A stretch of 64,000 nucleotides of DNA from Nitrospirota bacterium (GCA_040755395.1 JBFMAX010000004.1:186001-250000), one strand, 5' to 3'; counted from the stretch's first letter, positions 1 to 64,000 are shown. Notes: generated by a model from the sequence alone, not told the origin. Numbers and translations are program-made.

Positions 1-297
1 GAATCGCGCGGCGAATTCGCTCACGCCGAACAGCCGGTAGGACAGGCTCATCAGCCAGTAGAGGAACACCGGCTTGGCGTAACGGGGTTCGTAATTGAAC
101 GTCGGGCTGATCCAGTCGCCGGTCTCGAACATTTCGCGTCCGGCTTCGGCGTTCCGGCCTTCGTCCCGATCGGTGAGCCCCATTCCGCCGAGATTGAGGA
201 AGAAGAGGAGCCCGGCGAGCGACAGGAGCAGAAGAAGATGGGACCAGGCGGAAGCCGTTCGCTGATCGACGGTCGATGCGACGCCGGCCGTGCTCAC
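1..297 (-). CDS. ArnT/PMT-like membrane glycosyltransferase, N-terminal part (cut by window edge)
   Basis: The first 99 codons of a membrane sugar transferase; the rest lies beyond the left edge. After a short polar stretch there is a hydrophobic segment at about residues 18-36. It is followed by the first periplasmic loop with DRDEGRNAEAGREM at about 43-56, the acidic motif typical of GT83/ArnT-type enzymes that take sugar from a polyprenyl-phosphate donor, often for lipid A. The GTG start at 297 overlaps the stop of the upstream LAB_N gene (GTGA), implying translational coupling. The preceding LAB_N protein and the GT2 polyprenyl-phosphate glycosyltransferase upstream fit a lipid A or surface glycolipid decoration pathway. 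The sugar cannot be deduced. Confidence 0.75.
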   Translation of the reverse strand, partial: MSTAGVASTVDQRTASAWSHLLLLLSLAGLLFFLNLGGMGLTDRDEGRNAEAGREMFETGDWISPTFNYEPRYAKPVFLYWLMSLSYRLFGVSEFAARF

Positions 298-587
298 CAG
301 CGAACCTCGGACAGCGAGCGTTTCCCGCCGGCGCGATGGATGAGCATGAGGTTCCGCAGATAGACGAGCGCCCCCACGCTCTGGCCGGCGATGAACACCG
401 GGTCCATCCGATAGATGGCGTAGGCCAGGGTGATCAGCCCGCCGATCAGGCTCATGTACCAGAACGCGAGCGGCACGCGGCTCTCGGCGCTCCGCTCGGA
501 AGCCACCCACTGCAGCACCCAGCGTCCGAAAAAGAGTCCCTGGCCGAGGAAGCCGATTCCCAACCAGATCGATTCAGTGAGGGTCAT
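294..587 (-). CDS. Lipid A biosynthesis N-terminal (LAB_N) domain membrane protein
   Basis: A 97-residue integral membrane protein with about three hydrophobic segments. It matches the small LAB_N family in the GRWVLQWVASER stretch followed by PLAFWYMSLIGG. These proteins occur free-standing beside ArnC/ArnT-type glycosyltransferases and are thought to help present lipid-linked sugars; the exact role is unknown. It lies between a GT2 transferase upstream and an ArnT-like transferase downstream and overlaps the latter by 4 nt, so it is almost certainly part of a lipid A modification operon. Confidence 0.8.
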   Translation of the reverse strand: MTLTESIWLGIGFLGQGLFFGRWVLQWVASERSAESRVPLAFWYMSLIGGLITLAYAIYRMDPVFIAGQSVGALVYLRNLMLIHRAGGKRSLSEVRW

Positions 588-598
588 GAGAAGATCGT

Positions 599-630
599 AA
601 GACGTGACGCGTTATGCGTGATGCGAATGA
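599..630. repeat. GACGCGT/GATGCG word repeat (right-hand end of the four-helix gene)
   Basis: A short run of the word family GTGACGC-GTTATGC-GTGATGCG. It encodes the last residues of the four-helix-bundle gene (SHSHHA). The same family lies at the other end of that gene, at 999-1088. Confidence 0.6.
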
Positions 631-998
631 GAGTCTCGTTTGACAAAACGAAGAAGGCCGAGGAGCATGTGTCGTACGCGCTCAATCCGATCGAGGACAT
701 CCGTGCCAGACATGAAATCCAACTTTGCGGCCAACAGAAGCTGAGTTTCTAGCTCAGCAACCGACCCGAACGCAAGAGAGAGGAACTGAACATAGTCCGT
801 TCGAGAGTTTCGAGCTGCACCTTCAGCAATGTTGCTGGGTATCGAAACGGCCGAACGCCTGGTTTGAACTGCAAGGCCGAACTGTTCCTCTTTTGGGAAC
901 CGGCCGGTGATCGAGTACACGTCAACGGCCAAGTCCATAGCCATCTTCCACACGTCCAGATCCTTGTGGGTCGTATGCTGGCCTTTCTCGGGGTTCAT
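612..998 (-). CDS. Four-helix bundle protein (S23 / 23S rRNA intervening-sequence protein family)
   Basis: A protein of about 128 residues from the ATG at 998. The order is HKDLDVWKMAMDLA, then FPKEEQFGLAVQTRRSAVSIPSNIAEGAAR, then the C-terminal helices. This is the signature of the small four-helix bundle family first found in 23S rRNA intervening sequences; no biochemical role is established. The frame stays open to 1082, but the extra upstream codons read through repeat DNA, so I chose the internal ATG. The gene interrupts a glycosyltransferase operon and both ends lie in the same short-word repeat family, suggesting late insertion. Confidence 0.8.
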   Translation of the reverse strand: MNPEKGQHTTHKDLDVWKMAMDLAVDVYSITGRFPKEEQFGLAVQTRRSAVSIPSNIAEGAARNSRTDYVQFLSLAFGSVAELETQLLLAAKLDFMSGTDVLDRIERVRHMLLGLLRFVKRDSHSHHA

Positions 999-1088
999 CA
1001 CGCAGTACGCGTTACGCATCACGCGCTTGCTTATTGCCGCCTTGTCGCGCGTCACGCTCTTATTCTCGCTCCTGAGACACATGACGCA
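999..1088. repeat. ACGCATCACG word repeat
   Basis: A mixed run of ACGCGTTACGC, ATCACGCGC and ATGACGCATCACCCATCACGG words filling the gap between the GT2 stop and the four-helix gene. Related runs occur at 8190-8240, 10347-10392, 17532-17601, 20769-20860, 44085-44175 and 46723-46895. Confidence 0.65.
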
Positions 1089-1823
1089 TCACCCATCACG
1101 GAATCGATACCGCAACGCCCGTTTCATCATCCACCGCACTGCGATCAAATCGTACAGGCCTTTGAAGAGCCGGTTGCCGACGCCGTACTTTGAGACGCCG
1201 TGGGCGCGGGGATAGTGACGCACCGGAACTTCCGTCACGGTGAAACCGTAGATCAGCGCCAGCGCGGGAAAAAACCGGTGCATCCCGTCGAAGAGCGGCA
1301 CCCGCTCCACCACGGCGCGCCGGAACACCTTCAGCGAGCAGCCCGTATCGTGGACGCGGTCGCCGGTCACGGCGCTGCGCACGGCGTTGGCGATGCGCGA
1401 GGACAGCCGCCGGACCAGCGTATCGTGCCGGTTCTGCCGCCAGCCGCACACCAGATCGTACCGATCGATGGACGAAAGGAGCGCGCCGATATCCTCCGGA
1501 TCGTTCTGCAGATCGCCGTCCATCGTGATGATCAGCTCGCCGGTCGAGCGCCGAAATCCGGCGTCGAAGGCCGAGGTTTGCCCGTAGTTCCGGTCGAAGT
1601 GCAACGCCGTGACCTGCGAGTACTGGGTCGCCAACCGGTCGAGCACGGCGGCGCTGCCGTCCGTGCTCCCGTCGTCGATATAGATGATCTCGAAGGGCGC
1701 GGACCGCGACTCCTCGCGCGCGTGAAGCGCCTTGAGCAACCGCTCGGTCAGGGGGACCAGGTTATCCCGTTCGTCTTTGATCGGGATGACCACCGAGGCC
1801 CATGGGCGGGGTGAAACCGTCAT
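1089..1823 (-). CDS. GT2 glycosyltransferase, dolichyl/undecaprenyl-phosphate sugar transferase type
   Basis: A 244-residue GT-A enzyme. The N-terminus VVIPIKDERDNL, the DDGSTDGS block at about 50-57 and the metal-binding MDGDLQNDPED at about 101-111 identify a DPM1/ArnC-like family that loads a sugar onto polyprenyl phosphate. No C-terminal transmembrane pair is visible, so it resembles the soluble DPM1 type rather than GtrB/ArnC with membrane helices. It heads the minus-strand cluster with LAB_N and ArnT-like genes and would make the lipid-linked donor used by the latter. The sugar is unknown. Confidence 0.85.
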   Translation of the reverse strand: MTVSPRPWASVVIPIKDERDNLVPLTERLLKALHAREESRSAPFEIIYIDDGSTDGSAAVLDRLATQYSQVTALHFDRNYGQTSAFDAGFRRSTGELIITMDGDLQNDPEDIGALLSSIDRYDLVCGWRQNRHDTLVRRLSSRIANAVRSAVTGDRVHDTGCSLKVFRRAVVERVPLFDGMHRFFPALALIYGFTVTEVPVRHYPRAHGVSKYGVGNRLFKGLYDLIAVRWMMKRALRYRFRDG

Positions 1824-1898
1824 GCGGAGCGGGCGGTCCTTCGAAGGGTCGAATTCGTGTGAACCACGCGGGCATTCTACAGAATGGACGGAAGACGG

Positions 1899-3149
1899 TC
1901 AAACGCGCGAGCGGAAGCGGGCGGGGATCGACATCAGCCACGCCACGCCCGCCGTTCCCGCCGCCGCGGCCAATCCGAAGGCCCATCCGGAATGCTGGGC
2001 CTCGAGCAGGAAACCGACATAGAGACTGGATACCATATCGCCGACGGCATTGGCGCACGCGAGGACGCCGAAGCCCAGGCTGCGCAGTTCGCGCGGCAGG
2101 ATGTCCGCCGCCACGGCTTTTTCCAAGGTTTCCTCCACGGCGATGGAGATTCCGGACAGGATCACGACAGCGACCAGCCAGCCGAGCGAGTCACTGAACA
2201 ACGCCAGCAGCACGTTGGTGCCCACGCCGACTCCATAGCCCCAGAGCAGGACGCGAAATTTGGAGAGGCGATCGCCCAAGCGGCCGATCGGGTAGGCGAC
2301 GGCGGCGCTCACCAGGTTGTGGAGCGTATACAACAGAACGGCGCCGGACACGGCGCCCGCTGCGGGAGCGCCGTTCTCGCCCAGCCCTTCGGCGGCCAGC
2401 CAAATGAGAAACGTCCGTGAGAAGTCCCCCAGGCCGAACAGAAGCACGCCGATCAAGAAGAACCAGAACGCGCGCGGAAACGGCGGGCGCACCTGCGTTG
2501 CTGACCGGTCCGGCTGATGCGAATAAGAAGGCTCGGGTCGGTGCTCGCGCGTCAGAAAGAACATGGATCCGGCCGCCAGCAGGCCCGGAACCAGCGTCCA
2601 GAGAATGACGGTGCGGAACTCCATCCCGGCCCAGACGAACAGCGTCGCCGCCAAGGGGCCGGCCACGGCTCCCAACATATCGCCCGCCCGTTCGAGCCCG
2701 TAAGCGCGTCCATAATGGGTCGGGGCCACCGCGTCCGCAAGCAGGTAGTCCCGCAAGGGGCCCCGAAACCCGCGACCGATCCAGGCCGCGCCGCGCAGGG
2801 TCAGCAGAGCGGCAAGCCCGTTGACAAGTCCAATCCCCCACGTCGCCACTGCCGTGACGAGATAGCCGAGCGACGCCCAGGGCCGTTTATGGCGAACATG
2901 GTGGCCGACGACCCCGCCCAGGAGCTTGGAGAGGCTGACCAGAAAGTCCGCGATCCCTTCAATCAGACCCAACGCGGCAGGGCCCAAGCCGAGGGTGGCC
3001 AGATAGAGCGGCAGCACGGCCGTGCACATTTCGTGGCTGAAGTCCGAGAGAAACGTCGCGAGCACGATGCCCACGACGGTCGGCGTGATCCAGGAACGAG
3101 AGCGCTCGTGGGCCGAGGAGGAAGGTGAGGAGGCGGGCATCTCAATCAT
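1899..3149 (-). CDS. Major facilitator superfamily transporter
   Basis: About 416 residues with roughly twelve hydrophobic segments. A GRGFRGPLRDYLLADAV stretch in the first half resembles the MFS loop motif, and a polar loop follows segment six. Substrate is unclear; the general look is that of 'MFS transporter' proteins near drug or metabolite exporters. The start is uncertain: ATG codons at 3149 and 3140 and a GTG at 3188 are in frame, and none has a clear ribosome site. The next ORF upstream (3142-3366) overlaps it slightly. Confidence 0.8.
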   Translation of the reverse strand: MIEMPASSPSSSAHERSRSWITPTVVGIVLATFLSDFSHEMCTAVLPLYLATLGLGPAALGLIEGIADFLVSLSKLLGGVVGHHVRHKRPWASLGYLVTAVATWGIGLVNGLAALLTLRGAAWIGRGFRGPLRDYLLADAVAPTHYGRAYGLERAGDMLGAVAGPLAATLFVWAGMEFRTVILWTLVPGLLAAGSMFFLTREHRPEPSYSHQPDRSATQVRPPFPRAFWFFLIGVLLFGLGDFSRTFLIWLAAEGLGENGAPAAGAVSGAVLLYTLHNLVSAAVAYPIGRLGDRLSKFRVLLWGYGVGVGTNVLLALFSDSLGWLVAVVILSGISIAVEETLEKAVAADILPRELRSLGFGVLACANAVGDMVSSLYVGFLLEAQHSGWAFGLAAAAGTAGVAWLMSIPARFRSRV

Positions 3150-3366
3150 CAAGCAGGAAAAACCATCGTCCGGGAGAAGCGTGCTCACGCCGAAAGCGCC
3201 GTTTCAGACTCTCGAGCACGTTTCGCGCCCTTCGCAGCACGTCTTGCTCCCAGCCCTGCCTATTCGGCTCGGGTTCCGCCGGCTTGTCGCGCTGGTCCGG
3301 CTGAGACGGCGAAGACTCCTTGTGCTCGTCGGGCTCGTCCGGAGCGTTCACTCCACGATCAGGCAT
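3142..3366 (-). CDS. Small charged hypothetical protein
   Basis: A 74-residue ORF with a Pro/Glu/Asp-rich first half and a basic amphipathic second half (RRARNVLESLKRRFRREH). It overlaps the start region of the downstream MFS gene, as coupled genes do, but has only a weak ribosome site. I do not recognise a family. It may be a real small cytoplasmic protein or chance. Confidence 0.35.
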   Translation of the reverse strand: MPDRGVNAPDEPDEHKESSPSQPDQRDKPAEPEPNRQGWEQDVLRRARNVLESLKRRFRREHASPGRWFFLLDD

Positions 3367-3380
3367 CGAACACAGTTCCC

Positions 3381-3516
3381 ATGAGCCTTCGGCTCACCCA
3401 GAGACCTCCCTTTATCTTCTCCCCCCGGGGACCCGTTGCTCCGGGACCCATTGCTCTTCGTGCAGGCAATGGGTGCTCGGCAACGGGTGATGGGGAGAGG
3501 GGAGGGGGCACTTTCA
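3381..3516. repeat. Composite nested palindromic repeat
   Basis: Starts with ATGAGCCTTCGGCTCACCC, then nested inverted arms: ACCCGTTGC at 3431-3439 with GCAACGGGT at 3480-3488, enclosing ACCCATTGC at 3446-3454 with GCAATGGGT at 3466-3474. All of this is set within a C-rich/G-rich palindrome. The same composite order recurs at 40044-40203. The ORF reading through it on the minus strand is not a gene. Confidence 0.75.
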
Positions 3517-3583
3517 AAGCACGGTTTGCAAGGGGCGAGCGGCAGCCACACAGAGGAAGCGGGAGTCGGTTGCGGAACCATCG

Positions 3584-4006
3584 TCATTTGACCACCAGCA
3601 CCGTGCACGGCGCGAGCTTGGCCAGGTTTTGGGAGGTGCTTCCCCAGATCCGGCCGAAGATTTTCGAATGCCCCATGAACCCGATGACCAGCAGATCGAA
3701 CCCGCGGTCCTTGGCGAACGTGACAATCGTTTCGACTTCATGGCCGGGGACCACGTGGGAGACCAGCCGGACCCCCTGCGCCATCGCCGCAAGCTCCGCC
3801 TCGGCCGTCACGCGGCGAAAATAGTCGGTCGCCTCCTGTTTCGCTTCCACGACCTCGCCGACGGTGGCGGCATAGTGCGGCAGGTGTTCCTCCACGCAGA
3901 TCTCATGCAACTCGGCGCCGTAGCGTTTGGCCAGATCGATCGCGGCTCGGACGGCTTTCTTCGCGCCCTCGGACCCATCGTTCGCGACGAGAATCTTATG
4001 AAACAT
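3584..4006 (-). CDS. Universal stress protein (UspA family)
   Basis: A 140-residue Usp domain. It begins MFHKILVANDGSEGAKKAV and ends with the ATP-binding pattern G-2x-G-9x-G-S/T (GFMGHSKIFGRIWGST), followed by the terminal strand APCTVLVV. This motif marks the ATP-binding subgroup. The start at 4006 overlaps the last codons of the antiporter gene, so the two are probably co-transcribed. A stand-alone Usp behind a cation/proton antiporter often acts as a cytosolic regulatory partner; here that is inferred from context only. Confidence 0.88.
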   Translation of the reverse strand: MFHKILVANDGSEGAKKAVRAAIDLAKRYGAELHEICVEEHLPHYAATVGEVVEAKQEATDYFRRVTAEAELAAMAQGVRLVSHVVPGHEVETIVTFAKDRGFDLLVIGFMGHSKIFGRIWGSTSQNLAKLAPCTVLVVK

Positions 4007-5222
4007 CGGCGCCGCCTCCCCGGCTGTCGCCTGCGGGAATCGGGATCGGCTGCGACTCGCTCGAAACACGGTCGGTCGCTCGACGGCTCAAGGTCTCCTC
4101 CACCGGCGCGCCGCCGGGATCAAACCAGCGCTCGGCGATGAGCGTGGGCACGATGGCGCTCAACATCACGGTCGTCACCAGAACCGCGTACTGCTCCCGG
4201 CTGATCAGGTCATGGCTCAACCCGTACAATGCCGAGATGGTTCCGAACGTCAGCCCCGTGGACATCAGCAGAGTCGTATACATGGCCTCCCGCCGACCGA
4301 ACCGGAACCCGTGCGCCAGGGGCCACACGCCGATGAACTTGGCCGCCATTTTCACCGCCAGGAACGCGCCGATCAGAAGGACGCTGGCCGCGACCGCGCG
4401 CAGATTCACCAAGGCGCCGGCCTTCAGAAAATAAAACGGGGTCAGCACCGAGAAGGCGATGACGCGGATGCGTTGGGCCAACGTCCGGTTGGTCAGGAAC
4501 AGCGGCGCCAGCACCATGCCGACCAGATAGGCCGGCAACACCGCTTCGCTCCCCGCTGCGGTCGCCGCCGCGCCCAGGCCGAACAGCACCACGAGGACGA
4601 ATTTCGTTTCCGGTTCGCTGATCCGCGGTCCGACGGCGGCGAACAACCGGGCGGCGGCCGAAGGGAGCGTCCACAGCGTGGCCGCCGTCACGAGCGCAAA
4701 TGCCAGCAGCCACCAGTCATAACGGGCGAACAGCAGGCCGAGCGCGAGCACCGTGCCCAGATCGGTGACGAAGCAGGCGGCCAGAATCACCTTGCCCAAC
4801 TCCGTGGCGTTGTGGCCCCGTTCGATCATGACCGCGTAGACCACGGCGACCGAGGTGGTGGACAGCGCGATCCCGGCGATTTGGGAAGCCGGCAGCGACC
4901 AGCCGGCGATCCAGTACGCATAGCCCCAGGCCCCGAGGAACGGACCCAGGAACGAAGCGATCCCGATGGAGAGCGTCGGCTTCCATTTGTCGCGCACCGC
5001 GTCCAGGTCGATCTCGGCGCCGGCCAGGAAGGTCAGCAGCACGCTGCCGATCGCCGCCAGGGCGTTGATCCATTCGGTCGTGCGAAGGTCGAGCAGATTC
5101 CCGCCCGCCGTCCCGACGCAGATTTCGACCAGGGCGACCGAGATCCCGAGACGGATCGAAATCAGCGTCGCGAGTAACGCCATGCCGATCCAAAGCGCGG
5201 CGACGGGCCAGACGGATTCCAT
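3996..5222 (-). CDS. CPA2-type Na+/H+ or K+/H+ antiporter (KefB/NapA-like membrane domain)
   Basis: A 408-residue protein with about twelve membrane segments and no TrkA-N/C regulatory domains. Family features are VLLTFLAGAEIDLDAVRDKW near residue 60-80 and the long hydrophobic pairs following it. It should exchange monovalent cations for protons at the inner membrane; the ion is not evident. The downstream gene encodes a universal stress protein that overlaps its stop. The ATG at 5222 has an AAGG ribosome site seven bases upstream, lying inside a short sequence that is repeated at about 5981-6050. Confidence 0.85.
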   Translation of the reverse strand: MESVWPVAALWIGMALLATLISIRLGISVALVEICVGTAGGNLLDLRTTEWINALAAIGSVLLTFLAGAEIDLDAVRDKWKPTLSIGIASFLGPFLGAWGYAYWIAGWSLPASQIAGIALSTTSVAVVYAVMIERGHNATELGKVILAACFVTDLGTVLALGLLFARYDWWLLAFALVTAATLWTLPSAAARLFAAVGPRISEPETKFVLVVLFGLGAAATAAGSEAVLPAYLVGMVLAPLFLTNRTLAQRIRVIAFSVLTPFYFLKAGALVNLRAVAASVLLIGAFLAVKMAAKFIGVWPLAHGFRFGRREAMYTTLLMSTGLTFGTISALYGLSHDLISREQYAVLVTTVMLSAIVPTLIAERWFDPGGAPVEETLSRRATDRVSSESQPIPIPAGDSRGGGADVS

Positions 5223-5229
5223 ACGATCG

Positions 5230-5290
5230 CCTTACTTCACTGACATTGAACAATCACCAAATCGTACTTTCCGAGCGAGGGCGGTTCGGG
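5230..5290. repeat. GATTTGGTGATT word repeat, copy 1
   Basis: About 60 bp upstream of the antiporter start, closely similar to 5985-6050. The shared core on the plus strand is CAATCACCAAATCGTACTTT, with a flanking CTTACTTCAC and GGTGAAC. Part of it supplies the ribosome site of the antiporter gene. Confidence 0.6.
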
Positions 5291-5354
5291 TGAACGCCGG
5301 CGCCCGTTCATGTTCAGCGGCCCCCTCGGCCGGCTTGATCGAGGGCGCGGGTGG

Positions 5355-5882
5355 TCAAAATCCGTGTTCGGGCAAGACGTCGATGAACCGCGGCGCCAGC
5401 GTGCGACTCTCGACGAACGCGTATCCGCGCTCGTAATTGTTTTCGTAGGTGAGGTTCACCTCGGTATCCGGGCCCCGCCAGTTGAACTGCTGGTTCAACC
5501 CGCGCATCATCGAGCCGGGAGTCCGGTCGGCCGGGCCGAATTGCGTTTCAAGATAGGCCAGAATCTGCGCATGGGTCTGGGCGCTGCGATAGCGGACGGC
5601 GGCGCGCGCGAATTGCCCGTTAAAGGCCGTGAGCCGCACGATATCGGGCTTGGCGTCCCCTAACTGGGGAGGACCGTTCTTGAATTCATACGTTTGAATG
5701 CGGTCCCCGGACTCGACCTGGACGAGCCCCGGAACATCGGCCAGCTTGGCCCCCCAGCGGATGCCCAGGAACCCGTTCGGGTCTTGGGCCATCTCGCCGG
5801 CCGGTGCGGAGGCCGGTGTAAGGACGAAGACGCACAGGGTGAAGCTGATCAGCCGAGCGAATCCGGCAAGCGGGGCGGTCAT
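5355..5882 (-). CDS. Periplasmic hypothetical protein with signal peptide
   Basis: A 175-residue protein. The ATG at 5882 is preceded by GGAGGTCGCTC, a good ribosome site, so upstream codons are excluded. Residues 1 to about 30 form a signal peptide ending near PASAPAGE. The mature part opens DPNGFLGIRWGAKL, a pattern seen in small periplasmic proteins where FxGIxWG marks a repeat-like beta unit. I recognise no enzyme domain. An intrinsic-terminator-like hairpin lies in its 5' leader (5920-5954), so expression may be attenuated. Confidence 0.7.
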   Translation of the reverse strand: MTAPLAGFARLISFTLCVFVLTPASAPAGEMAQDPNGFLGIRWGAKLADVPGLVQVESGDRIQTYEFKNGPPQLGDAKPDIVRLTAFNGQFARAAVRYRSAQTHAQILAYLETQFGPADRTPGSMMRGLNQQFNWRGPDTEVNLTYENNYERGYAFVESRTLAPRFIDVLPEHGF

Positions 5883-5919
5883 GAGCGACCTCCGGAACAT
5901 CGCGTGCCTCGCCGAAAAC

Positions 5920-5954
5920 AAAAAACTCCTACCGCCGGAACGGCGAGTAGGAGT
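5920..5954 (-). terminator. Strong hairpin with U-tract in a gene leader
   Basis: On the minus strand, ACTCCTAC and CGCCG arms pair across a 3-nt loop with one unpaired base, followed directly by six T. It is a good intrinsic terminator, but it sits 38 nt upstream of the start of the gene at 5355-5882 and no minus-strand gene ends before it. A leader attenuator or an sRNA end are the obvious readings. Confidence 0.65.
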
Positions 5955-5980
5955 CATCAGCCGGCTCAGAAGAAAGTATG

Positions 5981-6050
5981 ATTTGGTCCCTTACTTCACC
6001 AAATCAAGCAATCACCAAATCGTACTTTCCCAGGGAGGCGGCGGTTAGGG
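5981..6050. repeat. GATTTGGTGATT word repeat, copy 2
   Basis: Second copy of the 5230-5290 sequence. It contains a perfect 7-bp palindrome, ATTTGGT at 5981-5987 with ACCAAAT at 5998-6004, which could also be an operator for the minus-strand gene at 5355-5882. The 5883-6390 gap otherwise holds the leader terminator and the G-rich palindrome. Confidence 0.55.
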
Positions 6051-6169
6051 TGAACTCCATCACCTTGAAAGCTGTGTGATGGACAGTTCCTACACGAAGC
6101 CGGGGAACCTGTCAACCGACGACAGTCGTCATGAGCGCGAGGCGGTCGCCCGTGTATCATGAAAATCGC

Positions 6170-6218
6170 CTCCTCCCCGAAACCCTCCCCCTTCAAGGTG
6201 GAGGGGAGGGTGGGGGGC
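6170..6218. repeat. C-rich/G-rich palindrome
   Basis: CCCTCCCCCTTCAAGG paired with a G-rich complement arm; a member of the dispersed palindrome family described at 10702-10830. Confidence 0.6.
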
Positions 6219-6390
6219 AAGCTGACGGCTGCGGGCTGATGGCCGACCGCTGACAACTCTTTCCAACGCGGGAAATGCCGTGGAACGGCTGCGGCGGCCG
6301 CCGGGGCTATGACGGCAAAAAAGCCGGATGGGGTGTACAATGATACAAGAAAACAGGGTCGTCGAGGATCAAAACGAAAGGAGGGCGGCC

Positions 6391-6723
6391 ATGGGACTCT
6401 TGAGAACAATCGGACTTGGGGCGCTGATTTTGGTCGCGGTCGGGTGCGCCGTCGCATCCGATCCCGTCGTGGCGCGGTGCGGATCGGACTATACCTGTCT
6501 CCGGGACACGATGTTCCAATACCGTCAACAAGCGGCGGAGCTCAGCGCGCTGGCTCAACGGTATGAGCTGGAGGCGCAGGCCAAGGCCAGGGAGATGGGA
6601 CAGGATGCGGAACAGGTGGCCAAGAGCCGCGAGATGGCGAAGCAATTGAGGGCCGAAGCCCGACAGGCGGATGAACTGGCGCGCGATGCTCAGCGGCAAC
6701 TTCCGCACAACATGAAGTATTAA
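6391..6723 (+). CDS. Small outer-membrane-type lipoprotein with coiled coil
   Basis: 110 residues. The ATG at 6391 has AAGGAGGG eight bases before it. Signal LLRTIGLGALILVAVGC ends in a lipobox cysteine at about residue 19. The mature protein is almost entirely helical and charged (QQAAELSALAQRYELEAQ onwards), a predicted coiled coil, as in small envelope lipoproteins that span the periplasm. Two cysteines (RCGSDYTC) could form a disulphide. No family recognised. Convergent with the lipoprotein gene at 6742-7131. Confidence 0.7.
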   Translation: MGLLRTIGLGALILVAVGCAVASDPVVARCGSDYTCLRDTMFQYRQQAAELSALAQRYELEAQAKAREMGQDAEQVAKSREMAKQLRAEARQADELARDAQRQLPHNMKY

Positions 6724-6741
6724 CCGTGTCCCTGATGCGGA

Positions 6742-7131
6742 CTACCCTCCGTCGGAGTGGACGGGGAGAGAGTCCGCCCGCCGGCAGGTGGTCTGCGAGC
6801 GAAGCCGTCGGCAACTGACGAGCGAAGGGCCCGCACGGTCGGCGAGTTGTACGGACGGAACGGCGGCCGCCGGGCTCGTGGAACGTTGGGCGGAGACGTC
6901 AAGCTCGGCGCGAAACGGAAGAAGGCGATGCTCGACGATGCACTGCTGTCGGGCTTCCAGAGATAAACTGGTCAGCGAACAGTAGAGCGCGAGGGCCTTG
7001 ATCAATCGGGCCGAAGCGGCCTCCTGTTCGCGCAGCGCCTCGCGGAACGACGCATCCGTGTAAAAAGGCCCTGCGCAGCCCCCCAAGAATAACCACAGCA
7101 TCACCAACACTGCGGCTGCCGGTTTCTTCAT
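6742..7131 (-). CDS. Small lipoprotein
   Basis: 129 residues starting at an ATG preceded by GGGAGGGCGATCCC. The N-terminus MKKPAAAVLVMLWLFLGGC is a textbook lipoprotein signal with LGGC lipobox. A short helical region follows (SFREALREQEAASARLIKAL), with two cysteines near 50-65, and the tail is low in recognisable features; the C-terminal third may be less conserved. Upstream lie a TTGACA promoter (7279-7308) and a structured leader with a U-tract (7165-7250), so this gene is likely under RNA-level control. Confidence 0.6.
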   Translation of the reverse strand: MKKPAAAVLVMLWLFLGGCAGPFYTDASFREALREQEAASARLIKALALYCSLTSLSLEARQQCIVEHRLLPFRAELDVSAQRSTSPAAAVPSVQLADRAGPSLVSCRRLRSQTTCRRADSLPVHSDGG

Positions 7132-7164
7132 GGGATCGCCCTCCCGGTGCGGGCCGTCGCAGGC

Positions 7165-7250
7165 ATAAAAAAACGCCCTTTCGGCCCGTCATGACCAAAA
7201 GGACGTCGTTGTCCTGCTCGCGCGCGACGAGGCAAGACGCCGTTGTCTTC
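7165..7250 (-). promoter_or_regulatory. Structured 5' leader: two similar hairpins plus U-tract
   Basis: On the minus strand between the promoter and the lipoprotein gene there are two look-alike hairpins, AAGAC-AACGGC-GTCTT and AGGAC-AACGAC-GTCCT, about 18 nt apart. A GC hairpin (CC-GAAA-GG core) and seven T follow. Both hairpins present the loop letters ACGR, as guanidine-II (mini-ykkC) riboswitches do, but the closing pair differs from that consensus, so I do not assign the class. An attenuator or riboswitch-like element is plausible. Confidence 0.45.
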
Positions 7251-7278
7251 CCCGTCGGCCTGTCCTGGAACGAGCGCC

Positions 7279-7308
7279 TATATAGCAAAGTAGCCGCGCG
7301 GCTGTCAA
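7279..7308 (-). promoter_or_regulatory. Sigma70-type promoter for the lipoprotein gene
   Basis: Minus-strand TTGACA (7308-7303), 18-nt spacer, TATATA (7284-7279). Transcription would start near 7272, giving a leader of about 140 nt before the ATG at 7131. Confidence 0.6.
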
Positions 7309-7407
7309 GGCAAGAAAAGGGGTCGGGAGTCTTTATTTGCATCAAGGCAGGCCAACCGGCACACGCTTAATTCTCAATAAAGACTCCCGACCCCTTTTCT
7401 TGCCTTG
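7306..7407. repeat. Inverted REP pair (GGGGTCGGGAGTCTTT family)
   Basis: Two 32-bp arms at 7306-7337 and 7376-7407 are perfect inverted copies around a 38-bp spacer. The core AAAAGGGGTCGGGAGTCTTT is the element found around the RAYT transposase at 15952-16623. The left arm overlaps the -35 region of the promoter at 7279-7308. Confidence 0.85.
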
Positions 7408-7412
7408 TTCGC

Positions 7413-8027
7413 TCAGTTCGGCCGTGCAGCCGGGGTCGGGGTGGCCGCGCTGGAGGTAGGCGCGACGGTGAACCGCATCGTCCCGATCAACGACACCGGG
7501 CTCACCTGCTCGCCGACGTGGATCTCCACTTTGTACCGGCCGGGTTTCCAGCCGCCTTGGGGTGGGAACAGCTTGAGGTACCCGCTCTCATCTTCGGTGG
7601 CGATGTACACCGTGTCGCGGGTCAGCTCGACCGTGGGGTCGAGTCCGACAACCTCCTCGGGAAAGCAGACGCCGATGATCAGGAAGGACTGGTAGTGTTG
7701 ATGCAAACGAAACACGATGAACACCGGCTTGGAATCCGACCGGTATTCCGTGGTGGGGTTGATCGGGACGAATTCATTTTGCCGCCGGAAGCCCAGTTCC
7801 TCCTCGAACCCTTCCGTCATCTCAATGGATCGGAACATCCCCTCAGGAGGCGCGTCAAAGTTATAGGGTTTCACGTCCTCAAGCCGGTTTTGAAACTGGT
7901 CGATCGGCACGTTGCGCGTCAGCGGCAGATCTTCAGCCCAGCACACCGGCGCGGCGAACAACACGCTTGCAATGACCTGAATAAACGACCCGCCGGCCCC
8001 TCGCTTCGCGCCTCTCGCCATAATCAT
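7413..8027 (-). CDS. Exported hypothetical protein
   Basis: 204 residues from the ATG at 8027 (a second ATG lies 6 nt further in). A basic N-terminus and hydrophobic run ending VCWAED form a signal peptide. The mature protein looks beta-rich: GGWKPGRYKVEIHVGEQ near the C-terminus resembles an immunoglobulin-like strand pair seen in periplasmic proteins. The tail is Ala/Thr/Pro-rich. No family recognised. It is flanked by repeats on both sides and appears monocistronic. Confidence 0.6.
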   Translation of the reverse strand: MIMARGAKRGAGGSFIQVIASVLFAAPVCWAEDLPLTRNVPIDQFQNRLEDVKPYNFDAPPEGMFRSIEMTEGFEEELGFRRQNEFVPINPTTEYRSDSKPVFIVFRLHQHYQSFLIIGVCFPEEVVGLDPTVELTRDTVYIATEDESGYLKLFPPQGGWKPGRYKVEIHVGEQVSPVSLIGTMRFTVAPTSSAATPTPAARPN

Positions 8028-8076
8028 GTTGGTACACCCTGCCGATTATGGCTGTCAAGCAAGACACTAGCGATCA

Positions 8077-8240
8077 GTCCCCACCCTTTCTTCCCCCAAG
8101 TTGGGGGAGGGCTAGAGAGAGGGCTCGGTTGCGGCTCGCCGAAGGCATTTGTTAAAATTCGCTCCCGCCGCGGGCCGCGGGACTGGCGTGACGGGCTTGT
8201 CTCGCCATTCACGCGAGTCTCGCGCGTCACGCGTCACGTC
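8077..8240. repeat. Intergenic repeats: G-rich palindrome then ACGCGTCACG words
   Basis: 8077-8126 is a C-rich/G-rich palindrome around CCCCCAAGTTGGGGG. About 8190-8240 carries CACGCGAGTCTCGCGCGTCACGC-type words. Together they fill the divergent gap before the MidA-like gene. Confidence 0.6.
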
Positions 8241-8263
8241 CTTTGTCCGTGGCCGGGTGAGTC

Positions 8264-9712
8264 ATGCTGCAAGACCTCGACGCCCTGCCCCAACCGATCG
8301 GCGAGTATAAGCCGGTCGATCACTGGCAGGCCCATATCAACGACCTCTTCTATCGCCTCCGGGGCGATCAGCTCCGCAACTACTACCAAACCTTCGCCTC
8401 CGCCGACTACCGGCTCGCGCACGCGCTGGCGCAGGATTATTTCTCGCGGGTCTGCGCCCGCGAGAAAGTTCGAAGTTCGAAGTCCGAAGTTCGAAGTCCC
8501 AACCTCGACCCTCGACCCTCGAACCTGATCGTTCACGAATGGGGTCCCGGCAACGGCAACCTGGCGGCCTGCTTCCTGAGCCACCTGCAGCGCCTCGACA
8601 GCGAGGGGCGCGTCTATCCGAGGGTGCGCTATGTGTTGGTGGACACGCATCCGGCGACCCTGGAGCAGGCCAAGGCGCATCCCGACCTGGCGCCGCATCG
8701 GGATCGGGTGGACACGCTCTGCGCCGATGTGGCGAACCTGGCTTCGGTGAAGGACGGCACAGTCGATCGGATCATCTGCAACGAGCTGTGGAACGACCTG
8801 CCCACCAAACTGATGGCGAGAAAGGAAGGGGAAATCGAAGAGGAGCACCTCCGCCCCAACTTGAGCGAAGCGAAACACGCGCAGATCACGGACTGGTCGG
8901 GGTTCGTGCGGGCCTTCGACGCCAAGGACGCAGAAACCCTGAAGCAGTTCCCGCCGTTCTTTGAAGACATCATCTGGGAAAAGGAGTACCACAAGGTCGA
9001 GTGGAAGGACACGCCCTACCGCAAGACCATCGTCGAGTTCCTTAAGCAGATCGACGAGCAGGTGCTCGTGCCCGTGAATCTCGGCGCGTTCGCGACGCTG
9101 AAGGAAGCCAAGCGGATCCTCGCGCCGGACGCCGTCGGGTTCAGCAGCTTCGACGCCGGCGCGGCCGAGCTCAAGGTCTTGAACGACCCCGACAAGCCCT
9201 GCTACGGCCAGTTCGGCGGCCAATACAGCTTCATGATCAATTTCCCCTTGGTGGAGGCGGTGGCCAAACAGCTCGGCGTCGCCTCGGTCGTCGTGGAAGC
9301 CCAGCGGGAATTCGTCGGGCGCAGCCTGAACACCAACGTCATGACCCTCATGGACCTCCTGGCCGCCCATCCGTCCGCCGGGAAGAAGCTGGAGCCCTGG
9401 GAGCGGGACCGCCTGGTCATCAAGACGATCCGCGCGCTCAACGAGACGATCCAAAGCCCCTATGAGCGCAAGCTGGACTTCCCGATCCGCCCGGAAACGC
9501 CCCCCGAAGAACGGGAGACCCTGCAGGGGATCCTGCTCGCCTTGAAGAAGGACGGCGTGCCCGACACCGTCGCCTACCTCACGGAAGACGAACTCTATCG
9601 AGCCATCCCGGACCTGGAGGCGATCGGCTACGATCGGGAATCCATCCAAATGGCGCTCGAAGCTCCCCTCAGCGACATCGAGTATTTCCACCTGTTTTTC
9701 ACGCTGAAGTAG
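8264..9712 (+). CDS. MidA-type (DUF185-like) SAM-dependent methyltransferase with repeat-derived insert
   Basis: A 482-residue protein. The SAM-binding motif I is IVHEWGPGNGNLAA, and an acidic residue ends the second strand (YVLVDTHPATLEQA). This pattern matches SAM-dependent MidA-family arginine methyltransferases, whose mitochondrial member NDUFAF7 modifies a complex I subunit. Residues about 68-88 immediately before motif I are encoded by a GTTCGAAG-type repeat and interrupt the expected helix-to-strand link in frame. The C-terminal part (ETLQGILLALKKDGVPD onward) is extra relative to the core family and may be a helical appendage. Confidence 0.7.
   Translation: MLQDLDALPQPIGEYKPVDHWQAHINDLFYRLRGDQLRNYYQTFASADYRLAHALAQDYFSRVCAREKVRSSKSEVRSPNLDPRPSNLIVHEWGPGNGNLAACFLSHLQRLDSEGRVYPRVRYVLVDTHPATLEQAKAHPDLAPHRDRVDTLCADVANLASVKDGTVDRIICNELWNDLPTKLMARKEGEIEEEHLRPNLSEAKHAQITDWSGFVRAFDAKDAETLKQFPPFFEDIIWEKEYHKVEWKDTPYRKTIVEFLKQIDEQVLVPVNLGAFATLKEAKRILAPDAVGFSSFDAGAAELKVLNDPDKPCYGQFGGQYSFMINFPLVEAVAKQLGVASVVVEAQREFVGRSLNTNVMTLMDLLAAHPSAGKKLEPWERDRLVIKTIRALNETIQSPYERKLDFPIRPETPPEERETLQGILLALKKDGVPDTVAYLTEDELYRAIPDLEAIGYDRESIQMALEAPLSDIEYFHLFFTLK
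8466..8527. repeat. GTTCGAAG word repeat inside a CDS
   Basis: Tandem AAGTTCGAAGT/AAGTCCGAAGT words, then complementary CCCTCGACCCTCGAAC words, in frame inside the MidA-like gene. Related to 45594-45682. Confidence 0.75.
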
Positions 9713-9736
9713 CGCAGAGCCCCCTGACCATGATTG

Positions 9737-9770
9737 CTCTCCCCACTGGGGAGAGGGCAAGGGAGAGGGG
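9737..9770. repeat. C-rich/G-rich palindrome
   Basis: CTCTCCCCACTGGGGAGAG hairpin followed by GGCAAGGGAGAGGGGG, just after the MidA-like stop; may double as a terminator. The rest of 9771-9993 shows no gene. Confidence 0.6.
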
Positions 9771-9993
9771 GCTCTGCGCTCCCCGCTGCTCACCCAAAAC
9801 ACGGAACCTCAAGAAACTCCTTGACTATTTGGGAAAACTTTTATAGCCTCACCCCCGTTCGTGTAGGAAAAGTCCCTCCTTCGCGTGAAGGAACCGACGG
9901 TTGACCGCTACGCGAACGGACGGTGGGTACCCGAGGGACGCTGAAGAACACAGCAACGACGACACTCACGGAAGAGAAAAATACAGGCACGCG

Positions 9994-10299
9994 ATGTTCG
10001 GTTCGTTCGGCTGGATGGAATTGCTGCTGATCTTGATCATCGTGCTGATTATTTTCGGCGCGGGCAAGATTCCGCAGCTCGGCGAAGGGTTGGGCAAGGC
10101 GATCAAGGGATTCAAGAAGTCCGTCAACGAGCCGGACGCGATCGACGTGACGGCGCAGGCGGACCAGGCGCAGGCCACCCAACCGGCCCAACCGAACCAG
10201 ATTGCCCAGACACAGGCCGCGCCGGCGCAGCAGTCCCAAGCGCCGCCGCAACCCGGCGTGTCAACTCCCCAGCCGACGGAACAGCAGAAGCAGGCGTGA
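9994..10299 (+). CDS. tatA: Sec-independent protein translocase TatA, copy 1
   Basis: 101 residues. [43 protein letters not shown] shows the TatA pattern: short N-terminus, one membrane helix, FG hinge, then an amphipathic helix. The polar tail is Gln/Ala/Pro-rich and disordered. TatA oligomerises at the inner membrane to form the path for folded twin-arginine substrates. Upstream codons of the frame were rejected because the TatA domain starts at MFG. A second TatA follows 105 bp downstream; no TatC gene is in the window. Confidence 0.9.
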
Positions 10300-10346
10300 G
10301 GGGGAAGGGGTGAGGGGGAAGGCGGTAAGACCCGGGAGACATCACC

Positions 10347-10392
10347 GCACGTTTCACGCATCACGCATGACGCATCACGCATCACGCATAAC
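10347..10392. repeat. ACGCATCACG word repeat between the tatA genes
   Basis: Near-perfect iteration of GACGCATCACGCATCACGC. The gap also carries a GTGAGGGGGAAGG tract of the G-rich family. Confidence 0.65.
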
Positions 10393-10403
10393 GGTCTCTA
10401 AAG

Positions 10404-10700
10404 ATGTTCGGCCTCGGCGCGGGCGAGATTCTCATCATTTTGATCATCGCCTTTCTGTTGTTCGGGCCCAAGCAATTGCCTGAAGTCGGCCGGCAGGTCG
10501 GCAAAGCGGTCAAGGGCTTCAAGGAAACGGCGGACGATCTCCGGAAGACGGTCGAGCCGGAGATCAACCTGATCCAGCAGGAAGTCAAGATGGTCGAGCA
10601 GGACTTCGAAGCCTCGATGAAAGAAGCCGAGGAGGAGATCAACGCGGCGACCGATCCGTCAAAAGCGGCGAACAGCGAACAGAAAACAGCGAATACCTGA
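10404..10700 (+). CDS. tatA: Sec-independent protein translocase TatA/TatB, copy 2
   Basis: 98 residues. MFGLGAGEILIILIIAFLLFGPKQLPEVG has the FGPKxLPE hinge of TatA/TatB, followed by a longer acidic amphipathic helix (ADDLRKTVEPEINLIQQEVK). The longer charged helix could mean a TatB-like role, but a conserved Glu typical of TatB is not clear. The last dozen codons (about AANSEQKTANT) read through an AACAGCGAAT-type repeat, so the C-terminus is repeat-derived. Pairs with copy 1 upstream. Confidence 0.85.
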   Translation: MFGLGAGEILIILIIAFLLFGPKQLPEVGRQVGKAVKGFKETADDLRKTVEPEINLIQQEVKMVEQDFEASMKEAEEEINAATDPSKAANSEQKTANT

Positions 10701-10701
10701 C

Positions 10702-10830
10702 CCCTCCCTCACCCCAACCCTCTCCCACGGCGGGAGAGGGATTTCTGCTCGTTCCCTCTCCCACGGGGGGAGGGTGTTGTGCTTATTCCCTCTCCCCGGG
10801 CGGGAGAGGGTCAGGGTGAGGGGGAAACTC
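10702..10830. repeat. Triple C-rich/G-rich palindrome
   Basis: Three consecutive hairpins of the form CCCTCTCCC-xxxx-GGGAGAGGG framed by CCCTCACCC and GGGTGAGGG. It is the clearest instance of the family; one or more may terminate tatA transcription. Confidence 0.8.
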
Positions 10831-10865
10831 AGCACTCATCACTCAGCACTCTTCAAGGAAGGGAG

Positions 10866-10955
10866 GTGACGCGAACTGAAAAGCGAACAGCAAATAGCAA
10901 AGAGCGCCGGTTTCCTTCGCTGCGTGCTACTAGCTGCTCGCTCCTAGCTTTTCTT
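10866..10955. repeat. GCGAATAGC word repeat (imperfect inverted arms)
   Basis: AAAAGCGAACAGCAAATAGCAAAGAG words on the left, and complementary TACTAGCTGCTCGCTCCTAGC words on the right. Completes the 10701-11125 gap, in which I see no gene. Confidence 0.55.
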
Positions 10956-11125
10956 GATGAACGGAGGCGTGGGCACACTCGCCTCCGAGCGACACGTCGC
11001 AGAAAAACAACACGGACGTTGCATCGTAGTGGGATTGGCGCGAGGCACGTGGCTAGAGGCGAGAGGGCAGATGCCCCGAGCCCCGAGCCGCTCGCCCCGG
11101 GCCGATAATGAACAGGAGGAACACT

Positions 11126-12832
11126 ATGAGAACCATCCATGGACGGACGCGGTGGTTGCGGTTTGCGATCGCCGCTGGGGCGGCCATCCTGGCCGCCGGG
11201 CTCCAGGGTTTCATCTTTCCCGCCTTCGCCGGCTACGAACTCCCGCCGGGCGAACGCATCACCAACCTCCCGCACATCCCGCGGTCCATGCCGCAAAAGG
11301 AAGCCTACGAGATCTACGATCCGGTCATCGGCCGGAACTTCGATCTCAAGAACCTCTGGATGCGCGCCGACCTGCGCGTCAGGCCGGAGTTTAGAAACGG
11401 CGTCTGCTTCGGCGGCGGCGCGCCGGCGGGGGGAGCCTGTAACGGGTTTGCTGGCGGACAGGCCGGTCGCGCGAATCTCGGCAGAGGCGCCAACGACTTC
11501 TACGTGCAACAGTGGGTGCGCCTCGGCATCGGCTATGACCTCTCCCCGGACGTGAACTTCTATTTTGAGATCATCGACGCGGCGACCTGGGGCGGAAACG
11601 GGAACCCGAACAACGCCGGGAACGGCGGTGACCCGCTGAACCATGCTTGCGGCGCCTTCAATGCCACTGGTCCTGCGACGACCGCCGCACAATCGAACTG
11701 CCGACTCGGAGTCCGTGCTGCCTATGTGTTGATTCGGAACCTGGCCGGCATCCAGGGCCTGAGCGTGAAGGCCGGCCGGCAATATGTCATCTTTGGGAAC
11801 CACTCCCTGTTCGGCCACTTCGACTGGGCGAACACCGGCTACTCCCATGACGGCATCATGTTCGCCTACCAGACCAAGGCCTTCGACTCGTACTTCGGGT
11901 GGTTCCGGAATGCTGAAACTGATATCGTGCAAGGCGCGCCGGTTGGCAGCTTGGCTGGAAACGTCGCTGGAACTGCTGGAGCCGGCCGACCGGACGGTGG
12001 TGGCGATGTCGACATGTTCATTTTCTACAACCAGATCAAGACGGTCCCGGGCTTCCTGATCGAGCCCTACTATGTTCTGTACAGCAACAACCTCCACGAG
12101 TCCCTGAATACGGCTCAGGGTATGGGTACGCCCAAGAAGTCGTCCCAACTCCGCCATATGATCGGGAACCGGATCGAAATGCGGAAGGGCAACTTCGACT
12201 TCATCAACGAGACCGCGTGGCAATTCGGTTCTATGGCGGACGGGCTCGGGGCAGACAACAACCGGAACGTCAAGATCAATGCCTGGGCGACCCGGAATTG
12301 GGTGGGCTACACCATCTATGAAAATAAAATGAAGCCGCGCTTCGCCGCCGGGTTCGATTACGCCTCCGGCGACGGCGACGCCAACTGTTCAGTCGGTGGA
12401 GCGGCTCAAGCTGGCTACTCCTGCGCGAGCGCAGGCGGCACCTTCGAAAACTTCTTCCCGACCAACCACATCCACATGGGCTACATGGACATCATGGCGT
12501 GGAAGAACATGGTGATGCCGCAGGGCAACTTCCAGTTCCGGCCCACCGCGCGGGACCATTTCGAGATTTGGTATTCGCACATGCGGCTGGCCAGCGCCAG
12601 GGACAACTGGTACCGCGCGGCCCAGGGCCCGTATGTCTTTTCGCGGAGTGACAACACCGCCAATCACATCGGCGACGAGGTGGACTTCACCTGGACGCGG
12701 ATGTTCGCCGACGGCAAGGTGGCCTTCCAGGCGACCTACGGCCACATGTTCACCGGCTCCTATATCGCCAAGAACCTGGGCACCAGCGCCGATCAGACCT
12801 GGGGCTTCGTGCAGTTGTGGATGAATTTCTAG
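11126..12832 (+). CDS. Large outer-membrane beta-barrel porin, alginate-export (AlgE-like) family, paralogue 1
   Basis: 568 residues. The ATG at 11126 follows AGGAGGAACACT. A signal peptide ends near PAFAG; the mature part is rich in aromatic, alternating beta strands and ends with Phe (FVQLWMNF), the usual outer-membrane insertion signature. The overall type matches 'alginate export family' porins that are common outside alginate producers, so the substrate is unknown. About 75% similar by eye to the gene at 13698-15395, including blocks such as YELPPGERITNLPHIPRSMP. The two most different segments are surface-loop-like (Gly/Asn/Ala-rich stretches around residues 100-200). Confidence 0.8.
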   Translation: MRTIHGRTRWLRFAIAAGAAILAAGLQGFIFPAFAGYELPPGERITNLPHIPRSMPQKEAYEIYDPVIGRNFDLKNLWMRADLRVRPEFRNGVCFGGGAPAGGACNGFAGGQAGRANLGRGANDFYVQQWVRLGIGYDLSPDVNFYFEIIDAATWGGNGNPNNAGNGGDPLNHACGAFNATGPATTAAQSNCRLGVRAAYVLIRNLAGIQGLSVKAGRQYVIFGNHSLFGHFDWANTGYSHDGIMFAYQTKAFDSYFGWFRNAETDIVQGAPVGSLAGNVAGTAGAGRPDGGGDVDMFIFYNQIKTVPGFLIEPYYVLYSNNLHESLNTAQGMGTPKKSSQLRHMIGNRIEMRKGNFDFINETAWQFGSMADGLGADNNRNVKINAWATRNWVGYTIYENKMKPRFAAGFDYASGDGDANCSVGGAAQAGYSCASAGGTFENFFPTNHIHMGYMDIMAWKNMVMPQGNFQFRPTARDHFEIWYSHMRLASARDNWYRAAQGPYVFSRSDNTANHIGDEVDFTWTRMFADGKVAFQATYGHMFTGSYIAKNLGTSADQTWGFVQLWMNF

Positions 12833-12835
12833 CGG

Positions 12836-12935
12836 CAAGATGCAAGCTAACAGCGAGCAGCAAATAGCCAAGAGCAAATAGCCAAGAGCAAATAGCTCTG
12901 AAGCTGTTAGCTGCTCGCTACCAGCTACTCGCTAA
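12836..12935. repeat. GCGAATAGC word repeat with inverted arms
   Basis: Left arm: CTAACAGCGAGCAGCAAATAGCC and AAGAGCAAATAG words. Right arm: GCTGTTAGCTGCTCGC words. They form a long imperfect hairpin between the porin and the next gene. Confidence 0.7.
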
Positions 12936-12950
12936 CAAAGGAGACCAACC

Positions 12951-13373
12951 ATGAACAAACTGACGGGAGTGACGCTGGGCGTCGCCGCCCTGGCGTTGTG
13001 GGCTTTGCCGTCGGTGGCTCAGGCCCAGCTTGCCGAGGTCAACGAGGCGATCAAGGTGTTGACCGACTATCCGGGCAAGGGTCAGCGGGCCACGGCCTTT
13101 CAGACGGCTGACGATTTCACGAAGACGTGGGGCGCGGACGTGCGGAATATCGACAAGGCGGCCGGCCTGCTCCAGGACGCGCTGAACAAGACCACCGATG
13201 CGCAAGCCAGGGCTCAACTGGACCTGGCGGTGGATTACGCCAAGGCGCGGCTGCATAAGGAGGCGCGGCTCTCCGCACAGGGCGCGCTCTTCTATCTTTG
13301 TAAGCAGGCCGGCGGACAACCGGCCGATGTCTGCGACAAGGTGCCGAAGAAAGGCAGCTACGTGGCGCCGTGA
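12951..13373 (+). CDS. Small secreted hypothetical protein
   Basis: 140 residues with a ribosome site AAAGGAGACC before the ATG. A Sec signal peptide ends VAQAQ at about residue 26. The mature protein is helical (AIKVLTDYPGKG, AQARAQLDLAVDYAKARL) with two cysteines near the C-terminus (CKQ and CDK). No family recognised. It lies between two paralogous porins in the same orientation and is followed by a strong intrinsic terminator, so it may be co-expressed with the first porin. Confidence 0.7.
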   Translation: MNKLTGVTLGVAALALWALPSVAQAQLAEVNEAIKVLTDYPGKGQRATAFQTADDFTKTWGADVRNIDKAAGLLQDALNKTTDAQARAQLDLAVDYAKARLHKEARLSAQGALFYLCKQAGGQPADVCDKVPKKGSYVAP

Positions 13374-13380
13374 GGAGTTC

Positions 13381-13432
13381 CCCTCACCGTCCCCGCTCCC
13401 CCCGCCCGCGTGGGAGAGGGATAGGGTGAGGG
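13381..13432. repeat. C-rich/G-rich palindrome
   Basis: CCCTCACCGTCCCCGC against GTGGGAGAGGGATAGGGTGAGGGG, directly after the small secreted protein gene. Confidence 0.65.
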
Positions 13433-13450
13433 GAACGCGAGTGTGAAGAG

Positions 13451-13491
13451 TCCCCGCTGGGGATCACAGGATGCTCAGCGGGGATTTTTTT
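13451..13491 (+). terminator. Intrinsic terminator
   Basis: TCCCCGCTG (13451-13459) pairs with CAGCGGGGA (13476-13484), followed by seven T. Ends the porin/secreted-protein unit on the plus strand. Confidence 0.85.
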
Positions 13492-13512
13492 GTGCCCCTG
13501 TGGAGAAACGGG

Positions 13513-13660
13513 GGTACCCTCACCCCGGCCCTCGACCCTTTTCGCCGCTTGCGCGAGGGCGATCTTTCCGGGGACCCTCTCCCCTGGTGCGCGAGAGCGT
13601 TCCTTCCCACGACCCTCCCCCCCCCCGCGTGGGAGAGGGATAGGGTGAGGGGGAGGGGGG
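13513..13660. repeat. C-rich/G-rich palindromes before the second porin
   Basis: Two stacked palindromes of the CCCTCACCCC / GGGTGAGGGG family, the second with a run of ten C. They fill the leader region of the second porin gene. Confidence 0.65.
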
Positions 13661-13697
13661 AGTGAAGGTGACGAATACAGGAGATCGAATACACGTG

Positions 13698-15395
13698 ATG
13701 ACGAGAAAAGGAATCCGAGTGTTCGGGAAGATGGTTCTCTTCTTGCCGCTGATCACCTGCTGGCTTGTCAATCTGCCGGCGGTCTCTTTTGCCCATTACG
13801 AACTTCCCCCCGGCGAACGCATCACGAATCTTCCGCACATCCCGCGCTCCATGCCCCAGAAAGAGGCCTATGAACTCTACGATCCGGTCATCGGCCGGAA
13901 CTTCGACCTCAAGAATTTCTGGATCCGCGCCGACCTGCGCGTGCGGCCCGAATGGCGGAACGGCGTCTGTTTCGGCGGCGGCGCGCCGGCCGGGGGCGTC
14001 TGCAACACGTTCAATCCGGCCGCGGGCACGGCCAACCGCGCCAATGCCGGCAAAGGCGCGAACGACTTCTACGTCCAGCAGTGGACGCGGCTCGGGATCG
14101 GCTATGACCTCTCGCCGGACGTCAATTTCTATTTTGAGATCATCGACTCGGCGGTGTGGGGTGGGAACGGCAATCCGGCCAATGCTGGGAACGGGGGCGA
14201 TCCGTTGAACCACAACTGCTCGAGCGTCGCGGTGGGGGCCTGTCGGCTCGGTATCCGCGCCGGCTATGTGCTGATCCGGAACCTGGCCGGGGTGCAAGGC
14301 CTGAGCATGAAGGTCGGCCGGCAATATGTCGTCTTCGGCAACCACTCCCTCTTCGGCCACTTCGACTGGGCCAACACCGGCTACTCGCACGATGGCGTGA
14401 TGGTCAAATACTCGACCAAGGCCTTTGACACGTACGTCGGCTGGTTCCGCAGCGCGGAGACCGATCTGGCACAGGCGGCCCCCGTCGGGAGCCTCGCCGC
14501 CAACGTCGTCGGGGCCGGTGGCGGCCGGCCGGATGGGTCGTCGGATGCCGACTGGTTCATCGTCTACAATCAGATCAAGACCGTGCCCGGCTTTCTGATC
14601 GAGCCGTACTACGTGTTCTACAGCAACAATCTGCACGAGTCGGCGAACAGCGGCTTCGGGTTGGGGACGCCCAAGCACGCGTCGCAACTGCGCCACATGG
14701 TGGGGATGCGTACCGAAATGCGCAAGGGCAATTGGGACTTCATCAACGAGACGGCCTGGCAATTCGGCCGCATGGCGGACGGGCTGGGCGCGGACAACCA
14801 GCGGAACCTGACCATCAACGCCTGGGCGACCCGCAACTGGCTCGGCTACACCTGGTTCGGGCTGGCATGGAAACCGCGCTTCGCCGTGGGCTTTGATTAT
14901 GCCTCCGGCGACGGCAACGCCAACTGCGCGGTGGCCGCGAACTCCGGGAACCAACTGGCCGCGCCGACCGCCTCAGCCGGCTACGCGTGCCGCAGCGCGA
15001 ACACGTTCGAGAACTTCTTTCCCACGAACTACATCCACGCCGGCTACATGCTGAACGCCGCCTGGCGGAATTCGGTTCAGCCGCAGGTCAACCTGCAAGC
15101 TCGCCCGACGCGACGGGACCATGTGGAATTCTGGGGGCAACGGCACTACCTCGCGAACGCGCGCGACAATTGGTATCGCGGCGCGCAGGGTCCGCTCGTC
15201 TTCTCCGCAGCCGGCAATACAATCAACCATGTCGGCGACGAGGTCGATTTCGCCTGGACGCACATGTTCGCCGACGGCAAGGTGTCGGTCACCGCGACCT
15301 ACGGGCATTTCTTCATAGGCGACTATGTCCGCCAAAACCTCGGCACCAATGCCGACCAGGATTGGGGCATCCTGCAACTCTGGATGAATTTCTAG
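13698..15395 (+). CDS. Large outer-membrane beta-barrel porin, alginate-export (AlgE-like) family, paralogue 2
   Basis: 565 residues, start at ATG 13698 (GTG at 13695 is also possible; AGGAG lies 11-14 nt upstream). The signal peptide ends near VSFAHYELPPGE, and the barrel ends ILQLWMNF. It is a clear tandem paralogue of 11126-12832 with shared blocks throughout, diverging in loops and in the signal sequence. The stop codon TAG is also the first three bases of a 39-bp REP-like tandem repeat, so the repeat is inserted flush with the gene end. Confidence 0.8.
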   Translation: MTRKGIRVFGKMVLFLPLITCWLVNLPAVSFAHYELPPGERITNLPHIPRSMPQKEAYELYDPVIGRNFDLKNFWIRADLRVRPEWRNGVCFGGGAPAGGVCNTFNPAAGTANRANAGKGANDFYVQQWTRLGIGYDLSPDVNFYFEIIDSAVWGGNGNPANAGNGGDPLNHNCSSVAVGACRLGIRAGYVLIRNLAGVQGLSMKVGRQYVVFGNHSLFGHFDWANTGYSHDGVMVKYSTKAFDTYVGWFRSAETDLAQAAPVGSLAANVVGAGGGRPDGSSDADWFIVYNQIKTVPGFLIEPYYVFYSNNLHESANSGFGLGTPKHASQLRHMVGMRTEMRKGNWDFINETAWQFGRMADGLGADNQRNLTINAWATRNWLGYTWFGLAWKPRFAVGFDYASGDGNANCAVAANSGNQLAAPTASAGYACRSANTFENFFPTNYIHAGYMLNAAWRNSVQPQVNLQARPTRRDHVEFWGQRHYLANARDNWYRGAQGPLVFSAAGNTINHVGDEVDFAWTHMFADGKVSVTATYGHFFIGDYVRQNLGTNADQDWGILQLWMNF

Positions 15396-15470
15396 AGCAA
15401 GAAAAGGGGTCGGGAGTCTTTTCTTGACATTTAGAGCAAGAAAAGGGGTCGGGAGTCTTTTCTTGACATT
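15393..15470. repeat. Tandem 39-bp units of the GGGGTCGGGAGTCTTT element
   Basis: Two perfect direct 39-bp units, 15393-15431 and 15432-15470, each TAGAGCAAG..GGGGTCGGGAGTCTTTT..GACATT. The AAGAAAA and TTTTCTT ends form an inverted pair within each unit. The first unit provides the stop codon of the porin. Confidence 0.9.
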
Positions 15471-15559
15471 TCTCCTCCGCATTGCATTCCCGGAGGGCAC
15501 CCATTGCTCTTCTGCGGCAATGGGCCTAGTTCATGGATGATGCGGGCGGGGAGAGAGGG

Positions 15560-15658
15560 TTAGCGCTTGGCTTTGTGAGAATCGTGCCTGTAAACCAAAT
15601 AAATGCCGACAAGCCCGACGACGATCATCAGGAGAAAAAACCATTCAAGGTTCGTCAT
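15560..15658 (-). CDS. Single-pass membrane microprotein
   Basis: A 32-residue ORF, MTNLEWFFLLMIVVGLVGIY then LVYRHDSHKAKR. It is one clean transmembrane helix with a basic tail, in positive-inside form. The ATG at 15658 is preceded by GGGAGGA (14 nt spacing) and overlaps the last codons of the 76-residue membrane ORF at 15645-15875, which suggests coupling. No family recognised; the short length limits confidence. Confidence 0.5.
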   Translation of the reverse strand: MTNLEWFFLLMIVVGLVGIYLVYRHDSHKAKR

Positions 15659-15875
15659 GTGAAGGTTCCTCCCGTCGGTCAAGCAGGAAACCGAGCAGCA
15701 AGAAAATCGTTGCGGCCGCGATGCCGAGCCAGAACGCCGTCAATGAAAAATGTTCCGAAAGCGAGTTGCCGAGGATCGGGACGGCCACCATGATCTTGCT
15801 GACGTCGTAGGCGTATCGAGCTAGGTTTTCCCGCTGTCTTTGGGTCACGCCCCACAATCCTATCAACCCTCGCAT
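15645..15875 (-). CDS. Small two-helix membrane protein
   Basis: 76 residues with a polar N-terminal third (GVTQRQRENLARYAYDVSKI), then two hydrophobic segments (about 28-38, weak, and 48-63, strong) and a charged tail. No family recognised. It overlaps a 32-residue membrane ORF at its 3' end. The pair stands alone on the minus strand between repeats. Confidence 0.5.
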   Translation of the reverse strand: MRGLIGLWGVTQRQRENLARYAYDVSKIMVAVPILGNSLSEHFSLTAFWLGIAAATIFLLLGFLLDRREEPSHDEP

Positions 15876-15885
15876 GAAAGGTCAA

Positions 15886-15938
15886 AGAGCAAGAAAAGGG
15901 GTCGGGAGTCTTTTCTTGACATTGCCGGAAAGGCAATG
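15886..15938. repeat. GGGGTCGGGAGTCTTT element plus hairpin, upstream of the RAYT gene
   Basis: A single plus-oriented copy (15886-15923), followed by a perfect 7-bp hairpin CATTGCC-GGAAA-GGCAATG (15920-15938) ending 13 nt before the transposase ATG. Confidence 0.85.
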
Positions 15939-15951
15939 TACAACCGTCGCC

Positions 15952-16623
15952 ATGCCCCGGCGTCCCCGTGTCGCAACCGGCGGGATCGTCTATCATGTAC
16001 TCAATCGGCGCGTCGGCCGCCTACCGCTGTTTGAGAAGCCCGCCGACTATGCCGCGTTCGAGAAGATCCTCGAAGATGCCTACGCCCAGACCCGCCTGCG
16101 CATTCTGGCCTATTGTCTGATGCCCAACCATTGGCATCTGTTGCTGTGGCCCAGGCAGGACGGGGAACTGTCCGAGGCGTTGCGGTGGATCACGGTGACC
16201 CACACGCAGCGCTGGCATGCCAACCGGCGCACGGCGGGGATGGGGCCGGTGTATCAAGGGCGGTTCAAGTCGTTTCCGGTACAGACCGATGAGCACTTTC
16301 TCACGGTGGCGCGCTATGTGGAACGGAATCCGGTGCGGGCTCGGCTCGTGCGACAGGCGGAAGACTGGCGGTGGTCGAGCCTGTGGCGACGGACGCAGGC
16401 GGATCCGAAACTGGCGGCTTGGCTCAGCGAGTGGCCGGTGGAGCGGCCGCGCAACTGGGTGGCGCGGGTGAATCAAGCGGAGACTGCGGCCGAGTTGGAA
16501 GCCGTGCGGGAGTCTGTGCAACGAGGGCGGCCGTTCGGGAGCGAAACCTGGGTCATGCGGACAGCTAAGCGCTTGGAACTGGAATCGACGTTGCGTCCGC
16601 GCGGCCGACCGAAAGGTTCCTGA
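15952..16623 (+). CDS. REP-associated tyrosine transposase (RAYT, Y1_Tnp/IS200-like)
   Basis: 223 residues. MPRRPRVATGGIVYHVLNRRVG, the HUH-type pair MPNHWHLLLWP near residue 60-70, and the distal YVERNPVRARLV block identify a RAYT, a single-domesticated HUH endonuclease that nicks and joins REP-type DNA hairpins. The catalytic tyrosine should lie in the ARYVERNP segment (Tyr at about 124). The ATG at 15952 starts at the family's MPRRPR; the upstream frame reads through a repeat. The gene is bracketed by copies of the GGGGTCGGGAGTCTTT element in opposite orientation (15886-15923 plus, 16637-16704 minus), as expected for a RAYT locus. No target-site duplications or other transposon genes are seen. 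Confidence 0.9.
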   Translation: MPRRPRVATGGIVYHVLNRRVGRLPLFEKPADYAAFEKILEDAYAQTRLRILAYCLMPNHWHLLLWPRQDGELSEALRWITVTHTQRWHANRRTAGMGPVYQGRFKSFPVQTDEHFLTVARYVERNPVRARLVRQAEDWRWSSLWRRTQADPKLAAWLSEWPVERPRNWVARVNQAETAAELEAVRESVQRGRPFGSETWVMRTAKRLELESTLRPRGRPKGS

Positions 16624-16636
16624 GGGGGGAGTGACG

Positions 16637-16704
16637 AAGGAAAAAAGACTCCCGACCCCTTTTCTTGTCTAAGGAAAAAAGACTCCCGACCCCTTTTCTT
16701 GACT
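16637..16704. repeat. Two tandem minus-oriented GGGGTCGGGAGTCTTT elements
   Basis: Two 34-bp units (16637-16670, 16671-16704), each AAGGAAAAAAGACTCCCGAC..TTTTCTTG. With the plus-oriented copy at 15886 they bracket the RAYT gene. Confidence 0.9.
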
Positions 16705-16742
16705 TGCCGGAGGGGGTTCGCTTCTTTATACTGCGCTCCGGC

Positions 16743-18602
16743 ATGTCCGACCGTCTCGACCTCTTCCCGCCCTCATCCTCTCTTGATCCGGATCGGCAGC
16801 TCCGGCATCTATTCGGCTTCACTGACTTCCGCCCCGGCCAGCGCGAGGCGATCGAGGCCGTGCTCGCCGGCCGCGATGTGCTGGCCGTCATGCCGACGGG
16901 GCAGGGCAAGTCGCTGTGCTTTCAACTCCCCGCCACGCTGCAACCGGGCCTCACGCTCGTCATTTCGCCGCTCATTGCGCTGATGAAGGATCAGGTGGAT
17001 GCGTTGCGCGCGAAAGGCATCGCGGCGGCGGCTTTTCATTCCGGCCTCTCGGAATCGGAGCGGGACCGCGTCGTCCAGGATCTCAAGCTTGGCCGGTTGC
17101 GGTTGCTGTATGTCGCCCCGGAACGGGTGCAGCACGACTGGTTCATGCGGCTGCTCCGATCCGCGTGGGTCTCCCTCTTCGCGGTGGACGAAGCCCACTG
17201 CATCTCGCATTGGGGGCACGATTTCCGGCCGGACTACCTTCGCCTCGGCGCGCTGCGGCGCGAGCTGCAGTCTCCTCCCTGCCTGGCGCTGACGGCGACC
17301 GCGACGCCGATGGTGCAGGCGGATATCGCAGAGAAGCTGGGCCTGCGCGACCCGCTCCGCGTCGTGACGGGATTCCGGCGTCCCAATCTCCGGTTCTCCG
17401 TCCAGCCGTGCGGTTCCACCGCCGAAAAGTTCTCGGCCCTGGAACAGGCGCTCGCCGAAGTCCAGGACGGTAGCGCGATCGTCTACTGCGCCACACGCAA
17501 GCACGTGGAGGAAGTGGCCGTCGCTCTTTCGCGGGTTTCCCTCGCTTCACGCACGCCCCGTCATGCCTCGCGCCTCACGCCTCACGCGTCACGGCTCTCT
17601 GTCGGCTACTACCACGCCGGCCTCGACGATGACCTGCGAGCCAAGGTGCATGAGCAATTTCTGAGCGGCCGCATCGCGGTCCTGGTGGCGACCAACGCGT
17701 TCGGCATGGGGATCGACAAGCCGGATGTGCGGCTGGTCGTGCATTACGACGTGCCCGGCAGCCTGGAGGCCTATTATCAGGAGGCCGGCCGGGCGGGACG
17801 GGACGGCCGGCCGGCGAGCTGCGTCCTGCTGTTTCATCGCCAGGATGTCCGAACCCAGGAGTATTTCATCAAGCAATCCGGCAACGAGCAGGCCGACACG
17901 CTCCGCGAGTTGCTGAGACGGATGGTCGCGTACACGTCGGTGGAAACGTGCCGCCAGTTGGCGTTCCTGGACTATTTCGGCGACATCGACGAGCGCGCGC
18001 TCGGCCCGTGCGGCCGGTGCGACCGCTGTCTCGATCCGCCGACGACCGGCGCGACCGCGACCGATCCCGAAGAGCATGCGGCCGTCCAGGCAGTCTTGCA
18101 CACGGTGGCCTGCCTGCACGGCCGCTTCGGCGCCACCCGGATCGTGGAGGTCCTGCACGGCGGTCTGTCGAAGCAGGTCACGCGCCTGCGGCTCCACACG
18201 ATGGCCGGGTTCGGCCAATTACGAAGTTGGCGGCGCCCGGCAATCACCGGATTGGTCCAGCGCCTGATCGCGTCGGGCTATCTCCGGGTCGAAGGGCTCG
18301 AATTTCCGGTGTTGGAGATCACCGCCAAGGGAGCGTCGATGCTGGACGGTAAGGAGCCGCTGCTCCCCTCATCCTCCTCTCTTCCCAATGATGCCGATCT
18401 CTTCGAACGGTTGCGCCGGTTGAGGACCCATCTGGCGGCGGAAGAAGGCGTGGCGCCGTTCGTGGTTTTTCACGACAAGACCTTGCGGCTGATTGCCAGC
18501 CGGCGTCCCGCCAGCGTCGCAGAATTGGGAGAAATCCCGGGCATCGGCCCGGCGAAATTGGAACGGTACGGGAGGAAGGTGGTGGAAATCGTGAATGAGT
18601 AA
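16743..18602 (+). CDS. recQ: ATP-dependent DNA helicase RecQ with repeat-derived insert
   Basis: 619 residues. Walker A MPTGQGKS at about 50-57, DEAH box at about 149-152 with the aromatic-rich loop (HCISHWGHDFRPDY), helicase C with GIDKPDVRLVVHYDVPGS and YYQEAGRAGRDG, zinc-binding CGRCDRC at about 423-429, then winged-helix and HRDC domains. RecQ unwinds DNA in repair and recombination. Between the second-lobe strand ending VEEVAVALSR and VGYYHAGL there are about 22 extra residues (roughly 263-285) encoded by an ACGCCTCACGCG word repeat. They fall in a surface loop, so function may be kept. Confidence 0.93.
   Translation: MSDRLDLFPPSSSLDPDRQLRHLFGFTDFRPGQREAIEAVLAGRDVLAVMPTGQGKSLCFQLPATLQPGLTLVISPLIALMKDQVDALRAKGIAAAAFHSGLSESERDRVVQDLKLGRLRLLYVAPERVQHDWFMRLLRSAWVSLFAVDEAHCISHWGHDFRPDYLRLGALRRELQSPPCLALTATATPMVQADIAEKLGLRDPLRVVTGFRRPNLRFSVQPCGSTAEKFSALEQALAEVQDGSAIVYCATRKHVEEVAVALSRVSLASRTPRHASRLTPHASRLSVGYYHAGLDDDLRAKVHEQFLSGRIAVLVATNAFGMGIDKPDVRLVVHYDVPGSLEAYYQEAGRAGRDGRPASCVLLFHRQDVRTQEYFIKQSGNEQADTLRELLRRMVAYTSVETCRQLAFLDYFGDIDERALGPCGRCDRCLDPPTTGATATDPEEHAAVQAVLHTVACLHGRFGATRIVEVLHGGLSKQVTRLRLHTMAGFGQLRSWRRPAITGLVQRLIASGYLRVEGLEFPVLEITAKGASMLDGKEPLLPSSSSLPNDADLFERLRRLRTHLAAEEGVAPFVVFHDKTLRLIASRRPASVAELGEIPGIGPAKLERYGRKVVEIVNE
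17532..17601. repeat. ACGCGTCACG word repeat inside recQ
   Basis: CTTCACGCACGCC then CGCCTCACGCCTCACGCGTC words, in frame within recQ, encoding a Ser/Arg/His-rich loop. Confidence 0.75.
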
Positions 18603-18615
18603 CCTCCCCCTTCAG

Positions 18616-18710
18616 TCGAGAAAAGGGGTCGGGAGTCTTTCTCGGATGAGCTAACAGCGAGATCAATAAAGACTCCCGACCCCTTTTCTGTCCCCCGACC
18701 CCTTTTCTGT
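18616..18710. repeat. GGGGTCGGGAGTCTTT elements, inverted, after recQ
   Basis: A plus-oriented copy (CGAGAAAAGGGGTCGGGAGT.., closed by complementary CTCG) and, after about 20 bp, a minus-oriented copy with a partial tandem duplicate of its CCCCGACCCCTTTTCTGT half. Lies between convergent recQ and thrH. Confidence 0.85.
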
Positions 18711-18718
18711 CTCCCTGC

Positions 18719-19339
18719 CTATGCGCGCAGTCCCCCCGCCCTCCGCAACTGCTCCTTCAGCTCCGCATAGGTCTGCGTCACCGGGAATTGCGGGAACTGC
18801 TTGGCGACGGCGTCGGGCGGGCGGAAGAAGATGCCGGCGTCGGCTTCGCCCAGCATGGCCGTGTCGTTGTAGGCGTCGCCGGCGGCGAGGACCGTGAAGT
18901 TCAGTTGTTTCAGCGCGGCCACGGAGTGTTTCTTTTGGTTGGGCATGCGCAGGTGGTAGTTGACGATCCGGCCGGTTTGATCCGTTTCCAGCCGGTTGCA
19001 GAACAGCGTAGGGTAGGCGAGTTGCCGCATGAGCGGCAACGCGAACTCGTAAAACGTATCGGACAGGATGATGACCTGGCAGCGCTCGCGCAGCCAGGCG
19101 AGAAAGTCGGTTGCGCCGTCCAAGGGCCCCATCGCGGCGATGACGGATTGAATATCCGGCAGCTTTAGCCCGTGACGGTCCAAGATCGCCAGGCGCCGCT
19201 TCATGAGCAAATCGTAGTCCGGCACCTCCCGCGTCGTCGCCTTCAATTCGTCGATGCCGGTCTTGAGCGCGACGTTGATCCAGATCTCCGGCACGAGCAC
19301 GCCTTCCAGATCCAAACAGACAATGACGGGTTTCTCCAT
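18719..19339 (-). CDS. thrH: ThrH: phosphoserine phosphatase / homoserine phosphotransferase
   Basis: 206 residues, the same length as Pseudomonas ThrH. HAD motif I is CLDLEGVLVPE, motif II IILSDTF, motif III region KKHSVAALK and motif IV AAGDAYNDTAML. The family removes phosphate from phosphoserine and can transfer it to homoserine, linking serine and threonine synthesis. Motif I DLE (rather than DxD with Asp) is characteristic of ThrH. Start at the ATG 19339. Transcribed convergently with recQ; next to it on the same strand only repeats and a small membrane protein gene are found. Confidence 0.9.
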   Translation of the reverse strand: MEKPVIVCLDLEGVLVPEIWINVALKTGIDELKATTREVPDYDLLMKRRLAILDRHGLKLPDIQSVIAAMGPLDGATDFLAWLRERCQVIILSDTFYEFALPLMRQLAYPTLFCNRLETDQTGRIVNYHLRMPNQKKHSVAALKQLNFTVLAAGDAYNDTAMLGEADAGIFFRPPDAVAKQFPQFPVTQTYAELKEQLRRAGGLRA

Positions 19340-19364
19340 GTTGATCGCTCCGCTTGTTCTACGA

Positions 19365-19440
19365 GAAGATGGCGAATAGCTAACAGCGAATAGCCGGCAG
19401 TGGTCAGCCCTCAGCTATCAGCTTCAGCCCCGCCGCGACA
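19365..19440. repeat. GCGAATAGC word repeat
   Basis: GGCGAATAGCTAACAGCGAATAGC followed by CAGCTATCAGC words, upstream of thrH. Confidence 0.5.
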
Positions 19441-19557
19441 TCCCCTGCCTCCTTAACAAGGAGGGGAGTGTAATGCGCAAAGGTTGCTGATCATAGCTTA
19501 AGCGCGTCGGCGCCGACAACGCTCGCGGGCTAGGCGATGGTCCGGTCCGCCACTTGC

Positions 19558-19608
19558 CCCTCACCCCGACCCTCTCCCCCGCTGGGGGAGAGGAGAAGGT
19601 GAGGGGGG
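19558..19608. repeat. C-rich/G-rich palindrome covering a gene's 3' end
   Basis: CCCTCACCCCGACCCTCTCC against GGGGGAGAGGAGAAGGTGAG; it encodes the tail of the gene at 19561-19899 and contains its stop. Confidence 0.7.
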
Positions 19609-19899
19609 ATCGCTGCCCTGGCGGCGGATGCGACGGCGGTCCAGCCACCAGGCGAGCAGGGGAAGCGTCAGAGGCGCGGCGGGCAACAGGAGCGCGATTA
19701 GATAAGGACCGGTGGAGGCCAGCCGGCTGAGGTGAGCGCGGATCGCGACCCGGTCGTCCTGCGTCCACCGCTGCCCGTTGCGCGGTTTCATCAGCAGGGG
19801 CATCAGGCCCTGCACCTGGAGGACCTCGGCGAGGATGCGCCGGCGTTCGCGATCCGCCAGCTCCCGCAGGTTGCGCACGAACCGCGCGATAGGGTTCAC
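19561..19899 (-). CDS. Hypothetical membrane protein with repeat-encoded tail
   Basis: 112 residues from a GTG at 19899. The first half is basic and helical (NPIARFVRNLRELADRERRR). A hydrophobic hairpin follows (GPYLIALLLPAAPLTLPLLAWW), then RRRIRRQ. The arrangement is reminiscent of LETM1-like small membrane proteins but I cannot assign it. The last 15 or so residues (PPSPSPLPQRGRG) are coded by the C-rich/G-rich palindrome at 19558-19608. Directly downstream of the YkgJ-like gene on the same strand, so possibly its partner. Confidence 0.5.
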   Translation of the reverse strand: MNPIARFVRNLRELADRERRRILAEVLQVQGLMPLLMKPRNGQRWTQDDRVAIRAHLSRLASTGPYLIALLLPAAPLTLPLLAWWLDRRRIRRQGSDPPSPSPLPQRGRGSG

Positions 19900-19917
19900 A
19901 AAGCGATCTCGTGGCCT

Positions 19918-19979
19918 GTCTCCCCCTCCCCCTACCTCTCCCCCACCGGTGGGGGAGAGGAGAAGGTGAGGGGGGGCCG
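19918..19979. repeat. C-rich/G-rich palindrome
   Basis: CTCTCCCCCACCGGTGGGGG core with CCCCCTCCCC and GGTGAGGGGG ends, between two minus-strand genes. Confidence 0.7.
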
Positions 19980-20768
19980 TCATCGTTCGTCGGTCTGTTG
20001 CCGGTGTTGAAATTCCTGGCTGAGGAACCGCCAGACCTTGTCGAGCGCCTTGTCCAGCAACTCCGCGCCTCGCCACGTCCGGCGGTTCTCGGCTTGATGG
20101 CGGGCCGCCCAGTCCAACGCGAGCGGAAGCGGAATCAGTCGCGCGGCGCCGCCGGTCAGCTCCGCCCACAAGAACCCCAACACGGTGCTGACCCGGACGG
20201 AGACGGGAATCGGCTTCACGGGATTGTGGGCCAGGTCGTCGCACAGCTCGGCCGGCGTGGTGACCAGCAGCTCGCGGCAGGCCGCCGGCCGGTCTTCGTA
20301 GATCGTACAGAGTTCGTCCTCCAGGAACGGGCAGGGCAGGCGCAGCGCGTAGTAGGCGCGGTTGACCGGCTCGAAGTCCTCATCCGTCAACGGACGGTCC
20401 GCTTCCGCCAGTTCCGTCAGGCGTGACCACAGATCGGCCTGCTCCAGCTTGGCTCGGGCTTGTTCCACCCTGGCCATGGTAGCGTTGCGGCGTTCGGCGG
20501 GTAACGCGCGCACCATGTCGAGCAGGGCGAACGCCTCCGGCGCGGAGACCGGCACCAGCATGCGGCAGCAGGCGGCGCAACCTTTCCGGCACGAGATAGT
20601 GAGCCCCGCCCCGGTGACCCGCCGCTCTTCCTGCGCGAGCGCCTGTTCGCCCAGCTTGCGCATCGCCGGCACGATGGCGGTGATCGGCACGAAGCCGGTC
20701 GGCACGTCGACGGCCGTCGTGACCTGTCCGGCCGGCGTGTTCAACGAGACATCGTAGCGGTCGGCCAT
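19980..20768 (-). CDS. YkgJ-type cysteine-cluster (Zn/Fe-chelating) protein
   Basis: About 262 residues. The core has CRKGCAACCRML near 60-71, then CPFLEDELCTIYEDRPAACREL further on, the conserved cysteine pattern of the YkgJ/CxxCxxCC family thought to bind zinc or an iron-sulphur cluster. Function unknown. The start may be the ATG at 20768 or 20774. It probably forms an operon with the small membrane gene downstream. Confidence 0.8.
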   Translation of the reverse strand: MADRYDVSLNTPAGQVTTAVDVPTGFVPITAIVPAMRKLGEQALAQEERRVTGAGLTISCRKGCAACCRMLVPVSAPEAFALLDMVRALPAERRNATMARVEQARAKLEQADLWSRLTELAEADRPLTDEDFEPVNRAYYALRLPCPFLEDELCTIYEDRPAACRELLVTTPAELCDDLAHNPVKPIPVSVRVSTVLGFLWAELTGGAARLIPLPLALDWAARHQAENRRTWRGAELLDKALDKVWRFLSQEFQHRQQTDER

Positions 20769-21250
20769 ACTCATGCGTGAAGCGTGAAGCGTGATGCGTA
20801 ATGCGTGAGGAAAATACCGGGCTGATGCCCCTATTTGTTACGCGTTACGTGTCACGGGCTTCGATGCCGCATGCCTCATCGCCATCATAGGTGACAGTCC
20901 GGAAGTGGTCAACCGAGTCGGTCGTCTGAACGTCACCGACCTTGCGACGCCGGCGTCGATCACGGATAATGACGCGGTGAAATCGCTCACAGCGAATAGT
21001 CGATAGCGAATCGCGCGAAAGACAGTACGATGTGGCGAAGTCTGATTTGATGAAGGACAGTCTGCACCTTCGCCGGATCACCAAATCACCAGATCGTATT
21101 TGGACGGTCTGCCTGCTGTTCGCTGCCGGTCACCAGTCATTCACGGCCGCAAAGCGGCCACCCTGGAGCATGAAACTCGCCCCCTCCCGAAGCCCCTCCC
21201 CCTTGAAGGGGGAGGGGCAGGGTGAGGGTGAAGCTGATAGCTTCCTACTT
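20769..21250. other. Gene-free interval filled with repeats
   Basis: Contains GTGAAGCGTGATGCGTAATGCG words and the complementary ACGCGTTACGTGTCACGGG (20775-20860), GCGAATAGT words (20990-21015), a GGATCACCAAATCACCAG stretch like that at 5230 (about 21078-21100), and a CCCCTCCCCCTTGAAGGGGG palindrome (21180-21232). The open plus-strand frame through it is not credible as protein. Confidence 0.6.
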
Positions 21251-21616
21251 ATGCACTTGTCCGGCCACATGATCGGGCTTCTGAAAGAGTACATGCACGA
21301 TCTGGTCGAGCAGGCTCGCCAGGAGACGGAGGCGCAGCGCTCCTTCGGTTTCACGCCCGCTCCGTATCGGCCGGACCAGGCGATTTCGGATCTGCTGGCG
21401 ATTCTGGACGACCGCATCGAGTCGGAGGGTGTGCAGGTCGGGTTGCCGGAGGGGTTCTTGCACGACATGTGGACGCTGTGCAACGAGGCCCGGGCCCAGG
21501 TCGTCGACCGCGTCTGGCTGGAGGCGAACGTCGGCGAGCAGGCCGCGTCCAAGGCCAGGATCCGGGAATTAACCTACCGGGCGTTGATCGAGTTCATCGA
21601 ACGGCGCGGCGAGTGA
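21251..21616 (+). CDS. Hypothetical helical protein
   Basis: About 121 residues from ATG 21251 (ATG 21269 also possible). It is predicted wholly alpha-helical, with LLKEYMHDLVEQARQETEAQ and ARIRELTYRALIEFIERRGE, and has a single cysteine (LCNEAR). No family recognised. Its stop overlaps a possible GTG start of the sugar dehydrogenase gene, so the two may be coupled. Confidence 0.6.
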   Translation: MHLSGHMIGLLKEYMHDLVEQARQETEAQRSFGFTPAPYRPDQAISDLLAILDDRIESEGVQVGLPEGFLHDMWTLCNEARAQVVDRVWLEANVGEQAASKARIRELTYRALIEFIERRGE

Positions 21617-21624
21617 GCGAGTCG

Positions 21625-22818
21625 ATGAGGCGTTGGACCGCCATGGCCGCGCTCCTTCTTGTCGGCTCGGGGCTCCTCCTCTTCCCGGCCGGCGATGACC
21701 CGCCGTCGCCTGTGACCGCGCAGGCGGCGACTCCCGCCGCCGTCCCGCCGTTGCGGCTTGTTCCGATCGTCACGAGCGGATTGCACGAGCCGCTGTATCT
21801 CACCCATGCCGGCGACGGCAGCGGCCTCCTGTTCGTCGTGGAGCAGCCGGGCCGCATCCGCATCGTCGAGCGCGGCGTGTTGCTGGAGACACCGTTTCTC
21901 GATATTTCGAAACGGGTGCTGAGCGGCGGCGAGCGCGGCCTGCTGGGCTTGGCCTTTCATCCCGACTATGCCCGCAACGGCCGCTACATCGTGAATTACA
22001 CACGACGGCCTGACGGCGCGACCGTCGTGGCCGAATACCGGCGATCCGACCGGCCCGCCCGGTCGCGGACCGACGAGCGGGTGTTGCTGATCGTGCCGCA
22101 GCCCTATCCCAACCACAACGGCGGCATGGTCGCATTCGGGCCGGACGGGTTTCTGTACATCGGGCTCGGCGACGGAGGGTCGGCGGGCGATCCGCAGAAC
22201 CGAGGCCAGAACCGCGAAGAGCTGCTGGGAAAGATCCTGCGGATCGATGTCGATCGGGGGACCCCCTATGCCATTCCTCCGGACAATCCGTTTGCCGCCG
22301 GCGGGGGGCGGCCTGAGATCTTTGCCTACGGGCTCAGGAATCCCTGGCGGTTCTCGTTCGACCGCCGGACGGAGATGCTGTGGGCGGCGGATGTCGGGCA
22401 ATATGAGTGGGAGGAAGTCGATGTGATCCAGCGCGGCGGGAACTACGGCTGGCGCATCATGGAAGGCGCCCATTGCTATGCACCCCCGACCGGATGCCGG
22501 ACCGAGGGGCTGATTTTTCCGGTCGCCGAGTACGGCCACCAGCGCGGCCGATGCTCGATCACCGGCGGCTACGTGTACCGGGGCCGAGCCATGCCCGCGC
22601 TTCAGGGGCTGTATCTCTACGGCGATTATTGCAGCGGCGAACTGTTCGCGCTCGATGCGGCGGCTCCCGCGTCGGGCGAGGCGCGCGTCCTGCTTGAGAC
22701 CGGCCTCAGCATGTCGTCCTTCGGCGAGGACGAACAGGGGGAGCTCTATGTCGTGGATCACCGGGGCGGGCTCTACCGCCTGTCGACGGAGCCGCAACCC
22801 ACCGGCGGCCGATCATAG
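21625..22818 (+). CDS. PQQ-dependent sugar dehydrogenase-like (glucose/sorbosone dehydrogenase family), exported
   Basis: 397 residues from ATG 21625; a GTG at 21613 overlapping the previous stop is an alternative. A signal peptide is followed by a six-bladed beta-propeller: GLLGLAFHPDYARNGRYIVN, PNHNGGMVAFGPDGFLYIGLGDGG and GLRNPWRFSFDRRTEMLWAADVGQ are the family's conserved blades and contain the PQQ/Ca2+ residues, including the catalytic-type His in NHNGG. Members oxidise aldoses or act as periplasmic sugar sensors. Substrate not evident. Confidence 0.88.
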   Translation: MRRWTAMAALLLVGSGLLLFPAGDDPPSPVTAQAATPAAVPPLRLVPIVTSGLHEPLYLTHAGDGSGLLFVVEQPGRIRIVERGVLLETPFLDISKRVLSGGERGLLGLAFHPDYARNGRYIVNYTRRPDGATVVAEYRRSDRPARSRTDERVLLIVPQPYPNHNGGMVAFGPDGFLYIGLGDGGSAGDPQNRGQNREELLGKILRIDVDRGTPYAIPPDNPFAAGGGRPEIFAYGLRNPWRFSFDRRTEMLWAADVGQYEWEEVDVIQRGGNYGWRIMEGAHCYAPPTGCRTEGLIFPVAEYGHQRGRCSITGGYVYRGRAMPALQGLYLYGDYCSGELFALDAAAPASGEARVLLETGLSMSSFGEDEQGELYVVDHRGGLYRLSTEPQPTGGRS

Positions 22819-23625
22819 TTTGCCGGCCAGCCGGTACAGCGCGAAGCCCGCTATCTCGACGACGGCGTCCGTGGTTTTGTCCAACGACCGGTTGTCCGGG
22901 ATGAAGTCGAACACGGTCAGTTCGTCCCATCCGTCCGCTGGACGATGTTGCACTCTGTACCCGCACGGGTACGGCGTCACCTGCAGGCCTTGCTTGCGGA
23001 ACAAAGCGGTCGCGCGCGGCAGGTGACTGGCGGAGGTCACGAGGAGCACGGATGCGTCGCCCAAGATTTGCTTCGTATAGGCGGCGTTTTCATAGGTCGT
23101 CCGGGAACGTTCTTCGAGCAGGATGGCGTTGTCGGGCACGCCGAGGCGTTGGGCCCATCGTTTCATCTCCAAGGACTCCGTGGGACCTCGGCCGAAAATC
23201 GTCGCGTCGCCCCCGGAGAGAAGAAGCTTGGGAGCGATCCCCTGCAGGAAGAGGTCGGCGGCGCAAGCGGTCCTCTGCCTCGTCAGATCGACCAACTCGT
23301 GCGCGGGTCGCAACGTGCCTTTGGTCCGGACGCCGCCGCCCAGCACCACGATCGCGTCGAATCGTGGCAAGGCTGCCGGCTCGGGCTGCGGGTACCAGGC
23401 TTCCAGCGTGCCCATCATGATGTCCGCGGTGATCGGGATGCTGAGAAGCCAGAGCGCCAGGAACGCCGACAGGGCCAGCCGTCTGATCCACCGGTGGCGT
23501 TGCGGTGACGGCGGCAGGAGGGCGAGGGCGACGGTCAGCCCCAGCAGCAGGGCGACCCACGACAGCGGATACAAGGCATACTTGGCAAGCTTGTACAGGC
23601 CGAACCAGAAAGGCGTCAGTTCCAT
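22813..23625 (-). CDS. YdcF/ElyC-like (DUF218) membrane protein
   Basis: 270 residues. Two hydrophobic segments (about 18-38, 48-66) precede the DUF218 domain, opening DAIVVLGGGV, with LLLSGGDATIF and ENAAYTKQIL and VTSASHLPRATALF. ElyC-type proteins affect undecaprenyl-phosphate/peptidoglycan metabolism in E. coli; here the assignment is by domain only. Convergent with, and overlapping by 6 nt, the sugar dehydrogenase gene. Confidence 0.82.
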   Translation of the reverse strand: MELTPFWFGLYKLAKYALYPLSWVALLLGLTVALALLPPSPQRHRWIRRLALSAFLALWLLSIPITADIMMGTLEAWYPQPEPAALPRFDAIVVLGGGVRTKGTLRPAHELVDLTRQRTACAADLFLQGIAPKLLLSGGDATIFGRGPTESLEMKRWAQRLGVPDNAILLEERSRTTYENAAYTKQILGDASVLLVTSASHLPRATALFRKQGLQVTPYPCGYRVQHRPADGWDELTVFDFIPDNRSLDKTTDAVVEIAGFALYRLAGKL

Positions 23626-23649
23626 CGCGGCTCCTCGTTGCTGTGGGGG

Positions 23650-23757
23650 AGGAGGTGATTAAGTAATCGGTGATTGAGTAATTAAGTAACCAAGTGATCG
23701 CAAGAATGCCATCTGTTTTTCATCACTCACTTACCAATCACTCAATCACTCTTTGTT
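23650..23757. repeat. GTGATTGAGTAA word repeat with inverted arms
   Basis: Left arm: GATTAAGTAATCGGTGATTG and AGTAATTAAGTAACCAAG words. Right arm: CATCACTCACTTACCAATC and CACTCAATCACTC, the complement. Confidence 0.75.
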
Positions 23758-23789
23758 CCACGATGCGCTCGGCGCACAAGGAGAGCCCC

Positions 23790-24263
23790 ATGCCGGAGAC
23801 AAAACAGTATTGGCTGATGAAGTCGGAGCCCGACGCGTTTTCCATCGACGATCTGCGGAACGCGCCCCGGCGAACCACCTGCTGGGACGGGGTCCGTAAC
23901 TACCAGGCCCGCAACTACATGCGCGCCATGAAGGTCGGAGACCAGGTGCTGTTCTATCACAGCAACGCCGATCCGCCGGCGATCGTGGGGATCGCCGAGG
24001 TCGTCCGTACGGCCTATCCCGACCCCACGCAGTTCGACAAGAAAGACAAGCATTACGATCCGGCGAGCGATCCGGCCGATCCCCGGTGGGACATGGTGGA
24101 CATCCGCTTCGTCCGGAAGTTCCCGACGCCCCTTCCGCTCGATCTCCTGCGCAAGCAGCCGGGGTTGAAGGGCATGGAGTTGCTGCGGAAAGGCTCCCGG
24201 CTGTCCGTCCAGCCTGTCCGACCTTCGGAATGGGCGGTCATTTTGAAACTGGCCGGCGGATGA
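23790..24263 (+). CDS. EVE domain protein
   Basis: 157 residues, one EVE (PUA-like) domain: QYWLMKSEPDAFSIDDL, TCWDGVRNYQARNYMRAMKVGDQVLFYHSN and DPRWDMVDI. EVE proteins bind modified bases or nucleotides; some sit with restriction systems, but no restriction gene is nearby. ATG at 23790 with AGGAG seven bases upstream. The next gene begins 13 nt after its stop, suggesting an operon. Confidence 0.9.
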   Translation: MPETKQYWLMKSEPDAFSIDDLRNAPRRTTCWDGVRNYQARNYMRAMKVGDQVLFYHSNADPPAIVGIAEVVRTAYPDPTQFDKKDKHYDPASDPADPRWDMVDIRFVRKFPTPLPLDLLRKQPGLKGMELLRKGSRLSVQPVRPSEWAVILKLAGG

Positions 24264-24276
24264 GTCGTCGGTCGGA

Positions 24277-24954
24277 ATGGAGGCGACTGTGCTTCGGAAC
24301 CGTGAGGAAGCGGGCCGGCTCTTGGCGGATCGTCTGAGTTTTTATCGGGATGATCCCAGCGGGCTGGTGCTGGCGCTGCCCCGGGGAGGCGTCGTGGTCG
24401 GCGCGGTGATCGCCCGGAGCCTCCGACTTCCGCTCGATGTCATCATCGTCCGCAAGCTCGGGGCGCCCGGCTGTCCGGAGTATGCCCTCGGCGCGGTGTC
24501 GGAAACCGGCTCTCTCTTCATGAACGAGGAGGCGCTGGCCGAATTCCATCTTTCCGGTCGCGAACTGGATGCGCTGATCGCCTCTCAACGGAGCGAGATC
24601 GCGCGGCAGCAGGCCTTGTATCGGAAAGGCCGCCCGCTCCCCTCGTTGGACGGACGGGCGGTGATCTTGGTGGATGACGGGATCGCCACCGGCGCGACGT
24701 TTTCTGCGGCGGCCGCCGCAATCAAGTCGGCTCGGGCGGGACGACTGATCGCCGCCATTCCCGTCGGTCCCCAGGATTCGTTGGGGCGGATCAGCCGGCA
24801 GGTGGATGAACTGGTCGTCTTGGCCATGCCGGAGCCCTTTCACGCGGTCGGGCAGCACTACGTGGATTTCAGCCAAGTGGACGATGACGAGGTTCTCAGC
24901 GCGCTGATGCAAACTGCTGCCGCCCGTTCCGAGCCGGGCCCGGGCATCGCCTAG
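24277..24954 (+). CDS. Phosphoribosyltransferase-family protein
   Basis: 225 residues. PRTase core: LALPRGGVVVGAVIA, VRKLGAPG and the PRPP loop VILVDDGIATGAT near residue 130. Matches stand-alone PRT proteins, often annotated with no defined base. The substrate is not evident. Follows the EVE gene closely. Confidence 0.85.
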   Translation: MEATVLRNREEAGRLLADRLSFYRDDPSGLVLALPRGGVVVGAVIARSLRLPLDVIIVRKLGAPGCPEYALGAVSETGSLFMNEEALAEFHLSGRELDALIASQRSEIARQQALYRKGRPLPSLDGRAVILVDDGIATGATFSAAAAAIKSARAGRLIAAIPVGPQDSLGRISRQVDELVVLAMPEPFHAVGQHYVDFSQVDDDEVLSALMQTAAARSEPGPGIA

Positions 24955-24992
24955 TGTTGCTGCATCCCGCGTCTCACAAGTTCCAACGACCC

Positions 24993-25052
24993 GTCCCCAC
25001 CCTTCCCTCCCCCACCCTTCCCTCCCCCAACTTGAGGGAGGGTTAGGGAGGT
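24993..25052. repeat. C-rich/G-rich palindrome with partial duplication
   Basis: CCCACCCTTCCCTCC occurs twice, then a GGGAGGGTTAGGGAGG complement arm. Confidence 0.6.
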
Positions 25053-25076
25053 GGCGAGTTGGTTGTTCGCTATGAG

Positions 25077-25325
25077 CTAGGTTCTTGCTTTTCCGTTGTC
25101 CAAGTAGCGGTGCTGCCAATCGAGCCAGGCGTGACCGAGTTCGTGGGCCAGGATATAGCGGCGGCGCGTGACTGGCAGGCGTTTCCGAATATAAATGGTT
25201 CTGGTTTCATTATCCCACAGCCCATCCGCGTTCGGGTCACGGCGGTCCATCTCAGAATCCGGCACCTGCCGGACCGTGATGCGGTACCCGAACGGAAGGA
25301 CCACGCGGGTGGGTATGCGTAACAT
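25077..25325 (-). CDS. Small ImmA/IrrE-like zinc metalloprotease domain protein
   Basis: 82 residues from ATG 25325 with GGAG ten bases upstream; an upstream TTG is also open. LAHELGHAWLDW carries the HExxH zinc site at about residue 60. It lacks the N-terminal helices and DNA-binding partner typical of full ImmA proteins, so it may be a minimal peptidase or a degraded one. No regulator gene adjacent. Confidence 0.6.
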   Translation of the reverse strand: MLRIPTRVVLPFGYRITVRQVPDSEMDRRDPNADGLWDNETRTIYIRKRLPVTRRRYILAHELGHAWLDWQHRYLDNGKART

Positions 25326-25535
25326 TTCGTCGACACTCCAGCAGTACAATCCAAGTAAGTCCGATTTCGGCGCGAAGACCTATGGGGTTGATCGATGCTC
25401 AGAAGACAGACCCTGAGAAGTCAGTGACCACCGGATCGAGGCTCTAGCCTAACACAAATCAGTCCGGCGATTCTCGCGGTACAAAGCTAGGTATTTCAAA
25501 TACTTATGATGTCGATCGGATGAAACCGTGATCTC

Positions 25536-26228
25536 ATGGTGCAACTGAATCGCCCCTTAAAAGCGGTCCTGTTTGATTTCGACGGGGTCTTGGCGGACAC
25601 GGAGCCCCTCCATTTCCGGATGTTCCAACGGGTGCTTGCAGATTCCGGCCTGACGCTTACCGCACCGGACTATGCCGCCCGCTACCTCGGTTTGACCGAC
25701 GAGGCCTGTTTTGTCGCCGTGTATGCCGCACAGGGCCTGTCCGTTTCAGAAGAACTCCTTGCTCAACTGGTCAGGCGCAAGACCGAGCTCATGCAAGACG
25801 CCCTGCGCGCCGATCCCGGGATCATGCCCGGCGTGACCGAGTTTGCGCGGAAGCTCTCGGGTCGCTACCGGCTTGCAGTGGTGTCCGGCGCGCTGCGGGA
25901 GGAAATCCGGCTGTGCCTGGAACAGGCCGGATTACTGGAGGCGTTCGAGCATATTACCGCGGCTCAGGATGTGAAAAACGGGAAGCCTGCCCCCGAGCCC
26001 TACCTGCACGCCCTCCGCCGGCTCGCTCGGACGGCGCCGCTGATCGGGTCCGAGTGTTTCGCGATCGAGGATAGCCTGCACGGGATCCGCGCTGCCCGGG
26101 CGGCCGGCATGCGATGTCTCGCCGTCGCGACGACTTACGCCCCGCAAGACCTGCATGCCGCAGACGCCGTCGTCTCTTCCCTGGAAGCCTGCGAGTTCGC
26201 CTCGCTCGTGCGCCGTCTGTGGGGATGA
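25536..26228 (+). CDS. HAD-superfamily hydrolase, beta-phosphoglucomutase-like
   Basis: 230 residues. Motif I DFDGVLADTEPLHF, motif II VVSGAL, motif III KPAPEP (Lys in NGKPAPE) and motif IV AIEDSLHGIRAA. This is the phosphatase/phosphomutase subgroup with a cap inserted after motif I, active on small sugar phosphates or similar; the substrate is not given by sequence. Stand-alone gene preceding a promoter and the 26.4-31.6 kb operon. Confidence 0.87.
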   Translation: MVQLNRPLKAVLFDFDGVLADTEPLHFRMFQRVLADSGLTLTAPDYAARYLGLTDEACFVAVYAAQGLSVSEELLAQLVRRKTELMQDALRADPGIMPGVTEFARKLSGRYRLAVVSGALREEIRLCLEQAGLLEAFEHITAAQDVKNGKPAPEPYLHALRRLARTAPLIGSECFAIEDSLHGIRAARAAGMRCLAVATTYAPQDLHAADAVVSSLEACEFASLVRRLWG

Positions 26229-26306
26229 AGCGCCGCGGTCCGACCACTCGGCGACATCCCGCCGCCTCGGACTCGGAACCCCCTCGCGACACAGTCGGCG
26301 CGCGCG

Positions 26307-26335
26307 TTTACATGATTGTAGCGGAGCGTTAACAC
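26307..26335 (+). promoter_or_regulatory. Predicted sigma70 promoter of the 26.4-31.6 kb operon
   Basis: TTTACA (26307-26312), 17-nt spacer, TAACAC (26330-26335), 84 bp before the first start codon of the four-gene operon. Confidence 0.45.
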
Positions 26336-26418
26336 GCGCTTAACAAGGGCCGGGTACGCTGAAGATGGCCCGGAGGTGCGCCGGATATCGCCGGGCGCGG
26401 AGTCCAGGGCCGGGATTC

Positions 26419-28839
26419 ATGTCGCACTTCGGATCCAACATCGCGCTTTCGGGTTCGCGGAGCCTCGATCCTTCCGCATTGAGCGTCGATCCCCGGTGCC
26501 TGCTGAAGGCTCTGGCTGGCGGCACCCTGCCGTTCTCTCCCTCTGACATCACGGCCGGCTCTGAAAACGAGCTGCAAGCCGCGGTGGAGGGGGCGCAGGA
26601 CCGTATCGACTTCGCCATCACCCTGCAAGAGTCGAACTACTGGAAGAACGTGGCGAAGCGGGCCGCGGCCGGCGACAGTCCCAGGACGCTGCTGACGAAC
26701 CTGGAGCGGTATCTCCGGGAGAATGCCCGTGCGGTCTGGGAAAATTCCTGGGTGCGGTTTCCACTCCGCGTCCTGAATCCGTTCGCCCTTCGGGTTTTGC
26801 AGCGGGATTTGGTGGCCGACAAGAGCAATGCCTTCAGCCCGCTGCGAAGCGACGTGTCCGCCTTTCTCTTTTCCCGCGAGGGCGACGACTGGCTCAGGGT
26901 GCCGATCAGCTACCTGCTCCGGCTGGCGTTGGCGCAGGCGATCGCGGATCAGCCGGCGTGGCCTCCGGCGGTCGCCGACATCGGCCGGCGGTGCATGGAT
27001 CATTTTCTCAACGACAACAGCTCGCCGGAGACCTACTCCTTCTACGTTGTGCCGCTGTCTCCCGAGACCGGCATGGGATGCGCCGTCGCCCGCGAAACCG
27101 CAAAGCGGTACCTGTTGACCCAGCTCCTCGTCCTGTATGCGAACGAGCGATTCGGACTCGCGCGATCGGGGCAGCGGGCTCGGGTGTATTTCGCGCCGCA
27201 TCCGCCCGTCCGGCAGAAGGAGCTGAACGCGCTCATCCCCGATGCGTTCTATCGCGAGCTGTTCATGAATCCCTGCCTGTTCGGATGGGATCGGGGCGAA
27301 GACAAACGCCGGTACATGCACCTGTGCCATCAGGTCCTGTCGCGCAGCCAGCTCAACGCGGTGATCAAGCTCAAGGACGCCGGCATCGTCACCCGCAACC
27401 TCGTGGTGCTGCCGAGCGCCTCGAACATCAGCCTCGCCAACAACGGCACCCATCTCAGTCTGGGAAGCCGCCTCCTCACCGAGGCGCTCGCGTCGGGCGC
27501 GTCGCCGTTCGACGCGTCGCACGAGAAATATCTCGGCGACCTGACGATCAAAATCGTGGAGCATTTCCTGCCCCTCTTCGTCGGGACCTACAGCGCGGCG
27601 CCGTATCGGTTGGATTTCTGGGATTGTCATCCGGAACGGGCGTTGGGCTTTCTTCCGCATGAACTGGACGGCGCGCACCTTCGGATGCTGTGGCGGCGAT
27701 GGAAGAAGAAAGCCGGGTTGACGGTTTTCGGCCGGCCGGTGACGCCGGTCGGCCCGCTGTGGCTGGATCGGGCGATCAGTCTGCTGTTCGGGCTCAGAGG
27801 CGATTTCGTGCCAGACTTCCGGCTGATCGATTATCTGGTCTCGCTGCTCAGCACCGACCAGAGCCCGGCGCTGGACGGCACGCCCGGCAACGAGCAGCGG
27901 CTCAAACGCGATTTGGCGCAACTGGGGATCTTCGACGAGTCCATGTCGCTGTATCTGCTCTATAAACTGCGCGCCCATGCGGTCATGGGCTTCTCGGGAT
28001 TCGAAGGGCGTCAGTACAGCCTGTTCGAGAGCCTGCGCGACGATCTGTCCGACGCGGCGAGCCTGCAGGCCCTGCTGACCGGGCTCGCCTTCCGATACAT
28101 CGCCGACGGAACGGTGAGCCACGAGGACATTCCCGATACGCCGTTCGTCGAGAGCGAGCGGCGACAATTCATCTTCGCGACGGCCATCGGCATCCCGACC
28201 TGCAACGTGCGGGAGGACACGGCGAATCGGTTCATGCTGCGGATTCTGTCGAACACCCGCAAGACCCGCGGCAGCCGCCGCTATGCCGGCTGTCTCCGAG
28301 TGCGGCTCGCCGACTACCGTCAGGCCCTGGTGGCGACCATCGAGGCAGACGCGCCGGACCTCGTTCGCGACTTCGGCTTGCAGGACGCCCTCGCCCGCCT
28401 GCGCGAGCGGTTGGCTGATCCCGAACGGGCGACCGTCGCCGGAAAGCTGACGTCGGGCATTCTCCGCGAAGCCGGCGTCGCCTCTCCGCTGCGGTTGCCC
28501 GGGCGCGAGTTCAACCTGGCCGCCGAACACTACTATCGCGGGACCCTCAAGATTCGCCATCTCAGGGAAGCGTTCGCAATCGTCGCAGACGATCTCCGGC
28601 GGATCGATGCGGCGGAGGAACCCTATCGCCGGGCGATCGCGAGCGTCATCGGGCCGCGCAGCGCGGCCGATTTTTTCGCGTCGGTCAAGGAGGCGCTGGT
28701 CGGGGAGGAGCTCGACGCCGACGGGCTTCGCCGATGCCTCGCCCTCGTCCTGTTGGTGATCCGGCGCGACATGGAAGAGGCCGGGACGCTCCGGCCCGGA
28801 TCGCGACATGCCGAACACGACCGAGCACCAGTACGTTGA
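26419..28839 (+). CDS. Large protein of unknown function, first gene of a lipid-enzyme-like operon
   Basis: About 806 residues from ATG 26419 (ATG 26365 also in frame but its extra residues look non-coding). Composition is that of a soluble mixed alpha/beta protein with no signal peptide or membrane segment. Recognisable only as conserved-looking blocks: NNGTHLSLGSRLLTEAL near 350, HPERALGFLPHELDGAHLRM near 415 and a positively charged stretch WRRWKKKAGL. I do not recognise the family. It overlaps the next gene (decarboxylase-like) by 32 nt, so its product likely works with it. A long opposite-strand ORF here was rejected on composition. Confidence 0.75.
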   Translation: MSHFGSNIALSGSRSLDPSALSVDPRCLLKALAGGTLPFSPSDITAGSENELQAAVEGAQDRIDFAITLQESNYWKNVAKRAAAGDSPRTLLTNLERYLRENARAVWENSWVRFPLRVLNPFALRVLQRDLVADKSNAFSPLRSDVSAFLFSREGDDWLRVPISYLLRLALAQAIADQPAWPPAVADIGRRCMDHFLNDNSSPETYSFYVVPLSPETGMGCAVARETAKRYLLTQLLVLYANERFGLARSGQRARVYFAPHPPVRQKELNALIPDAFYRELFMNPCLFGWDRGEDKRRYMHLCHQVLSRSQLNAVIKLKDAGIVTRNLVVLPSASNISLANNGTHLSLGSRLLTEALASGASPFDASHEKYLGDLTIKIVEHFLPLFVGTYSAAPYRLDFWDCHPERALGFLPHELDGAHLRMLWRRWKKKAGLTVFGRPVTPVGPLWLDRAISLLFGLRGDFVPDFRLIDYLVSLLSTDQSPALDGTPGNEQRLKRDLAQLGIFDESMSLYLLYKLRAHAVMGFSGFEGRQYSLFESLRDDLSDAASLQALLTGLAFRYIADGTVSHEDIPDTPFVESERRQFIFATAIGIPTCNVREDTANRFMLRILSNTRKTRGSRRYAGCLRVRLADYRQALVATIEADAPDLVRDFGLQDALARLRERLADPERATVAGKLTSGILREAGVASPLRLPGREFNLAAEHYYRGTLKIRHLREAFAIVADDLRRIDAAEEPYRRAIASVIGPRSAADFFASVKEALVGEELDADGLRRCLALVLLVIRRDMEEAGTLRPGSRHAEHDRAPVR

Positions 28840-29866
28840 TCGCGCGACCGCCCAAGTGCGGACCGAGCGGCTGTACGCGGATCGTCTGGTGCGTTGGCTG
28901 TACGCCCAGCCCTGGGAAGACGCCGCGTGGCTCTTCAGGGCGTTGACGTCGGCCAGGACATCGAGAGCGCTCGGCTTTTTCAATTACGATCTGCCGTTCG
29001 GCTCCGCGCGGTGGGGCGTAGAACGGTTCATCCGCTCGCTCGGGGTGGATTTGGCGGAATGCGTGGACCCTCCCGGGCGGCTCGACACGCCCAGGAAAGT
29101 GTTCCAGCGCAAGGTGCGGTACTGGGACGTGCGCCCGATGGAGGACGATCCGAGCGCCGTCGTCTCTCCGGCGGACGCCCGCGTGTTGGTCGGTTCGATG
29201 GAGGAACGCTCGGCGCTGTTCCTCAAAGGCAAGTTTTTCGAATTCGAGGAACTGCTGGGGTCCGATCGGGCCCGCTGGATACAGGCTTTCCGGAAGGGCG
29301 ACGTCGCCGTCTTCCGGCTCACGCCGGACAAGTATCATTACAACCATGCGCCTGTCGCCGGAACCGTCGCGGACTTCTACGCCGTCGCCGGACGCTACCA
29401 TTCCTGCAATCCGTCGCCCGTGGTGGCGCTCGCGACGCCGTATTCCAAGAACGCGCGGGTCGTGACGATCGTGGACAGCGACGTGCCCGGCGGCACCGGG
29501 GTCGGGCTGGTCGCGATGATCGAGATCGCGGCCCTCATGGTCGGGGTCATCGATCAGTGTTACAGCGACACCGGCTACGATCATCCGCGGCCCATGGCGA
29601 CGGGCCTGTTCTTGCGAAAAGGCCAACCCAAGAGTCTGTACCGTCCCGGGAGCTCGACGACCGTGCTCCTGTTTCAGCCCGGACGCGTCAGGTTCTGCGA
29701 CGACTTGATTCGGAACAGGTTCCGCCCCGGCGTCCGCAGCCGGTATTCGCAGGGATTCGGGCGGCCGCTGGTCGAGACGGATGTGAAAGTGCGCTCGACG
29801 ATCGCCCGCGCGCGCCGGAGCGCGTCGGCGGACATTCGAGCGGAGGCGTCGCGCGATGGCGAATGA
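28808..29866 (+). CDS. Phosphatidylserine decarboxylase-like enzyme (pyruvoyl type)
   Basis: 352 residues. Conserved PSD landmarks: SPADARVL (Asp of the triad) at about 118, KYHYNHAPVAGTVADFY (His) at about 177, DSDVPGGTGVGLVAMIEIAALMVG, and near the C-terminus RPGSSTTVLLFQPGRVRF. The GSS there replaces the usual LGST as the self-cleavage site that yields the pyruvoyl group. So the catalytic Asp-His-Ser set seems present and the protein probably decarboxylates a serine-headed or related lipid. The long N-terminus is unlike bacterial Psd. It overlaps both neighbours. Confidence 0.82.
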   Translation: MPNTTEHQYVDRATAQVRTERLYADRLVRWLYAQPWEDAAWLFRALTSARTSRALGFFNYDLPFGSARWGVERFIRSLGVDLAECVDPPGRLDTPRKVFQRKVRYWDVRPMEDDPSAVVSPADARVLVGSMEERSALFLKGKFFEFEELLGSDRARWIQAFRKGDVAVFRLTPDKYHYNHAPVAGTVADFYAVAGRYHSCNPSPVVALATPYSKNARVVTIVDSDVPGGTGVGLVAMIEIAALMVGVIDQCYSDTGYDHPRPMATGLFLRKGQPKSLYRPGSSTTVLLFQPGRVRFCDDLIRNRFRPGVRSRYSQGFGRPLVETDVKVRSTIARARRSASADIRAEASRDGE

Positions 29867-30908
29867 GATCGCTCTCCTGAGTCTGTTTTTCGTGTACACG
29901 CTCCTCTTCCGGTGGGCGTTTCGGACCCTGCCGCGGGAGGAGTGGCAGATTCTCGCGGCGATCCCCACGCAGAAGGGTCCCGACGGCCGGTGGGAGGGAC
30001 TCAACCTGACGTATTACGGCGTGTTGACCGCGAGCGCGGTCACGCTGGCGGTGGCCGTGCTGATCGTGCTGATGGGCGCGCTCGCGGTCCCGCTGATCGC
30101 CACGGCGAGTCTGGCGGCCCTCACGCTCGCGTTGTGCGTGCCCGCTGCGAAGCTCCTGGCGAGGCTGGTCGAAGACAGGCCGAACACCTTCACGATCGGA
30201 GGGGCGTCGTTTGTCGGGTTGCTCGCTGCGCCGTGGCTGATCCTGCTGACCAACGAGACGCTGGGAGAAGGGGCGGACGGCGCAATCCCGATGCTCCCGA
30301 CGCTGGCCGCGCTGGCGATCGCCTACGCCTTCGGAGAGGGGACCGGTCGGCTTGCCTGCATCAGCTTCGGCTGTTGCTACGGCAAGCCGTTGAGCGCCGC
30401 TCATCCGGCGTTGGCCGGGCTGTTTCGGATGCGCCACTTCGCCTTCGCCGGGCCGACAAAGAAAGCGGCGTATGAGGGAGGATTGGAATCGGCGCCCGTG
30501 ATTCCCGTTCAGGCCGTGACCGCCGTGATTTCTACGGGCGCCGGCCTGGTCGGCCTGTCGTTGTTTCTCCACGGCCGCATGCAGGCGGCGTTTTTGACCG
30601 CCTTGCTGATCACGCACGCATGGCGGGTGCTCTCCGAGCGGTTGAGAGCGGACCATCGGGGCGGCGGCGACCTGTCCGTCTATCAGGTGCTGGCCGCGCT
30701 CGGCTCACTTTACGGACTCGTCCTGAGCGTCTCGCCGACGGACGAACGGCCCGTGAGGCCGGACCTGCTCGCCGGGCTCGAAGCCCTGTGGAACCCCCTG
30801 GTCATCCTTTCGCTGCAGGCCGTGTGGGTCGCGATCTTTCTCTACACCGGGCGCAGTCAGGTGACGGCGTCCACGATTTCCCTCTCCGTCCTCAAGGATC
30901 GCGTGTGA
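29856..30908 (+). CDS. Lgt-like (prolipoprotein diacylglyceryl transferase-related) membrane protein
   Basis: 350 residues with about eight membrane segments. It aligns by eye with Lgt: LNLTYYGVL (Lgt's IRWYGL region), the GRLACISFGCCYGKP block (Lgt's signature with Arg), and RVLSERLRADHRGGG before LSVYQ. However, the segment matching Lgt's HGG loop reads IGGASFVGLLAA, with no His at the position important in E. coli Lgt. Thus a changed or different acyl/phosphatidyl transfer activity is likely. Its start overlaps the decarboxylase stop by 11 nt. Confidence 0.75.
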   Translation: MANEIALLSLFFVYTLLFRWAFRTLPREEWQILAAIPTQKGPDGRWEGLNLTYYGVLTASAVTLAVAVLIVLMGALAVPLIATASLAALTLALCVPAAKLLARLVEDRPNTFTIGGASFVGLLAAPWLILLTNETLGEGADGAIPMLPTLAALAIAYAFGEGTGRLACISFGCCYGKPLSAAHPALAGLFRMRHFAFAGPTKKAAYEGGLESAPVIPVQAVTAVISTGAGLVGLSLFLHGRMQAAFLTALLITHAWRVLSERLRADHRGGGDLSVYQVLAALGSLYGLVLSVSPTDERPVRPDLLAGLEALWNPLVILSLQAVWVAIFLYTGRSQVTASTISLSVLKDRV

Positions 30909-31648
30909 GGCGCCCGCGGCCTTCGGCATCGCGGTGGCCTGCGGCCCTCCTGCTGGGCCTGGCCGTGCTGTCGGCCGCGGGATCGGCGTCCGCGCAACGC
31001 GATGCGATTCCTTCGGATTACCCGCACTCGCTCATGCGCGACCTGGCCGCCCTGTTAGCGGCGCTGGATCGCGATCCCTCCGACGTCGGCCTCCTGACCC
31101 GCTTGGCCGATCTCTATCTCAACATCGCGGATGACTTGTACACGGACGCCCAAGACCGGCTGGCGGCGTACGAAGAAGGCGCCAGAACCGCCGAACGCGC
31201 GATCGAGCTCCGGGAGGCGAACGCGGACGCCCATTTTCTTTACGCCGCCGCCCTCGGCAGCGCGGCGCGGTTGCAAGGCCCGGCCTCGGCGGCGCTCGTC
31301 CTCCGGAACGTCAAACGTCACGTCGCACGGGCGATCGAGCTGCGGCCCGATCATGCGCCGGCGCTGCAGATGATGGGCGGGCTGCTGGCGGAGTTGCCCC
31401 GGTTTCTGGGAGGCGATCCGGAGGCGGCGGAGCGCTATCTCATGCGGGCCATCGCCGCGGACGGGGACTACACCAACGCGCGGATCCTTCTGGCCAAGCT
31501 CTATCTCAAGCAGGGGCGAGTCGACGCCGCCCGCCTGCAACTGCGCGCGGTCGTCGGCGCCGCGCGTCCGCATTATCCGTATGCCTGGGCGCGCAGGTTC
31601 AAGCCGGAGGCGGAGCGGCTCCTGAAGTCGCTGGACGAACGGGAGTGA
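30905..31648 (+). CDS. Exported TPR-repeat protein
   Basis: 247 residues. The GTG at 30905 overlaps the Lgt-like stop (GTGA). Signal peptide ends SASAQRD. Tandem TPR-like helices follow, including ADLYLNIADDLY, HARAIELRPDHAPALQMMGG and ELPRFLGGDPEAAERYLMRA, the last resembling TRAP-associated TatT and related periplasmic TPR proteins. It may bind the products or partners of the lipid enzymes upstream. Last gene of the four-gene operon. Confidence 0.75.
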   Translation: MRRPRPSASRWPAALLLGLAVLSAAGSASAQRDAIPSDYPHSLMRDLAALLAALDRDPSDVGLLTRLADLYLNIADDLYTDAQDRLAAYEEGARTAERAIELREANADAHFLYAAALGSAARLQGPASAALVLRNVKRHVARAIELRPDHAPALQMMGGLLAELPRFLGGDPEAAERYLMRAIAADGDYTNARILLAKLYLKQGRVDAARLQLRAVVGAARPHYPYAWARRFKPEAERLLKSLDERE

Positions 31649-31942
31649 ACGGCGGACCTGCGCCGCGCGCCCGGCGAAAGGTTTTACCGAAACTTCATCG
31701 CCCTGTGAGGAGTCTGCAATTCTCATCGGGCATCCTGTCGCCGGCAGGTAGGATCCTCACCTCAACCGGCACGCGCCGCGGAATCGACGCGTACGCCGGC
31801 TCTCTTCATTGACAGGATTCCGTAATCGGCGAACGTCGCCGGACGTTCGGGCACGGGTGTGCCCGCGAGGCGGCGGCTCCGCACAACTCTACGAGCAACC
31901 GTCACCTTCGCTGACGGCGTGCGATGATAGGAGGAACACGAG

Positions 31943-33454
31943 ATGAGGTTGAAGCAACGATCGGGACTCGTTCTTTCCCTGGGCATGCTCGGTCTCGCGG
32001 CCCTGCTCCCGTTGCAGCGCGTGCAGGCCGACGACGGCTTCGAGGGGCTCCAGGATTTCGGCCAGCAGGTGCAGCGATCGCTCGAACAGCGATCGTTCCT
32101 GCTCTTCGGGGTCCACAAGCCGTTGAAGGAATCGGCTCCGCCGACCACCGGCGACTATCGGATGCCGGACCAGAAGGCTCAGGACCAGATCGTCCTGGCC
32201 AAGAGCCTCAAGGCCGAGTACGTGACCCGGCAGGCGGCCCACAACGCCGACCAGTTTGCATTCTGGCCGTCGGACGAACAGCCGACCCATTTGCTTTTTT
32301 GCATCGAAGAATTCACGCCCCACAAGATCGGGGAATATCCCAGCGGCGTGCCCAAGTTGACCCCGGGTGTGCAGCGGATCCGCCTGAGCGACGGGGCCGT
32401 GGACACCATCTTGCGCGGGACTGCCGGTTGCGACGGCATTCGTCGCACGCCTTGGGGCACTATCCTGGCTACGGAAGAAGTGGATGACGGCGCCGCCTAT
32501 GAAATCATGGACCCGCTGGACGTGACGAACCTGACCGTGATCAATCGCGCGACGGGCGCCGTGATCGACGTCAACGGCGTGCCGTCCGCCAAGGTCGTGA
32601 AGCGGACAGCTCTGCCGACCTTGGCTTGGGAAGGCATCGGCATCCTGCCGAACGGCGTGGTGTACTTGGGCGACGAGGAGCGTCCCGGGTCCGCGGCGCC
32701 GGATTCAGACGGCGGCGCCATCTACAAATTCATCCCGGCAAATCCGCGGACGGAGAGCGGTCCGATTTCCGCGCTCGCGCAATCCCCGTTGGCTGCCGGT
32801 AACGTGTATGCGATGCAGGTGTCCTGTCGGACCGGCCGGCAGCAGTACGGCCAGGGGTGCGAAGTCGGACACGTGGCGTGGATTCCGGTGAGCGCCGCCG
32901 ATGCCCGCAGCGATGCCCACAAGGCGGGCGCGACGGGTTACTATCGGCCGGAGGATATGGAGCTGGATCCGCAGTATGAGGGGGAGGGCGTTCGGTTCTG
33001 TTGGGCTGCGACCGGAAGCGCCGGCAGCGGACAATACGCCGAAGTCGCCTGCGCGGTGGACCGCGCGCCGCTCACGGCCGACCCTCGCCAACAGACGGTC
33101 CTGGTCGAGCGCTTCATCGAAGGCGATCAGGACTTCAATCAATTCGACAATCTCGAGTTCCAGCCGAAGACAGGCAATCTCTACGTCATCGAGGACAATG
33201 ACAACGGCGATATTTTCGCGTGCTTGCCGGACGGCGACGACCGCGACATCAAGTCGGACGGCTGCGTTAAGATTCTCTCGGTCAAGGATTCATCCGCGGA
33301 GCCGACCGGGTTCAAGTTTGCGCTTGACGGAACCACGGCCTACCTGTCCATCCAGCATAGCAGCGACGGCAAGATGCCGAAGGTCGACGACTACCCGACC
33401 GACGACATCCTCAAAATCACCGGGTTCCAGATCCCGCCGCATTTCAGGCGCTAG
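31943..33454 (+). CDS. PhoX-like (DUF839) exported protein
   Basis: 503 residues with AGGAGG before the ATG at 31943. Signal peptide ends RVQADDG. The mature beta-propeller carries DUF839/PhoX-type blocks: ATEEV, AWEGIGILPNGVVYLGDEE, YRPEDMEL, NQFDNLEFQPKTGNLYVIEDNDNGD. PhoX proteins are Ca2+/Fe-dependent alkaline phosphatases; several putative metal acidic residues are present, but the TAT signal usual for PhoX is absent, so the role is uncertain. Confidence 0.78.
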   Translation: MRLKQRSGLVLSLGMLGLAALLPLQRVQADDGFEGLQDFGQQVQRSLEQRSFLLFGVHKPLKESAPPTTGDYRMPDQKAQDQIVLAKSLKAEYVTRQAAHNADQFAFWPSDEQPTHLLFCIEEFTPHKIGEYPSGVPKLTPGVQRIRLSDGAVDTILRGTAGCDGIRRTPWGTILATEEVDDGAAYEIMDPLDVTNLTVINRATGAVIDVNGVPSAKVVKRTALPTLAWEGIGILPNGVVYLGDEERPGSAAPDSDGGAIYKFIPANPRTESGPISALAQSPLAAGNVYAMQVSCRTGRQQYGQGCEVGHVAWIPVSAADARSDAHKAGATGYYRPEDMELDPQYEGEGVRFCWAATGSAGSGQYAEVACAVDRAPLTADPRQQTVLVERFIEGDQDFNQFDNLEFQPKTGNLYVIEDNDNGDIFACLPDGDDRDIKSDGCVKILSVKDSSAEPTGFKFALDGTTAYLSIQHSSDGKMPKVDDYPTDDILKITGFQIPPHFRR

Positions 33455-33466
33455 GGCAAACGGAAC

Positions 33467-33494
33467 GGGGGAGCCGGCTTGCGCCGGCTCCCCC
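33467..33494 (+). terminator. Perfect 12-bp hairpin after the PhoX-like gene
   Basis: GGGGGAGCCGGC (33467-33478), loop TTGC, then the complementary GCCGGCTCCCCC. No T-run follows, so it is terminator-like or an mRNA-end stabiliser rather than a classic intrinsic terminator. Confidence 0.55.
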
Positions 33495-33539
33495 GGACGC
33501 CGCTGACCCGCGACAGGATGCTTCCGGTCGCGCGGCCGA

Positions 33540-33761
33540 TCAACTGGCCGTCGCGCGTTTCATCCGCCGCCACCACCTCAGTCCGTACATTCCGGTCCTC
33601 GCCCGAGTCGGCCGGGGCGGGATCCGAAGCGAGCGATTTCGCCGGATGACCGGGTCCACGATATCGCCGCACGATACGCAGCGGCGCGCGAACGACACGG
33701 TCGCTCCCTCGCGAATCTCCTCCGAAACGGTCAGGCCGGCGCACCGCGAACAGCTCGTCAT
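33540..33761 (-). CDS. Small zinc-ribbon protein
   Basis: 73 residues: MTSCSRCAGLTVSEEI then RRCVSCGDIVDPVI, two CxxC knuckles of a zinc ribbon, then a basic tail. A near relative is encoded at 34083-34310. The ATG has GAGGG upstream and overlaps the stop of the coil ORF (ATGA). Role unknown; probably a small nucleic-acid or RNA-polymerase binding protein. Confidence 0.6.
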   Translation of the reverse strand: MTSCSRCAGLTVSEEIREGATVSFARRCVSCGDIVDPVIRRNRSLRIPPRPTRARTGMYGLRWWRRMKRATAS

Positions 33762-34033
33762 GGTGCAGCCCTCTGCCTCAGCTTTTGCTTCGCCCGTTCC
33801 CTGATGCGCAACAGATATTCGCGATCCCGCTCGATGGCGGCTTGGTCGCTCGGGTCGGCCAAATGTTCCGGTTCCAGGCGATGGCCCAGGGGCTCGCCGG
33901 CTTCGCTCAACAGGGCGACCCGTGGACGCTCCAACTGCGACCGGAGCTCATCCAGCAGCCGGCGACGAGCGCCGTCCCGGTTCGACGAGGCATGAACGGA
34001 GGACCTATGACCCTTGCTGGGTCGTTTCAGCAT
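33758..34033 (-). CDS. Small coiled-coil protein resembling the DksA/TraR N-terminal half
   Basis: About 91 residues from ATG 34033 (frame open to 34120). A helical hairpin is predicted: RRRLLDELRSQLERPRVALL, a DPSDQAAIERDRE stretch then YLLRIRERAKQKLRQ. The order DPxDxA followed by basic-acidic helix is like DksA's coiled-coil, but there is no zinc finger; that would follow on the next, overlapping gene (CxxC ribbon). So the DksA architecture looks split between two overlapping ORFs. Possible, not proven. Confidence 0.5.
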   Translation of the reverse strand: MLKRPSKGHRSSVHASSNRDGARRRLLDELRSQLERPRVALLSEAGEPLGHRLEPEHLADPSDQAAIERDREYLLRIRERAKQKLRQRAAP

Positions 34034-34082
34034 CCTGGAGATGGAGCGTGCCGGGCGACGCCTCGCGTCGAGCGGAACGTCT

Positions 34083-34310
34083 CTACCACGAAAGATCCGC
34101 TCCGACGGACTGCTCATCATCGCGATCGGGCGGGAGCCACGACGAGAATTCGTCCGGTTCGGTCGGGACCGGCGGGTTTCCGCGGTTTCGAAGAATCACC
34201 GGGTCTATCAGTTCTCCGCAAATCAGGCAGTGTAAGCCGACCGAGACGAACACGCCGTCTCGGAACAACTCCGGAACCATGAACCCGCCGCAGCGTTGAC
34301 AGTCCGTCAT
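34083..34310 (-). CDS. Small zinc-ribbon protein, paralogue of 33540-33761
   Basis: 75 residues with GGAGGCGGCGCC before the ATG at 34310. MTDCQRCGGFMVPELF and LHCLICGELIDPVILRNRG carry the two CxxC pairs shared with the gene at 33540-33761. C-terminus is acidic. It precedes the coil ORF on the same strand, forming a run of three small ORFs. Confidence 0.65.
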   Translation of the reverse strand: MTDCQRCGGFMVPELFRDGVFVSVGLHCLICGELIDPVILRNRGNPPVPTEPDEFSSWLPPDRDDEQSVGADLSW

Positions 34311-34737
34311 GGCGCCGCCTCCTGGCAGAACGCGGTGGATCCTACGCGGTCTTGTCGCCCGCTCGTCGGGCCCCATGATAACGGGGGAGTGTTACGGCGA
34401 GGGCCGTAGAGCGTTACGTTTGTGGAAATTCTGCGCCGACGTCGCGGGTCATTCGGAGACCGGTGAGCTGGAAACTCGACCGGGCGGCGATGTCGTCGGC
34501 AATTTACATTCGCCTAACGGCGGGGAAACATCTCCGTAACGAGCCGCAATGACCATATCCCACCTTCTTTTGGAAGGAGGCCTCGTGGCGGCGTTCCTGT
34601 CGGATCTCGCGACCGAATCGCCGGCGGAGAAGAGGCGCTGGTCGGCGCAGCGACCTCTGCGGACGCTGCGTTTCAGAGTCGTGGTACCTGCGCAAGAGGA
34701 ACGTTCATGAACAACAGCGGATGTCGGTAAGGCTTCG
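34311..34737. other. 427-bp gap with no recognised gene
   Basis: Divergent gap between the zinc-ribbon gene and the lipoprotein gene. Contains a CCTTC-TTTTG-GAAGG hairpin near 34565 with an AGGAGG tract. No conserved ORF; likely holds promoters for both directions. Confidence 0.4.
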
Positions 34738-35160
34738 ATGGTCTCGGCAATAGCGGCGGTGTGCGCCCTGTTTCTGGCGGCCGGTTGCGTCGCGAGAGCG
34801 GACGTCCACGGCTCCTACACGGGACGGACCGATTGGATCGAGATCGGGCGCACCACTCGCGACGAGGTTCTCGCCCGCTTCGGCGACCCCGACTCAACGG
34901 CGCCGCTCCCGAGCGGTGCGATCGCCGTGTATCGGGTGGCGCCGGAGAGGCTGACGCTCCCGCCACCGAGCATCCCCACTTTCGAGGCCGGTCCGCTCGG
35001 CACCACGGCGACCAAAATGAAGCCTCTCGAACCGGGTTTGGGGACCCCGGGTCACACTCCACCGGGCGGGGAAGAACGCCTCGCCCGCGCGATCTGGATT
35101 CGCTACGATGCGCAGGGCGTCGTACAGGAACTCGGCTACGACGCGCCTCCCCCGCGATGA
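34738..35160 (+). CDS. SmpA/BamE-like lipoprotein
   Basis: 140 residues. Signal VSAIAAVCALFLAAGC with a lipobox Cys at about residue 20; then IGRTTRDEVLARFGDPDS, the 'GxTxxEVxxxFGxP' pattern of the SmpA/OmlA/BamE fold, followed by a Pro-rich linker and a strand-like end. BamE-fold lipoproteins assist outer-membrane assembly or act as small envelope factors. Convergent with a similar gene at 35194-35484. Confidence 0.65.
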   Translation: MVSAIAAVCALFLAAGCVARADVHGSYTGRTDWIEIGRTTRDEVLARFGDPDSTAPLPSGAIAVYRVAPERLTLPPPSIPTFEAGPLGTTATKMKPLEPGLGTPGHTPPGGEERLARAIWIRYDAQGVVQELGYDAPPPR

Positions 35161-35193
35161 AGAGGCCGTAACACCGTCTTCCGGCAAGAAGGG

Positions 35194-35484
35194 TCACATG
35201 GTCCGCGCCTCTCCTCCGCAGGGCAGGCGATCCCACCGGTGAAGCCGGCGTTGGGTATCGAACGTAAGGGTATAGCGCGCGCACCGTGCGCCGCGGCCCA
35301 CGAAGTCGTATTCCCAGATCGTTGTTCCGTCGTCCAGGCGCTTCAGGCGCTGAGGGTACCCGAACTTGTGGACGATCTCGTCCTGAGAGGCTTCGCGGAG
35401 CGTGTCTTCCAGATACTCGACCCGCCAGGGCGAGCAGGCGGACAGCAGCAGACACAGGACCGCTCCGGTCCAAAGCTTCAGCAT
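35194..35484 (-). CDS. Small SmpA/BamE-like lipoprotein
   Basis: 96 residues. MLKLWTGAVLCLLLSAC is a lipoprotein signal. Mature: ASQDEIVHKFGYPQRLKRL with DGTTIWEYDF, a BamE-fold pattern. Two cysteines near the C-terminus. It lies tail-to-tail with the similar lipoprotein gene at 34738-35160. Confidence 0.65.
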   Translation of the reverse strand: MLKLWTGAVLCLLLSACSPWRVEYLEDTLREASQDEIVHKFGYPQRLKRLDDGTTIWEYDFVGRGARCARYTLTFDTQRRLHRWDRLPCGGEARTM

Positions 35485-35721
35485 GGCGGCCTCGAGCGGC
35501 TCGCCCCGTCAAGCGGGAAGCGGATCCGGCCGCTCCTGACTGTGTCCGGCTCTCCGGAGCCCGAGATCGCAAATATCGCGGGTTCGCGCTCGGGACGGGC
35601 GGTGATGGAAACAGAGAGCGCCATTGGTTTTTCTTCGGTTGATCGGTATGATCGATACGGACACGAGGAGAGTTCGGCGATCGAAGCAGCGGCGTCGTTG
35701 CCCGAACGTCGAACGGTCCAG

Positions 35722-36213
35722 ATGGCTATGCCGAAGTGCCCGCAATGCGGCAGTCAATGGGTGCACCAGGCTTCTCGGCAGGGCATCCGCGAATTATTGC
35801 TGGCGTGTCTGCTGATTTCTCCCTTCCGGTGCCAACTATGCGCGAACCGCTTCCTGGCTTCGCGGGCCGGTCCGGGCTTTAACCCGAGGCGGGAGTACCG
35901 GCGCCTGCCGGTTCAGTACCCCGTCTTGTTTCGGTCCGCGTCGGCGGATAGCGAAGAGAAAGAACAGGAGGGGATGACGGTCAACCTGTCGATTCGGGGT
36001 TGTACGGTCAGGAGCGACGCGCCGCCGGCCAGGGGCGCGCGGCTTCGCCTCCGCATCCATACGATGGACGGCGAGCCGCCGCTGGAGATCGACGGAGCGG
36101 AAGTCCGGTCGGTGAAGGACACCCGGATCGGGCTGCTGTTCTCGGACATCCACCCGCAGGAACGGGCACGTCTTCGTCGGATCATCGCCCGTCGCCTGAG
36201 ACAGTCCGCATGA
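35722..36213 (+). CDS. Zinc-ribbon plus PilZ domain protein
   Basis: 163 residues from ATG 35722. N-terminal zinc-ribbon-like pairs MPKCPQCGSQW and RCQLCANRF (Cys about 6, 9 and 39, 42), then a PilZ domain: RREYRRLPVQYPVLF near 55 (the RxxxR part) and NLSIRGCTV near 90 (the [D/N]xSxxG part). PilZ binds cyclic di-GMP; this fused ribbon suggests a protein or nucleic acid partner. Gene stands alone. Confidence 0.8.
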   Translation: MAMPKCPQCGSQWVHQASRQGIRELLLACLLISPFRCQLCANRFLASRAGPGFNPRREYRRLPVQYPVLFRSASADSEEKEQEGMTVNLSIRGCTVRSDAPPARGARLRLRIHTMDGEPPLEIDGAEVRSVKDTRIGLLFSDIHPQERARLRRIIARRLRQSA

Positions 36214-36342
36214 ATCGCTGGCTCTCCCCACACCACGAGAATGCGGGTGGTGCCGATCTGGGCGCCCGTCCGCGCGCAGCGGGGTCCCTACACCGGGCGG
36301 GGTGCGAGCACGGACGGGCTGGTCGGCGACGGGACCCGCATT

Positions 36343-36765
36343 CTAAGCCATCGCCTCTTGTTCGATGAAGCCGCGCACCCGCTGCTCGATCTGATCGCGC
36401 ACCTTCCGAAACACCGCCAGCCGTTCCTCGAACGTGCCCGTCGCGGCCGCCGGGTCCTCGAAGCTCCAATGCGAGAGCTTCGGCGCGCCGGGGAACATCG
36501 GACAGGATTCTTTAGCCCGGTCGCACACGGTGATGACCCGATCGAAGCGCTCGCCCAGATAGGTATCGACGCGCTCGGAGACGTGACGGGAGATGTCGAT
36601 CCCGATTTCGCGCATCGCCTCCACCGCATAGGGATTGAGGCCGGCCGGATGGGTGCCGGCGCTGGCGACCAGGAAGCGGTCGCCCGCAAGATGGCGCAGG
36701 AACCCTTCGGCCATCTGGCTCCGGGCGGAATTGCCGGTGCAGAGAAACAGCACTTTCTTCTTCAT
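36343..36765 (-). CDS. arsC: Arsenate reductase (thioredoxin-type, LMW-phosphatase fold)
   Basis: 140 residues from ATG 36765. FLCTGNSARSQMAEG holds the CX5R phosphatase loop (Cys about 9); later Cys residues (CDRAKESCP) provide the shuttle pair at about 81-88. It reduces arsenate to arsenite for export by Acr3. Last gene of the ars operon, 75 bp downstream of acr3. Confidence 0.9.
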   Translation of the reverse strand: MKKKVLFLCTGNSARSQMAEGFLRHLAGDRFLVASAGTHPAGLNPYAVEAMREIGIDISRHVSERVDTYLGERFDRVITVCDRAKESCPMFPGAPKLSHWSFEDPAAATGTFEERLAVFRKVRDQIEQRVRGFIEQEAMA

Positions 36766-36839
36766 AATCTTCTCAGCGTCGTCTTTTCTTTTTTCTTTCA
36801 CCACGATCCCTGACCCTCACTCCTTACCCCGCTATCCCG

Positions 36840-37931
36840 TTACCCCTTCCCCTCCCCATGGGGGAACCAATGTCTCGTACGGTTGCAGACCGCGCACACC
36901 GACAGCATGACGGGCACTTCGACCAGCACGCCGACGACGGTGGCCAGCGCGGCTCCGGATCCTGGACCGAAGAGCGCGATGGCCGTGGCGACGGCCAATT
37001 CGAAAAAATTGCTCGCGCCGATCAAGGCGCCGGGCGCCGCGACGGCGTGTTCCACCTTGAGCGTCTTCATCGCGCCGTAGGCGAGGGCGGCGTTGAGATA
37101 GACTTGCAGCAGGATGGGCACGGCGATCAAGGCGACGTGCAGCGATTTCCCCGTGATGTTGTCGGCCTGAAAGGCGAAGATCAACACCAAGGTCGCCAGC
37201 AAGGCCAGGATGGTCACCGGAGCGAAACGGGGCAAAAGGACCTGCTCGAACCATTGCCGGCCCCGTCGGGCGATGAACCAGGCGCGCAGGGTCGTGCCCG
37301 CCGCCAGGGGGATCACGATGAAGGCGACGACGGAATACAGCAGGACTTCAAACGGCACCGACAGCGACGAGGCGCCGCTGACCAACAGGCCGACGATCGG
37401 CGCGAACAAGACCAACATGATCAGGTCGTTCACGGACACCTGCACCAGCGTGTAGGCCGGATCGCCGTCCGTGAGATAACTCCACACGAACACCATCGCC
37501 GTGCAGGGCGCCGCGGCCAGGATGATGCAGCCGGCGATGTACTGGTCGGCTTCGGCCGGCATGAGCCACGGCGCAAAGGCGTGGCGAAAAAACAACCAGG
37601 CGATGAGCGCCATCGAAAAAGGCTTGACGACCCAGTTGACGAGCAGCGTCACCGCCAGGCCGCGCGGCCGCCGGCCGACCTCCCGCACGGCGGCGAAGTC
37701 CACTTTCATCATCATCGGGATGATCATCAGCCAGATAAGCAGCGCGATAGGCAGGTTGACGTGGCTGTCGTGGCCGAATTCCAGGCTCCTGAGCCCGTCG
37801 ATCAGCGCCGGCGCGCTCTTGCCGAGCAGCACGCCGGCGATCATGCAGAGCCCGACCCAGAGGCTCAGATAACGCTCGAACGGGTTCAGTCGTTTGACGG
37901 CCGGTCGGACGACCGGAACGGCGAGTTCCAT
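36840..37931 (-). CDS. acr3: Arsenite efflux transporter Acr3
   Basis: 363 residues with about ten membrane helices. Landmarks: PCTAMVFVWSYLTDGD (the conserved Cys of Acr3 carriers) and the second-half ALIGASNFFELAVATAIALFGPGS. It exports arsenite from the cell. The start is only 4 nt from the arsM stop, so it is in the same transcript. Confidence 0.93.
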   Translation of the reverse strand: MELAVPVVRPAVKRLNPFERYLSLWVGLCMIAGVLLGKSAPALIDGLRSLEFGHDSHVNLPIALLIWLMIIPMMMKVDFAAVREVGRRPRGLAVTLLVNWVVKPFSMALIAWLFFRHAFAPWLMPAEADQYIAGCIILAAAPCTAMVFVWSYLTDGDPAYTLVQVSVNDLIMLVLFAPIVGLLVSGASSLSVPFEVLLYSVVAFIVIPLAAGTTLRAWFIARRGRQWFEQVLLPRFAPVTILALLATLVLIFAFQADNITGKSLHVALIAVPILLQVYLNAALAYGAMKTLKVEHAVAAPGALIGASNFFELAVATAIALFGPGSGAALATVVGVLVEVPVMLSVCAVCNRTRHWFPHGEGKG

Positions 37932-37935
37932 CGCG

Positions 37936-38766
37936 TCACTCCTTCGCGCTGATCGGCGGTTTCGTCGCCCGGACGAAGGCGCTCATGAACGCGCCGTCCA
38001 CGAGCGGCGCGATCGCGTCGGCATCGAGCCCGGATCCGCTGAGAAACTGCTTCGCGTCCTCGGCGCGATATACGCGGGTCGGCTCGATGGAAATCCCGAC
38101 GAAGCCGGCTTGCTCCAGCTTGGCCCGGTACGCGGCTTCCTCCAGCGCGCCGGCCACGCAGCCGGCCCACAGCTCCAGGCTTTTGCGAATGTCGGCCGGG
38201 ACGGTCCTGCGGACCACGATGTCGGAGACGGCCAGTCGGCCGCCCGGTTTCAGCACGCGGAAGGCCTCGGCCAGTACGCGATCCTTGTCGCCGGAGAGAT
38301 TGATGACGCAGTTGGAGATGATGATGTCCACCGCGCCGTCGGGAAGCGGGATGTTCTCCATCTCCCCTTTGAGGAATTCCACGTGTTCGACGCCCGCCTT
38401 GCGCTGGTTCTCGCGGGCGAGCGCCAGCATCTCATCGGTCATGTCCAGGCCGTAGACCTTGCCGGTCGGCCCCACCCGCCTGGCGGAGAGCAGCACGTCG
38501 ATGCCTCCGCCTGAGCCCAGATCCAGGACCGTTTCACCCGGGCGGAGTTGCGCCAGTGCCACCGGGTTGCCGCAGCCCAACGACGCAGTGACGGCTTCTT
38601 CCGGCACCTGAGCCCTGTCGCTCGCTTCGTACAGATCGGACGTGATGGGGTCCCATGCCTGCGGCGAAGCTGCCGTCCCGCAGCAGGAGCTGCGGCCGGA
38701 TTTCACTTGCAAGGCCGCCTGCGCGTACCTGGTTTTGACGGTCTCTCGAATGTCCTGAGTGTTCAT
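37936..38766 (-). CDS. arsM: Arsenite S-adenosylmethionine methyltransferase
   Basis: 276 residues from ATG 38766, with GAGGAGGACGCC before it. SAM motif [21 protein letters not shown]; As-binding cysteines in SSCCGTA near 28, SLGCGNP near 63 and LWAGCVAG near 200. It methylates arsenite to volatile or less toxic species. Sits between arsR and acr3. Confidence 0.9.
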
Positions 38767-38791
38767 GGCGTCCTCCTCATTTCTCATCCAA

Positions 38792-38803
38792 CAACAATTG
38801 TTG
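38792..38803. promoter_or_regulatory. ArsR operator-like palindrome between arsR and arsM
   Basis: CAACAATTGTTG, a perfect 12-bp palindrome with TCAAC/GTTGA half-sites like those at 39170-39183; suggests a second repressor site before arsM. Confidence 0.5.
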
Positions 38804-38828
38804 ATGAATACGGCCAAAAAAAAGACTA

Positions 38829-39155
38829 CTACCGACAGCAGCGCGAAGGGTTCGCGAACAGTTTCGTGCCGTCCCTCATCGCGCCGGCGAGCTTGACGAC
38901 ATCATCGAACGCCTCCGGAGCCAGCGAATAGTAGTTCCAGCGCCCTTCACGCCGATCTCTGATGAGGCCGGCTTCTTTGAGGATCTTCAGATGAAAAGAC
39001 AGCCGGGACTGTCCCGTCTCCAACGCCTCGGTCAGATCGCAGACACATTGCTCGCCGCTGCTGAGGAATTCCACGATCTTTAGGCGCGTTTCGTCGGCCA
39101 GCGCGTGGAACAGTCGCGCGGCTCGCGTCACATCTTGCGTCGCCGTCTGCGGCAT
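38829..39155 (-). CDS. arsR: ArsR-family metalloregulator
   Basis: 108 residues from ATG 39155. Winged-helix HTH with ALADETRLKIVEFL and SRLSFHLKILKEAGLI; the metal-sensing motif EQCVCDL near residue 35. Represses the ars operon until arsenite binds the cysteines. First gene of the operon; an operator-like site lies 15 bp upstream. Confidence 0.92.
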   Translation of the reverse strand: MPQTATQDVTRAARLFHALADETRLKIVEFLSSGEQCVCDLTEALETGQSRLSFHLKILKEAGLIRDRREGRWNYYSLAPEAFDDVVKLAGAMRDGTKLFANPSRCCR

Positions 39156-39169
39156 GGGCTGAAGATATA

Positions 39170-39183
39170 TCAACAAAAGTTGA
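39170..39183. promoter_or_regulatory. ArsR operator-like palindrome upstream of arsR
   Basis: TCAAC-AAAA-GTTGA, preceded by ATATA. Likely the main operator. Confidence 0.55.
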
Positions 39184-39197
39184 TTTGTCAATCCTTC

Positions 39198-39248
39198 CTT
39201 CTCCCTGCCTCTCCATCATTTCGCGGGGAGGGGAGAGAGGTCAGGGGG
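39198..39248. repeat. C-rich/G-rich palindrome (degenerate)
   Basis: TCCCTGCCTCTCC against GGGGAGGGGAGAGAGGTCAGG, downstream of the ars promoter region. Confidence 0.5.
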
Positions 39249-39293
39249 AAAGCTGACAGCTATAGGGGATTCTGCGCCGTTCGCGTGGAGAAT

Positions 39294-39806
39294 TCAGTGG
39301 CGGGTGTGCCGAAGCATGGTGATGAATCCAATGAGGCGGTCCAGCGTGCTCGGGGCGATCTCGATGAACTGAATGCCCATGCCGGGCAGCAGGACGTGGC
39401 GTTCCGGCTTCCGGCGGATCCAGGCGACCTTGCCGGAGGCGGTGAGTCTGACCCAGGGACGGTCCGGCAGGGCGAACCCCACCGTCAATGCCGTACCGGT
39501 CGGCAGCGGCGCAACGGTTTCGATGAAGAGTCCACCTCCGCCGATGCCGGAGGTCATCCCTTCGAACGATCGACCCCCCTCCGTCGCATATGTCACTCGC
39601 AGGGCCAGGGAGGTTCGCGGGTGCAGCCTGGTTTGGGTTCCGTGCCGCTCCGAGGCTGCCGAGTCGAGCCACCGGATGAGCGCGCTCCACGGAACGGTGC
39701 GCAATGGTTCGCCCTGGGCGCTCAAGACGGAGATCAACTCCTGTTCGATGTCGAGCGCAAGGATTTTCCCCGCATGTGCGTCGGACGCTGATCCCTGCAG
39801 TTTCAT
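39294..39806 (-). CDS. PilZ-domain protein
   Basis: 170 residues. An N-terminal beta-rich half (KILALDIEQELISVLSAQGE) leads to a PilZ-like domain: HPRTSLALRVTYA, TSGIGGGGLFIET (replacing the typical DxSxxG with TSGIGGGG), and GMGIQFIEI. It may bind cyclic di-GMP or be a PilZ adaptor that has lost part of the motif. Not part of the ars operon by strand break and repeat. Confidence 0.65.
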   Translation of the reverse strand: MKLQGSASDAHAGKILALDIEQELISVLSAQGEPLRTVPWSALIRWLDSAASERHGTQTRLHPRTSLALRVTYATEGGRSFEGMTSGIGGGGLFIETVAPLPTGTALTVGFALPDRPWVRLTASGKVAWIRRKPERHVLLPGMGIQFIEIAPSTLDRLIGFITMLRHTRH

Positions 39807-40043
39807 CGGTTCATCCGGGCTTCACGTGTCTGGTCGTAGATGTACGATGAACCGTGCAAGAGACGGTCCATGCCTGCAATCTCGAAAGGCAAGCGTGGCA
39901 CAATCGTCCCGCCGGCACCCGCCTCCGGCGGGGTCGGAATTTGACCATGTTCGCTCCAATTTGTGCCGGACCGCCGGCGGCATGACGGTGTAGTCGAAGG
40001 AATAACCGGGTCGGCGCGCGGGTTTCTCAGCGTAAAGAGTTGT

Positions 40044-40203
40044 CATGAGCCTTCGGCTCACCCTGTTTGACCCGTTGCTTGCACCCGTTGCAACGAGAAG
40101 AGCAACGGGTACCCGGGGCAACGGGTACCCCGAAGATGCCCTATCCGGTCCTCCTCACCTTTCTCCTCTCCCCCAGTCTGGGGGAGAGGGGAGGGTGAGG
40201 GGG
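40044..40203. repeat. Composite nested palindromic repeat (second copy of the 3381 type)
   Basis: ATGAGCCTTCGGCTCACCC, then nested arms CCCGTTGC (40071-40078) and ACCCGTTGC (40083-40091) with GCAACGGGT (40102-40110 and 40118-40126), then a CTCTCCCCC/GGGGGAGAGG palindrome to 40203. Much of the 39807-40279 gap is repeat. Confidence 0.8.
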
Positions 40204-40279
40204 CATTTTCAGAGCAGTTTCTGCGGCGCTGGTTCAATCGGCGTCGGAGGTATACAATGGGCGGCGGAAGGAGAACAGG

Positions 40280-41368
40280 ATGCCTCGCGTGTTGGTGTTG
40301 GGCGCCGGAAAGATCGGTTCGCTGGTCGCCTGCCTGCTGGCGGACAGCGGCCGGTACGACGTCCATCTGGGAGATGTCACCCTGGATGCGCCCAAGCGCC
40401 TGGCCGAAGACCTGGCCCTGGAGCGCCTCACGCCCTGCGCGTTGGATGTCCGCCGTCCCGAAGTCGTCGGGGAGTATCTGCGCGCCCATTCCTTCGAGGC
40501 CGTCGTTTCGAGCCTCCCGTATTTCTGCAATCCCGCGGTCGCCGAATTGGCCCGCGCGCATCACCTGCATTACTTCGACCTGACCGAAGACATCGAAGTG
40601 ACGGAGCGGATCAAGGCGCTCAGCAAGGGATCGGATCGCGCGTTCGTGCCGCAATGCGGGTTGGCGCCGGGATTCATCAGCATCGTGGCGCAGGAACTCA
40701 TGACGCACTTCGAGGCGCTGGACACGGTGAAACTGCGGGTGGGGGCTCTCCCGGTCAATCCGAGCAACGCCCTCAAGTATTCGCTCACCTGGTCCACCGA
40801 CGGGCTGATCAACGAGTACGGGAACCTGTGCGAAGGCATCGAGGGCGGGAAGAAAGTGACGCTCCTGCCGCTGGAGGGGTACGAAACCATCGAGGTCGAC
40901 GGCTTGCTGTACGAAGCCTTCAACACCTCGGGCGGACTCGGTACGCTGGCGGACACCTACGCCGGCAAGGTCCGCACGATGAACTACAAGACCCTGCGGT
41001 ATCCCGGGCATTGCGAGAAAATCCATCTGCTGATGAAAGATTTGAAGCTCAACGAGGACCGGGAGACGTTGAAACGGGTCCTGGAGAACGCCATCCCGCA
41101 GACGTTGCAGGATGTGGTGCTCATCTACGCGTCGGTCACCGGAAAGCGCCAGGGAGCGTTGTTCGAGGAAACCTATGTGAAGAAGATCTATCCGCAGACC
41201 ATCCGCGGCCGGCTCTGGTCGGCGATTCAGGTGACGACCGCCTCGGGCCTGTGCAGCGTGATGGACATCGTGCTCAGCGATCCCTCGGCGTACAAGGGAT
41301 TTGTCACGCAGGAGACGTTTCCGTTGCGCCGCGTGCTGGAGAATCGATTCGGGGCGTGGTTTCGATGA
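40280..41368 (+). CDS. Saccharopine dehydrogenase-family enzyme, probable lysine 6-dehydrogenase
   Basis: 362 residues with GGAGAACAGG before the ATG. NAD(P)-binding VLGAGKIGSLVACLLADSG, then FDLTEDIEVTERI and PQCGLAPGFISIVAQEL, the family's conserved core. Saccharopine-DH-like proteins with this layout include lysine 6-dehydrogenase and carboxynorspermidine synthase. The following gene encodes an ALDH7-type enzyme for aminoadipate semialdehyde, so deamination of lysine to allysine is the favoured role. Polyamine use is the alternative. Confidence 0.75.
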   Translation: MPRVLVLGAGKIGSLVACLLADSGRYDVHLGDVTLDAPKRLAEDLALERLTPCALDVRRPEVVGEYLRAHSFEAVVSSLPYFCNPAVAELARAHHLHYFDLTEDIEVTERIKALSKGSDRAFVPQCGLAPGFISIVAQELMTHFEALDTVKLRVGALPVNPSNALKYSLTWSTDGLINEYGNLCEGIEGGKKVTLLPLEGYETIEVDGLLYEAFNTSGGLGTLADTYAGKVRTMNYKTLRYPGHCEKIHLLMKDLKLNEDRETLKRVLENAIPQTLQDVVLIYASVTGKRQGALFEETYVKKIYPQTIRGRLWSAIQVTTASGLCSVMDIVLSDPSAYKGFVTQETFPLRRVLENRFGAWFR

Positions 41369-41419
41369 CAGAATAAGCGAGTCGCGGATCGCGGATCGCG
41401 GATCGCGGGTCGCGGACAG

Positions 41420-41462
41420 AACCGCTGCTCGCTATGAGCTATTCGCTGTTTGCTACGGGCTG
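41420..41462. repeat. GCTATTCGC word repeat
   Basis: GCTCGCTATGAGC then TATTCGCTGTTTGC words, right before the ALDH start. Confidence 0.4.
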
Positions 41463-41472
41463 GAGTTCACGT

Positions 41473-42990
41473 ATGGACGTTCTCAGGGAATTGGGCATTG
41501 AGCCGGTGAATCCCGGCGGCAGTTCGGGGCCCGGGTGGTGGTCGACCTCCAGCGGGGCCGGCGTGCTGGAGTCGATCAACCCCGCGACGGGCCAGGTGAT
41601 CGCCAAGGTCGATCTCTGCTCGGCGGACGATTACGGCCGGATCGTGCGGGACGCCGCCGACGCCTTCCGCACGTGGCGGATGGTGCCCGCGCCCAAACGC
41701 GGGGAGGTCGTCCGCTTGATCGGACAGGCCCTGCGCGAGAAAAAGGACGCGCTGGGCAGCCTGGTCGCGATGGAGGTCGGCAAGATCAAAGCCGAAGGCG
41801 ACGGGGAGGTGCAGGAGATGATCGACATGGCCGACTTCGCGGTCGGCCAGTCCCGGATGTTGTACGGGCTGACGATGCACTCGGAGCGGCCGAACCATCG
41901 GATGTACGAACAGTGGCATCCGCTCGGGCCGGTCGGGGTGATCACCGCCTTCAATTTTCCGGTCGCCGTCTGGGCCTGGAACGCCTTCATCGCGGCGGCG
42001 GCCGGCGATCCCGTGATCTGGAAGCCGTCGCCGAAAGCGCCGCTCTGCGCCGTCGCCGTGCAGCGTCTCTGCAATCAGGTGATGGAGCGGCAGGGCTACC
42101 ACGGCATTTTCTCGCTGTTCATCACGGATCGGGCAGACCTGGCCGAGATGATGGTGCGGGATGCCCGGCTCCCGCTGATTTCGTTCACCGGGTCGGTGCC
42201 GGTCGGCCGCCATGTCGCGGAACTCGTGGCCGGCCGGCTGGGTCGCACGCTGCTGGAGTTGAGCGGCAACAACGCGATCATCGTCGATGAGAGCGCCGAT
42301 CTGGACCTGGCCGTCCGGGCGATCCTTTTCGGCGCGGTCGGCACGGCGGGCCAGCGCTGCACCACGACGCGGCGGCTCATCGTCCATGAGTCGCGTTACC
42401 AGGATGTGGTCGCACGGCTGGCGGCGGCCTACAAGCAGGTCCGCATCGGCAATCCGCTTGAGCCCGGCGTCCTCATGGGACCGCTGATCGATCAGGCCGC
42501 GGTGGAAGCCTATCGCGCGGCGCTCGGCGAAGTGAAGCGCGAGGGCGGTGAGATTCTCTGCGGCGGCCGCGTGCTGCCGGGGCCCGGGTACTTCGTCGAG
42601 CCGACCATCGTGCGCGCGCAGAATCACTGGAAGATCGTGCAGCGCGAAACCTTCGCGCCCATCCTGTACGTGATGACGTTCAAGACGCTGGACGAGGCGA
42701 TCGCCATGCAGAACGATGCGCCGCAAGGGCTCTCCTCCGCGATCTTCACGCTGAACCTCCGGCACAGCGAGCGGTTTCTCTCCGCGGCGGGCAGCGACTG
42801 CGGGATCGCGAACGTCAACATCGGCACGTCGGGCGCCGAGATCGGCGGGGCGTTCGGCGGAGAGAAGGAGACCGGCGGCGGGCGGGAAGCCGGCTCCGAT
42901 GCCTGGAAAGCCTACATGCGCCGGCAGACCACGACCATCAACTGGGGGACCGACCTCCCGCTGGCGCAGGGAATCACGTTTGGCGAATGA
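41473..42990 (+). CDS. ALDH7-type aldehyde dehydrogenase (L-aminoadipate-semialdehyde dehydrogenase-like)
   Basis: 505 residues from ATG 41473; the frame's few upstream codons are repeat. Catalytic Cys in [11 protein letters not shown], general-base Glu in LLELSGNN and oxyanion Asn in [12 protein letters not shown] place it in ALDH7 (antiquitin/AmaB). It would oxidise allysine to 2-aminoadipate in lysine catabolism. Directly downstream of the saccharopine-dehydrogenase-like gene. Confidence 0.85.
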
Positions 42991-43090
42991 GAAATGTGGA
43001 ATGAGAAATGTGGAATGAAGCGCGCGCTCTTGCATTCATCGCCGCCAATTCCTCATTCATAATTCCTCATTACTCATTCCTAATTTCTTA
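42985..43090. repeat. GAATGAGAAATGTGG word repeat with inverted arms
   Basis: GAATGAGAAATGTGGAATGAG words, then CATTCATAATTCCTCATTACTC words (complement) near 43045-43080. Confidence 0.6.
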
Positions 43091-43104
43091 TCATGGGGGT
43101 TGCC

Positions 43105-43704
43105 ATGCGGAATGGAGCCGAGCTGGATGCTTTGATCGCAAAGATGGTCGGCGACTATCTCTCGAACAATCGCGCGGGGCGCATTCTGCACGACATGCTG
43201 GATGAAGCCGGGGTGGGCTTCGAACCCGTCGTTGACCACCTGACCATCCGAACCCTGGACATCGACCGGCGGGCCGAGGAATTCACGAAGCTCGGCTACG
43301 CCTACAGCGAGACGCTGAACTACGACGACTGGTTCGCGAAGGTGTACCGGCTGGCCGGCTATCCGGCGTTGTTCGTCGATCAGGCCTATCCGGGCGAGAA
43401 GGGCAAGACCAGCATCATTCCCGGCTGGGTGGCGAAGTTCGGGGATCAGGTCTTGCACCATGTGGCGGTGCGCGTGGAGGACATCGAGAAGGCGATTCAG
43501 CGGCTCCAAGCCAAGGGCGTCGTCTTCGCCGGCGAGATCGTCGGCCCGCGCGGCGGCGAACTGCGGCAGATCTTCACCGCGCCCGAGATGGTCGACGGCC
43601 AGCCTTTCTCCGTGCTGGAGCTGACCGAACGCCACCGCGGCTACCTGGGCTTCATGCCGCCCCAAGCCGACAGCCTGATGAAGTCCACGGTAAAAAGAAC
43701 GTGA
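43105..43704 (+). CDS. VOC-fold protein with a metal triad, possible short HglS-like (DUF1338) enzyme
   Basis: 199 residues from ATG 43105 (43093 also in frame; GGGGG lies before the former). Two VOC modules: VVDHLTIRTLDIDRRAEEF (His45), QVLHHVAVRVEDIEKAIQRL (His119) and VLELTER (Glu172), giving a candidate His-His-Glu iron site. The first module resembles DUF1338/HglS, the 2-oxoadipate dioxygenase of lysine catabolism, but the protein is less than half its usual length. It follows the lysine-catabolic pair, hence the proposal. A glyoxalase-type role is the alternative. Confidence 0.6.
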   Translation: MRNGAELDALIAKMVGDYLSNNRAGRILHDMLDEAGVGFEPVVDHLTIRTLDIDRRAEEFTKLGYAYSETLNYDDWFAKVYRLAGYPALFVDQAYPGEKGKTSIIPGWVAKFGDQVLHHVAVRVEDIEKAIQRLQAKGVVFAGEIVGPRGGELRQIFTAPEMVDGQPFSVLELTERHRGYLGFMPPQADSLMKSTVKRT

Positions 43705-43768
43705 CACGTGATGCGTCGAACGAAAAAAGGGGTCGGAACGAAAAAAGGGGTCGGGAGTCTTTGTTTCG
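43700..43768. repeat. GGGGTCGGGAGTCTTT element with partial tandem
   Basis: GAACGAAAAAAGGGGTCGG then AACGAAAAAAGGGGTCGG-GAGTCTTTGTTTC, preceded by a GTGACACGTGATGCG word. A distant copy, 27 kb from the RAYT. Confidence 0.8.
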
Positions 43769-43891
43769 GCTTCCTCTTCCCTCCGTTTTCCCTCTTGCCT
43801 CTAGCCCCTTGTTCCTAGCCCCTCACCCAATTTCGCTGAATCTTTTCCCCCGGCCCATGCCTCTTACAGTCAGGACGAACGGAGGGGGACT

Positions 43892-44080
43892 ATGCGACTC
43901 AATGAATGGATGCGTTTGATTGCCGGGAGTTTTGTGTTGCTGGCGCTGCTTCTGGGCGCCACGGTCCATCCCTACTGGAATTATTTCGCGGCCGTTGTCG
44001 CCGTCAATCTGATCCAGTCGGCGTTCACCGGCTGGTGTCCCATGATGGCGCTGCTGCGAAAGCTCGGGGTGCAGGAATAA
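43892..44080 (+). CDS. DUF2892 (YgaP-TM-like) small membrane protein
   Basis: 62 residues with GGAGG before the ATG. Two membrane helices, then NLIQSAFTGWCPMMALLRKLGV, the DUF2892 core found as the tail of rhodanese YgaP and as free small proteins. Function unknown. Flanked by repeats; no rhodanese gene nearby. Confidence 0.8.
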   Translation: MRLNEWMRLIAGSFVLLALLLGATVHPYWNYFAAVVAVNLIQSAFTGWCPMMALLRKLGVQE

Positions 44081-44178
44081 CGAGCCGTGACACGTGACGC
44101 GTGACGCGTTAGGCTGAGGTACGCCGGCCGTCATCCATGTTCCCGTCACGCATTACGCGTCACCCATTACGGTCTCGA
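44081..44178. repeat. ACGCGTGACGCG word repeat
   Basis: GTGACACGTGACGCGTGACG, then CGTCACGCATTACGCGTCACC words; opposite arms around a short spacer before the TolC-type gene. Confidence 0.65.
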
Positions 44179-44194
44179 TGAAAGGAGTCCGCCG

Positions 44195-45571
44195 ATGCGA
44201 GCCGTCAGACAAACCGCGCCGGGTTTCTCCGCGCTCTCCTGTGTCGCCTCGTTGCTGGTCTCTGCGCTGCTGTGGCCGACGGGTACGGCATCCGCCGCCC
44301 GCGAATTGACGCTGGAGCAGGCGCTGGAGTTGGCGCAGCAGCATAGCCCCGTGTTGAAGGCCTCCCGCCAGGACCTGCGGTCCGCGGAAGCCCAGCGGCA
44401 AATCGCTCGGTCCGCCTACATGCCCAAGCTGGAAGCGGTCGAGGCCTGGACCAACACGAACAATCCCGCGCAGGCCTTCGGCATCCTGCTGAATCAGGGG
44501 CGGTTCACCCAGGCCGGCTTCGACATCGGGACGCTGAACCGGCCCGGCTCGACCGAGAACTATCGCTCGGCGCTTCATCTGACCCAGCCCGTCTACAACG
44601 GCGGCCGGGAACGGCTCGGGCTTCGCATCGCCGATGTCGGTCACGCCGCCTCGACGGAGGGCGTCGAGAGCACAAGGCAGAACGTGCTGTTCACCGTCAC
44701 GCGGGCCTATTACGATCTGGCGCTGGCCAAGGCGGTGCGGGGCATCGCGCGCGAAACCGTCCAGATCGCCGAAGCGAACGCCAAGCAGATCGCCTCGCGC
44801 TACAAAGGCGGCACGGTGGTGAAGTCGGATGTGTTGCAGGCGGAGGTGCGGCTGGCGGCGGTCCGGGAAGAGGCCATCCGCGCGGATCAGATGGTGCGCG
44901 TCGCCGCCATCGCCTTGCGTCACGCCATCGGCTTGGACGAGCCGGTCGACGTCGTCGAAGGCCTGACCGCGGGCGAGATGCGCCCGCACGACCTGGAGGC
45001 CGCGGTCGCGACCGCGCTCGAGGGCAGACCGGATTATCGCATGCTGGCCGCGGAGCTCCGGAAAGCCGAAATGGCGACCCAATTGGCCAAATCGGCCTAC
45101 CTGCCGAATTTCAATCTGCAGGGAAGTTTCGAGAACAACAGCACCTTTCCGTTGGGCCCGAACGGGCAGACGAACTATGCCGCTCTCGGGATCGTGAGCG
45201 TGAATCTGTTCAACGGCATGCAGGACGCCGCCCAGGTGCGCAAGGCGCGGGCGCAGGAGCAGAAGGCCCGCGAACTGCTCGCGGCCAAGCGCCGGGAGAT
45301 TGAAGTCGAAGTGGTAGAAGCCTATTATGCCGTCGCCGCCGCGCGCGAACGCCTCGCCGTCAGCGAAAGCGCGGTGGCGCAGGCGGAAGAGAACCTTCGG
45401 ATCATCCGAAACCGCTACGAATCCGGCATCGCGCCGGTGCTCGACCTGTTCACCGCGGAGATGGTCTTGAATCAGGCCAAGCACAACCGGATGCGGGCGC
45501 TGTACGACGAGCGGATCGGCCATGCGCGCCAGGAACTGGTGACGGGGCAGTTCCGCAAGGGACAAGGTTGA
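44195..45571 (+). CDS. TolC-family outer-membrane efflux protein
   Basis: 458 residues, AAAGGAGTCCGCCG before the ATG. Signal peptide, then the OEP repeats: LEQALELAQQHSPVLKASRQD opening and a second repeat starting near residue 265 (HDLEAAVATALEGRPDYRML). Forms the outer-membrane duct of a tripartite pump with the following adaptor and RND genes. Its stop overlaps the adaptor's possible TTG/GTG start region. Confidence 0.9.
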   Translation: MRAVRQTAPGFSALSCVASLLVSALLWPTGTASAARELTLEQALELAQQHSPVLKASRQDLRSAEAQRQIARSAYMPKLEAVEAWTNTNNPAQAFGILLNQGRFTQAGFDIGTLNRPGSTENYRSALHLTQPVYNGGRERLGLRIADVGHAASTEGVESTRQNVLFTVTRAYYDLALAKAVRGIARETVQIAEANAKQIASRYKGGTVVKSDVLQAEVRLAAVREEAIRADQMVRVAAIALRHAIGLDEPVDVVEGLTAGEMRPHDLEAAVATALEGRPDYRMLAAELRKAEMATQLAKSAYLPNFNLQGSFENNSTFPLGPNGQTNYAALGIVSVNLFNGMQDAAQVRKARAQEQKARELLAAKRREIEVEVVEAYYAVAAARERLAVSESAVAQAEENLRIIRNRYESGIAPVLDLFTAEMVLNQAKHNRMRALYDERIGHARQELVTGQFRKGQG

Positions 45572-45573
45572 AT

Positions 45574-46722
45574 GTGAAGAGTATGCGGGAGAACAGTTCG
45601 AAGTTCGAGGTTCGCCTGTTGGGAACGCTCAGACTCCGGAATAGCTTCTCTTTCGAACCTCGAACTTCGAACCTCGAACGCATTTCTGTCGGCCTCGTCA
45701 TGTTCCTGATTACCGCCTGCGGCTCGCGCGACGAGGCCGGCCTGCCTGCGACACAGGGCGCGCCGGCGGCGATCAAGGCAGCGGTCACGGAGGTGCGAGC
45801 CGCCCGGTTTCCCGTCGTGGTGGAGGTGACGGGACAGATCGCCGCCGCGTCGCAAGCCACGCTCTCCGCCAAGGTTCAAGGCACCGTGCAGGAACTGCGC
45901 GTGCGCGAGGGCGAAACGGTGAGGAAGGGCCAGACGCTGATCGTGCTGGACAGCCGCGACCTGCGCGCCAACTTGGCGCGCGCGGAAGCGGAGTACGACA
46001 ACGCGCGGGCGCATCTCGCCCGTATGCAGCGGCTGTATCAGCAGGAATCGGTCGCCAAGCAGGAGCTCGAGAACGCGACCCGCGCCTATAAGGTCGCCGA
46101 GGCCAGCCGGCGGGCGGCGGAAGCGCACCTCAGCGATACCGTCATCAAAGCTCCCTTCGACGGCGTCGTCACGGAGAAACACATCGAGGTCGGCGAGTTG
46201 GCCGCGCCGGGCCGGCCGGTGCTGAAGCTCGAAGACCCCCGGCGCCTGCGCCTGGAAGCGACGGTGTCCGAAAGGGACGTGAAAGCCGTGGCGGTGGGCG
46301 ACAAGGTGGGAGTCGTCGTCGACGCCCTGGGCGATCGGCCCTTGACCGGCACGGTCGCGCAAGTCCTCCCCGCGGGCGATCCCGCCACTCACACTTTTGT
46401 AGTGAAAGTCGATCTGCCCCCGGCGCCGGGCCTCAAGAGCGGCATGTTCGGCCGCATGCGTCTGGACAAGGGCGCAAGTCAGACGCTGGCGGTGCCTGAG
46501 CCGGCCCTGATCGAACGAGGCCAGTTGACCGGCGTGTACGTGATCGGGGACGACCAGGTCGCTCATCTCCGCTGGGTGAAAGTCGGGCGCACGTTCGGGG
46601 CCAACATCGAAGTGCTGTCCGGACTCGATGCGGGCGAACGGATTCTGGCCGATGCGAGCCTGGGGGTGGACGGCGCGCGCGTCGAGCCCACCGAATCGGT
46701 CGCCTCCCCTACGAAGCCGTAA
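45574..46722 (+). CDS. RND efflux periplasmic adaptor (MFP) with repeat-derived N-terminus
   Basis: About 382 residues from GTG 45574 (AAGG six bases before); ATG 45583 and TTG 45568 are alternatives. Residues about 8-40 are encoded by a GTTCGAAG repeat, after which VGLVMFLITAC supplies a lipobox. The mature adaptor has the barrel-sandwich and coiled coil regions: VREGETVRKGQTLIVLDSRDL, ARMQRLYQQESVAKQELENA, IKAPFDGVVTEKHIEVGEL. It bridges TolC and the RND pump. The interrupted signal peptide is odd: secretion may use a trimmed start or a longer signal. Confidence 0.83.
   Translation: MKSMRENSSKFEVRLLGTLRLRNSFSFEPRTSNLERISVGLVMFLITACGSRDEAGLPATQGAPAAIKAAVTEVRAARFPVVVEVTGQIAAASQATLSAKVQGTVQELRVREGETVRKGQTLIVLDSRDLRANLARAEAEYDNARAHLARMQRLYQQESVAKQELENATRAYKVAEASRRAAEAHLSDTVIKAPFDGVVTEKHIEVGELAAPGRPVLKLEDPRRLRLEATVSERDVKAVAVGDKVGVVVDALGDRPLTGTVAQVLPAGDPATHTFVVKVDLPPAPGLKSGMFGRMRLDKGASQTLAVPEPALIERGQLTGVYVIGDDQVAHLRWVKVGRTFGANIEVLSGLDAGERILADASLGVDGARVEPTESVASPTKP
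45594..45682. repeat. GTTCGAAG word repeat with inverted arms inside a CDS
   Basis: AGTTCGAAGTTCGAGGTTCG left arm and TTCGAACCTCGAACTTCGAA right arm with about 40 bp between, inside the adaptor gene. Confidence 0.8.
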
Positions 46723-46895
46723 TGGGTGAGACGTGATGCGTAATGCGTGACGCGGGATGCGGGACGTGGCCGGAGAAGAAGAGCGGACCGTCATGAACGA
46801 GCAAGCACCCATCACGCATCACGCGTCACCGGGATCCATTGCTGTGAAGAACGAAATGGGTGCCCCGCATCACGCGTCACGCATCACCCATTACG
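46723..46895. repeat. ACGCATCACG word repeats around the RND gene start
   Basis: GTGAGACGTGATGCGTAATG (46727-46750), CATCACGCATCACGCGTCAC (46808-46830), a CCATTGC/GAAATGGG pair, and CATCACGCGTCACGCATCAC (46865-46885). The first ~45 codons of the RND gene read through them. Confidence 0.75.
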
Positions 46896-49800
46896 GCCTT
46901 TCAGGCCGCATCGCGGCGCTCTTCATCAGCAGCAAGCTCACGCCGCTGATCGTCGTCGGTGTCCTGCTGCTCGGTCTCTTTGCGGTGCTCCTCACCCCGC
47001 GCGAGGAAGAGCCGCAGATCGTGGTTCCCATGGTCGATGTCTTCCTTCCGTTCCCCGGCGCCTCGGCCAAAGTGGTCGAAGAGCAACTGACCAAACCCAT
47101 CGAGCGCAAGATTTCGGAGATCAAAGGCGTCGAGTACCTCTATTCGCTTTCCAGACCCGGCGGCGCGCTCCTGATCGTCCGCTTCTATGTCGGCGAGCCG
47201 ATGGAGCAGAGTCTGGTGGACCTGTACGACAAGCTGATGTCCAACCAGGACCTCCTGCCGTCCGGCGCGGGACCGTTCCAGGTGAAGCCCCGCGACATCA
47301 ACGACGTGCCGATCGTGACGATCACGCTCTCCAGCTCGCGCTATTCGGAATTCCACCTGCGCCGGCTGGCTCAGTCCGTCCTGGAGGAAGTCAAAAAGGT
47401 CCCGAATACCTCGGGCGGCTTCATCGTCGGGGGCGGCCGGCGTGAACTGCGCGTGCAACTCGATCCCAGCCGCCTGAAGGCGTACGGCGTCACCCCGTTG
47501 CACATCGCGTCCGTGATTCGAGGCGAAAACCTGTCGTTGCCGGCCGGCCGCTTTCAGAGCGAGAACCGGGACTACGTCGTGGAGACCGGCCGCTTCATCG
47601 GCTCGCGGGAGGATTTGGAATCGCTCGTCGTCGGAGTGTTTCGCCCGGACACGCGCTCCGGCCGCGATCTCGCCGAAGGCGCGGCTCGGCTGATTTATCT
47701 CCGCCAGGTCGCGGACGTCGCCGACGGCCCCGGCGAGACGACGAGCTATGTGTGGTTTGGCGTTGGCCCCTCACCCTCCCCTCTCCCCGCTGGCGGGGAG
47801 AGGGCTGGGGTGAGGGGAGAAACACCCGCCGTCACCGTCGCGATCGCCAAGCAGGCCCGCACCAACGCGGTCACGGTGGCCCGGGAGGTCGTCCGGAAGG
47901 TCGAGGAGCTCAAGGGAACGGTGCTGCCCGCGGATGTCCTGGTGACGGTCACGCGCGATTACGGCGAGACGGCGGATGAAAAGGCCAATGAGCTGCTCTG
48001 GCATTTGCTGATCGCCGTGGCGGCCGTGGTGGTCTTTTTGGGATTGGCTCTCGGTCCCCGTCCGGCGCTGGTCGTCTCGATCGCGATTCCGTTGACGCTG
48101 GCTCTGACCCTCTTCACCTCGATGCTGATCGGATACACGATCAATCGGGTCACGCTGTTCGCACTCATCTTTTCGATCGGCATCCTGGTGGATGACGCGA
48201 TCGTGGTCGTCGAGAACACGTATCGACACCTCAGCCTCCGCGTGCTTCCGCATCGCGAGGCGTCGATCTACGCCGTGGACGAGGTCGGCAACCCGACCAT
48301 TCTCGCCACGTTCACCGTCATCGCGGCCCTGCTGCCGATGGCCTTCGTCTCCGGCCTGATGGGACCGTACATGCGGCCCATCCCAGTCAACGCCTCCATC
48401 GCGATGTTCTTCTCGCTGCTCATCGCCTTCGTGGTCATCCCCTGGTTCTGCCAGAAATGCTACCGCCCCTCACCCTCCCCTCTCCCCAATGGGGAGAGGG
48501 CAAGGGAGAGGGGAATGGGAGAGGGCTCCGCTCAAGAGCAAGAGAGGGAGGCCCGCGGCTGGACGTACCGGCTCTACCAGCGGCTCCTGAACCCATTGCT
48601 CTCACACCCGGTCATCGCCTACGCCTTCCTGGCTGGTGTGGCGCTCCTGCTCCTGGCCTCGCTCGCGCTTTTCTCCACGCGGGCCGTGGCAGTGAAGATG
48701 CTGCCGTTCGACAACAAGAGCGAGCTGCAGATCGTGATCGACATGCCGGAGGGGACGACGCTGGAAGAAACCGCGCGGGTGACCCAGGCCCTCACCCGCT
48801 ACGTGGCGACTGTGCCCGAGGTGCGCGATTATCAGGCCTACGTCGGCACCGCGTCCCCCTTCAACTTCAACGGACTCGTGCGGCATTACTTTCTCAGAGA
48901 TCAGCCGCACCATGCCGACGTCCAGATCAACCTCGTGGCGAAAGGCGAGCGCAAGGCCCAAAGCCACCAGATTGCCCAGCGCCTGAGGCCGGAGGTGCAG
49001 CGGATCGCAAGAGAACACGGCGCCAACGTGAAGGTCGTGGAAGTGCCGCCCGGCCCGCCGGTGCAATCGGTGTTGGTGGCGGAGATTTACGGCCCCGACT
49101 ACGAGCGACAGATCGCGATCGCGCGCGACGTGCGGCGCCTGTTCGAGAGTACGCCGGGCGTCGTGGACGTGGACGATTCCATCGAAGCGGACCAGGTCAA
49201 GTATCGCTTCACCGTGGATCGGGCCAAGGCGGCGCTGGCCGGCGTGCCGTCGGACGACATCATCAACACGCTGCGCATGGCGCTGGAAGGCGCCACGGTC
49301 GGCCTGGTGCACATCCCCAACGAGAAGGAGCCGGTGCCGATCGTCCTGCGCCTGCCGCAGGCGGAGCGGACCGGGCTGGAACACTTCGGCGAGATCGGGA
49401 TGAAGACCGCCTCGGGCGGGATCGTCCAACTGTCCGAGTTGCTTAAGCTGGAGCAGACGGTGCAGGAGAAGACGATCTACCACAAGAACCAGAAACCCGT
49501 TGTCTATGTGACGGCGGATGTGGGCGGGCCTGGCGCCGAACGGGCGGAAAGCCCGGTCTATGGCGTGCTGGGGGTGGGAAAGCAACTCGACGCCTATCGC
49601 CTGCCGGAGGGCTATCACCTCGAGCAACACTACGCGTCGCAGCCCTGGTCGGAGCGCCGGTTCGCGCTGAAGTGGGACGGGGAGTGGCACATCACCTATG
49701 AAACGTTCCGCGACATGGGGATCGCCTTCGCCGTCGCGATGTTGCTGATCTATCTGTTGATCGTCGGCGAGTTCCAGTCGTTCCTCACGCCGCTCATCAT

Positions 49801-50272
49801 CATGGCGCCGATCCCGCTGACGCTCATCGGAATTCTCCCCGGCCACTGGCTGACCGGCTCCTACTTTACCGCGACGTCGATGATCGGCTTCATCGCGCTG
49901 GCCGGCATCATCGTGCGGAACTCGATCCTGCTCGTTGACTTCATTCGAATCGAGCAGGCGCAGGGCGTCCCGAGCGAGGAAGCGGTGATCCGGGCCGGCG
50001 CGATCCGCACCAGGCCGATTCTGCTGACTGCGGCGGCGCTGATGGTCGGGGCCTTCGTCATCATTCTCGATCCGATCTTCCAAGGGTTGGCCGTCTCGCT
50101 GCTCTTCGGGGTCGGCGCCTCGACCCTGCTCACCCTGGTGGTCATCCCGGTGCTCTACTACACGTTGATCGGCGAGCGTTCCCGGCCTGTCCCTCCTCCG
50201 CCGGAGGCCCGCGACAAGGATCGAGAACCGGAGCATGCCGGCCGGATGCTTGAACCAGCGGCGAGGCCGTGA
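46793..50272 (+). CDS. RND efflux pump permease with two in-frame repeat inserts and a repeat-coded N-terminus
   Basis: About 1159 residues from ATG 46793. Usual RND layout: TM1 near 60-80 (SSKLTPLIVVGVLLLGLF), the porter domain, a TM2-6 bundle with DDAIVVVENTYRHL near 470, a second porter and TM8-12. The family is HAE1-like. Two inserts are read from C-rich/G-rich palindromes: about residues 323-343 (PSPSPLPAGGERAGVRGE) and 557-583 (PSPSPLPNGERARERG). The first lies in the periplasmic porter, the second after TM6 in the cytoplasmic loop. The first ~45 residues are also repeat-derived (THHAS words). Whether the pump works is unclear. Confidence 0.85.
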   Translation: MNEQAPITHHASPGSIAVKNEMGAPHHASRITHYGLSGRIAALFISSKLTPLIVVGVLLLGLFAVLLTPREEEPQIVVPMVDVFLPFPGASAKVVEEQLTKPIERKISEIKGVEYLYSLSRPGGALLIVRFYVGEPMEQSLVDLYDKLMSNQDLLPSGAGPFQVKPRDINDVPIVTITLSSSRYSEFHLRRLAQSVLEEVKKVPNTSGGFIVGGGRRELRVQLDPSRLKAYGVTPLHIASVIRGENLSLPAGRFQSENRDYVVETGRFIGSREDLESLVVGVFRPDTRSGRDLAEGAARLIYLRQVADVADGPGETTSYVWFGVGPSPSPLPAGGERAGVRGETPAVTVAIAKQARTNAVTVAREVVRKVEELKGTVLPADVLVTVTRDYGETADEKANELLWHLLIAVAAVVVFLGLALGPRPALVVSIAIPLTLALTLFTSMLIGYTINRVTLFALIFSIGILVDDAIVVVENTYRHLSLRVLPHREASIYAVDEVGNPTILATFTVIAALLPMAFVSGLMGPYMRPIPVNASIAMFFSLLIAFVVIPWFCQKCYRPSPSPLPNGERARERGMGEGSAQEQEREARGWTYRLYQRLLNPLLSHPVIAYAFLAGVALLLLASLALFSTRAVAVKMLPFDNKSELQIVIDMPEGTTLEETARVTQALTRYVATVPEVRDYQAYVGTASPFNFNGLVRHYFLRDQPHHADVQINLVAKGERKAQSHQIAQRLRPEVQRIAREHGANVKVVEVPPGPPVQSVLVAEIYGPDYERQIAIARDVRRLFESTPGVVDVDDSIEADQVKYRFTVDRAKAALAGVPSDDIINTLRMALEGATVGLVHIPNEKEPVPIVLRLPQAERTGLEHFGEIGMKTASGGIVQLSELLKLEQTVQEKTIYHKNQKPVVYVTADVGGPGAERAESPVYGVLGVGKQLDAYRLPEGYHLEQHYASQPWSERRFALKWDGEWHITYETFRDMGIAFAVAMLLIYLLIVGEFQSFLTPLIIMAPIPLTLIGILPGHWLTGSYFTATSMIGFIALAGIIVRNSILLVDFIRIEQAQGVPSEEAVIRAGAIRTRPILLTAAALMVGAFVIILDPIFQGLAVSLLFGVGASTLLTLVVIPVLYYTLIGERSRPVPPPPEARDKDREPEHAGRMLEPAARP
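47765..47820. repeat. C-rich/G-rich palindrome inside the RND gene, copy 1
   Basis: CCTCACCCTCCCCTCTCCCC - GCTGGC - GGGGAGAGGGCTGGGG; length keeps the reading frame. Confidence 0.85.
48463..48516. repeat. C-rich/G-rich palindrome inside the RND gene, copy 2
   Basis: CACCCTCCCCTCTCCCC - AATG - GGGAGAGGGCAAGGGAGAGG; again in frame. Confidence 0.8.
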
Positions 50273-50319
50273 GGGGAGCAACGGGCATACGGGCTCCGAC
50301 GTATGGTATTCTGCGGCGA

Positions 50320-50515
50320 ACGCAGCGAATAGCTGGCAGCGAGTAGCTTGTAGGTGTTCGCCGAGGGTTGGTAACTACGCAACCACATGAGCCTGCGACA
50401 GACCCGAACACATGAAAAACGCCCCCTCACCCTAACCCTCTCCCACCACGGGAGAGGGAATAAAAAATGTACCTCCTCCCCCTTGATGGGGGAGGGAAGG
50501 GAGGGGGTGAAGCTG
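50320..50515. repeat. Mixed repeats before the peroxidase gene
   Basis: GCAGCGAATAGCTGGCAGCG words (50320-50345), CACCCTAACCCTCTCCC/GGGAGAGGG palindrome (50406-50459), and CTCCTCCCCCTTGATGGGGG palindrome (50475-50512). The 50273-50563 gap holds no gene. Confidence 0.65.
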
Positions 50516-50563
50516 CTGGCTGAGAGCTGCCGGCTGACGGCTATTTTTGAAGGAGGAACGTGT

Positions 50564-51640
50564 ATGGCGCGAACGGCGATCATAGTCATCACTGCGTGTG
50601 TCCTGATCGGGGTTGCAAGCCCGGTCTTTTTCACCGGCGAACGGCCCGCGCAAGCGTCGCCGGCCGTCGAGGGCATGCCGGGGACCGTGACGATCGACGG
50701 CATCACCGTCCTGGACATCGGTCCGCTGCCGACCGCCGTGCCGATGCCGCCGACCAATCTCAATTACAAGGCGAAAATCGAGCTGGGCAAGCAGCTCTAC
50801 TTCGACGGCCGGCTGTCCAAGAACAATTCGGTCTCCTGCGCGTTCTGCCATACGCCCGGCTCCGGCTTCGCCGACCCACGCCAGACCTCCATCGGCGTGG
50901 ACGGCAAGGTGGGCGGGCGCCAGGCTCCGACCGTGTACAACACGGCGTTCAACCATCTGCAGTTCTGGGACGGCCGCGCCCGGTCGTTGGAGGAGCAGGC
51001 GATCGGACCGATCCAGAATCCGGTCGAGATGGCGGAGACCCATGAGAACGTGGTGAAGAAGCTGGGCAAGATCAAGGGCTACCAGCAACAGTTCCGCGCG
51101 GTCTTCGGAACCGAGGTGAACCTGCAGGGGATCGCCGAGGCGATCGCGGCCTACGAACGGACGATCCTCTCGACCAACTCCGCGTTCGACAAGTATATGC
51201 TGGGCGACAAGGCGGCGATGGACGAGGCGGCGGTGCGGGGGATGGCGCTCTTCAAAGGCAAGGCCCGCTGCATCCTGTGCCACAACGGCCCCAACTTCAC
51301 CGACAACAAGTTCCACAACCTCGGCGTCCCGCAGGTCGGGCCGATGAAAGAAGACCTGGGCCGCTACTACGTCACGCGGTTGGAGAAAGACAAAGGGGCA
51401 TTCAAAACCCCGACGCTGCGGAGCATCACGGAGACCGCGCCGTACATGCACGACGGCGCGTTCAAAACGTTGGAAGAAGTGATCGACTTCCTCGACAAGG
51501 GCGGGGGGCCGAATCCCAACCTGAGCCCGCTCATCAAGCCGCTCGGACTCACGGCCGAAGAGAAGGCCGACCTCCTGGCGTTTCTCAAGGCCTTGGCCGG
51601 CGAGCCGATCAAATTCGAGATGCCCAAGCTGCCCAAGTAG
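50564..51640 (+). CDS. Dihaem cytochrome c peroxidase (MauG/CCP family)
   Basis: 358 residues, AGGAGGAACGTGT before the ATG. N-terminal membrane-spanning signal, then two haem motifs, CAFCH at about 92-96 and CILCH at about 236-240. Family blocks include SCAFCHTPGSGFADPRQTS, WDGRARSLEEQAIGP and TAPYMHDGAFKTLEEVI. It should reduce hydrogen peroxide in the periplasm, or oxidise a protein partner like MauG. Stand-alone; no cupredoxin gene in view. Confidence 0.9.
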   Translation: MARTAIIVITACVLIGVASPVFFTGERPAQASPAVEGMPGTVTIDGITVLDIGPLPTAVPMPPTNLNYKAKIELGKQLYFDGRLSKNNSVSCAFCHTPGSGFADPRQTSIGVDGKVGGRQAPTVYNTAFNHLQFWDGRARSLEEQAIGPIQNPVEMAETHENVVKKLGKIKGYQQQFRAVFGTEVNLQGIAEAIAAYERTILSTNSAFDKYMLGDKAAMDEAAVRGMALFKGKARCILCHNGPNFTDNKFHNLGVPQVGPMKEDLGRYYVTRLEKDKGAFKTPTLRSITETAPYMHDGAFKTLEEVIDFLDKGGGPNPNLSPLIKPLGLTAEEKADLLAFLKALAGEPIKFEMPKLPK

Positions 51641-51751
51641 AAGAGAGCAACGAGGGCCGAGAGACGGAGGCGGCGGAGTCTGCTTCCCGCTTGCACGATG
51701 CAGCGCCGCAGCGAGAGTTTGCCGTGAATTATGGGAGCGGCTCAGAGGCCT

Positions 51752-53074
51752 TTACGCGCCGGGCGGCTGGAGAGGAAGACGGAGATGGAACGTGGTCCCA
51801 ACGCCGACTTGGCTATCCACGGTCACCTCTCCGCCATGCGCGTCGACAACGTCTTTGACGATCTTGGTGCCGAGCCCGGTGCCGCCTGCTTTGCGACTGA
51901 TGGTTCGGGGCGTAAAAAGAGTGCGCAACACGTCAGGTGGAATGCCGCGGCCCGTATCAGCGACGGAGATCAGGATGTGCTTCCCATCGTCTTCAGTCCG
52001 CCCACTGATGGTCACGGACCCGCCGGGTTGGACTTCCGGGATGGCATTGTTGACCAAGTTGTAGAAGGCATTAAACAGACGACGCTCATCAGCCACGATG
52101 GGGGGGAGGTGATCGAGCTCCTTCACCTGTAAAGTGACGCCCTGTTCTTGTGCCAACCAGTGCAGGGTTTTAAAGACGGACTCCACGACCGCGGCCACCT
52201 GACAAGGAGCGAACTCAGGCGGCGCGCTCAGTCCCTTGATGCAATCGGCGATCTCCCGGACTCGATCATGAATTCGGCGCGTCGAGCTTCGCACCATCCC
52301 GATCACTTCTCTGCAGAGTTCGAAGCTGGCTTTGGCCCTTGCGGCTTGAATGTTGCTCGAGCTCTCCAAGAGTTCCTTGATCTCACCTTCCAGCAGCCCG
52401 GTCCCGCACACGACCGGCATCAACAGATTCTTGATGTCGTGGCCGATATTCCCCAGGATGCGCGCGACTTCGGCAAGCTTGGCGTCCTGGTAGAGACGCG
52501 CCTGCTCGATGGACGTGGCAGCGATGGCGGAGACGATCGTCAGAAGCGCCACATCATCCTCGTCAAGGCGCCCCTCGCGTTTGTTCAGAACCTGAAGAAC
52601 CCCGATCGGTTCCCCCTCCCATCGCTTCAGCGGGACCGTAATCATGTCGTGGGTCTCATGTCCGGTCAGCTTGTCGATTCCAGGGAAATGCCGGGGGTCG
52701 GCCTGGGCGTCGTGGATCACCATCGGTACCCCTGAATGAAACACTTCGCCGGCGATACCCAGGTCCCAAGGAATCGTTGTGCCGACCTGCACCGGACTTT
52801 TGCCGATCGAGTGACGAAAGACGAGTTGCCTGGACTCAGCGTCGGCGAGGAGAATGGAACCGCTCTCGGCGCCTACGACATCCAGCGCGGTCTGGAGCGC
52901 GTTCGCCACGAGCGTTTCCGTGGTGAGGTGCTCAAAGAGAGCCTCCGTGACGCGGCGTGCAGCTTCCAGTTCGCGGTCGCGCCTGATCAAGCGACGGTCT
53001 TCTTCGCGCCGGATCGTTCGCCGCCGACTCGGAAGGGCGCCGGCTTCCGCCGCTTGCTCAGGATCGCGAGACAT
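51752..53074 (-). CDS. GAF-domain sensor histidine kinase
   Basis: 440 residues from ATG 53074, GAGGGGTGACC upstream. A basic linker to about 45, then a GAF domain (ALDVVGAESGSILLADAESR through LTIVSAIAATSI), the H-box GNIGHDIKNLLMP near 215, and the ATPase core: FNAFYNLVNNAIPEV (N box), VADTGRGIPPD (G1), GGTGLGTKIV (G2). No membrane helices, so cytosolic. Last gene of the TPS/CHAT cluster, 56 bp after the response regulator, its likely partner. Confidence 0.87.
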   Translation of the reverse strand: MSRDPEQAAEAGALPSRRRTIRREEDRRLIRRDRELEAARRVTEALFEHLTTETLVANALQTALDVVGAESGSILLADAESRQLVFRHSIGKSPVQVGTTIPWDLGIAGEVFHSGVPMVIHDAQADPRHFPGIDKLTGHETHDMITVPLKRWEGEPIGVLQVLNKREGRLDEDDVALLTIVSAIAATSIEQARLYQDAKLAEVARILGNIGHDIKNLLMPVVCGTGLLEGEIKELLESSSNIQAARAKASFELCREVIGMVRSSTRRIHDRVREIADCIKGLSAPPEFAPCQVAAVVESVFKTLHWLAQEQGVTLQVKELDHLPPIVADERRLFNAFYNLVNNAIPEVQPGGSVTISGRTEDDGKHILISVADTGRGIPPDVLRTLFTPRTISRKAGGTGLGTKIVKDVVDAHGGEVTVDSQVGVGTTFHLRLPLQPPGA

Positions 53075-53130
53075 GGTCACCCCTCGACGTTTGGGAACAC
53101 GGGAAGCCGAAGGACCGCAAGGTCGGTCGA

Positions 53131-53535
53131 TCAGGTTTTGAACGGGTCTTTGTACACGTGCTGTTTGGCCAGCTTGCCGACCACCGCGACGAGTTTGTCC
53201 GGCTCGACGGGCTTGACCAAATAATCGGCAACTCCCTGTTTCAATAACGATGTCGCGCCGCTCAGATCGGGTTTCCCGGTCAGCACCACGATGGGAACCG
53301 AAGGGAATTGGGAACGGAAGAAGGCGATAGCCTCCATTCCGTTGATTTTCGGCATATAGATATCGCAGATGATCGCGTCGACCATGAGCGGATTATCGCC
53401 GGACCGGATGCGCTTAATGGCTTGTTCACCATCTTCGGCTTCGACGACATCGTAACCGGCTTTTTTGAGCGCCAAGTGAACCGACTTTCGGACATCGGCC
53501 TCGTCATCGACGACTAATATTCTTCCTTCTGGCAT
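53131..53535 (-). CDS. Single-domain response regulator
   Basis: 134 residues from ATG 53535, AGGAGGAGGCGATC upstream. CheY-like receiver only: DDEAD, phosphorylation Asp in ICDIYMP near 58, VLTGKP and VKPVEP. No output domain, so it must act through protein contacts or as a phosphate shuttle. Paired with the downstream kinase; lies in the same direction as the DUF928 gene. Confidence 0.9.
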   Translation of the reverse strand: MPEGRILVVDDEADVRKSVHLALKKAGYDVVEAEDGEQAIKRIRSGDNPLMVDAIICDIYMPKINGMEAIAFFRSQFPSVPIVVLTGKPDLSGATSLLKQGVADYLVKPVEPDKLVAVVGKLAKQHVYKDPFKT

Positions 53536-53584
53536 GATCGCCTCCTCCTGGTTAGTTTGGGTGGGTGACATCTGGAACAACCGG

Positions 53585-54355
53585 CTACTTCCCCCCGGCG
53601 AGGTTCTCGTCTTGTTCGGCAACCTCGTTCAAGCCGATCTGTCTGAGAAGCGCAGCCCGGTATGAACGAAAGGCCCCGTTGTCGGGATTCGCGTCGATTT
53701 CCTCGGACACCGCCGAAAGCGCATCGTACCAATACCCTTCTTCCGCGTAGAGCTTTGAAGCTTCTACACGGGTGCTCTGAGCCAGACCGCCGGCAGCCGC
53801 TTCGGCTAGCTCGGTGCGTTCAATCGTGGCCCCGGCCAGGATGTCTTTTGAGCGCCGCTTCGGGTCGGGCACCACGGCTACAAACCACCGGTATTGCTTG
53901 CCCGCTTCCAGGCGGACACCGAAATCGGCCAGCCGCAGCCGCTGAATGCCAGCTTGGAAGGGCGGGTTTAACACCTGCTCCGCAACCGGGTTGGCGCCGT
54001 CGTCGCTCAGATTGAAGACAACCGCTGTCGTGATCGGCTTCGAGAGATACCAATACAAAACCGGCTGTTCCTGGGCAGTGAGTCCCGTGTGATTCGGGGC
54101 GAGCACCGACAAGGTAAACGTTTGGTCCATGCCGCTCAGCCGAAGGCTCCTCGTTCCTCCCCCCACCCTGCCGCCCGGCGCGCCGCGCACCGGCGGCTTG
54201 TACACCGGCGCAGCGACCGGGGTGGCCGGACTCTTCTGCTGGCCGGTCGAAGAGGACGGTCCAGGTTGTTGGTCCGCCCCTGCTTCTACAGGAAGCAGGA
54301 GTATCGCGAGGGCGACGGCGAGCGGCGGTACGTTGCGCGGTATGGAGGTCATCAT
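53585..54355 (-). CDS. DUF928 exported protein
   Basis: 256 residues. Signal peptide ends VEAGADQQ. The middle carries the DUF928 pattern: LSVLAPNHTGLTAQEQPVLYWYLS with NPPFQAGIQRLRLADFGV and KQYRWFVAVVPDP. The C-terminal third is helical. DUF928 genes often accompany CHAT and CHASE2 genes, as here, but have no known function. Start is 2 nt from the cyclase stop. Confidence 0.85.
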   Translation of the reverse strand: MMTSIPRNVPPLAVALAILLLPVEAGADQQPGPSSSTGQQKSPATPVAAPVYKPPVRGAPGGRVGGGTRSLRLSGMDQTFTLSVLAPNHTGLTAQEQPVLYWYLSKPITTAVVFNLSDDGANPVAEQVLNPPFQAGIQRLRLADFGVRLEAGKQYRWFVAVVPDPKRRSKDILAGATIERTELAEAAAGGLAQSTRVEASKLYAEEGYWYDALSAVSEEIDANPDNGAFRSYRAALLRQIGLNEVAEQDENLAGGK

Positions 54356-54357
54356 GG

Positions 54358-56328
54358 CTACCCTCCCAGCGTGACCCTGTGCGCATGAGATGCGACGTGG
54401 TCAGCTCTGCCGATCAGTTGGTACACGGTCACCTTGAACGTTTTCCCCCTGAGGCTCATCTCGCCAAGAGGCCGTATGACAAGCGCCGGATCCAAGTATC
54501 GGACGGTTGAATCTCCGATCAAAATCCGGCACGAGCTTTGGTCGGAGCCGGATTCCCACGCGTCTTTCTGAAAACTTTCAAGTCGAGCGGCGATGTTCAC
54601 GGTGTCGCCGATGGTCGTGTACTTCAGACGCTCGGCGCTGCCGAGGCTGCCGGCCACCGCCTGCCCGGTAAAAATCCCGATTCGCATCCTCGCCGTCGGC
54701 AGGTGCTGCGCGTGCCAAAGCTGGTTCAGGCGCCGCAGTTCGGCTTCCATGGCGAGCGCGCAGCGAACGGCGTTTCGTGCGTCATGGGCGATGTCCTCCT
54801 CCATCGTCCGCGCGAGCGGCACCCCGAAGTTGGCCTTGATGGCGTCGCCGAAGTAGTCGTCCACTACCCCGCCATGCTGCATCACCAGATGAGCCATGGT
54901 TTCGATATAGGTGTTCATCCAACTCATGAGACGCTGGGGGTCCATCTGCTCGGCGGCGGGCGTAAACCCCTCGAGATCGGAGAAGAGAACCGTGACGGTC
55001 AGCTTCTGAGGTCGGGGACGCCCTCCGTCCCAGAAGAGTTCGCGCTGCTGCCAGATTTGCTCCGCCACCTCGGGTGAGACGTGGCGGGAGAAGAGCTGCA
55101 TCAATTGCGCGCGCTCGAGTTTTTCCCGGCCGACGATCGCAGCCGTCAGGACCGCGGTCGAAGCGACGTAGGCCAATGCCGGTGGAAGAGACGGGATCCA
55201 CCACCCGCCCCAGAAGGCGCTCCAGACGATCACGAGCAGGAGTCCCAGGCCGCCCACCACAAAGACCGCAAATCGCCAGGTCGAGCGGCTGACGGTGCCC
55301 GTGACGCCTCCCAGCAAGCCCCACATGAATGTCCACACAACTTCGTGCGTCTCCCCCGGACTCTTGCGCGGCTCAGCGCCCGCGAGGGCCGCGCGCAGCA
55401 GTTGGCTCACGAGATGGGCGTGCACGACCACGCCGTACATGCCGCGCTGATCCGCGCCGAGTCCCGATCGATACGGCGTGTGGAACAGATCCGGCACGCT
55501 TTCGGCGGTCGCTCCGAGGATGACGATCTTATCTTTCAAGGCTTCTGAAGTGATCCGGCCGGCCAACAGGTCGCTGACGGAGTAGGTCTGCAGGGACGGC
55601 GGCTCCCCGTCGAAATCCAGCAAAAACTGATAGCCCCGCGCGTCCACCCCGACATATCCCCCGTCGTTCGGCTCAAGGGGCCTCAGCGACGACTGTCCCA
55701 AGCGCAGGTGCTCAGGATGGAGGCGATCGGGCTGGGGGAACACACCTTCAGGCTCGAGATACTTGAGCGCCAAGCGCAAGGCAAACGAATAGACCGTGTG
55801 CTGCCCATCATCCAGAAACAGCAGGCCCCGCCGGACCACGCCGTCCTCATCGATCAACAGATCGTTAAATCCCACTTGATCCGTGTCATTAAGAATCGGC
55901 GGCGGAGGAACGTTTGCCAAGGTGTCGCCGCCGAATTTCATGACCATGATGACGTTCGGGTGGCTATTCAGCAGTGATTCCAAGGCCTGATGTCCTGGCG
56001 GAACGGGAAAATTTCGATAGAAGTCGACGCCGATGGCGCGGGGTTGGTGCGCCAGGAGCGCTTCGAGCACCTGTGCCAACAGACCGTCGGTGAACGGCCA
56101 TCGACCCAACCTCTGAACGTCGCGTTCCGTGACCCCGATCAAAACAATTCGAGGCTCCGTGGGGCTCGTGGGAGGCTGCGTCCTTAGAAGCCAATCGTAA
56201 ACCTTTAGCTCCCACAGCTCCAGATATCCCGCGACCCGGATACCCACCACCGCCATGGTGACGACCGTCCCGACCAGAAGACCCACGGCCGCCGGTGAGC
56301 CAAGCGTCCGGAGCATCCTGTCCCACAT
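54358..56328 (-). CDS. CHASE2-domain class III nucleotide cyclase with altered purine-specificity site
   Basis: 656 residues. TM near 14-30, then a large extracytoplasmic CHASE2 domain (RTQPPTSPTEPRIVLIGVTE at about 50-69, GVDFYRNFPVPPG near 100), three TM helices near 340-400 and a class III cyclase domain from about 440. Metal-binding Asp is in FSDLEGF (D451) and the second in YFGDAIK; the transition-state residues are in IGDTVNIAARLES. The Lys that selects adenine, normally in VDK(F/Y)xGD, is Asp here (VDDYFGD, D491). So ATP specificity is in doubt. Twelve nt after the CHAT gene. Confidence 0.9.
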   Translation of the reverse strand: MWDRMLRTLGSPAAVGLLVGTVVTMAVVGIRVAGYLELWELKVYDWLLRTQPPTSPTEPRIVLIGVTERDVQRLGRWPFTDGLLAQVLEALLAHQPRAIGVDFYRNFPVPPGHQALESLLNSHPNVIMVMKFGGDTLANVPPPPILNDTDQVGFNDLLIDEDGVVRRGLLFLDDGQHTVYSFALRLALKYLEPEGVFPQPDRLHPEHLRLGQSSLRPLEPNDGGYVGVDARGYQFLLDFDGEPPSLQTYSVSDLLAGRITSEALKDKIVILGATAESVPDLFHTPYRSGLGADQRGMYGVVVHAHLVSQLLRAALAGAEPRKSPGETHEVVWTFMWGLLGGVTGTVSRSTWRFAVFVVGGLGLLLVIVWSAFWGGWWIPSLPPALAYVASTAVLTAAIVGREKLERAQLMQLFSRHVSPEVAEQIWQQRELFWDGGRPRPQKLTVTVLFSDLEGFTPAAEQMDPQRLMSWMNTYIETMAHLVMQHGGVVDDYFGDAIKANFGVPLARTMEEDIAHDARNAVRCALAMEAELRRLNQLWHAQHLPTARMRIGIFTGQAVAGSLGSAERLKYTTIGDTVNIAARLESFQKDAWESGSDQSSCRILIGDSTVRYLDPALVIRPLGEMSLRGKTFKVTVYQLIGRADHVASHAHRVTLGG

Positions 56329-56340
56329 CAGCGTCCTCAG

Positions 56341-58641
56341 TCACAACCAATTATTGAGCAAGAGAAACGGTGCCCAGTACGCGGGGTGCCGGTACATCGG
56401 GTGGCCGAGCATGTTCAGTTGGGCGCGCTGCAAGGCCGCGGCCTTCGACAAGCTGGGATCGCGCAGCTCACGGTAAAACTCCGTGACGAGCATCGTCGAC
56501 GATTCATCGTTGATCGACCAGAGGGTGGCCAGCGCACTCCGCGCTCCGGCCTTGATCGCCACGCCCGCCAGCCCCAAGGCCGCTCGGTCGTCCCCCGCGG
56601 CGGTTTCACACGCGCTGAGCGTCAGCAGCGCCAGCGGTTCCTCGCGGAACCGCATCAGGCCGACGAACCGGTCCAGTCGATCCATCGTCAGCTTGTCGTC
56701 GTAAGCCAACACAAAACTCTTGCGCACATCGTTCTCGAACTGCCCGTGAGACGCGATGTGGACGACGGCAAACGGTTTCTCCCTGAGCTCGCGTTCAACG
56801 CGTGGCACCAGGAAATCCCGATTCAACAGCATGTTGCCGCCAAAGAGCCGATTGACCGTCTGTACCTCCTCGGCCACATTGGGCAGGGGAGCAAAGCCCT
56901 GAACGGCCTCGCTCAGGCCGGCCGACAGCGCCTGGATGGCCTGGCGTTTCAGCGGGCGGGGATCGGTCAGCGTGAGCCCCGGTGTGGTGGCCACGGCATA
57001 CCGACTGATGAGAAATGTCGTGCCGTCATGCAACGCGGCCATCGGAATCGTTCGCAACGGCCCGTCAGGAACAAACACCAGAGTCGTGATGGACCGGCCT
57101 TCCAGGAGGGGCAACAGCGGGCGGATCACCCAATCGTAGACCTGTTGTGCGTGGGGGAGATACTCATTGGTCGTTCGCTTCTCCAGGAAGTGACGGAAGG
57201 CGCGGATCTCCCGAGTGAGCGGTTCGGCGCCGACCGGCACGGCCACCCGGTGGAGGCCGTCGGGCAGGCTCACGAGGAGTTCCAGGCGGTCCGGGAGGAT
57301 GACGGGATAGACGATGGCGGCCGTGGTCGCGACTGCCTCGAGGCTGGTGATGCGGGAGCGCGCCGCATCGACACACTCGTCGCCGAAGTAATTCCGCAGT
57401 TCATCGGCCTTTAATAGCTCGACGACATCGCGCGCTTCCTTCAGATAGGGCTCGGTCCGGGCACGGTCTGAAATTCGGGCGGCTTGCTGAAGCAGGAGGT
57501 CCGCTAATTCATAGTAGACCGCGCCGGCGGAGTCCCGGAATGAGGCCGACGAGGGGCCGGAGGCGGTGAGTAACTCCGCGCGAACGGATTGCAAGGCAAA
57601 GACCGCGCGCCGGTACGCCGCGAGCGCCTCGACCGGCAGGTCGAGCCGAGTGAAGAGACGGCCGGCCTGCCAGTGCCAGCGGTACAACGCCTCTGGTGCG
57701 ACCGCCTGTTGAGCGGAGAGGATGGCCCGGCGCGTCAACTCCAACGCGTCTTGATCGCGTCGCTCGGATTCATAGAGTCTGGCCAGGTATCCCCAGGCGT
57801 AGGACGCGCTTCGGTGGTCACCGATGGATTCGGCCGACTCGGCCGCCGCCTGAAAGGCCTGAAAGGCCGAGGTCATGAGTTCGGCAGCGGCGTCCGGGAG
57901 ATGAGCCCGCAACCGATCATACGTCAACCCGATCGTGATCAAGGCAAAGGCCTGGTCGTGCGAGGATTGGAGTGTTCGGAGATCGGCGAACGCTCGATCG
58001 AGTTCGCCCTTGGCCTCTCCGTGTCGGTCGAGGTGGCTTAAGGACTGGGCAAGATTGATGCGGGACCGAGACGTCAGGGAATGGTTGCCAGCGGTTGTCG
58101 CAAAGGCCACCGACTCCTCGTAGGCCTTCACGGCCTCCGCGTACTGGCTGCGGGCGTACGACAAGTTGCCGACATTGTTCTGGATCAGTGCCAGGAGGCC
58201 GGGATGATTCAGCTCTTTGGCCAGGCGAAGGGCTTCTGCCAGTGACCGCTCGGCCTCGGCCTCGTCGCCCACTGCAAGCGCAAGCGCGCCGCGGCTGTTC
58301 AGAATACGCGCTTGCCGTCGTGCGTCTCCTATCTGGGCGGCGAGGCGCAGGGCCTCGTTTAATTGCTCAGCCGCCTTGGGGTGGCGCCCCAGCGCTTCAT
58401 ACGCCTCGGCGATCAGCACCAGCACATCGCTCCTGGCCGGACCGCTGCTTTCCCGTTCATAGACGGCAGCCGCTTCCTGCCAACTCACGATCGCTTCATT
58501 AAACGCCCCGCGCCGGTAGGCTTGCCAGCCAGCCTCTTGCTGTTGCGCAGCCGTCATCGGTTCGGCGGTCAGGCCACCCGCGCTCAAACTGATCAAAAGC
58601 CAGCAGCCAAAGATGGTGAGTGGTCTGCGCTTGTGCACCAT
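56341..58641 (-). CDS. CHAT-domain (caspase-like) TPR protein, exported
   Basis: 766 residues from ATG 58641, AGGAGCGCTTCC upstream. Signal peptide, then about eight TPR-like repeats (AEQLNEALRLAAQIGDARRQ and similar) to about 400, then a CHAT domain with the catalytic pair: His632 in HIASHGQF and Cys678 in SACETAAGDDRAALGLAG. Both residues of the protease dyad are intact. It lies between the TPS genes and the cyclase, all in one direction, suggesting a periplasmic protease or sensor tied to the exoprotein. Confidence 0.88.
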   Translation of the reverse strand: MVHKRRPLTIFGCWLLISLSAGGLTAEPMTAAQQQEAGWQAYRRGAFNEAIVSWQEAAAVYERESSGPARSDVLVLIAEAYEALGRHPKAAEQLNEALRLAAQIGDARRQARILNSRGALALAVGDEAEAERSLAEALRLAKELNHPGLLALIQNNVGNLSYARSQYAEAVKAYEESVAFATTAGNHSLTSRSRINLAQSLSHLDRHGEAKGELDRAFADLRTLQSSHDQAFALITIGLTYDRLRAHLPDAAAELMTSAFQAFQAAAESAESIGDHRSASYAWGYLARLYESERRDQDALELTRRAILSAQQAVAPEALYRWHWQAGRLFTRLDLPVEALAAYRRAVFALQSVRAELLTASGPSSASFRDSAGAVYYELADLLLQQAARISDRARTEPYLKEARDVVELLKADELRNYFGDECVDAARSRITSLEAVATTAAIVYPVILPDRLELLVSLPDGLHRVAVPVGAEPLTREIRAFRHFLEKRTTNEYLPHAQQVYDWVIRPLLPLLEGRSITTLVFVPDGPLRTIPMAALHDGTTFLISRYAVATTPGLTLTDPRPLKRQAIQALSAGLSEAVQGFAPLPNVAEEVQTVNRLFGGNMLLNRDFLVPRVERELREKPFAVVHIASHGQFENDVRKSFVLAYDDKLTMDRLDRFVGLMRFREEPLALLTLSACETAAGDDRAALGLAGVAIKAGARSALATLWSINDESSTMLVTEFYRELRDPSLSKAAALQRAQLNMLGHPMYRHPAYWAPFLLLNNWL

Positions 58642-58693
58642 GGAAGCGCTCCTCATGCTGTTTCAACTCGATGTACCGAATTTGCAGGCTTCC

Positions 58694-58745
58694 TCCTCAC
58701 CCTCCCCTCTCCCCCTACGAGGGGGAGAGGACTAGGGTGAGGGGG
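58694..58745. repeat. C-rich/G-rich palindrome between TPS and CHAT genes
   Basis: CCTCACCCTCCCCTCTCCCC - CTACGAGG - GGGAGAGGACTAGGGTGAGG. Confidence 0.8.
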
Positions 58746-58755
58746 AAACTCGACA

Positions 58756-60474
58756 CTAGAACGGTTGCACGACGAACTGGATATGCACACCATGATCCTG
58801 CAGATTCCCCTCTCCTCCCCGGAGATGGTTCAATTGCTGCCCCCAGTAGACATCAAAGTGCGTGTTGAAGTAACGGGTCGGCAGCGTATTGATGATCAAC
58901 CCGACCCCTACGCTGGCGAGCGTGTCCCGCTCTCCCGTCCGGGCTGACGTATTCCACGCTCGCCCGACGTCAGCGAACGGCGCGATCTGTACGATGTCCA
59001 AACCGTCCGCGGTCGTGTAGATCGACACGCGGAATTCCAGATTCGCGATAAACGCGTTGTCCCGCACGAAGGTGTATTCTCGATAGCCTCGGACGCTATA
59101 GCGTCCCCCAACCGCGATCTGTTCCAGTGGAAAGAGATGCTCGTTGGCCAGTTGCAGCGTGGTCCGCGCGAGCAGTTGCGTGCGCAGCGGCTGAAGCTGC
59201 CGGACGTACTGGGCCTCGCCCAGCCACGAGAAGAACCGGCCGGTCGCCGATTCCGGGTTGCGGCTTGCCCCTGTCGCGTCGAGCACGCCGATCCCGAGCG
59301 AGAACCGCGAGAAGGCGGAGAACACTTGCTCGCCTGTGCGGTAGATATATTCCTGAGCGAAGCGCAGAGCCGATACCTTGAAGACCCCGTTCGTCGCCCC
59401 TGCGACAAACTCGAAGGGTTCGCCGAGCAGGAAGCTCTTGTTCTTTTCATGTTCGCCGATGAGCGACAGCGCGAGTTCCTGATCCAGGGTCCGGTACACC
59501 GGGTGCCGGACCGTGAGGCCGAAAATCTCGGCCTTATTCACAATGTCCAAGGCTTTAAACGGCTGCTCCTTCACCGCGAAGTCGAACCGGCGGTATTGCG
59601 CGATGAATGTGGTGTCGTAGGCATTGAGCGGCAAGGCATAGCGAAAGTTCAGGATCGGATCGACGCCGCGCGATCGCCCGTATTGAAGGCTCAGGTCATC
59701 GCCCAATCCGGTCAGGTTGGTGTCTTCGAGCGTCGCCAGCCCTTGCTCGGCGCCGACGGTCGGAGACTGGTAGTTGTTGAACTCCAACCGGCTGTGAAAG
59801 AGCGGCGCTTCCTTCACGGCCACGCTCAGCACGCTCTCGCCCAGCTTCACCCCGGGCCGCAACTCGGCGTTCAAGCGCTCGATATGTGGGTCCCGCTGGA
59901 GCAGTTGGAGGCGGTCCTGCAACGGCCCGACGCTGACAGGAATCGTCACCCCCAGGAGCACACGGTTGCGCACATAGCCGGACCACAGCCAGTCGTTGCC
60001 TTCCACGTCGATCCGGCTCAACGTACCTTCGATGATCTGGATCTTCAGCACGTTGAACGTGATCGCTTGATCCGGAATGATCGCACCGGAGGTCACGTAC
60101 CCGCGGTTCACGTAGTACATGGTCAATTCGAGGCGTAAGGCTTCCATATCCTCCGCGGTCAGCTCCCGGCCCTTGTACTTCTGCGTGACTTCTTCAAGTT
60201 GTTCATCGGAGAAAATCGTATTGCCGACCAGTTGAATCTCGTGAATGAACACGCGCAACGGCGGAGAAGGCTCGCGCTTCGGCGGCACCGGCGGCACCGG
60301 CGGTAAGAGCGGCGGAGGTGGCGGCGGGGGCGGAAGTTTCTCCGGCAGCTTGGGCGGAGGCGGAGGAAGGGGAATGCCGATTTGGGCGAGGGCTGACCGC
60401 GGACTGCCGACCAATGAAAAAGTCATAACGAGGAAAGCCATTCCTGTTGTGAGAGCCGCACTTGTCGGAAGCAC
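58756..60474 (-). CDS. Two-partner secretion outer-membrane transporter (FhaC/ShlB/HecB family)
   Basis: 572 residues from GTG 60474 (ATG 60441 also possible). Signal peptide, a Pro-rich stretch at about 32-68, one or two POTRA domains (IHEIQLVGNTIFSDEQLEEV and ITFNVLKIQIIEGTLSRIDV), then the ShlB beta-barrel with GRYSVRGYREYTFVRDNAF near 450, the family's VRGY motif. Secretes the exoprotein encoded just upstream, 27 nt before it. Ends FVVQPF. Confidence 0.93.
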   Translation of the reverse strand: MLPTSAALTTGMAFLVMTFSLVGSPRSALAQIGIPLPPPPPKLPEKLPPPPPPPPLLPPVPPVPPKREPSPPLRVFIHEIQLVGNTIFSDEQLEEVTQKYKGRELTAEDMEALRLELTMYYVNRGYVTSGAIIPDQAITFNVLKIQIIEGTLSRIDVEGNDWLWSGYVRNRVLLGVTIPVSVGPLQDRLQLLQRDPHIERLNAELRPGVKLGESVLSVAVKEAPLFHSRLEFNNYQSPTVGAEQGLATLEDTNLTGLGDDLSLQYGRSRGVDPILNFRYALPLNAYDTTFIAQYRRFDFAVKEQPFKALDIVNKAEIFGLTVRHPVYRTLDQELALSLIGEHEKNKSFLLGEPFEFVAGATNGVFKVSALRFAQEYIYRTGEQVFSAFSRFSLGIGVLDATGASRNPESATGRFFSWLGEAQYVRQLQPLRTQLLARTTLQLANEHLFPLEQIAVGGRYSVRGYREYTFVRDNAFIANLEFRVSIYTTADGLDIVQIAPFADVGRAWNTSARTGERDTLASVGVGLIINTLPTRYFNTHFDVYWGQQLNHLRGGEGNLQDHGVHIQFVVQPF

Positions 60475-60500
60475 TCAACCTGCTCCCTTCTCAACCTGCC

Positions 60501-63500
60501 TTATCGTCGGCACGTGCGATCCAATAGGCGTATTGGAACTTGTTCACGAGCCGGCGCAGTCGAGAAAGGGTCGCTGACTGCGGCGACAATGATCGGCTCG
60601 ATCCGGTGCTGTTCTGTTACAGAGGCGTGGCTCTCTTCCAGTGAGCTGGGCAGCACCCCGCCCGGCTCCCGCGGCAGGCCCTCATGTTCCACCACGATGA
60701 ACGTGCTGGTTTGCGCATCGGCCATCCGGCCCACACAGCGCTGGGCCAGCAACGTCGCGGCCTGCAGATAGTCCTGGTTCAAGGGCACGAGCGCTCCGCT
60801 CAAGTTTTGAATGGGCGACTGAATGTTCACTTCGCCGCTCACGCCCCGTTGCGATGTCGCGCTCACGCGGCTGTTCGGATCGGCCAAGAAGAGCCCCGCC
60901 AGGATGTTGATGTTGCCGCCCCGGCCTTCGGTGGCTTGGGCGAGAATCTGACTGTTCTGCAAGATCACGAACTGCGGATCGATGAAGATATCCCCGCCGG
61001 TCGTGCCTTCGGGCCCGAAGACGGAGGTGGTGATGCCGCTATTGGTCAAGCGAATCATCCGGTTCGCGGAGATATTGATATTGCCGCCGCTGGTGCTCAG
61101 GGCTTCCGTGGTCACCTGGCTATTGGTGACCAAGAAGTTCTGGCCTGCGCGAATCGTGACGGTGCCGGCGTTGCGGGTTCCGGTACTCTCGGCGGAAATC
61201 ACGGTTCCATCGCTCAGTGTGGTCTCTTGGCTTGCGGTCAGCGTGATGTTGCCCAGACCCGTCGGGGGATCGCCGCCCTCCGGGACGTCCTTCACCGAGG
61301 CCGAGACGGTGGCGTTCGTGAGCGCCAGGTTCCTCGTATCGACCGTGATGCTGCCCCCGGCCCCGGTGCCCGCTGCACTCGTAAGGACGGCGCTGTTCGT
61401 CAGGCTGACCGAGTCGGCCGGGGAGGCGAGCCCCTGAATGGTCACGCTGCCCGCATCGCCGGTCGCCAGCACATCGAGCGTACCGTCGCCGTTCAGATCC
61501 ACGCCCGTACTGCTGCTAGAGATATGAGCATTGTTCTGGGCCGTCAGGGTCCTGACGTTAAGCGTGATGCTGCCCGCGTTCCGGGTACCGGAGGTCTCGG
61601 CCGTGACGGCCCCACCGGTCATTTGCAGGGTAGGCGCGCGCAGCGTGATGTCGGCCACGCCTGCTGCCGGGTCGTCCCCCTCCGGCACGTCCTTGACGGA
61701 GGCGGAAATCGTGGACCGGTCGAGCGTGAGCATGGTTGTATCGATGTCAATACTGCCCCCGGCTCCGGTCCCCGAGGACTGCGTCAAAACGAAGCCATTG
61801 GTCAGGGTCACCGACACAGCCGGCGACGCGAGCCCGTGAATCGTGATGCTGCCGGCATCTCCATTGCCTGTGCTTTCCGCTGTGATGCTCGCATTAGTGT
61901 TAAGGCTCAAGACATTGGCGGAGATATCTATCGTTCCTGCGTCACCCTCGCCTCTCGACAGAGAGCGAATCGTTCCTTGATCGTGTAGTTCCAGAGCCTC
62001 CACCAGAATTTGTACATTGCCGCCATCGCCGGTGCCGAAATTCGGAAATGGTTCAGCGGGTAGCGTGGAAGCAAAAATCCCGGAGCTTGTTCCGTCAAAA
62101 GACCCTGTTCCCGGATCTGCTCCCGAGATAAAGATATGGTCGGCGGAGATATCAATGTCGCCTGCCGGTCCAAGGCCGGACGTTCGAGCGCTGATCTGAG
62201 CCCCGTCCAGAATGTCTAAGCTTCCAGTAGTGATGGAAATATTGCCCGCTCGTCGAGCGACGAACCCTCCAATCGCGAAGACACCCGTGAAACCTCCGAC
62301 TGGACCAGGGCCGGCCAACCGGATATTCCCTGCCCGGATGCTGACATCTCCCCCCAATCCAGCGCCGAAGTTCGTCGAGGTGATAAACGCTCCATTCGTC
62401 GCGGTCAGATTATTCGTCTGGATATCAATATTGCCGCTGTTGCCAAAGGTGTTGGAGAACGCGTTGATCTGCCCAAAGTTTGTCAACGTGAGATCGTTGC
62501 TCACGATGCGAATGTTCCCGGCATTCCCTCTTGCCGGGAAATTCGTGCCGGCAAAGATTCCGGCTGGGAACCCCCCTTGATTAAGGCCTGAAATGAAGAT
62601 GGTGTCCGCGTTGATCTCAACCGAACCGCCTTGGCCTGATCCGGCGAAGATCCCCGCGCTGATCTGGGCACCATCTAGTACCTCAAGAGTGTTCGCCGAC
62701 ACCTGCAGGCTCCCGGCCTTGGCTGCCGCGGAGGCTTCAGAGGCTACTTGTGTAGTCAACCCCACGAATTCTGGCCCACCCCCACGGAGCGTAACGGTAT
62801 CCGCGAACACCTCCAGGCTTCCGGCATCGCCGGTCCCAAATGTGCTGGCACTGATGAATGAAACAGCTTCCGGACCGCTGACCTCTAACCGATCGGCCAT
62901 CGTGCTGGTTCCACCCAGTCCTTGGATTGTAATACTCCCTCCACGCCCCGAACTCCCAATCTCCGCTGCAGCGGAAACCTGAGAATGGTAGATCGACGCT
63001 GTCCCCACATTAAGCTCGATACTGCCTGCGTTGCCAGCAGCCAGAGTGGCGGCTTGAATGAAGCTGTTGTCGGTCATCGTCAACAGTGGGGTGGTCACGG
63101 TGACCCGACCGCCGTCGCCCGTGCCTCTGGTTACCGCTTCCAGCGAACCCTCCGAGAAGGAGGCAGATTCGCTCGCGGCGACAGTGATATTTCCTCCTCG
63201 ACCGGCCCCTCCCGAGCTGGCATTGATGTCGGCGTCAGTGAGACTCAGTGTGTCCACATTCACCATGATATTCCCGCCGGGTCCCGCACCCTTCGTGATC
63301 GCCTGGACCGACCCTCCGCCCTCCCTGCTTCCACCCGTTATGGTCAGATCTTGAGCCGTCAGCGTAATGGTCCCGCCGGCCTTCTCACCGCCCGTCACTG
63401 TCGCTGAGACGGTTGAATCGGTTAACTCCATGGAGGTCGCTGAACTGATGGAGATCGAGCCTCCGGCTCCGGTGTTGGCTTCCGTCGTAATGCTGCTGTT

Positions 63501-64000
63501 CGTACTGGTGAAGGTGTTCCCGGTGGTGACGAGGGAGATGCTGCCTCCATTGCCCGCATTAGCGGTGGCCGAAACGGTGGCTCCGTTCAGAAGCGTGACG
63601 TCTCCAGCACGCACCAGAATACTACCGCCCTGGCCGTCGCCCGCCGCGCTAGTGAGGAGGTCACTATTGTTCAACGTCACGGAACTGGCCGAGGTGCCCG
63701 AGCCGCCGACGCCCTGGACTGTCACACTGCCGGCGTCGCCGCGACCGGTCCCTGTTCCCGTGCTGCTGCTGCTGCTGATCTCGGAATTGCCCTGCGCGGT
63801 CAGGGTGCCGACGTTCAGTGTGACACTACCTGCGTCACCGGTCCCGGTAGTGCTTGAGGTAATGATGCCCTTATCAGTCATAGCCAGGCTGCCTGTGGTG
63901 ACATTCAAGGTTCCGCCTGTGCCGGTGATCGTTTTCGTAGACAGCCCGGTGAGGTCGGTTTCGAACGGATCAAGTGAGGTCGCGACACCGGTAATCTTGA
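60501..64000 (-). CDS. TPS exoprotein, filamentous-haemagglutinin-like (5' end beyond window)
   Basis: The C-terminal 1165 residues of a large secreted protein; the N-terminal secretion domain is beyond the right edge. It is made almost wholly of Gly/Ser/Thr/Asn-rich beta-helix repeats of the kind GDAGSVTLNVGTLTAQ, GAGGSI, STISASVKDVPEG. The C-terminal end carries RCVGRMADAQTSTFIVVEHE followed by GLPREPGG, like the tail of cyanobacterial-type TPS exoproteins. No transmembrane anchor is seen. Low-complexity repeats make it liable to frameshift and length change. Confidence 0.92.
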   Translation of the reverse strand, partial: KITGVATSLDPFETDLTGLSTKTITGTGGTLNVTTGSLAMTDKGIITSSTTGTGDAGSVTLNVGTLTAQGNSEISSSSSTGTGTGRGDAGSVTVQGVGGSGTSASSVTLNNSDLLTSAAGDGQGGSILVRAGDVTLLNGATVSATANAGNGGSISLVTTGNTFTSTNSSITTEANTGAGGSISISSATSMELTDSTVSATVTGGEKAGGTITLTAQDLTITGGSREGGGSVQAITKGAGPGGNIMVNVDTLSLTDADINASSGGAGRGGNITVAASESASFSEGSLEAVTRGTGDGGRVTVTTPLLTMTDNSFIQAATLAAGNAGSIELNVGTASIYHSQVSAAAEIGSSGRGGSITIQGLGGTSTMADRLEVSGPEAVSFISASTFGTGDAGSLEVFADTVTLRGGGPEFVGLTTQVASEASAAAKAGSLQVSANTLEVLDGAQISAGIFAGSGQGGSVEINADTIFISGLNQGGFPAGIFAGTNFPARGNAGNIRIVSNDLTLTNFGQINAFSNTFGNSGNIDIQTNNLTATNGAFITSTNFGAGLGGDVSIRAGNIRLAGPGPVGGFTGVFAIGGFVARRAGNISITTGSLDILDGAQISARTSGLGPAGDIDISADHIFISGADPGTGSFDGTSSGIFASTLPAEPFPNFGTGDGGNVQILVEALELHDQGTIRSLSRGEGDAGTIDISANVLSLNTNASITAESTGNGDAGSITIHGLASPAVSVTLTNGFVLTQSSGTGAGGSIDIDTTMLTLDRSTISASVKDVPEGDDPAAGVADITLRAPTLQMTGGAVTAETSGTRNAGSITLNVRTLTAQNNAHISSSSTGVDLNGDGTLDVLATGDAGSVTIQGLASPADSVSLTNSAVLTSAAGTGAGGSITVDTRNLALTNATVSASVKDVPEGGDPPTGLGNITLTASQETTLSDGTVISAESTGTRNAGTVTIRAGQNFLVTNSQVTTEALSTSGGNINISANRMIRLTNSGITTSVFGPEGTTGGDIFIDPQFVILQNSQILAQATEGRGGNINILAGLFLADPNSRVSATSQRGVSGEVNIQSPIQNLSGALVPLNQDYLQAATLLAQRCVGRMADAQTSTFIVVEHEGLPREPGGVLPSSLEESHASVTEQHRIEPIIVAAVSDPFSTAPAREQVPIRLLDRTCRR

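Follow-up and report, generated by a model that had tools for sequence, protein, structure and literature searches.

A conserved gene cassette for a predicted ligase, a PSD-type enzyme and an Lgt-like membrane protein suggests a dedicated lipid pathway in Nitrospirota and Desulfobacterota

A tightly coupled operon in a Nitrospirota genome

What would a soluble protein of no annotated family, a PSD-type pyruvoyl enzyme, an Lgt-like membrane protein and an exported TPR protein do together? This question is raised by four tandem genes on the plus strand at positions 26419-31648 of the window, by which we mean the whole 64,000-nucleotide stretch analysed here (Nitrospirota bacterium, GCA_040755395.1, JBFMAX010000004.1:186001-250000). 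The source genome (4.1 Mb, 74 contigs) is 100% complete, and the nearest relatives of the block are those of Nitrospira. The four genes and their upstream neighbour are as follows:

25536-26228, plus strand: HAD-type phosphatase gene (PF13419), upstream neighbour, not part of the core
26419-28839, plus strand: gene 1, ligase-like protein of 806 aa, a new family of the glutamate-cysteine ligase (GCL) superfamily and, as judged from its modelled fold, a predicted ATP-dependent carboxylate-amine ligase
28808-29866, plus strand: gene 2, PSD-type pyruvoyl enzyme of 352 aa (PF02666, E 3.2e-36), overlapping gene 1 by 32 nt
29856-30908, plus strand: gene 3, Lgt-like polytopic membrane protein of 350 aa (PF01790, 36 bits), overlapping gene 2 by 11 nt
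30905-31648, plus strand: exported TPR protein of 247 aa with a GTG start, TPR family matches and a signal peptide identified by eye, overlapping gene 3 by 4 nt

The coordinates and overlaps reported for these genes in the preliminary description were right, and the tight coupling of the first two genes is general: in most homologous loci the PSD gene either overlaps the ligase gene or is separated from it by no more than about 25 nt. Note that an alternative in-frame ATG at 26365 would give a gene 1 product of 824 aa, and that conservation of this product begins near residue 38.

Gene 1 encodes a predicted ligase of the GCL superfamily

The 806-aa protein is soluble and carries no signal peptide. 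It had been taken for a featureless unknown; neither Pfam nor NCBIfam has a family that matches it, and searches of the PDB sequences with phmmer and with a profile returned nothing significant. Its predicted structure, which places the fold in the GCL superfamily, changes this picture. The AlphaFold2 model, built on a 46-sequence alignment (pLDDT 89.5, pTM 0.92), aligned in VIA-align with the best 14 entries of this superfamily (GshA, GshAB, YbdK/GCS2 of PF04107, PafA/Dop of PF03136) with Z scores of 14 to 16 over approximately 340-420 residues, and the next unrelated fold reached only 3.4. The individual scores were 15.8 for the bifunctional GshAB, 15.4 and 15.1 for YbdK-type proteins, 14.9 for E. 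coli GshA, 14.2 for Dop, 14.1 for PafA, 9.8 for the yeast GCL and 6.0 for a type III glutamine synthetase. Foldseek gave weak matches only (E 0.28), the top seven of which were glutamate-cysteine ligases and PafA.

The landmarks of the GCL metal/ATP site, namely E-x-E, His and E-x-R, could be paired with residues of the gene 1 protein, the pairing being made by motif and not by superposed coordinates:

26551-26577, plus strand: TAGSENELQ motif with E49 and E51, corresponding to the first-strand G-x-E-x-E of GCL (TLGIELEMQ in YbdK)
27451-27453, plus strand: H345 in NNGTHISLG, corresponding to the GCL histidine in GQHVHVG or GVHYNFS
28003-28011, plus strand: E529-G-R531 in GFEGRHYSLF, corresponding to the GCL E-x-R (GTVEVRVMD or YIEVRSLD)

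None of E49, E51, H345, E529 and R531 varies among the 46 homologues. The motifs are collinear with those of YbdK and of the YbdK relatives found in Nitrospirota (TAGSENELQ with TLGIELEMQ, NNGTHLSLG with GQHVHVGC, HFLPLFVGTYSAAPY with RFVPHFIALSAASPY, and GFEGRQYSLF with GTVEVRVMD), and the order seen in YbdK and GshA, with an E-x-E first strand, a later His, an FLPLF..SAAPY helix and an E-x-R strand, is the same. In contrast to the known members of the superfamily, the gene 1 protein has its own conserved DN(T/S)SPET and ESERRQ motifs, lacks a significant sequence-profile match to them, shows a second-strand acidic pair that is only partly recognisable (WENSW for E-S-M-L-E) and is about 300 residues longer than GshA.

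Since the profile-profile similarity between the ligase and GCL falls below significance (hhalign probability of 3% for the best stretch), placement of gene 1 in the superfamily, which the model makes well supported, rests on the fold and on the order of the motifs. The best hhalign stretch scored 28.9, and none of 60 block shuffles exceeded 28.8; four stretches were collinear and the top three were so in 1 of the 60 shuffles, all of these scores being sub-significant. The ligase profile gave no collinear match to the Nitrospirota Pup ligases (PF03136). By analogy with the superfamily, we infer that the activity would be an ATP-dependent, amide-forming ligation; this is not certain, since proteins of the GCL fold include Dop, a depupylase. 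Proteins 42-62% identical to the window's copy over nearly the full length occur across several phyla and are unannotated. Within the region of the ligase that forms an insert, three further residues, Cys286, Cys303 and His304, are invariant and possibly make up a metal site.

Gene 2 encodes a PSD-type pyruvoyl enzyme

The product of gene 2 matched PF02666 with 125 bits (cut-off 22) but stayed under the NCBIfam equivalog cut-offs (129 vs 371 bits for NF001941; 82 vs 112 for TIGR00163) and was therefore filed as a PSD-type paralogue, not as a PSD equivalog. The Asp/His/Ser set for pyruvoyl chemistry, reported at first inspection, is intact, and D123, H177, H180 and S283 are invariant in 40 homologues. 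The N-terminus, in contrast, had been called unusual but is not: the NF001941 model aligns from residue 8. The self-cleavage site is located as follows:

29651-29656, plus strand: S282-S283 of the PGSST self-cleavage motif, with S283 present in 40 of 40 sequences and S282 in 39 of 40

The single departure is a PSD that carries PGGST instead of PGSST. S283 is the likely precursor of the pyruvoyl group when counted back from a conserved LF, although one automatic alignment puts S282 at this position.

Compared with PSDs of the NF001941/PRK00723 type, the protein shares the whole domain, the catalytic D/H/H, the pyruvoyl Ser and the phosphate-contact Ser. It differs in belonging to a clade of its own, in having PGSST and not LGST, in a Lys for D142, and in an invariant Cys200 and Pro202 in a CNP loop. 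It also differs at the phosphate-contacting Y137 of E. coli PSD, whose position is occupied by R170; an Arg is found there in approximately 15% of PSDs (PMC7952604). The other phosphate contact, S166, is kept in most module PSDs. R170 and the retained S166 thus suggest a substrate with a phosphorylated headgroup, phosphatidylserine or a relative being the simplest guess. That the enzyme would act as a decarboxylase we infer from its family membership.

A third PSD-family protein was seen in Desulfogranum mediterraneum (L182, 3040-4494). It has a GGST motif and, by eye, an N-terminal signal peptide, and is apparently exported, an unusual location for a PSD.

Gene 3 encodes an Lgt-like protein with an altered active site

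The Lgt-like protein scored 36 bits against PF01790 (gathering score 24.9), which is matched by 42 of the 44 family members, and 14.5 bits against the NCBIfam Lgt equivalog, whose cut-off is 334. Its AlphaFold2 model (pLDDT 93.7) matched E. coli Lgt (5azb) with a Z score of 12.9, the next chain reaching 5.4. Two sites distinguish it:

30213-30215, plus strand: V120, which corresponds to H103 of E. coli Lgt; V, C, L, I, T or F across the 44 family members
30345-30386, plus strand: GRLACISFGCCYGK block, invariant in 44 sequences, in which R165 (R143 in E. coli) is kept, C168 stands for N146 and C173 for E151

It had been proposed that this protein keeps the block but lacks the His of the HGG loop; both points were borne out, and the loss of the His holds for the whole family. 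Y54, R165 and R257, the equivalents of E. coli Y26, R143 and R239, are invariant, the two Arg being those of the phospholipid site, and so are the counterparts of G154, E243 and R246. In the E. coli numbering, D129 is mostly Ala and Y235 mostly Thr or Ser. An extra C-terminal segment and a separate clade further set the family apart from Lgt.

In E. coli Lgt, Y26, H103, R143, N146, G154 and R239 are absolutely required; however, some Lgt proteins carry Tyr, Trp or Phe in place of H103, and Cys replaces N146 in distant members (PMC13251419). The Lgt variants of Leptospira and of the MSMEG_5408 type likewise have a Cys at the N146 place (PMC13251419). Since the H103 place varies among Lgt proteins, loss of the His alone does not show a new reaction. 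Since the counterparts of both H103 and N146 are absent, the protein was not filed as a lipoprotein Lgt, and its transferase activity could be lost. Its family membership predicts a diacylglyceryl transferase with an altered active site, and the pattern of kept and replaced residues indicates that phospholipid binding has probably been retained while the acceptor or the catalytic base has changed.

The module enzymes are distinct from the housekeeping PSD and Lgt

One explanation of the locus is that the module PSD and the Lgt-like protein are ordinary isozymes, making PE and lipoproteins under other conditions, with an unrelated ligase that happens to share their operon. Both proteins exceed the Pfam cut-offs of known families and keep many catalytic residues, as this explanation would have it. 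However, they fall far short of the equivalog cut-offs, and H103 and N146 are lost in every Lgt-like member. Moreover, all 22 module genomes searched encode elsewhere another PSD, nearly always the short form, and another Lgt, both with higher scores, so that housekeeping copies of the two enzymes are separately present in each of them.

Phylogeny pointed in the same direction. In maximum-likelihood trees, the module PSDs lay on one side of a single branch, opposite the other copies and E. coli PSD, with support of 97/98; the Lgt-like proteins were likewise separated from the other copies and E. coli Lgt with support of 100/100, in a tree built without the Leptospira and MSMEG_5408-type N146C variants. 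The distance matrices of the three module proteins correlated (r of 0.87, 0.76 and 0.69, with 0 of 2000 permutations as high), as is expected of genes inherited together, part of the correlation reflecting shared species history. With two separate deep clades, and with three genes that travel and vanish together (see below), we consider the isozyme explanation unlikely.

A three-gene core is conserved across phyla

A scan of genome contigs recovered 64 relatives of the 806-aa protein, whose best segments are 43-66% identical to it. They come from Nitrospira, many Desulfobacterota, SAR324, Acidobacteriota (labelled Edaphobacter), Lentisphaeria, Kiritimatiellae and Deferribacteraceae bins. The conserved core consists of the ligase, PSD and Lgt-like genes, which keep this order and share a strand in almost all loci that extend far enough. 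Of 95 loci whose sequence continues for 600 nt or more downstream, 94 have the PSD gene next to the ligase gene, and of 53 that continue for 1.9 kb or more, 52 have the Lgt-like gene, these loci coming from the contig scan and from whole-genome searches and including a few in which the same genome is counted twice. In the PSD exception (L153), the PSD and Lgt-like genes are found 2.5 kb beyond the ligase gene, behind an insertion of three genes which by eye are DUF3047-like, methylglyoxal-synthase-like and CapA-like. Three unrelated genes, also named by eye, stand between ligase and PSD in L181 (6842-9157, genome G363), and encode a DUF3047-like exported protein, a methylglyoxal-synthase-like protein and, on the other strand, a CapA-like protein. 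In L042 (6766-8190) the C-terminus of the module PSD carries an additional hydrophobic stretch of some 120 residues, and no Lgt-like gene follows.

The preliminary description had a block of four genes, which lack of conservation would have refuted; the three-gene core is indeed conserved across phyla, but the fourth gene does not belong to it. A strong TPR homologue follows the block in Nitrospirota loci only, the TPR gene being an addition peculiar to that phylum.

Of 296 Nitrospirota genomes 14 carry the module, as do 32 of 297 from Desulfobacterota; this patchy distribution (about 5-11%) indicates an accessory trait. A scar in L183 (3579-4022, genome G204) joins the N-terminus of the ligase (approximately profile positions 15-100) directly to the C-terminal 50 residues of the Lgt-like protein, as if the cassette had been lost together by one deletion; downstream of it lies a frameshifted TPR gene. 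A mobile or defence role was considered for the patchy distribution and rejected: no module copies were found on plasmids or viral contigs, and none of the four proteins matched the anti-phage defence proteins of PADLOC.

A possible lipid-conjugation pathway

What, then, does the cassette make? The most likely answer is a dedicated lipid-headgroup or lipid-conjugation pathway. More precisely, we propose that the three enzymes of the cassette make a specialised product which contains an amide and is anchored by a lipid, and give this reading a probability of about one in two. The whole pathway would be located at the cytoplasmic membrane. The PSD-type enzyme would remove CO2 from a phospho-amino-acid headgroup, most simply that of phosphatidylserine or a close analogue, leaving a primary amine. 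The soluble ligase would then activate a carboxylate with ATP, by analogy the side-chain carboxyl of glutamate, and join it to an amine, most economically the one just produced. Finally, with phosphatidylglycerol or another anionic lipid of this kind as the donor, the Lgt-like enzyme would transfer diacylglyceryl to a membrane acceptor, finishing or anchoring the product. The substrates, the order of the steps and the idea that they are consecutive are guesses. Genes that share an operon need not act consecutively, and against consecutive action are the three unrelated genes inside the L181 block and the missing Lgt-like gene of L042.

The earlier suggestion of a lipid-headgroup or lipid-to-protein transfer pathway fits a conserved block that stands apart from the housekeeping PSD and Lgt, but the TPR protein drops out of its core. 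A more specific version is conceivable, although we advance it tentatively: the product might be an undescribed bacterial membrane lipid or lipid-anchored conjugate, namely an aminophospholipid (or thio/amino lipid) on whose headgroup amine the new GCL-superfamily ligase forms an amide, and to which an Lgt-like enzyme no longer acting on lipoproteins adds a diacylglyceryl group.

Alternatively, the cassette could serve a soluble metabolite. The ligase would form an amide, of the gamma-glutamyl or a similar kind, the PSD-type enzyme would decarboxylate a soluble amino acid, as do its PsiD-type relatives, and the Lgt-like protein would be a transporter or scaffold that has lost its transferase activity. 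The PSD fold does include decarboxylases of soluble substrates, with L-tryptophan decarboxylase entries among the PDB relatives, and the missing H103 is compatible with such a loss. However, the phosphate-contact positions of the PSD (S166, and Y137 replaced by Arg) are kept, the phospholipid-binding Arg pair of the Lgt-like protein is invariant, and E. coli PSD needs acyl chains (PMC7952604), which together make a soluble pathway improbable.

Least probable of all is a bacterial counterpart of Atg8-PE lipidation, in which the ligase, as a cousin of PafA and Dop, would join a protein carboxylate to the amine of PE from the module PSD and the Lgt-like protein would anchor this target or a related one. 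In its favour, the closest folds include two enzymes that act on glutamate linked to protein, Dop and PafA, the PSD would supply PE and Nitrospira has an exported TPR partner. However, GshAB and YbdK match the gene 1 fold equally well, the ORFs of at least 90 aa around the cassette include no conserved small modifier protein, and the TPR gene is absent outside the Nitrospirota.

We found no earlier description of the ligase, PSD and Lgt-like combination in the literature searched, whose coverage left out most subscription journals. Each enzyme belongs to a known superfamily, and what appears to be new here is the three-gene combination and the ligase family. The block suggests that nitrite oxidisers and sulfate reducers have a branch of lipid metabolism still to be mapped, for which Lgt- and PSD-type enzymes were apparently recruited away from their housekeeping roles. 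The cassette provides a concrete three-gene set for expression and testing.

Genes flanking the module

A search for flanking genes common to different lineages (ORFs of at least 90 aa) found none outside the Nitrospirota. A shared gene in the 916-nt gap of L041 was considered and rejected, since this gap holds a PEP-CTERM-type protein. The HAD-type phosphatase gene lies upstream, on the same strand, in approximately 15 Nitrospira loci, and accompanies the module in Nitrospira relatives only.

The source genome has four matches to the Pup-ligase family (PafA/Dop) in two places (contig C10:51898-56303 and contig C1:193364-194731). Most of the sampled genomes of the Nitrospira family likewise have four, perhaps representing two pupylation systems. 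Finally, a PhoX-like (PF05787) secreted protein is encoded just 3' of the operon, at 31943-33454 of the window, and a homologue of it lies upstream of the module in another locus (L187).
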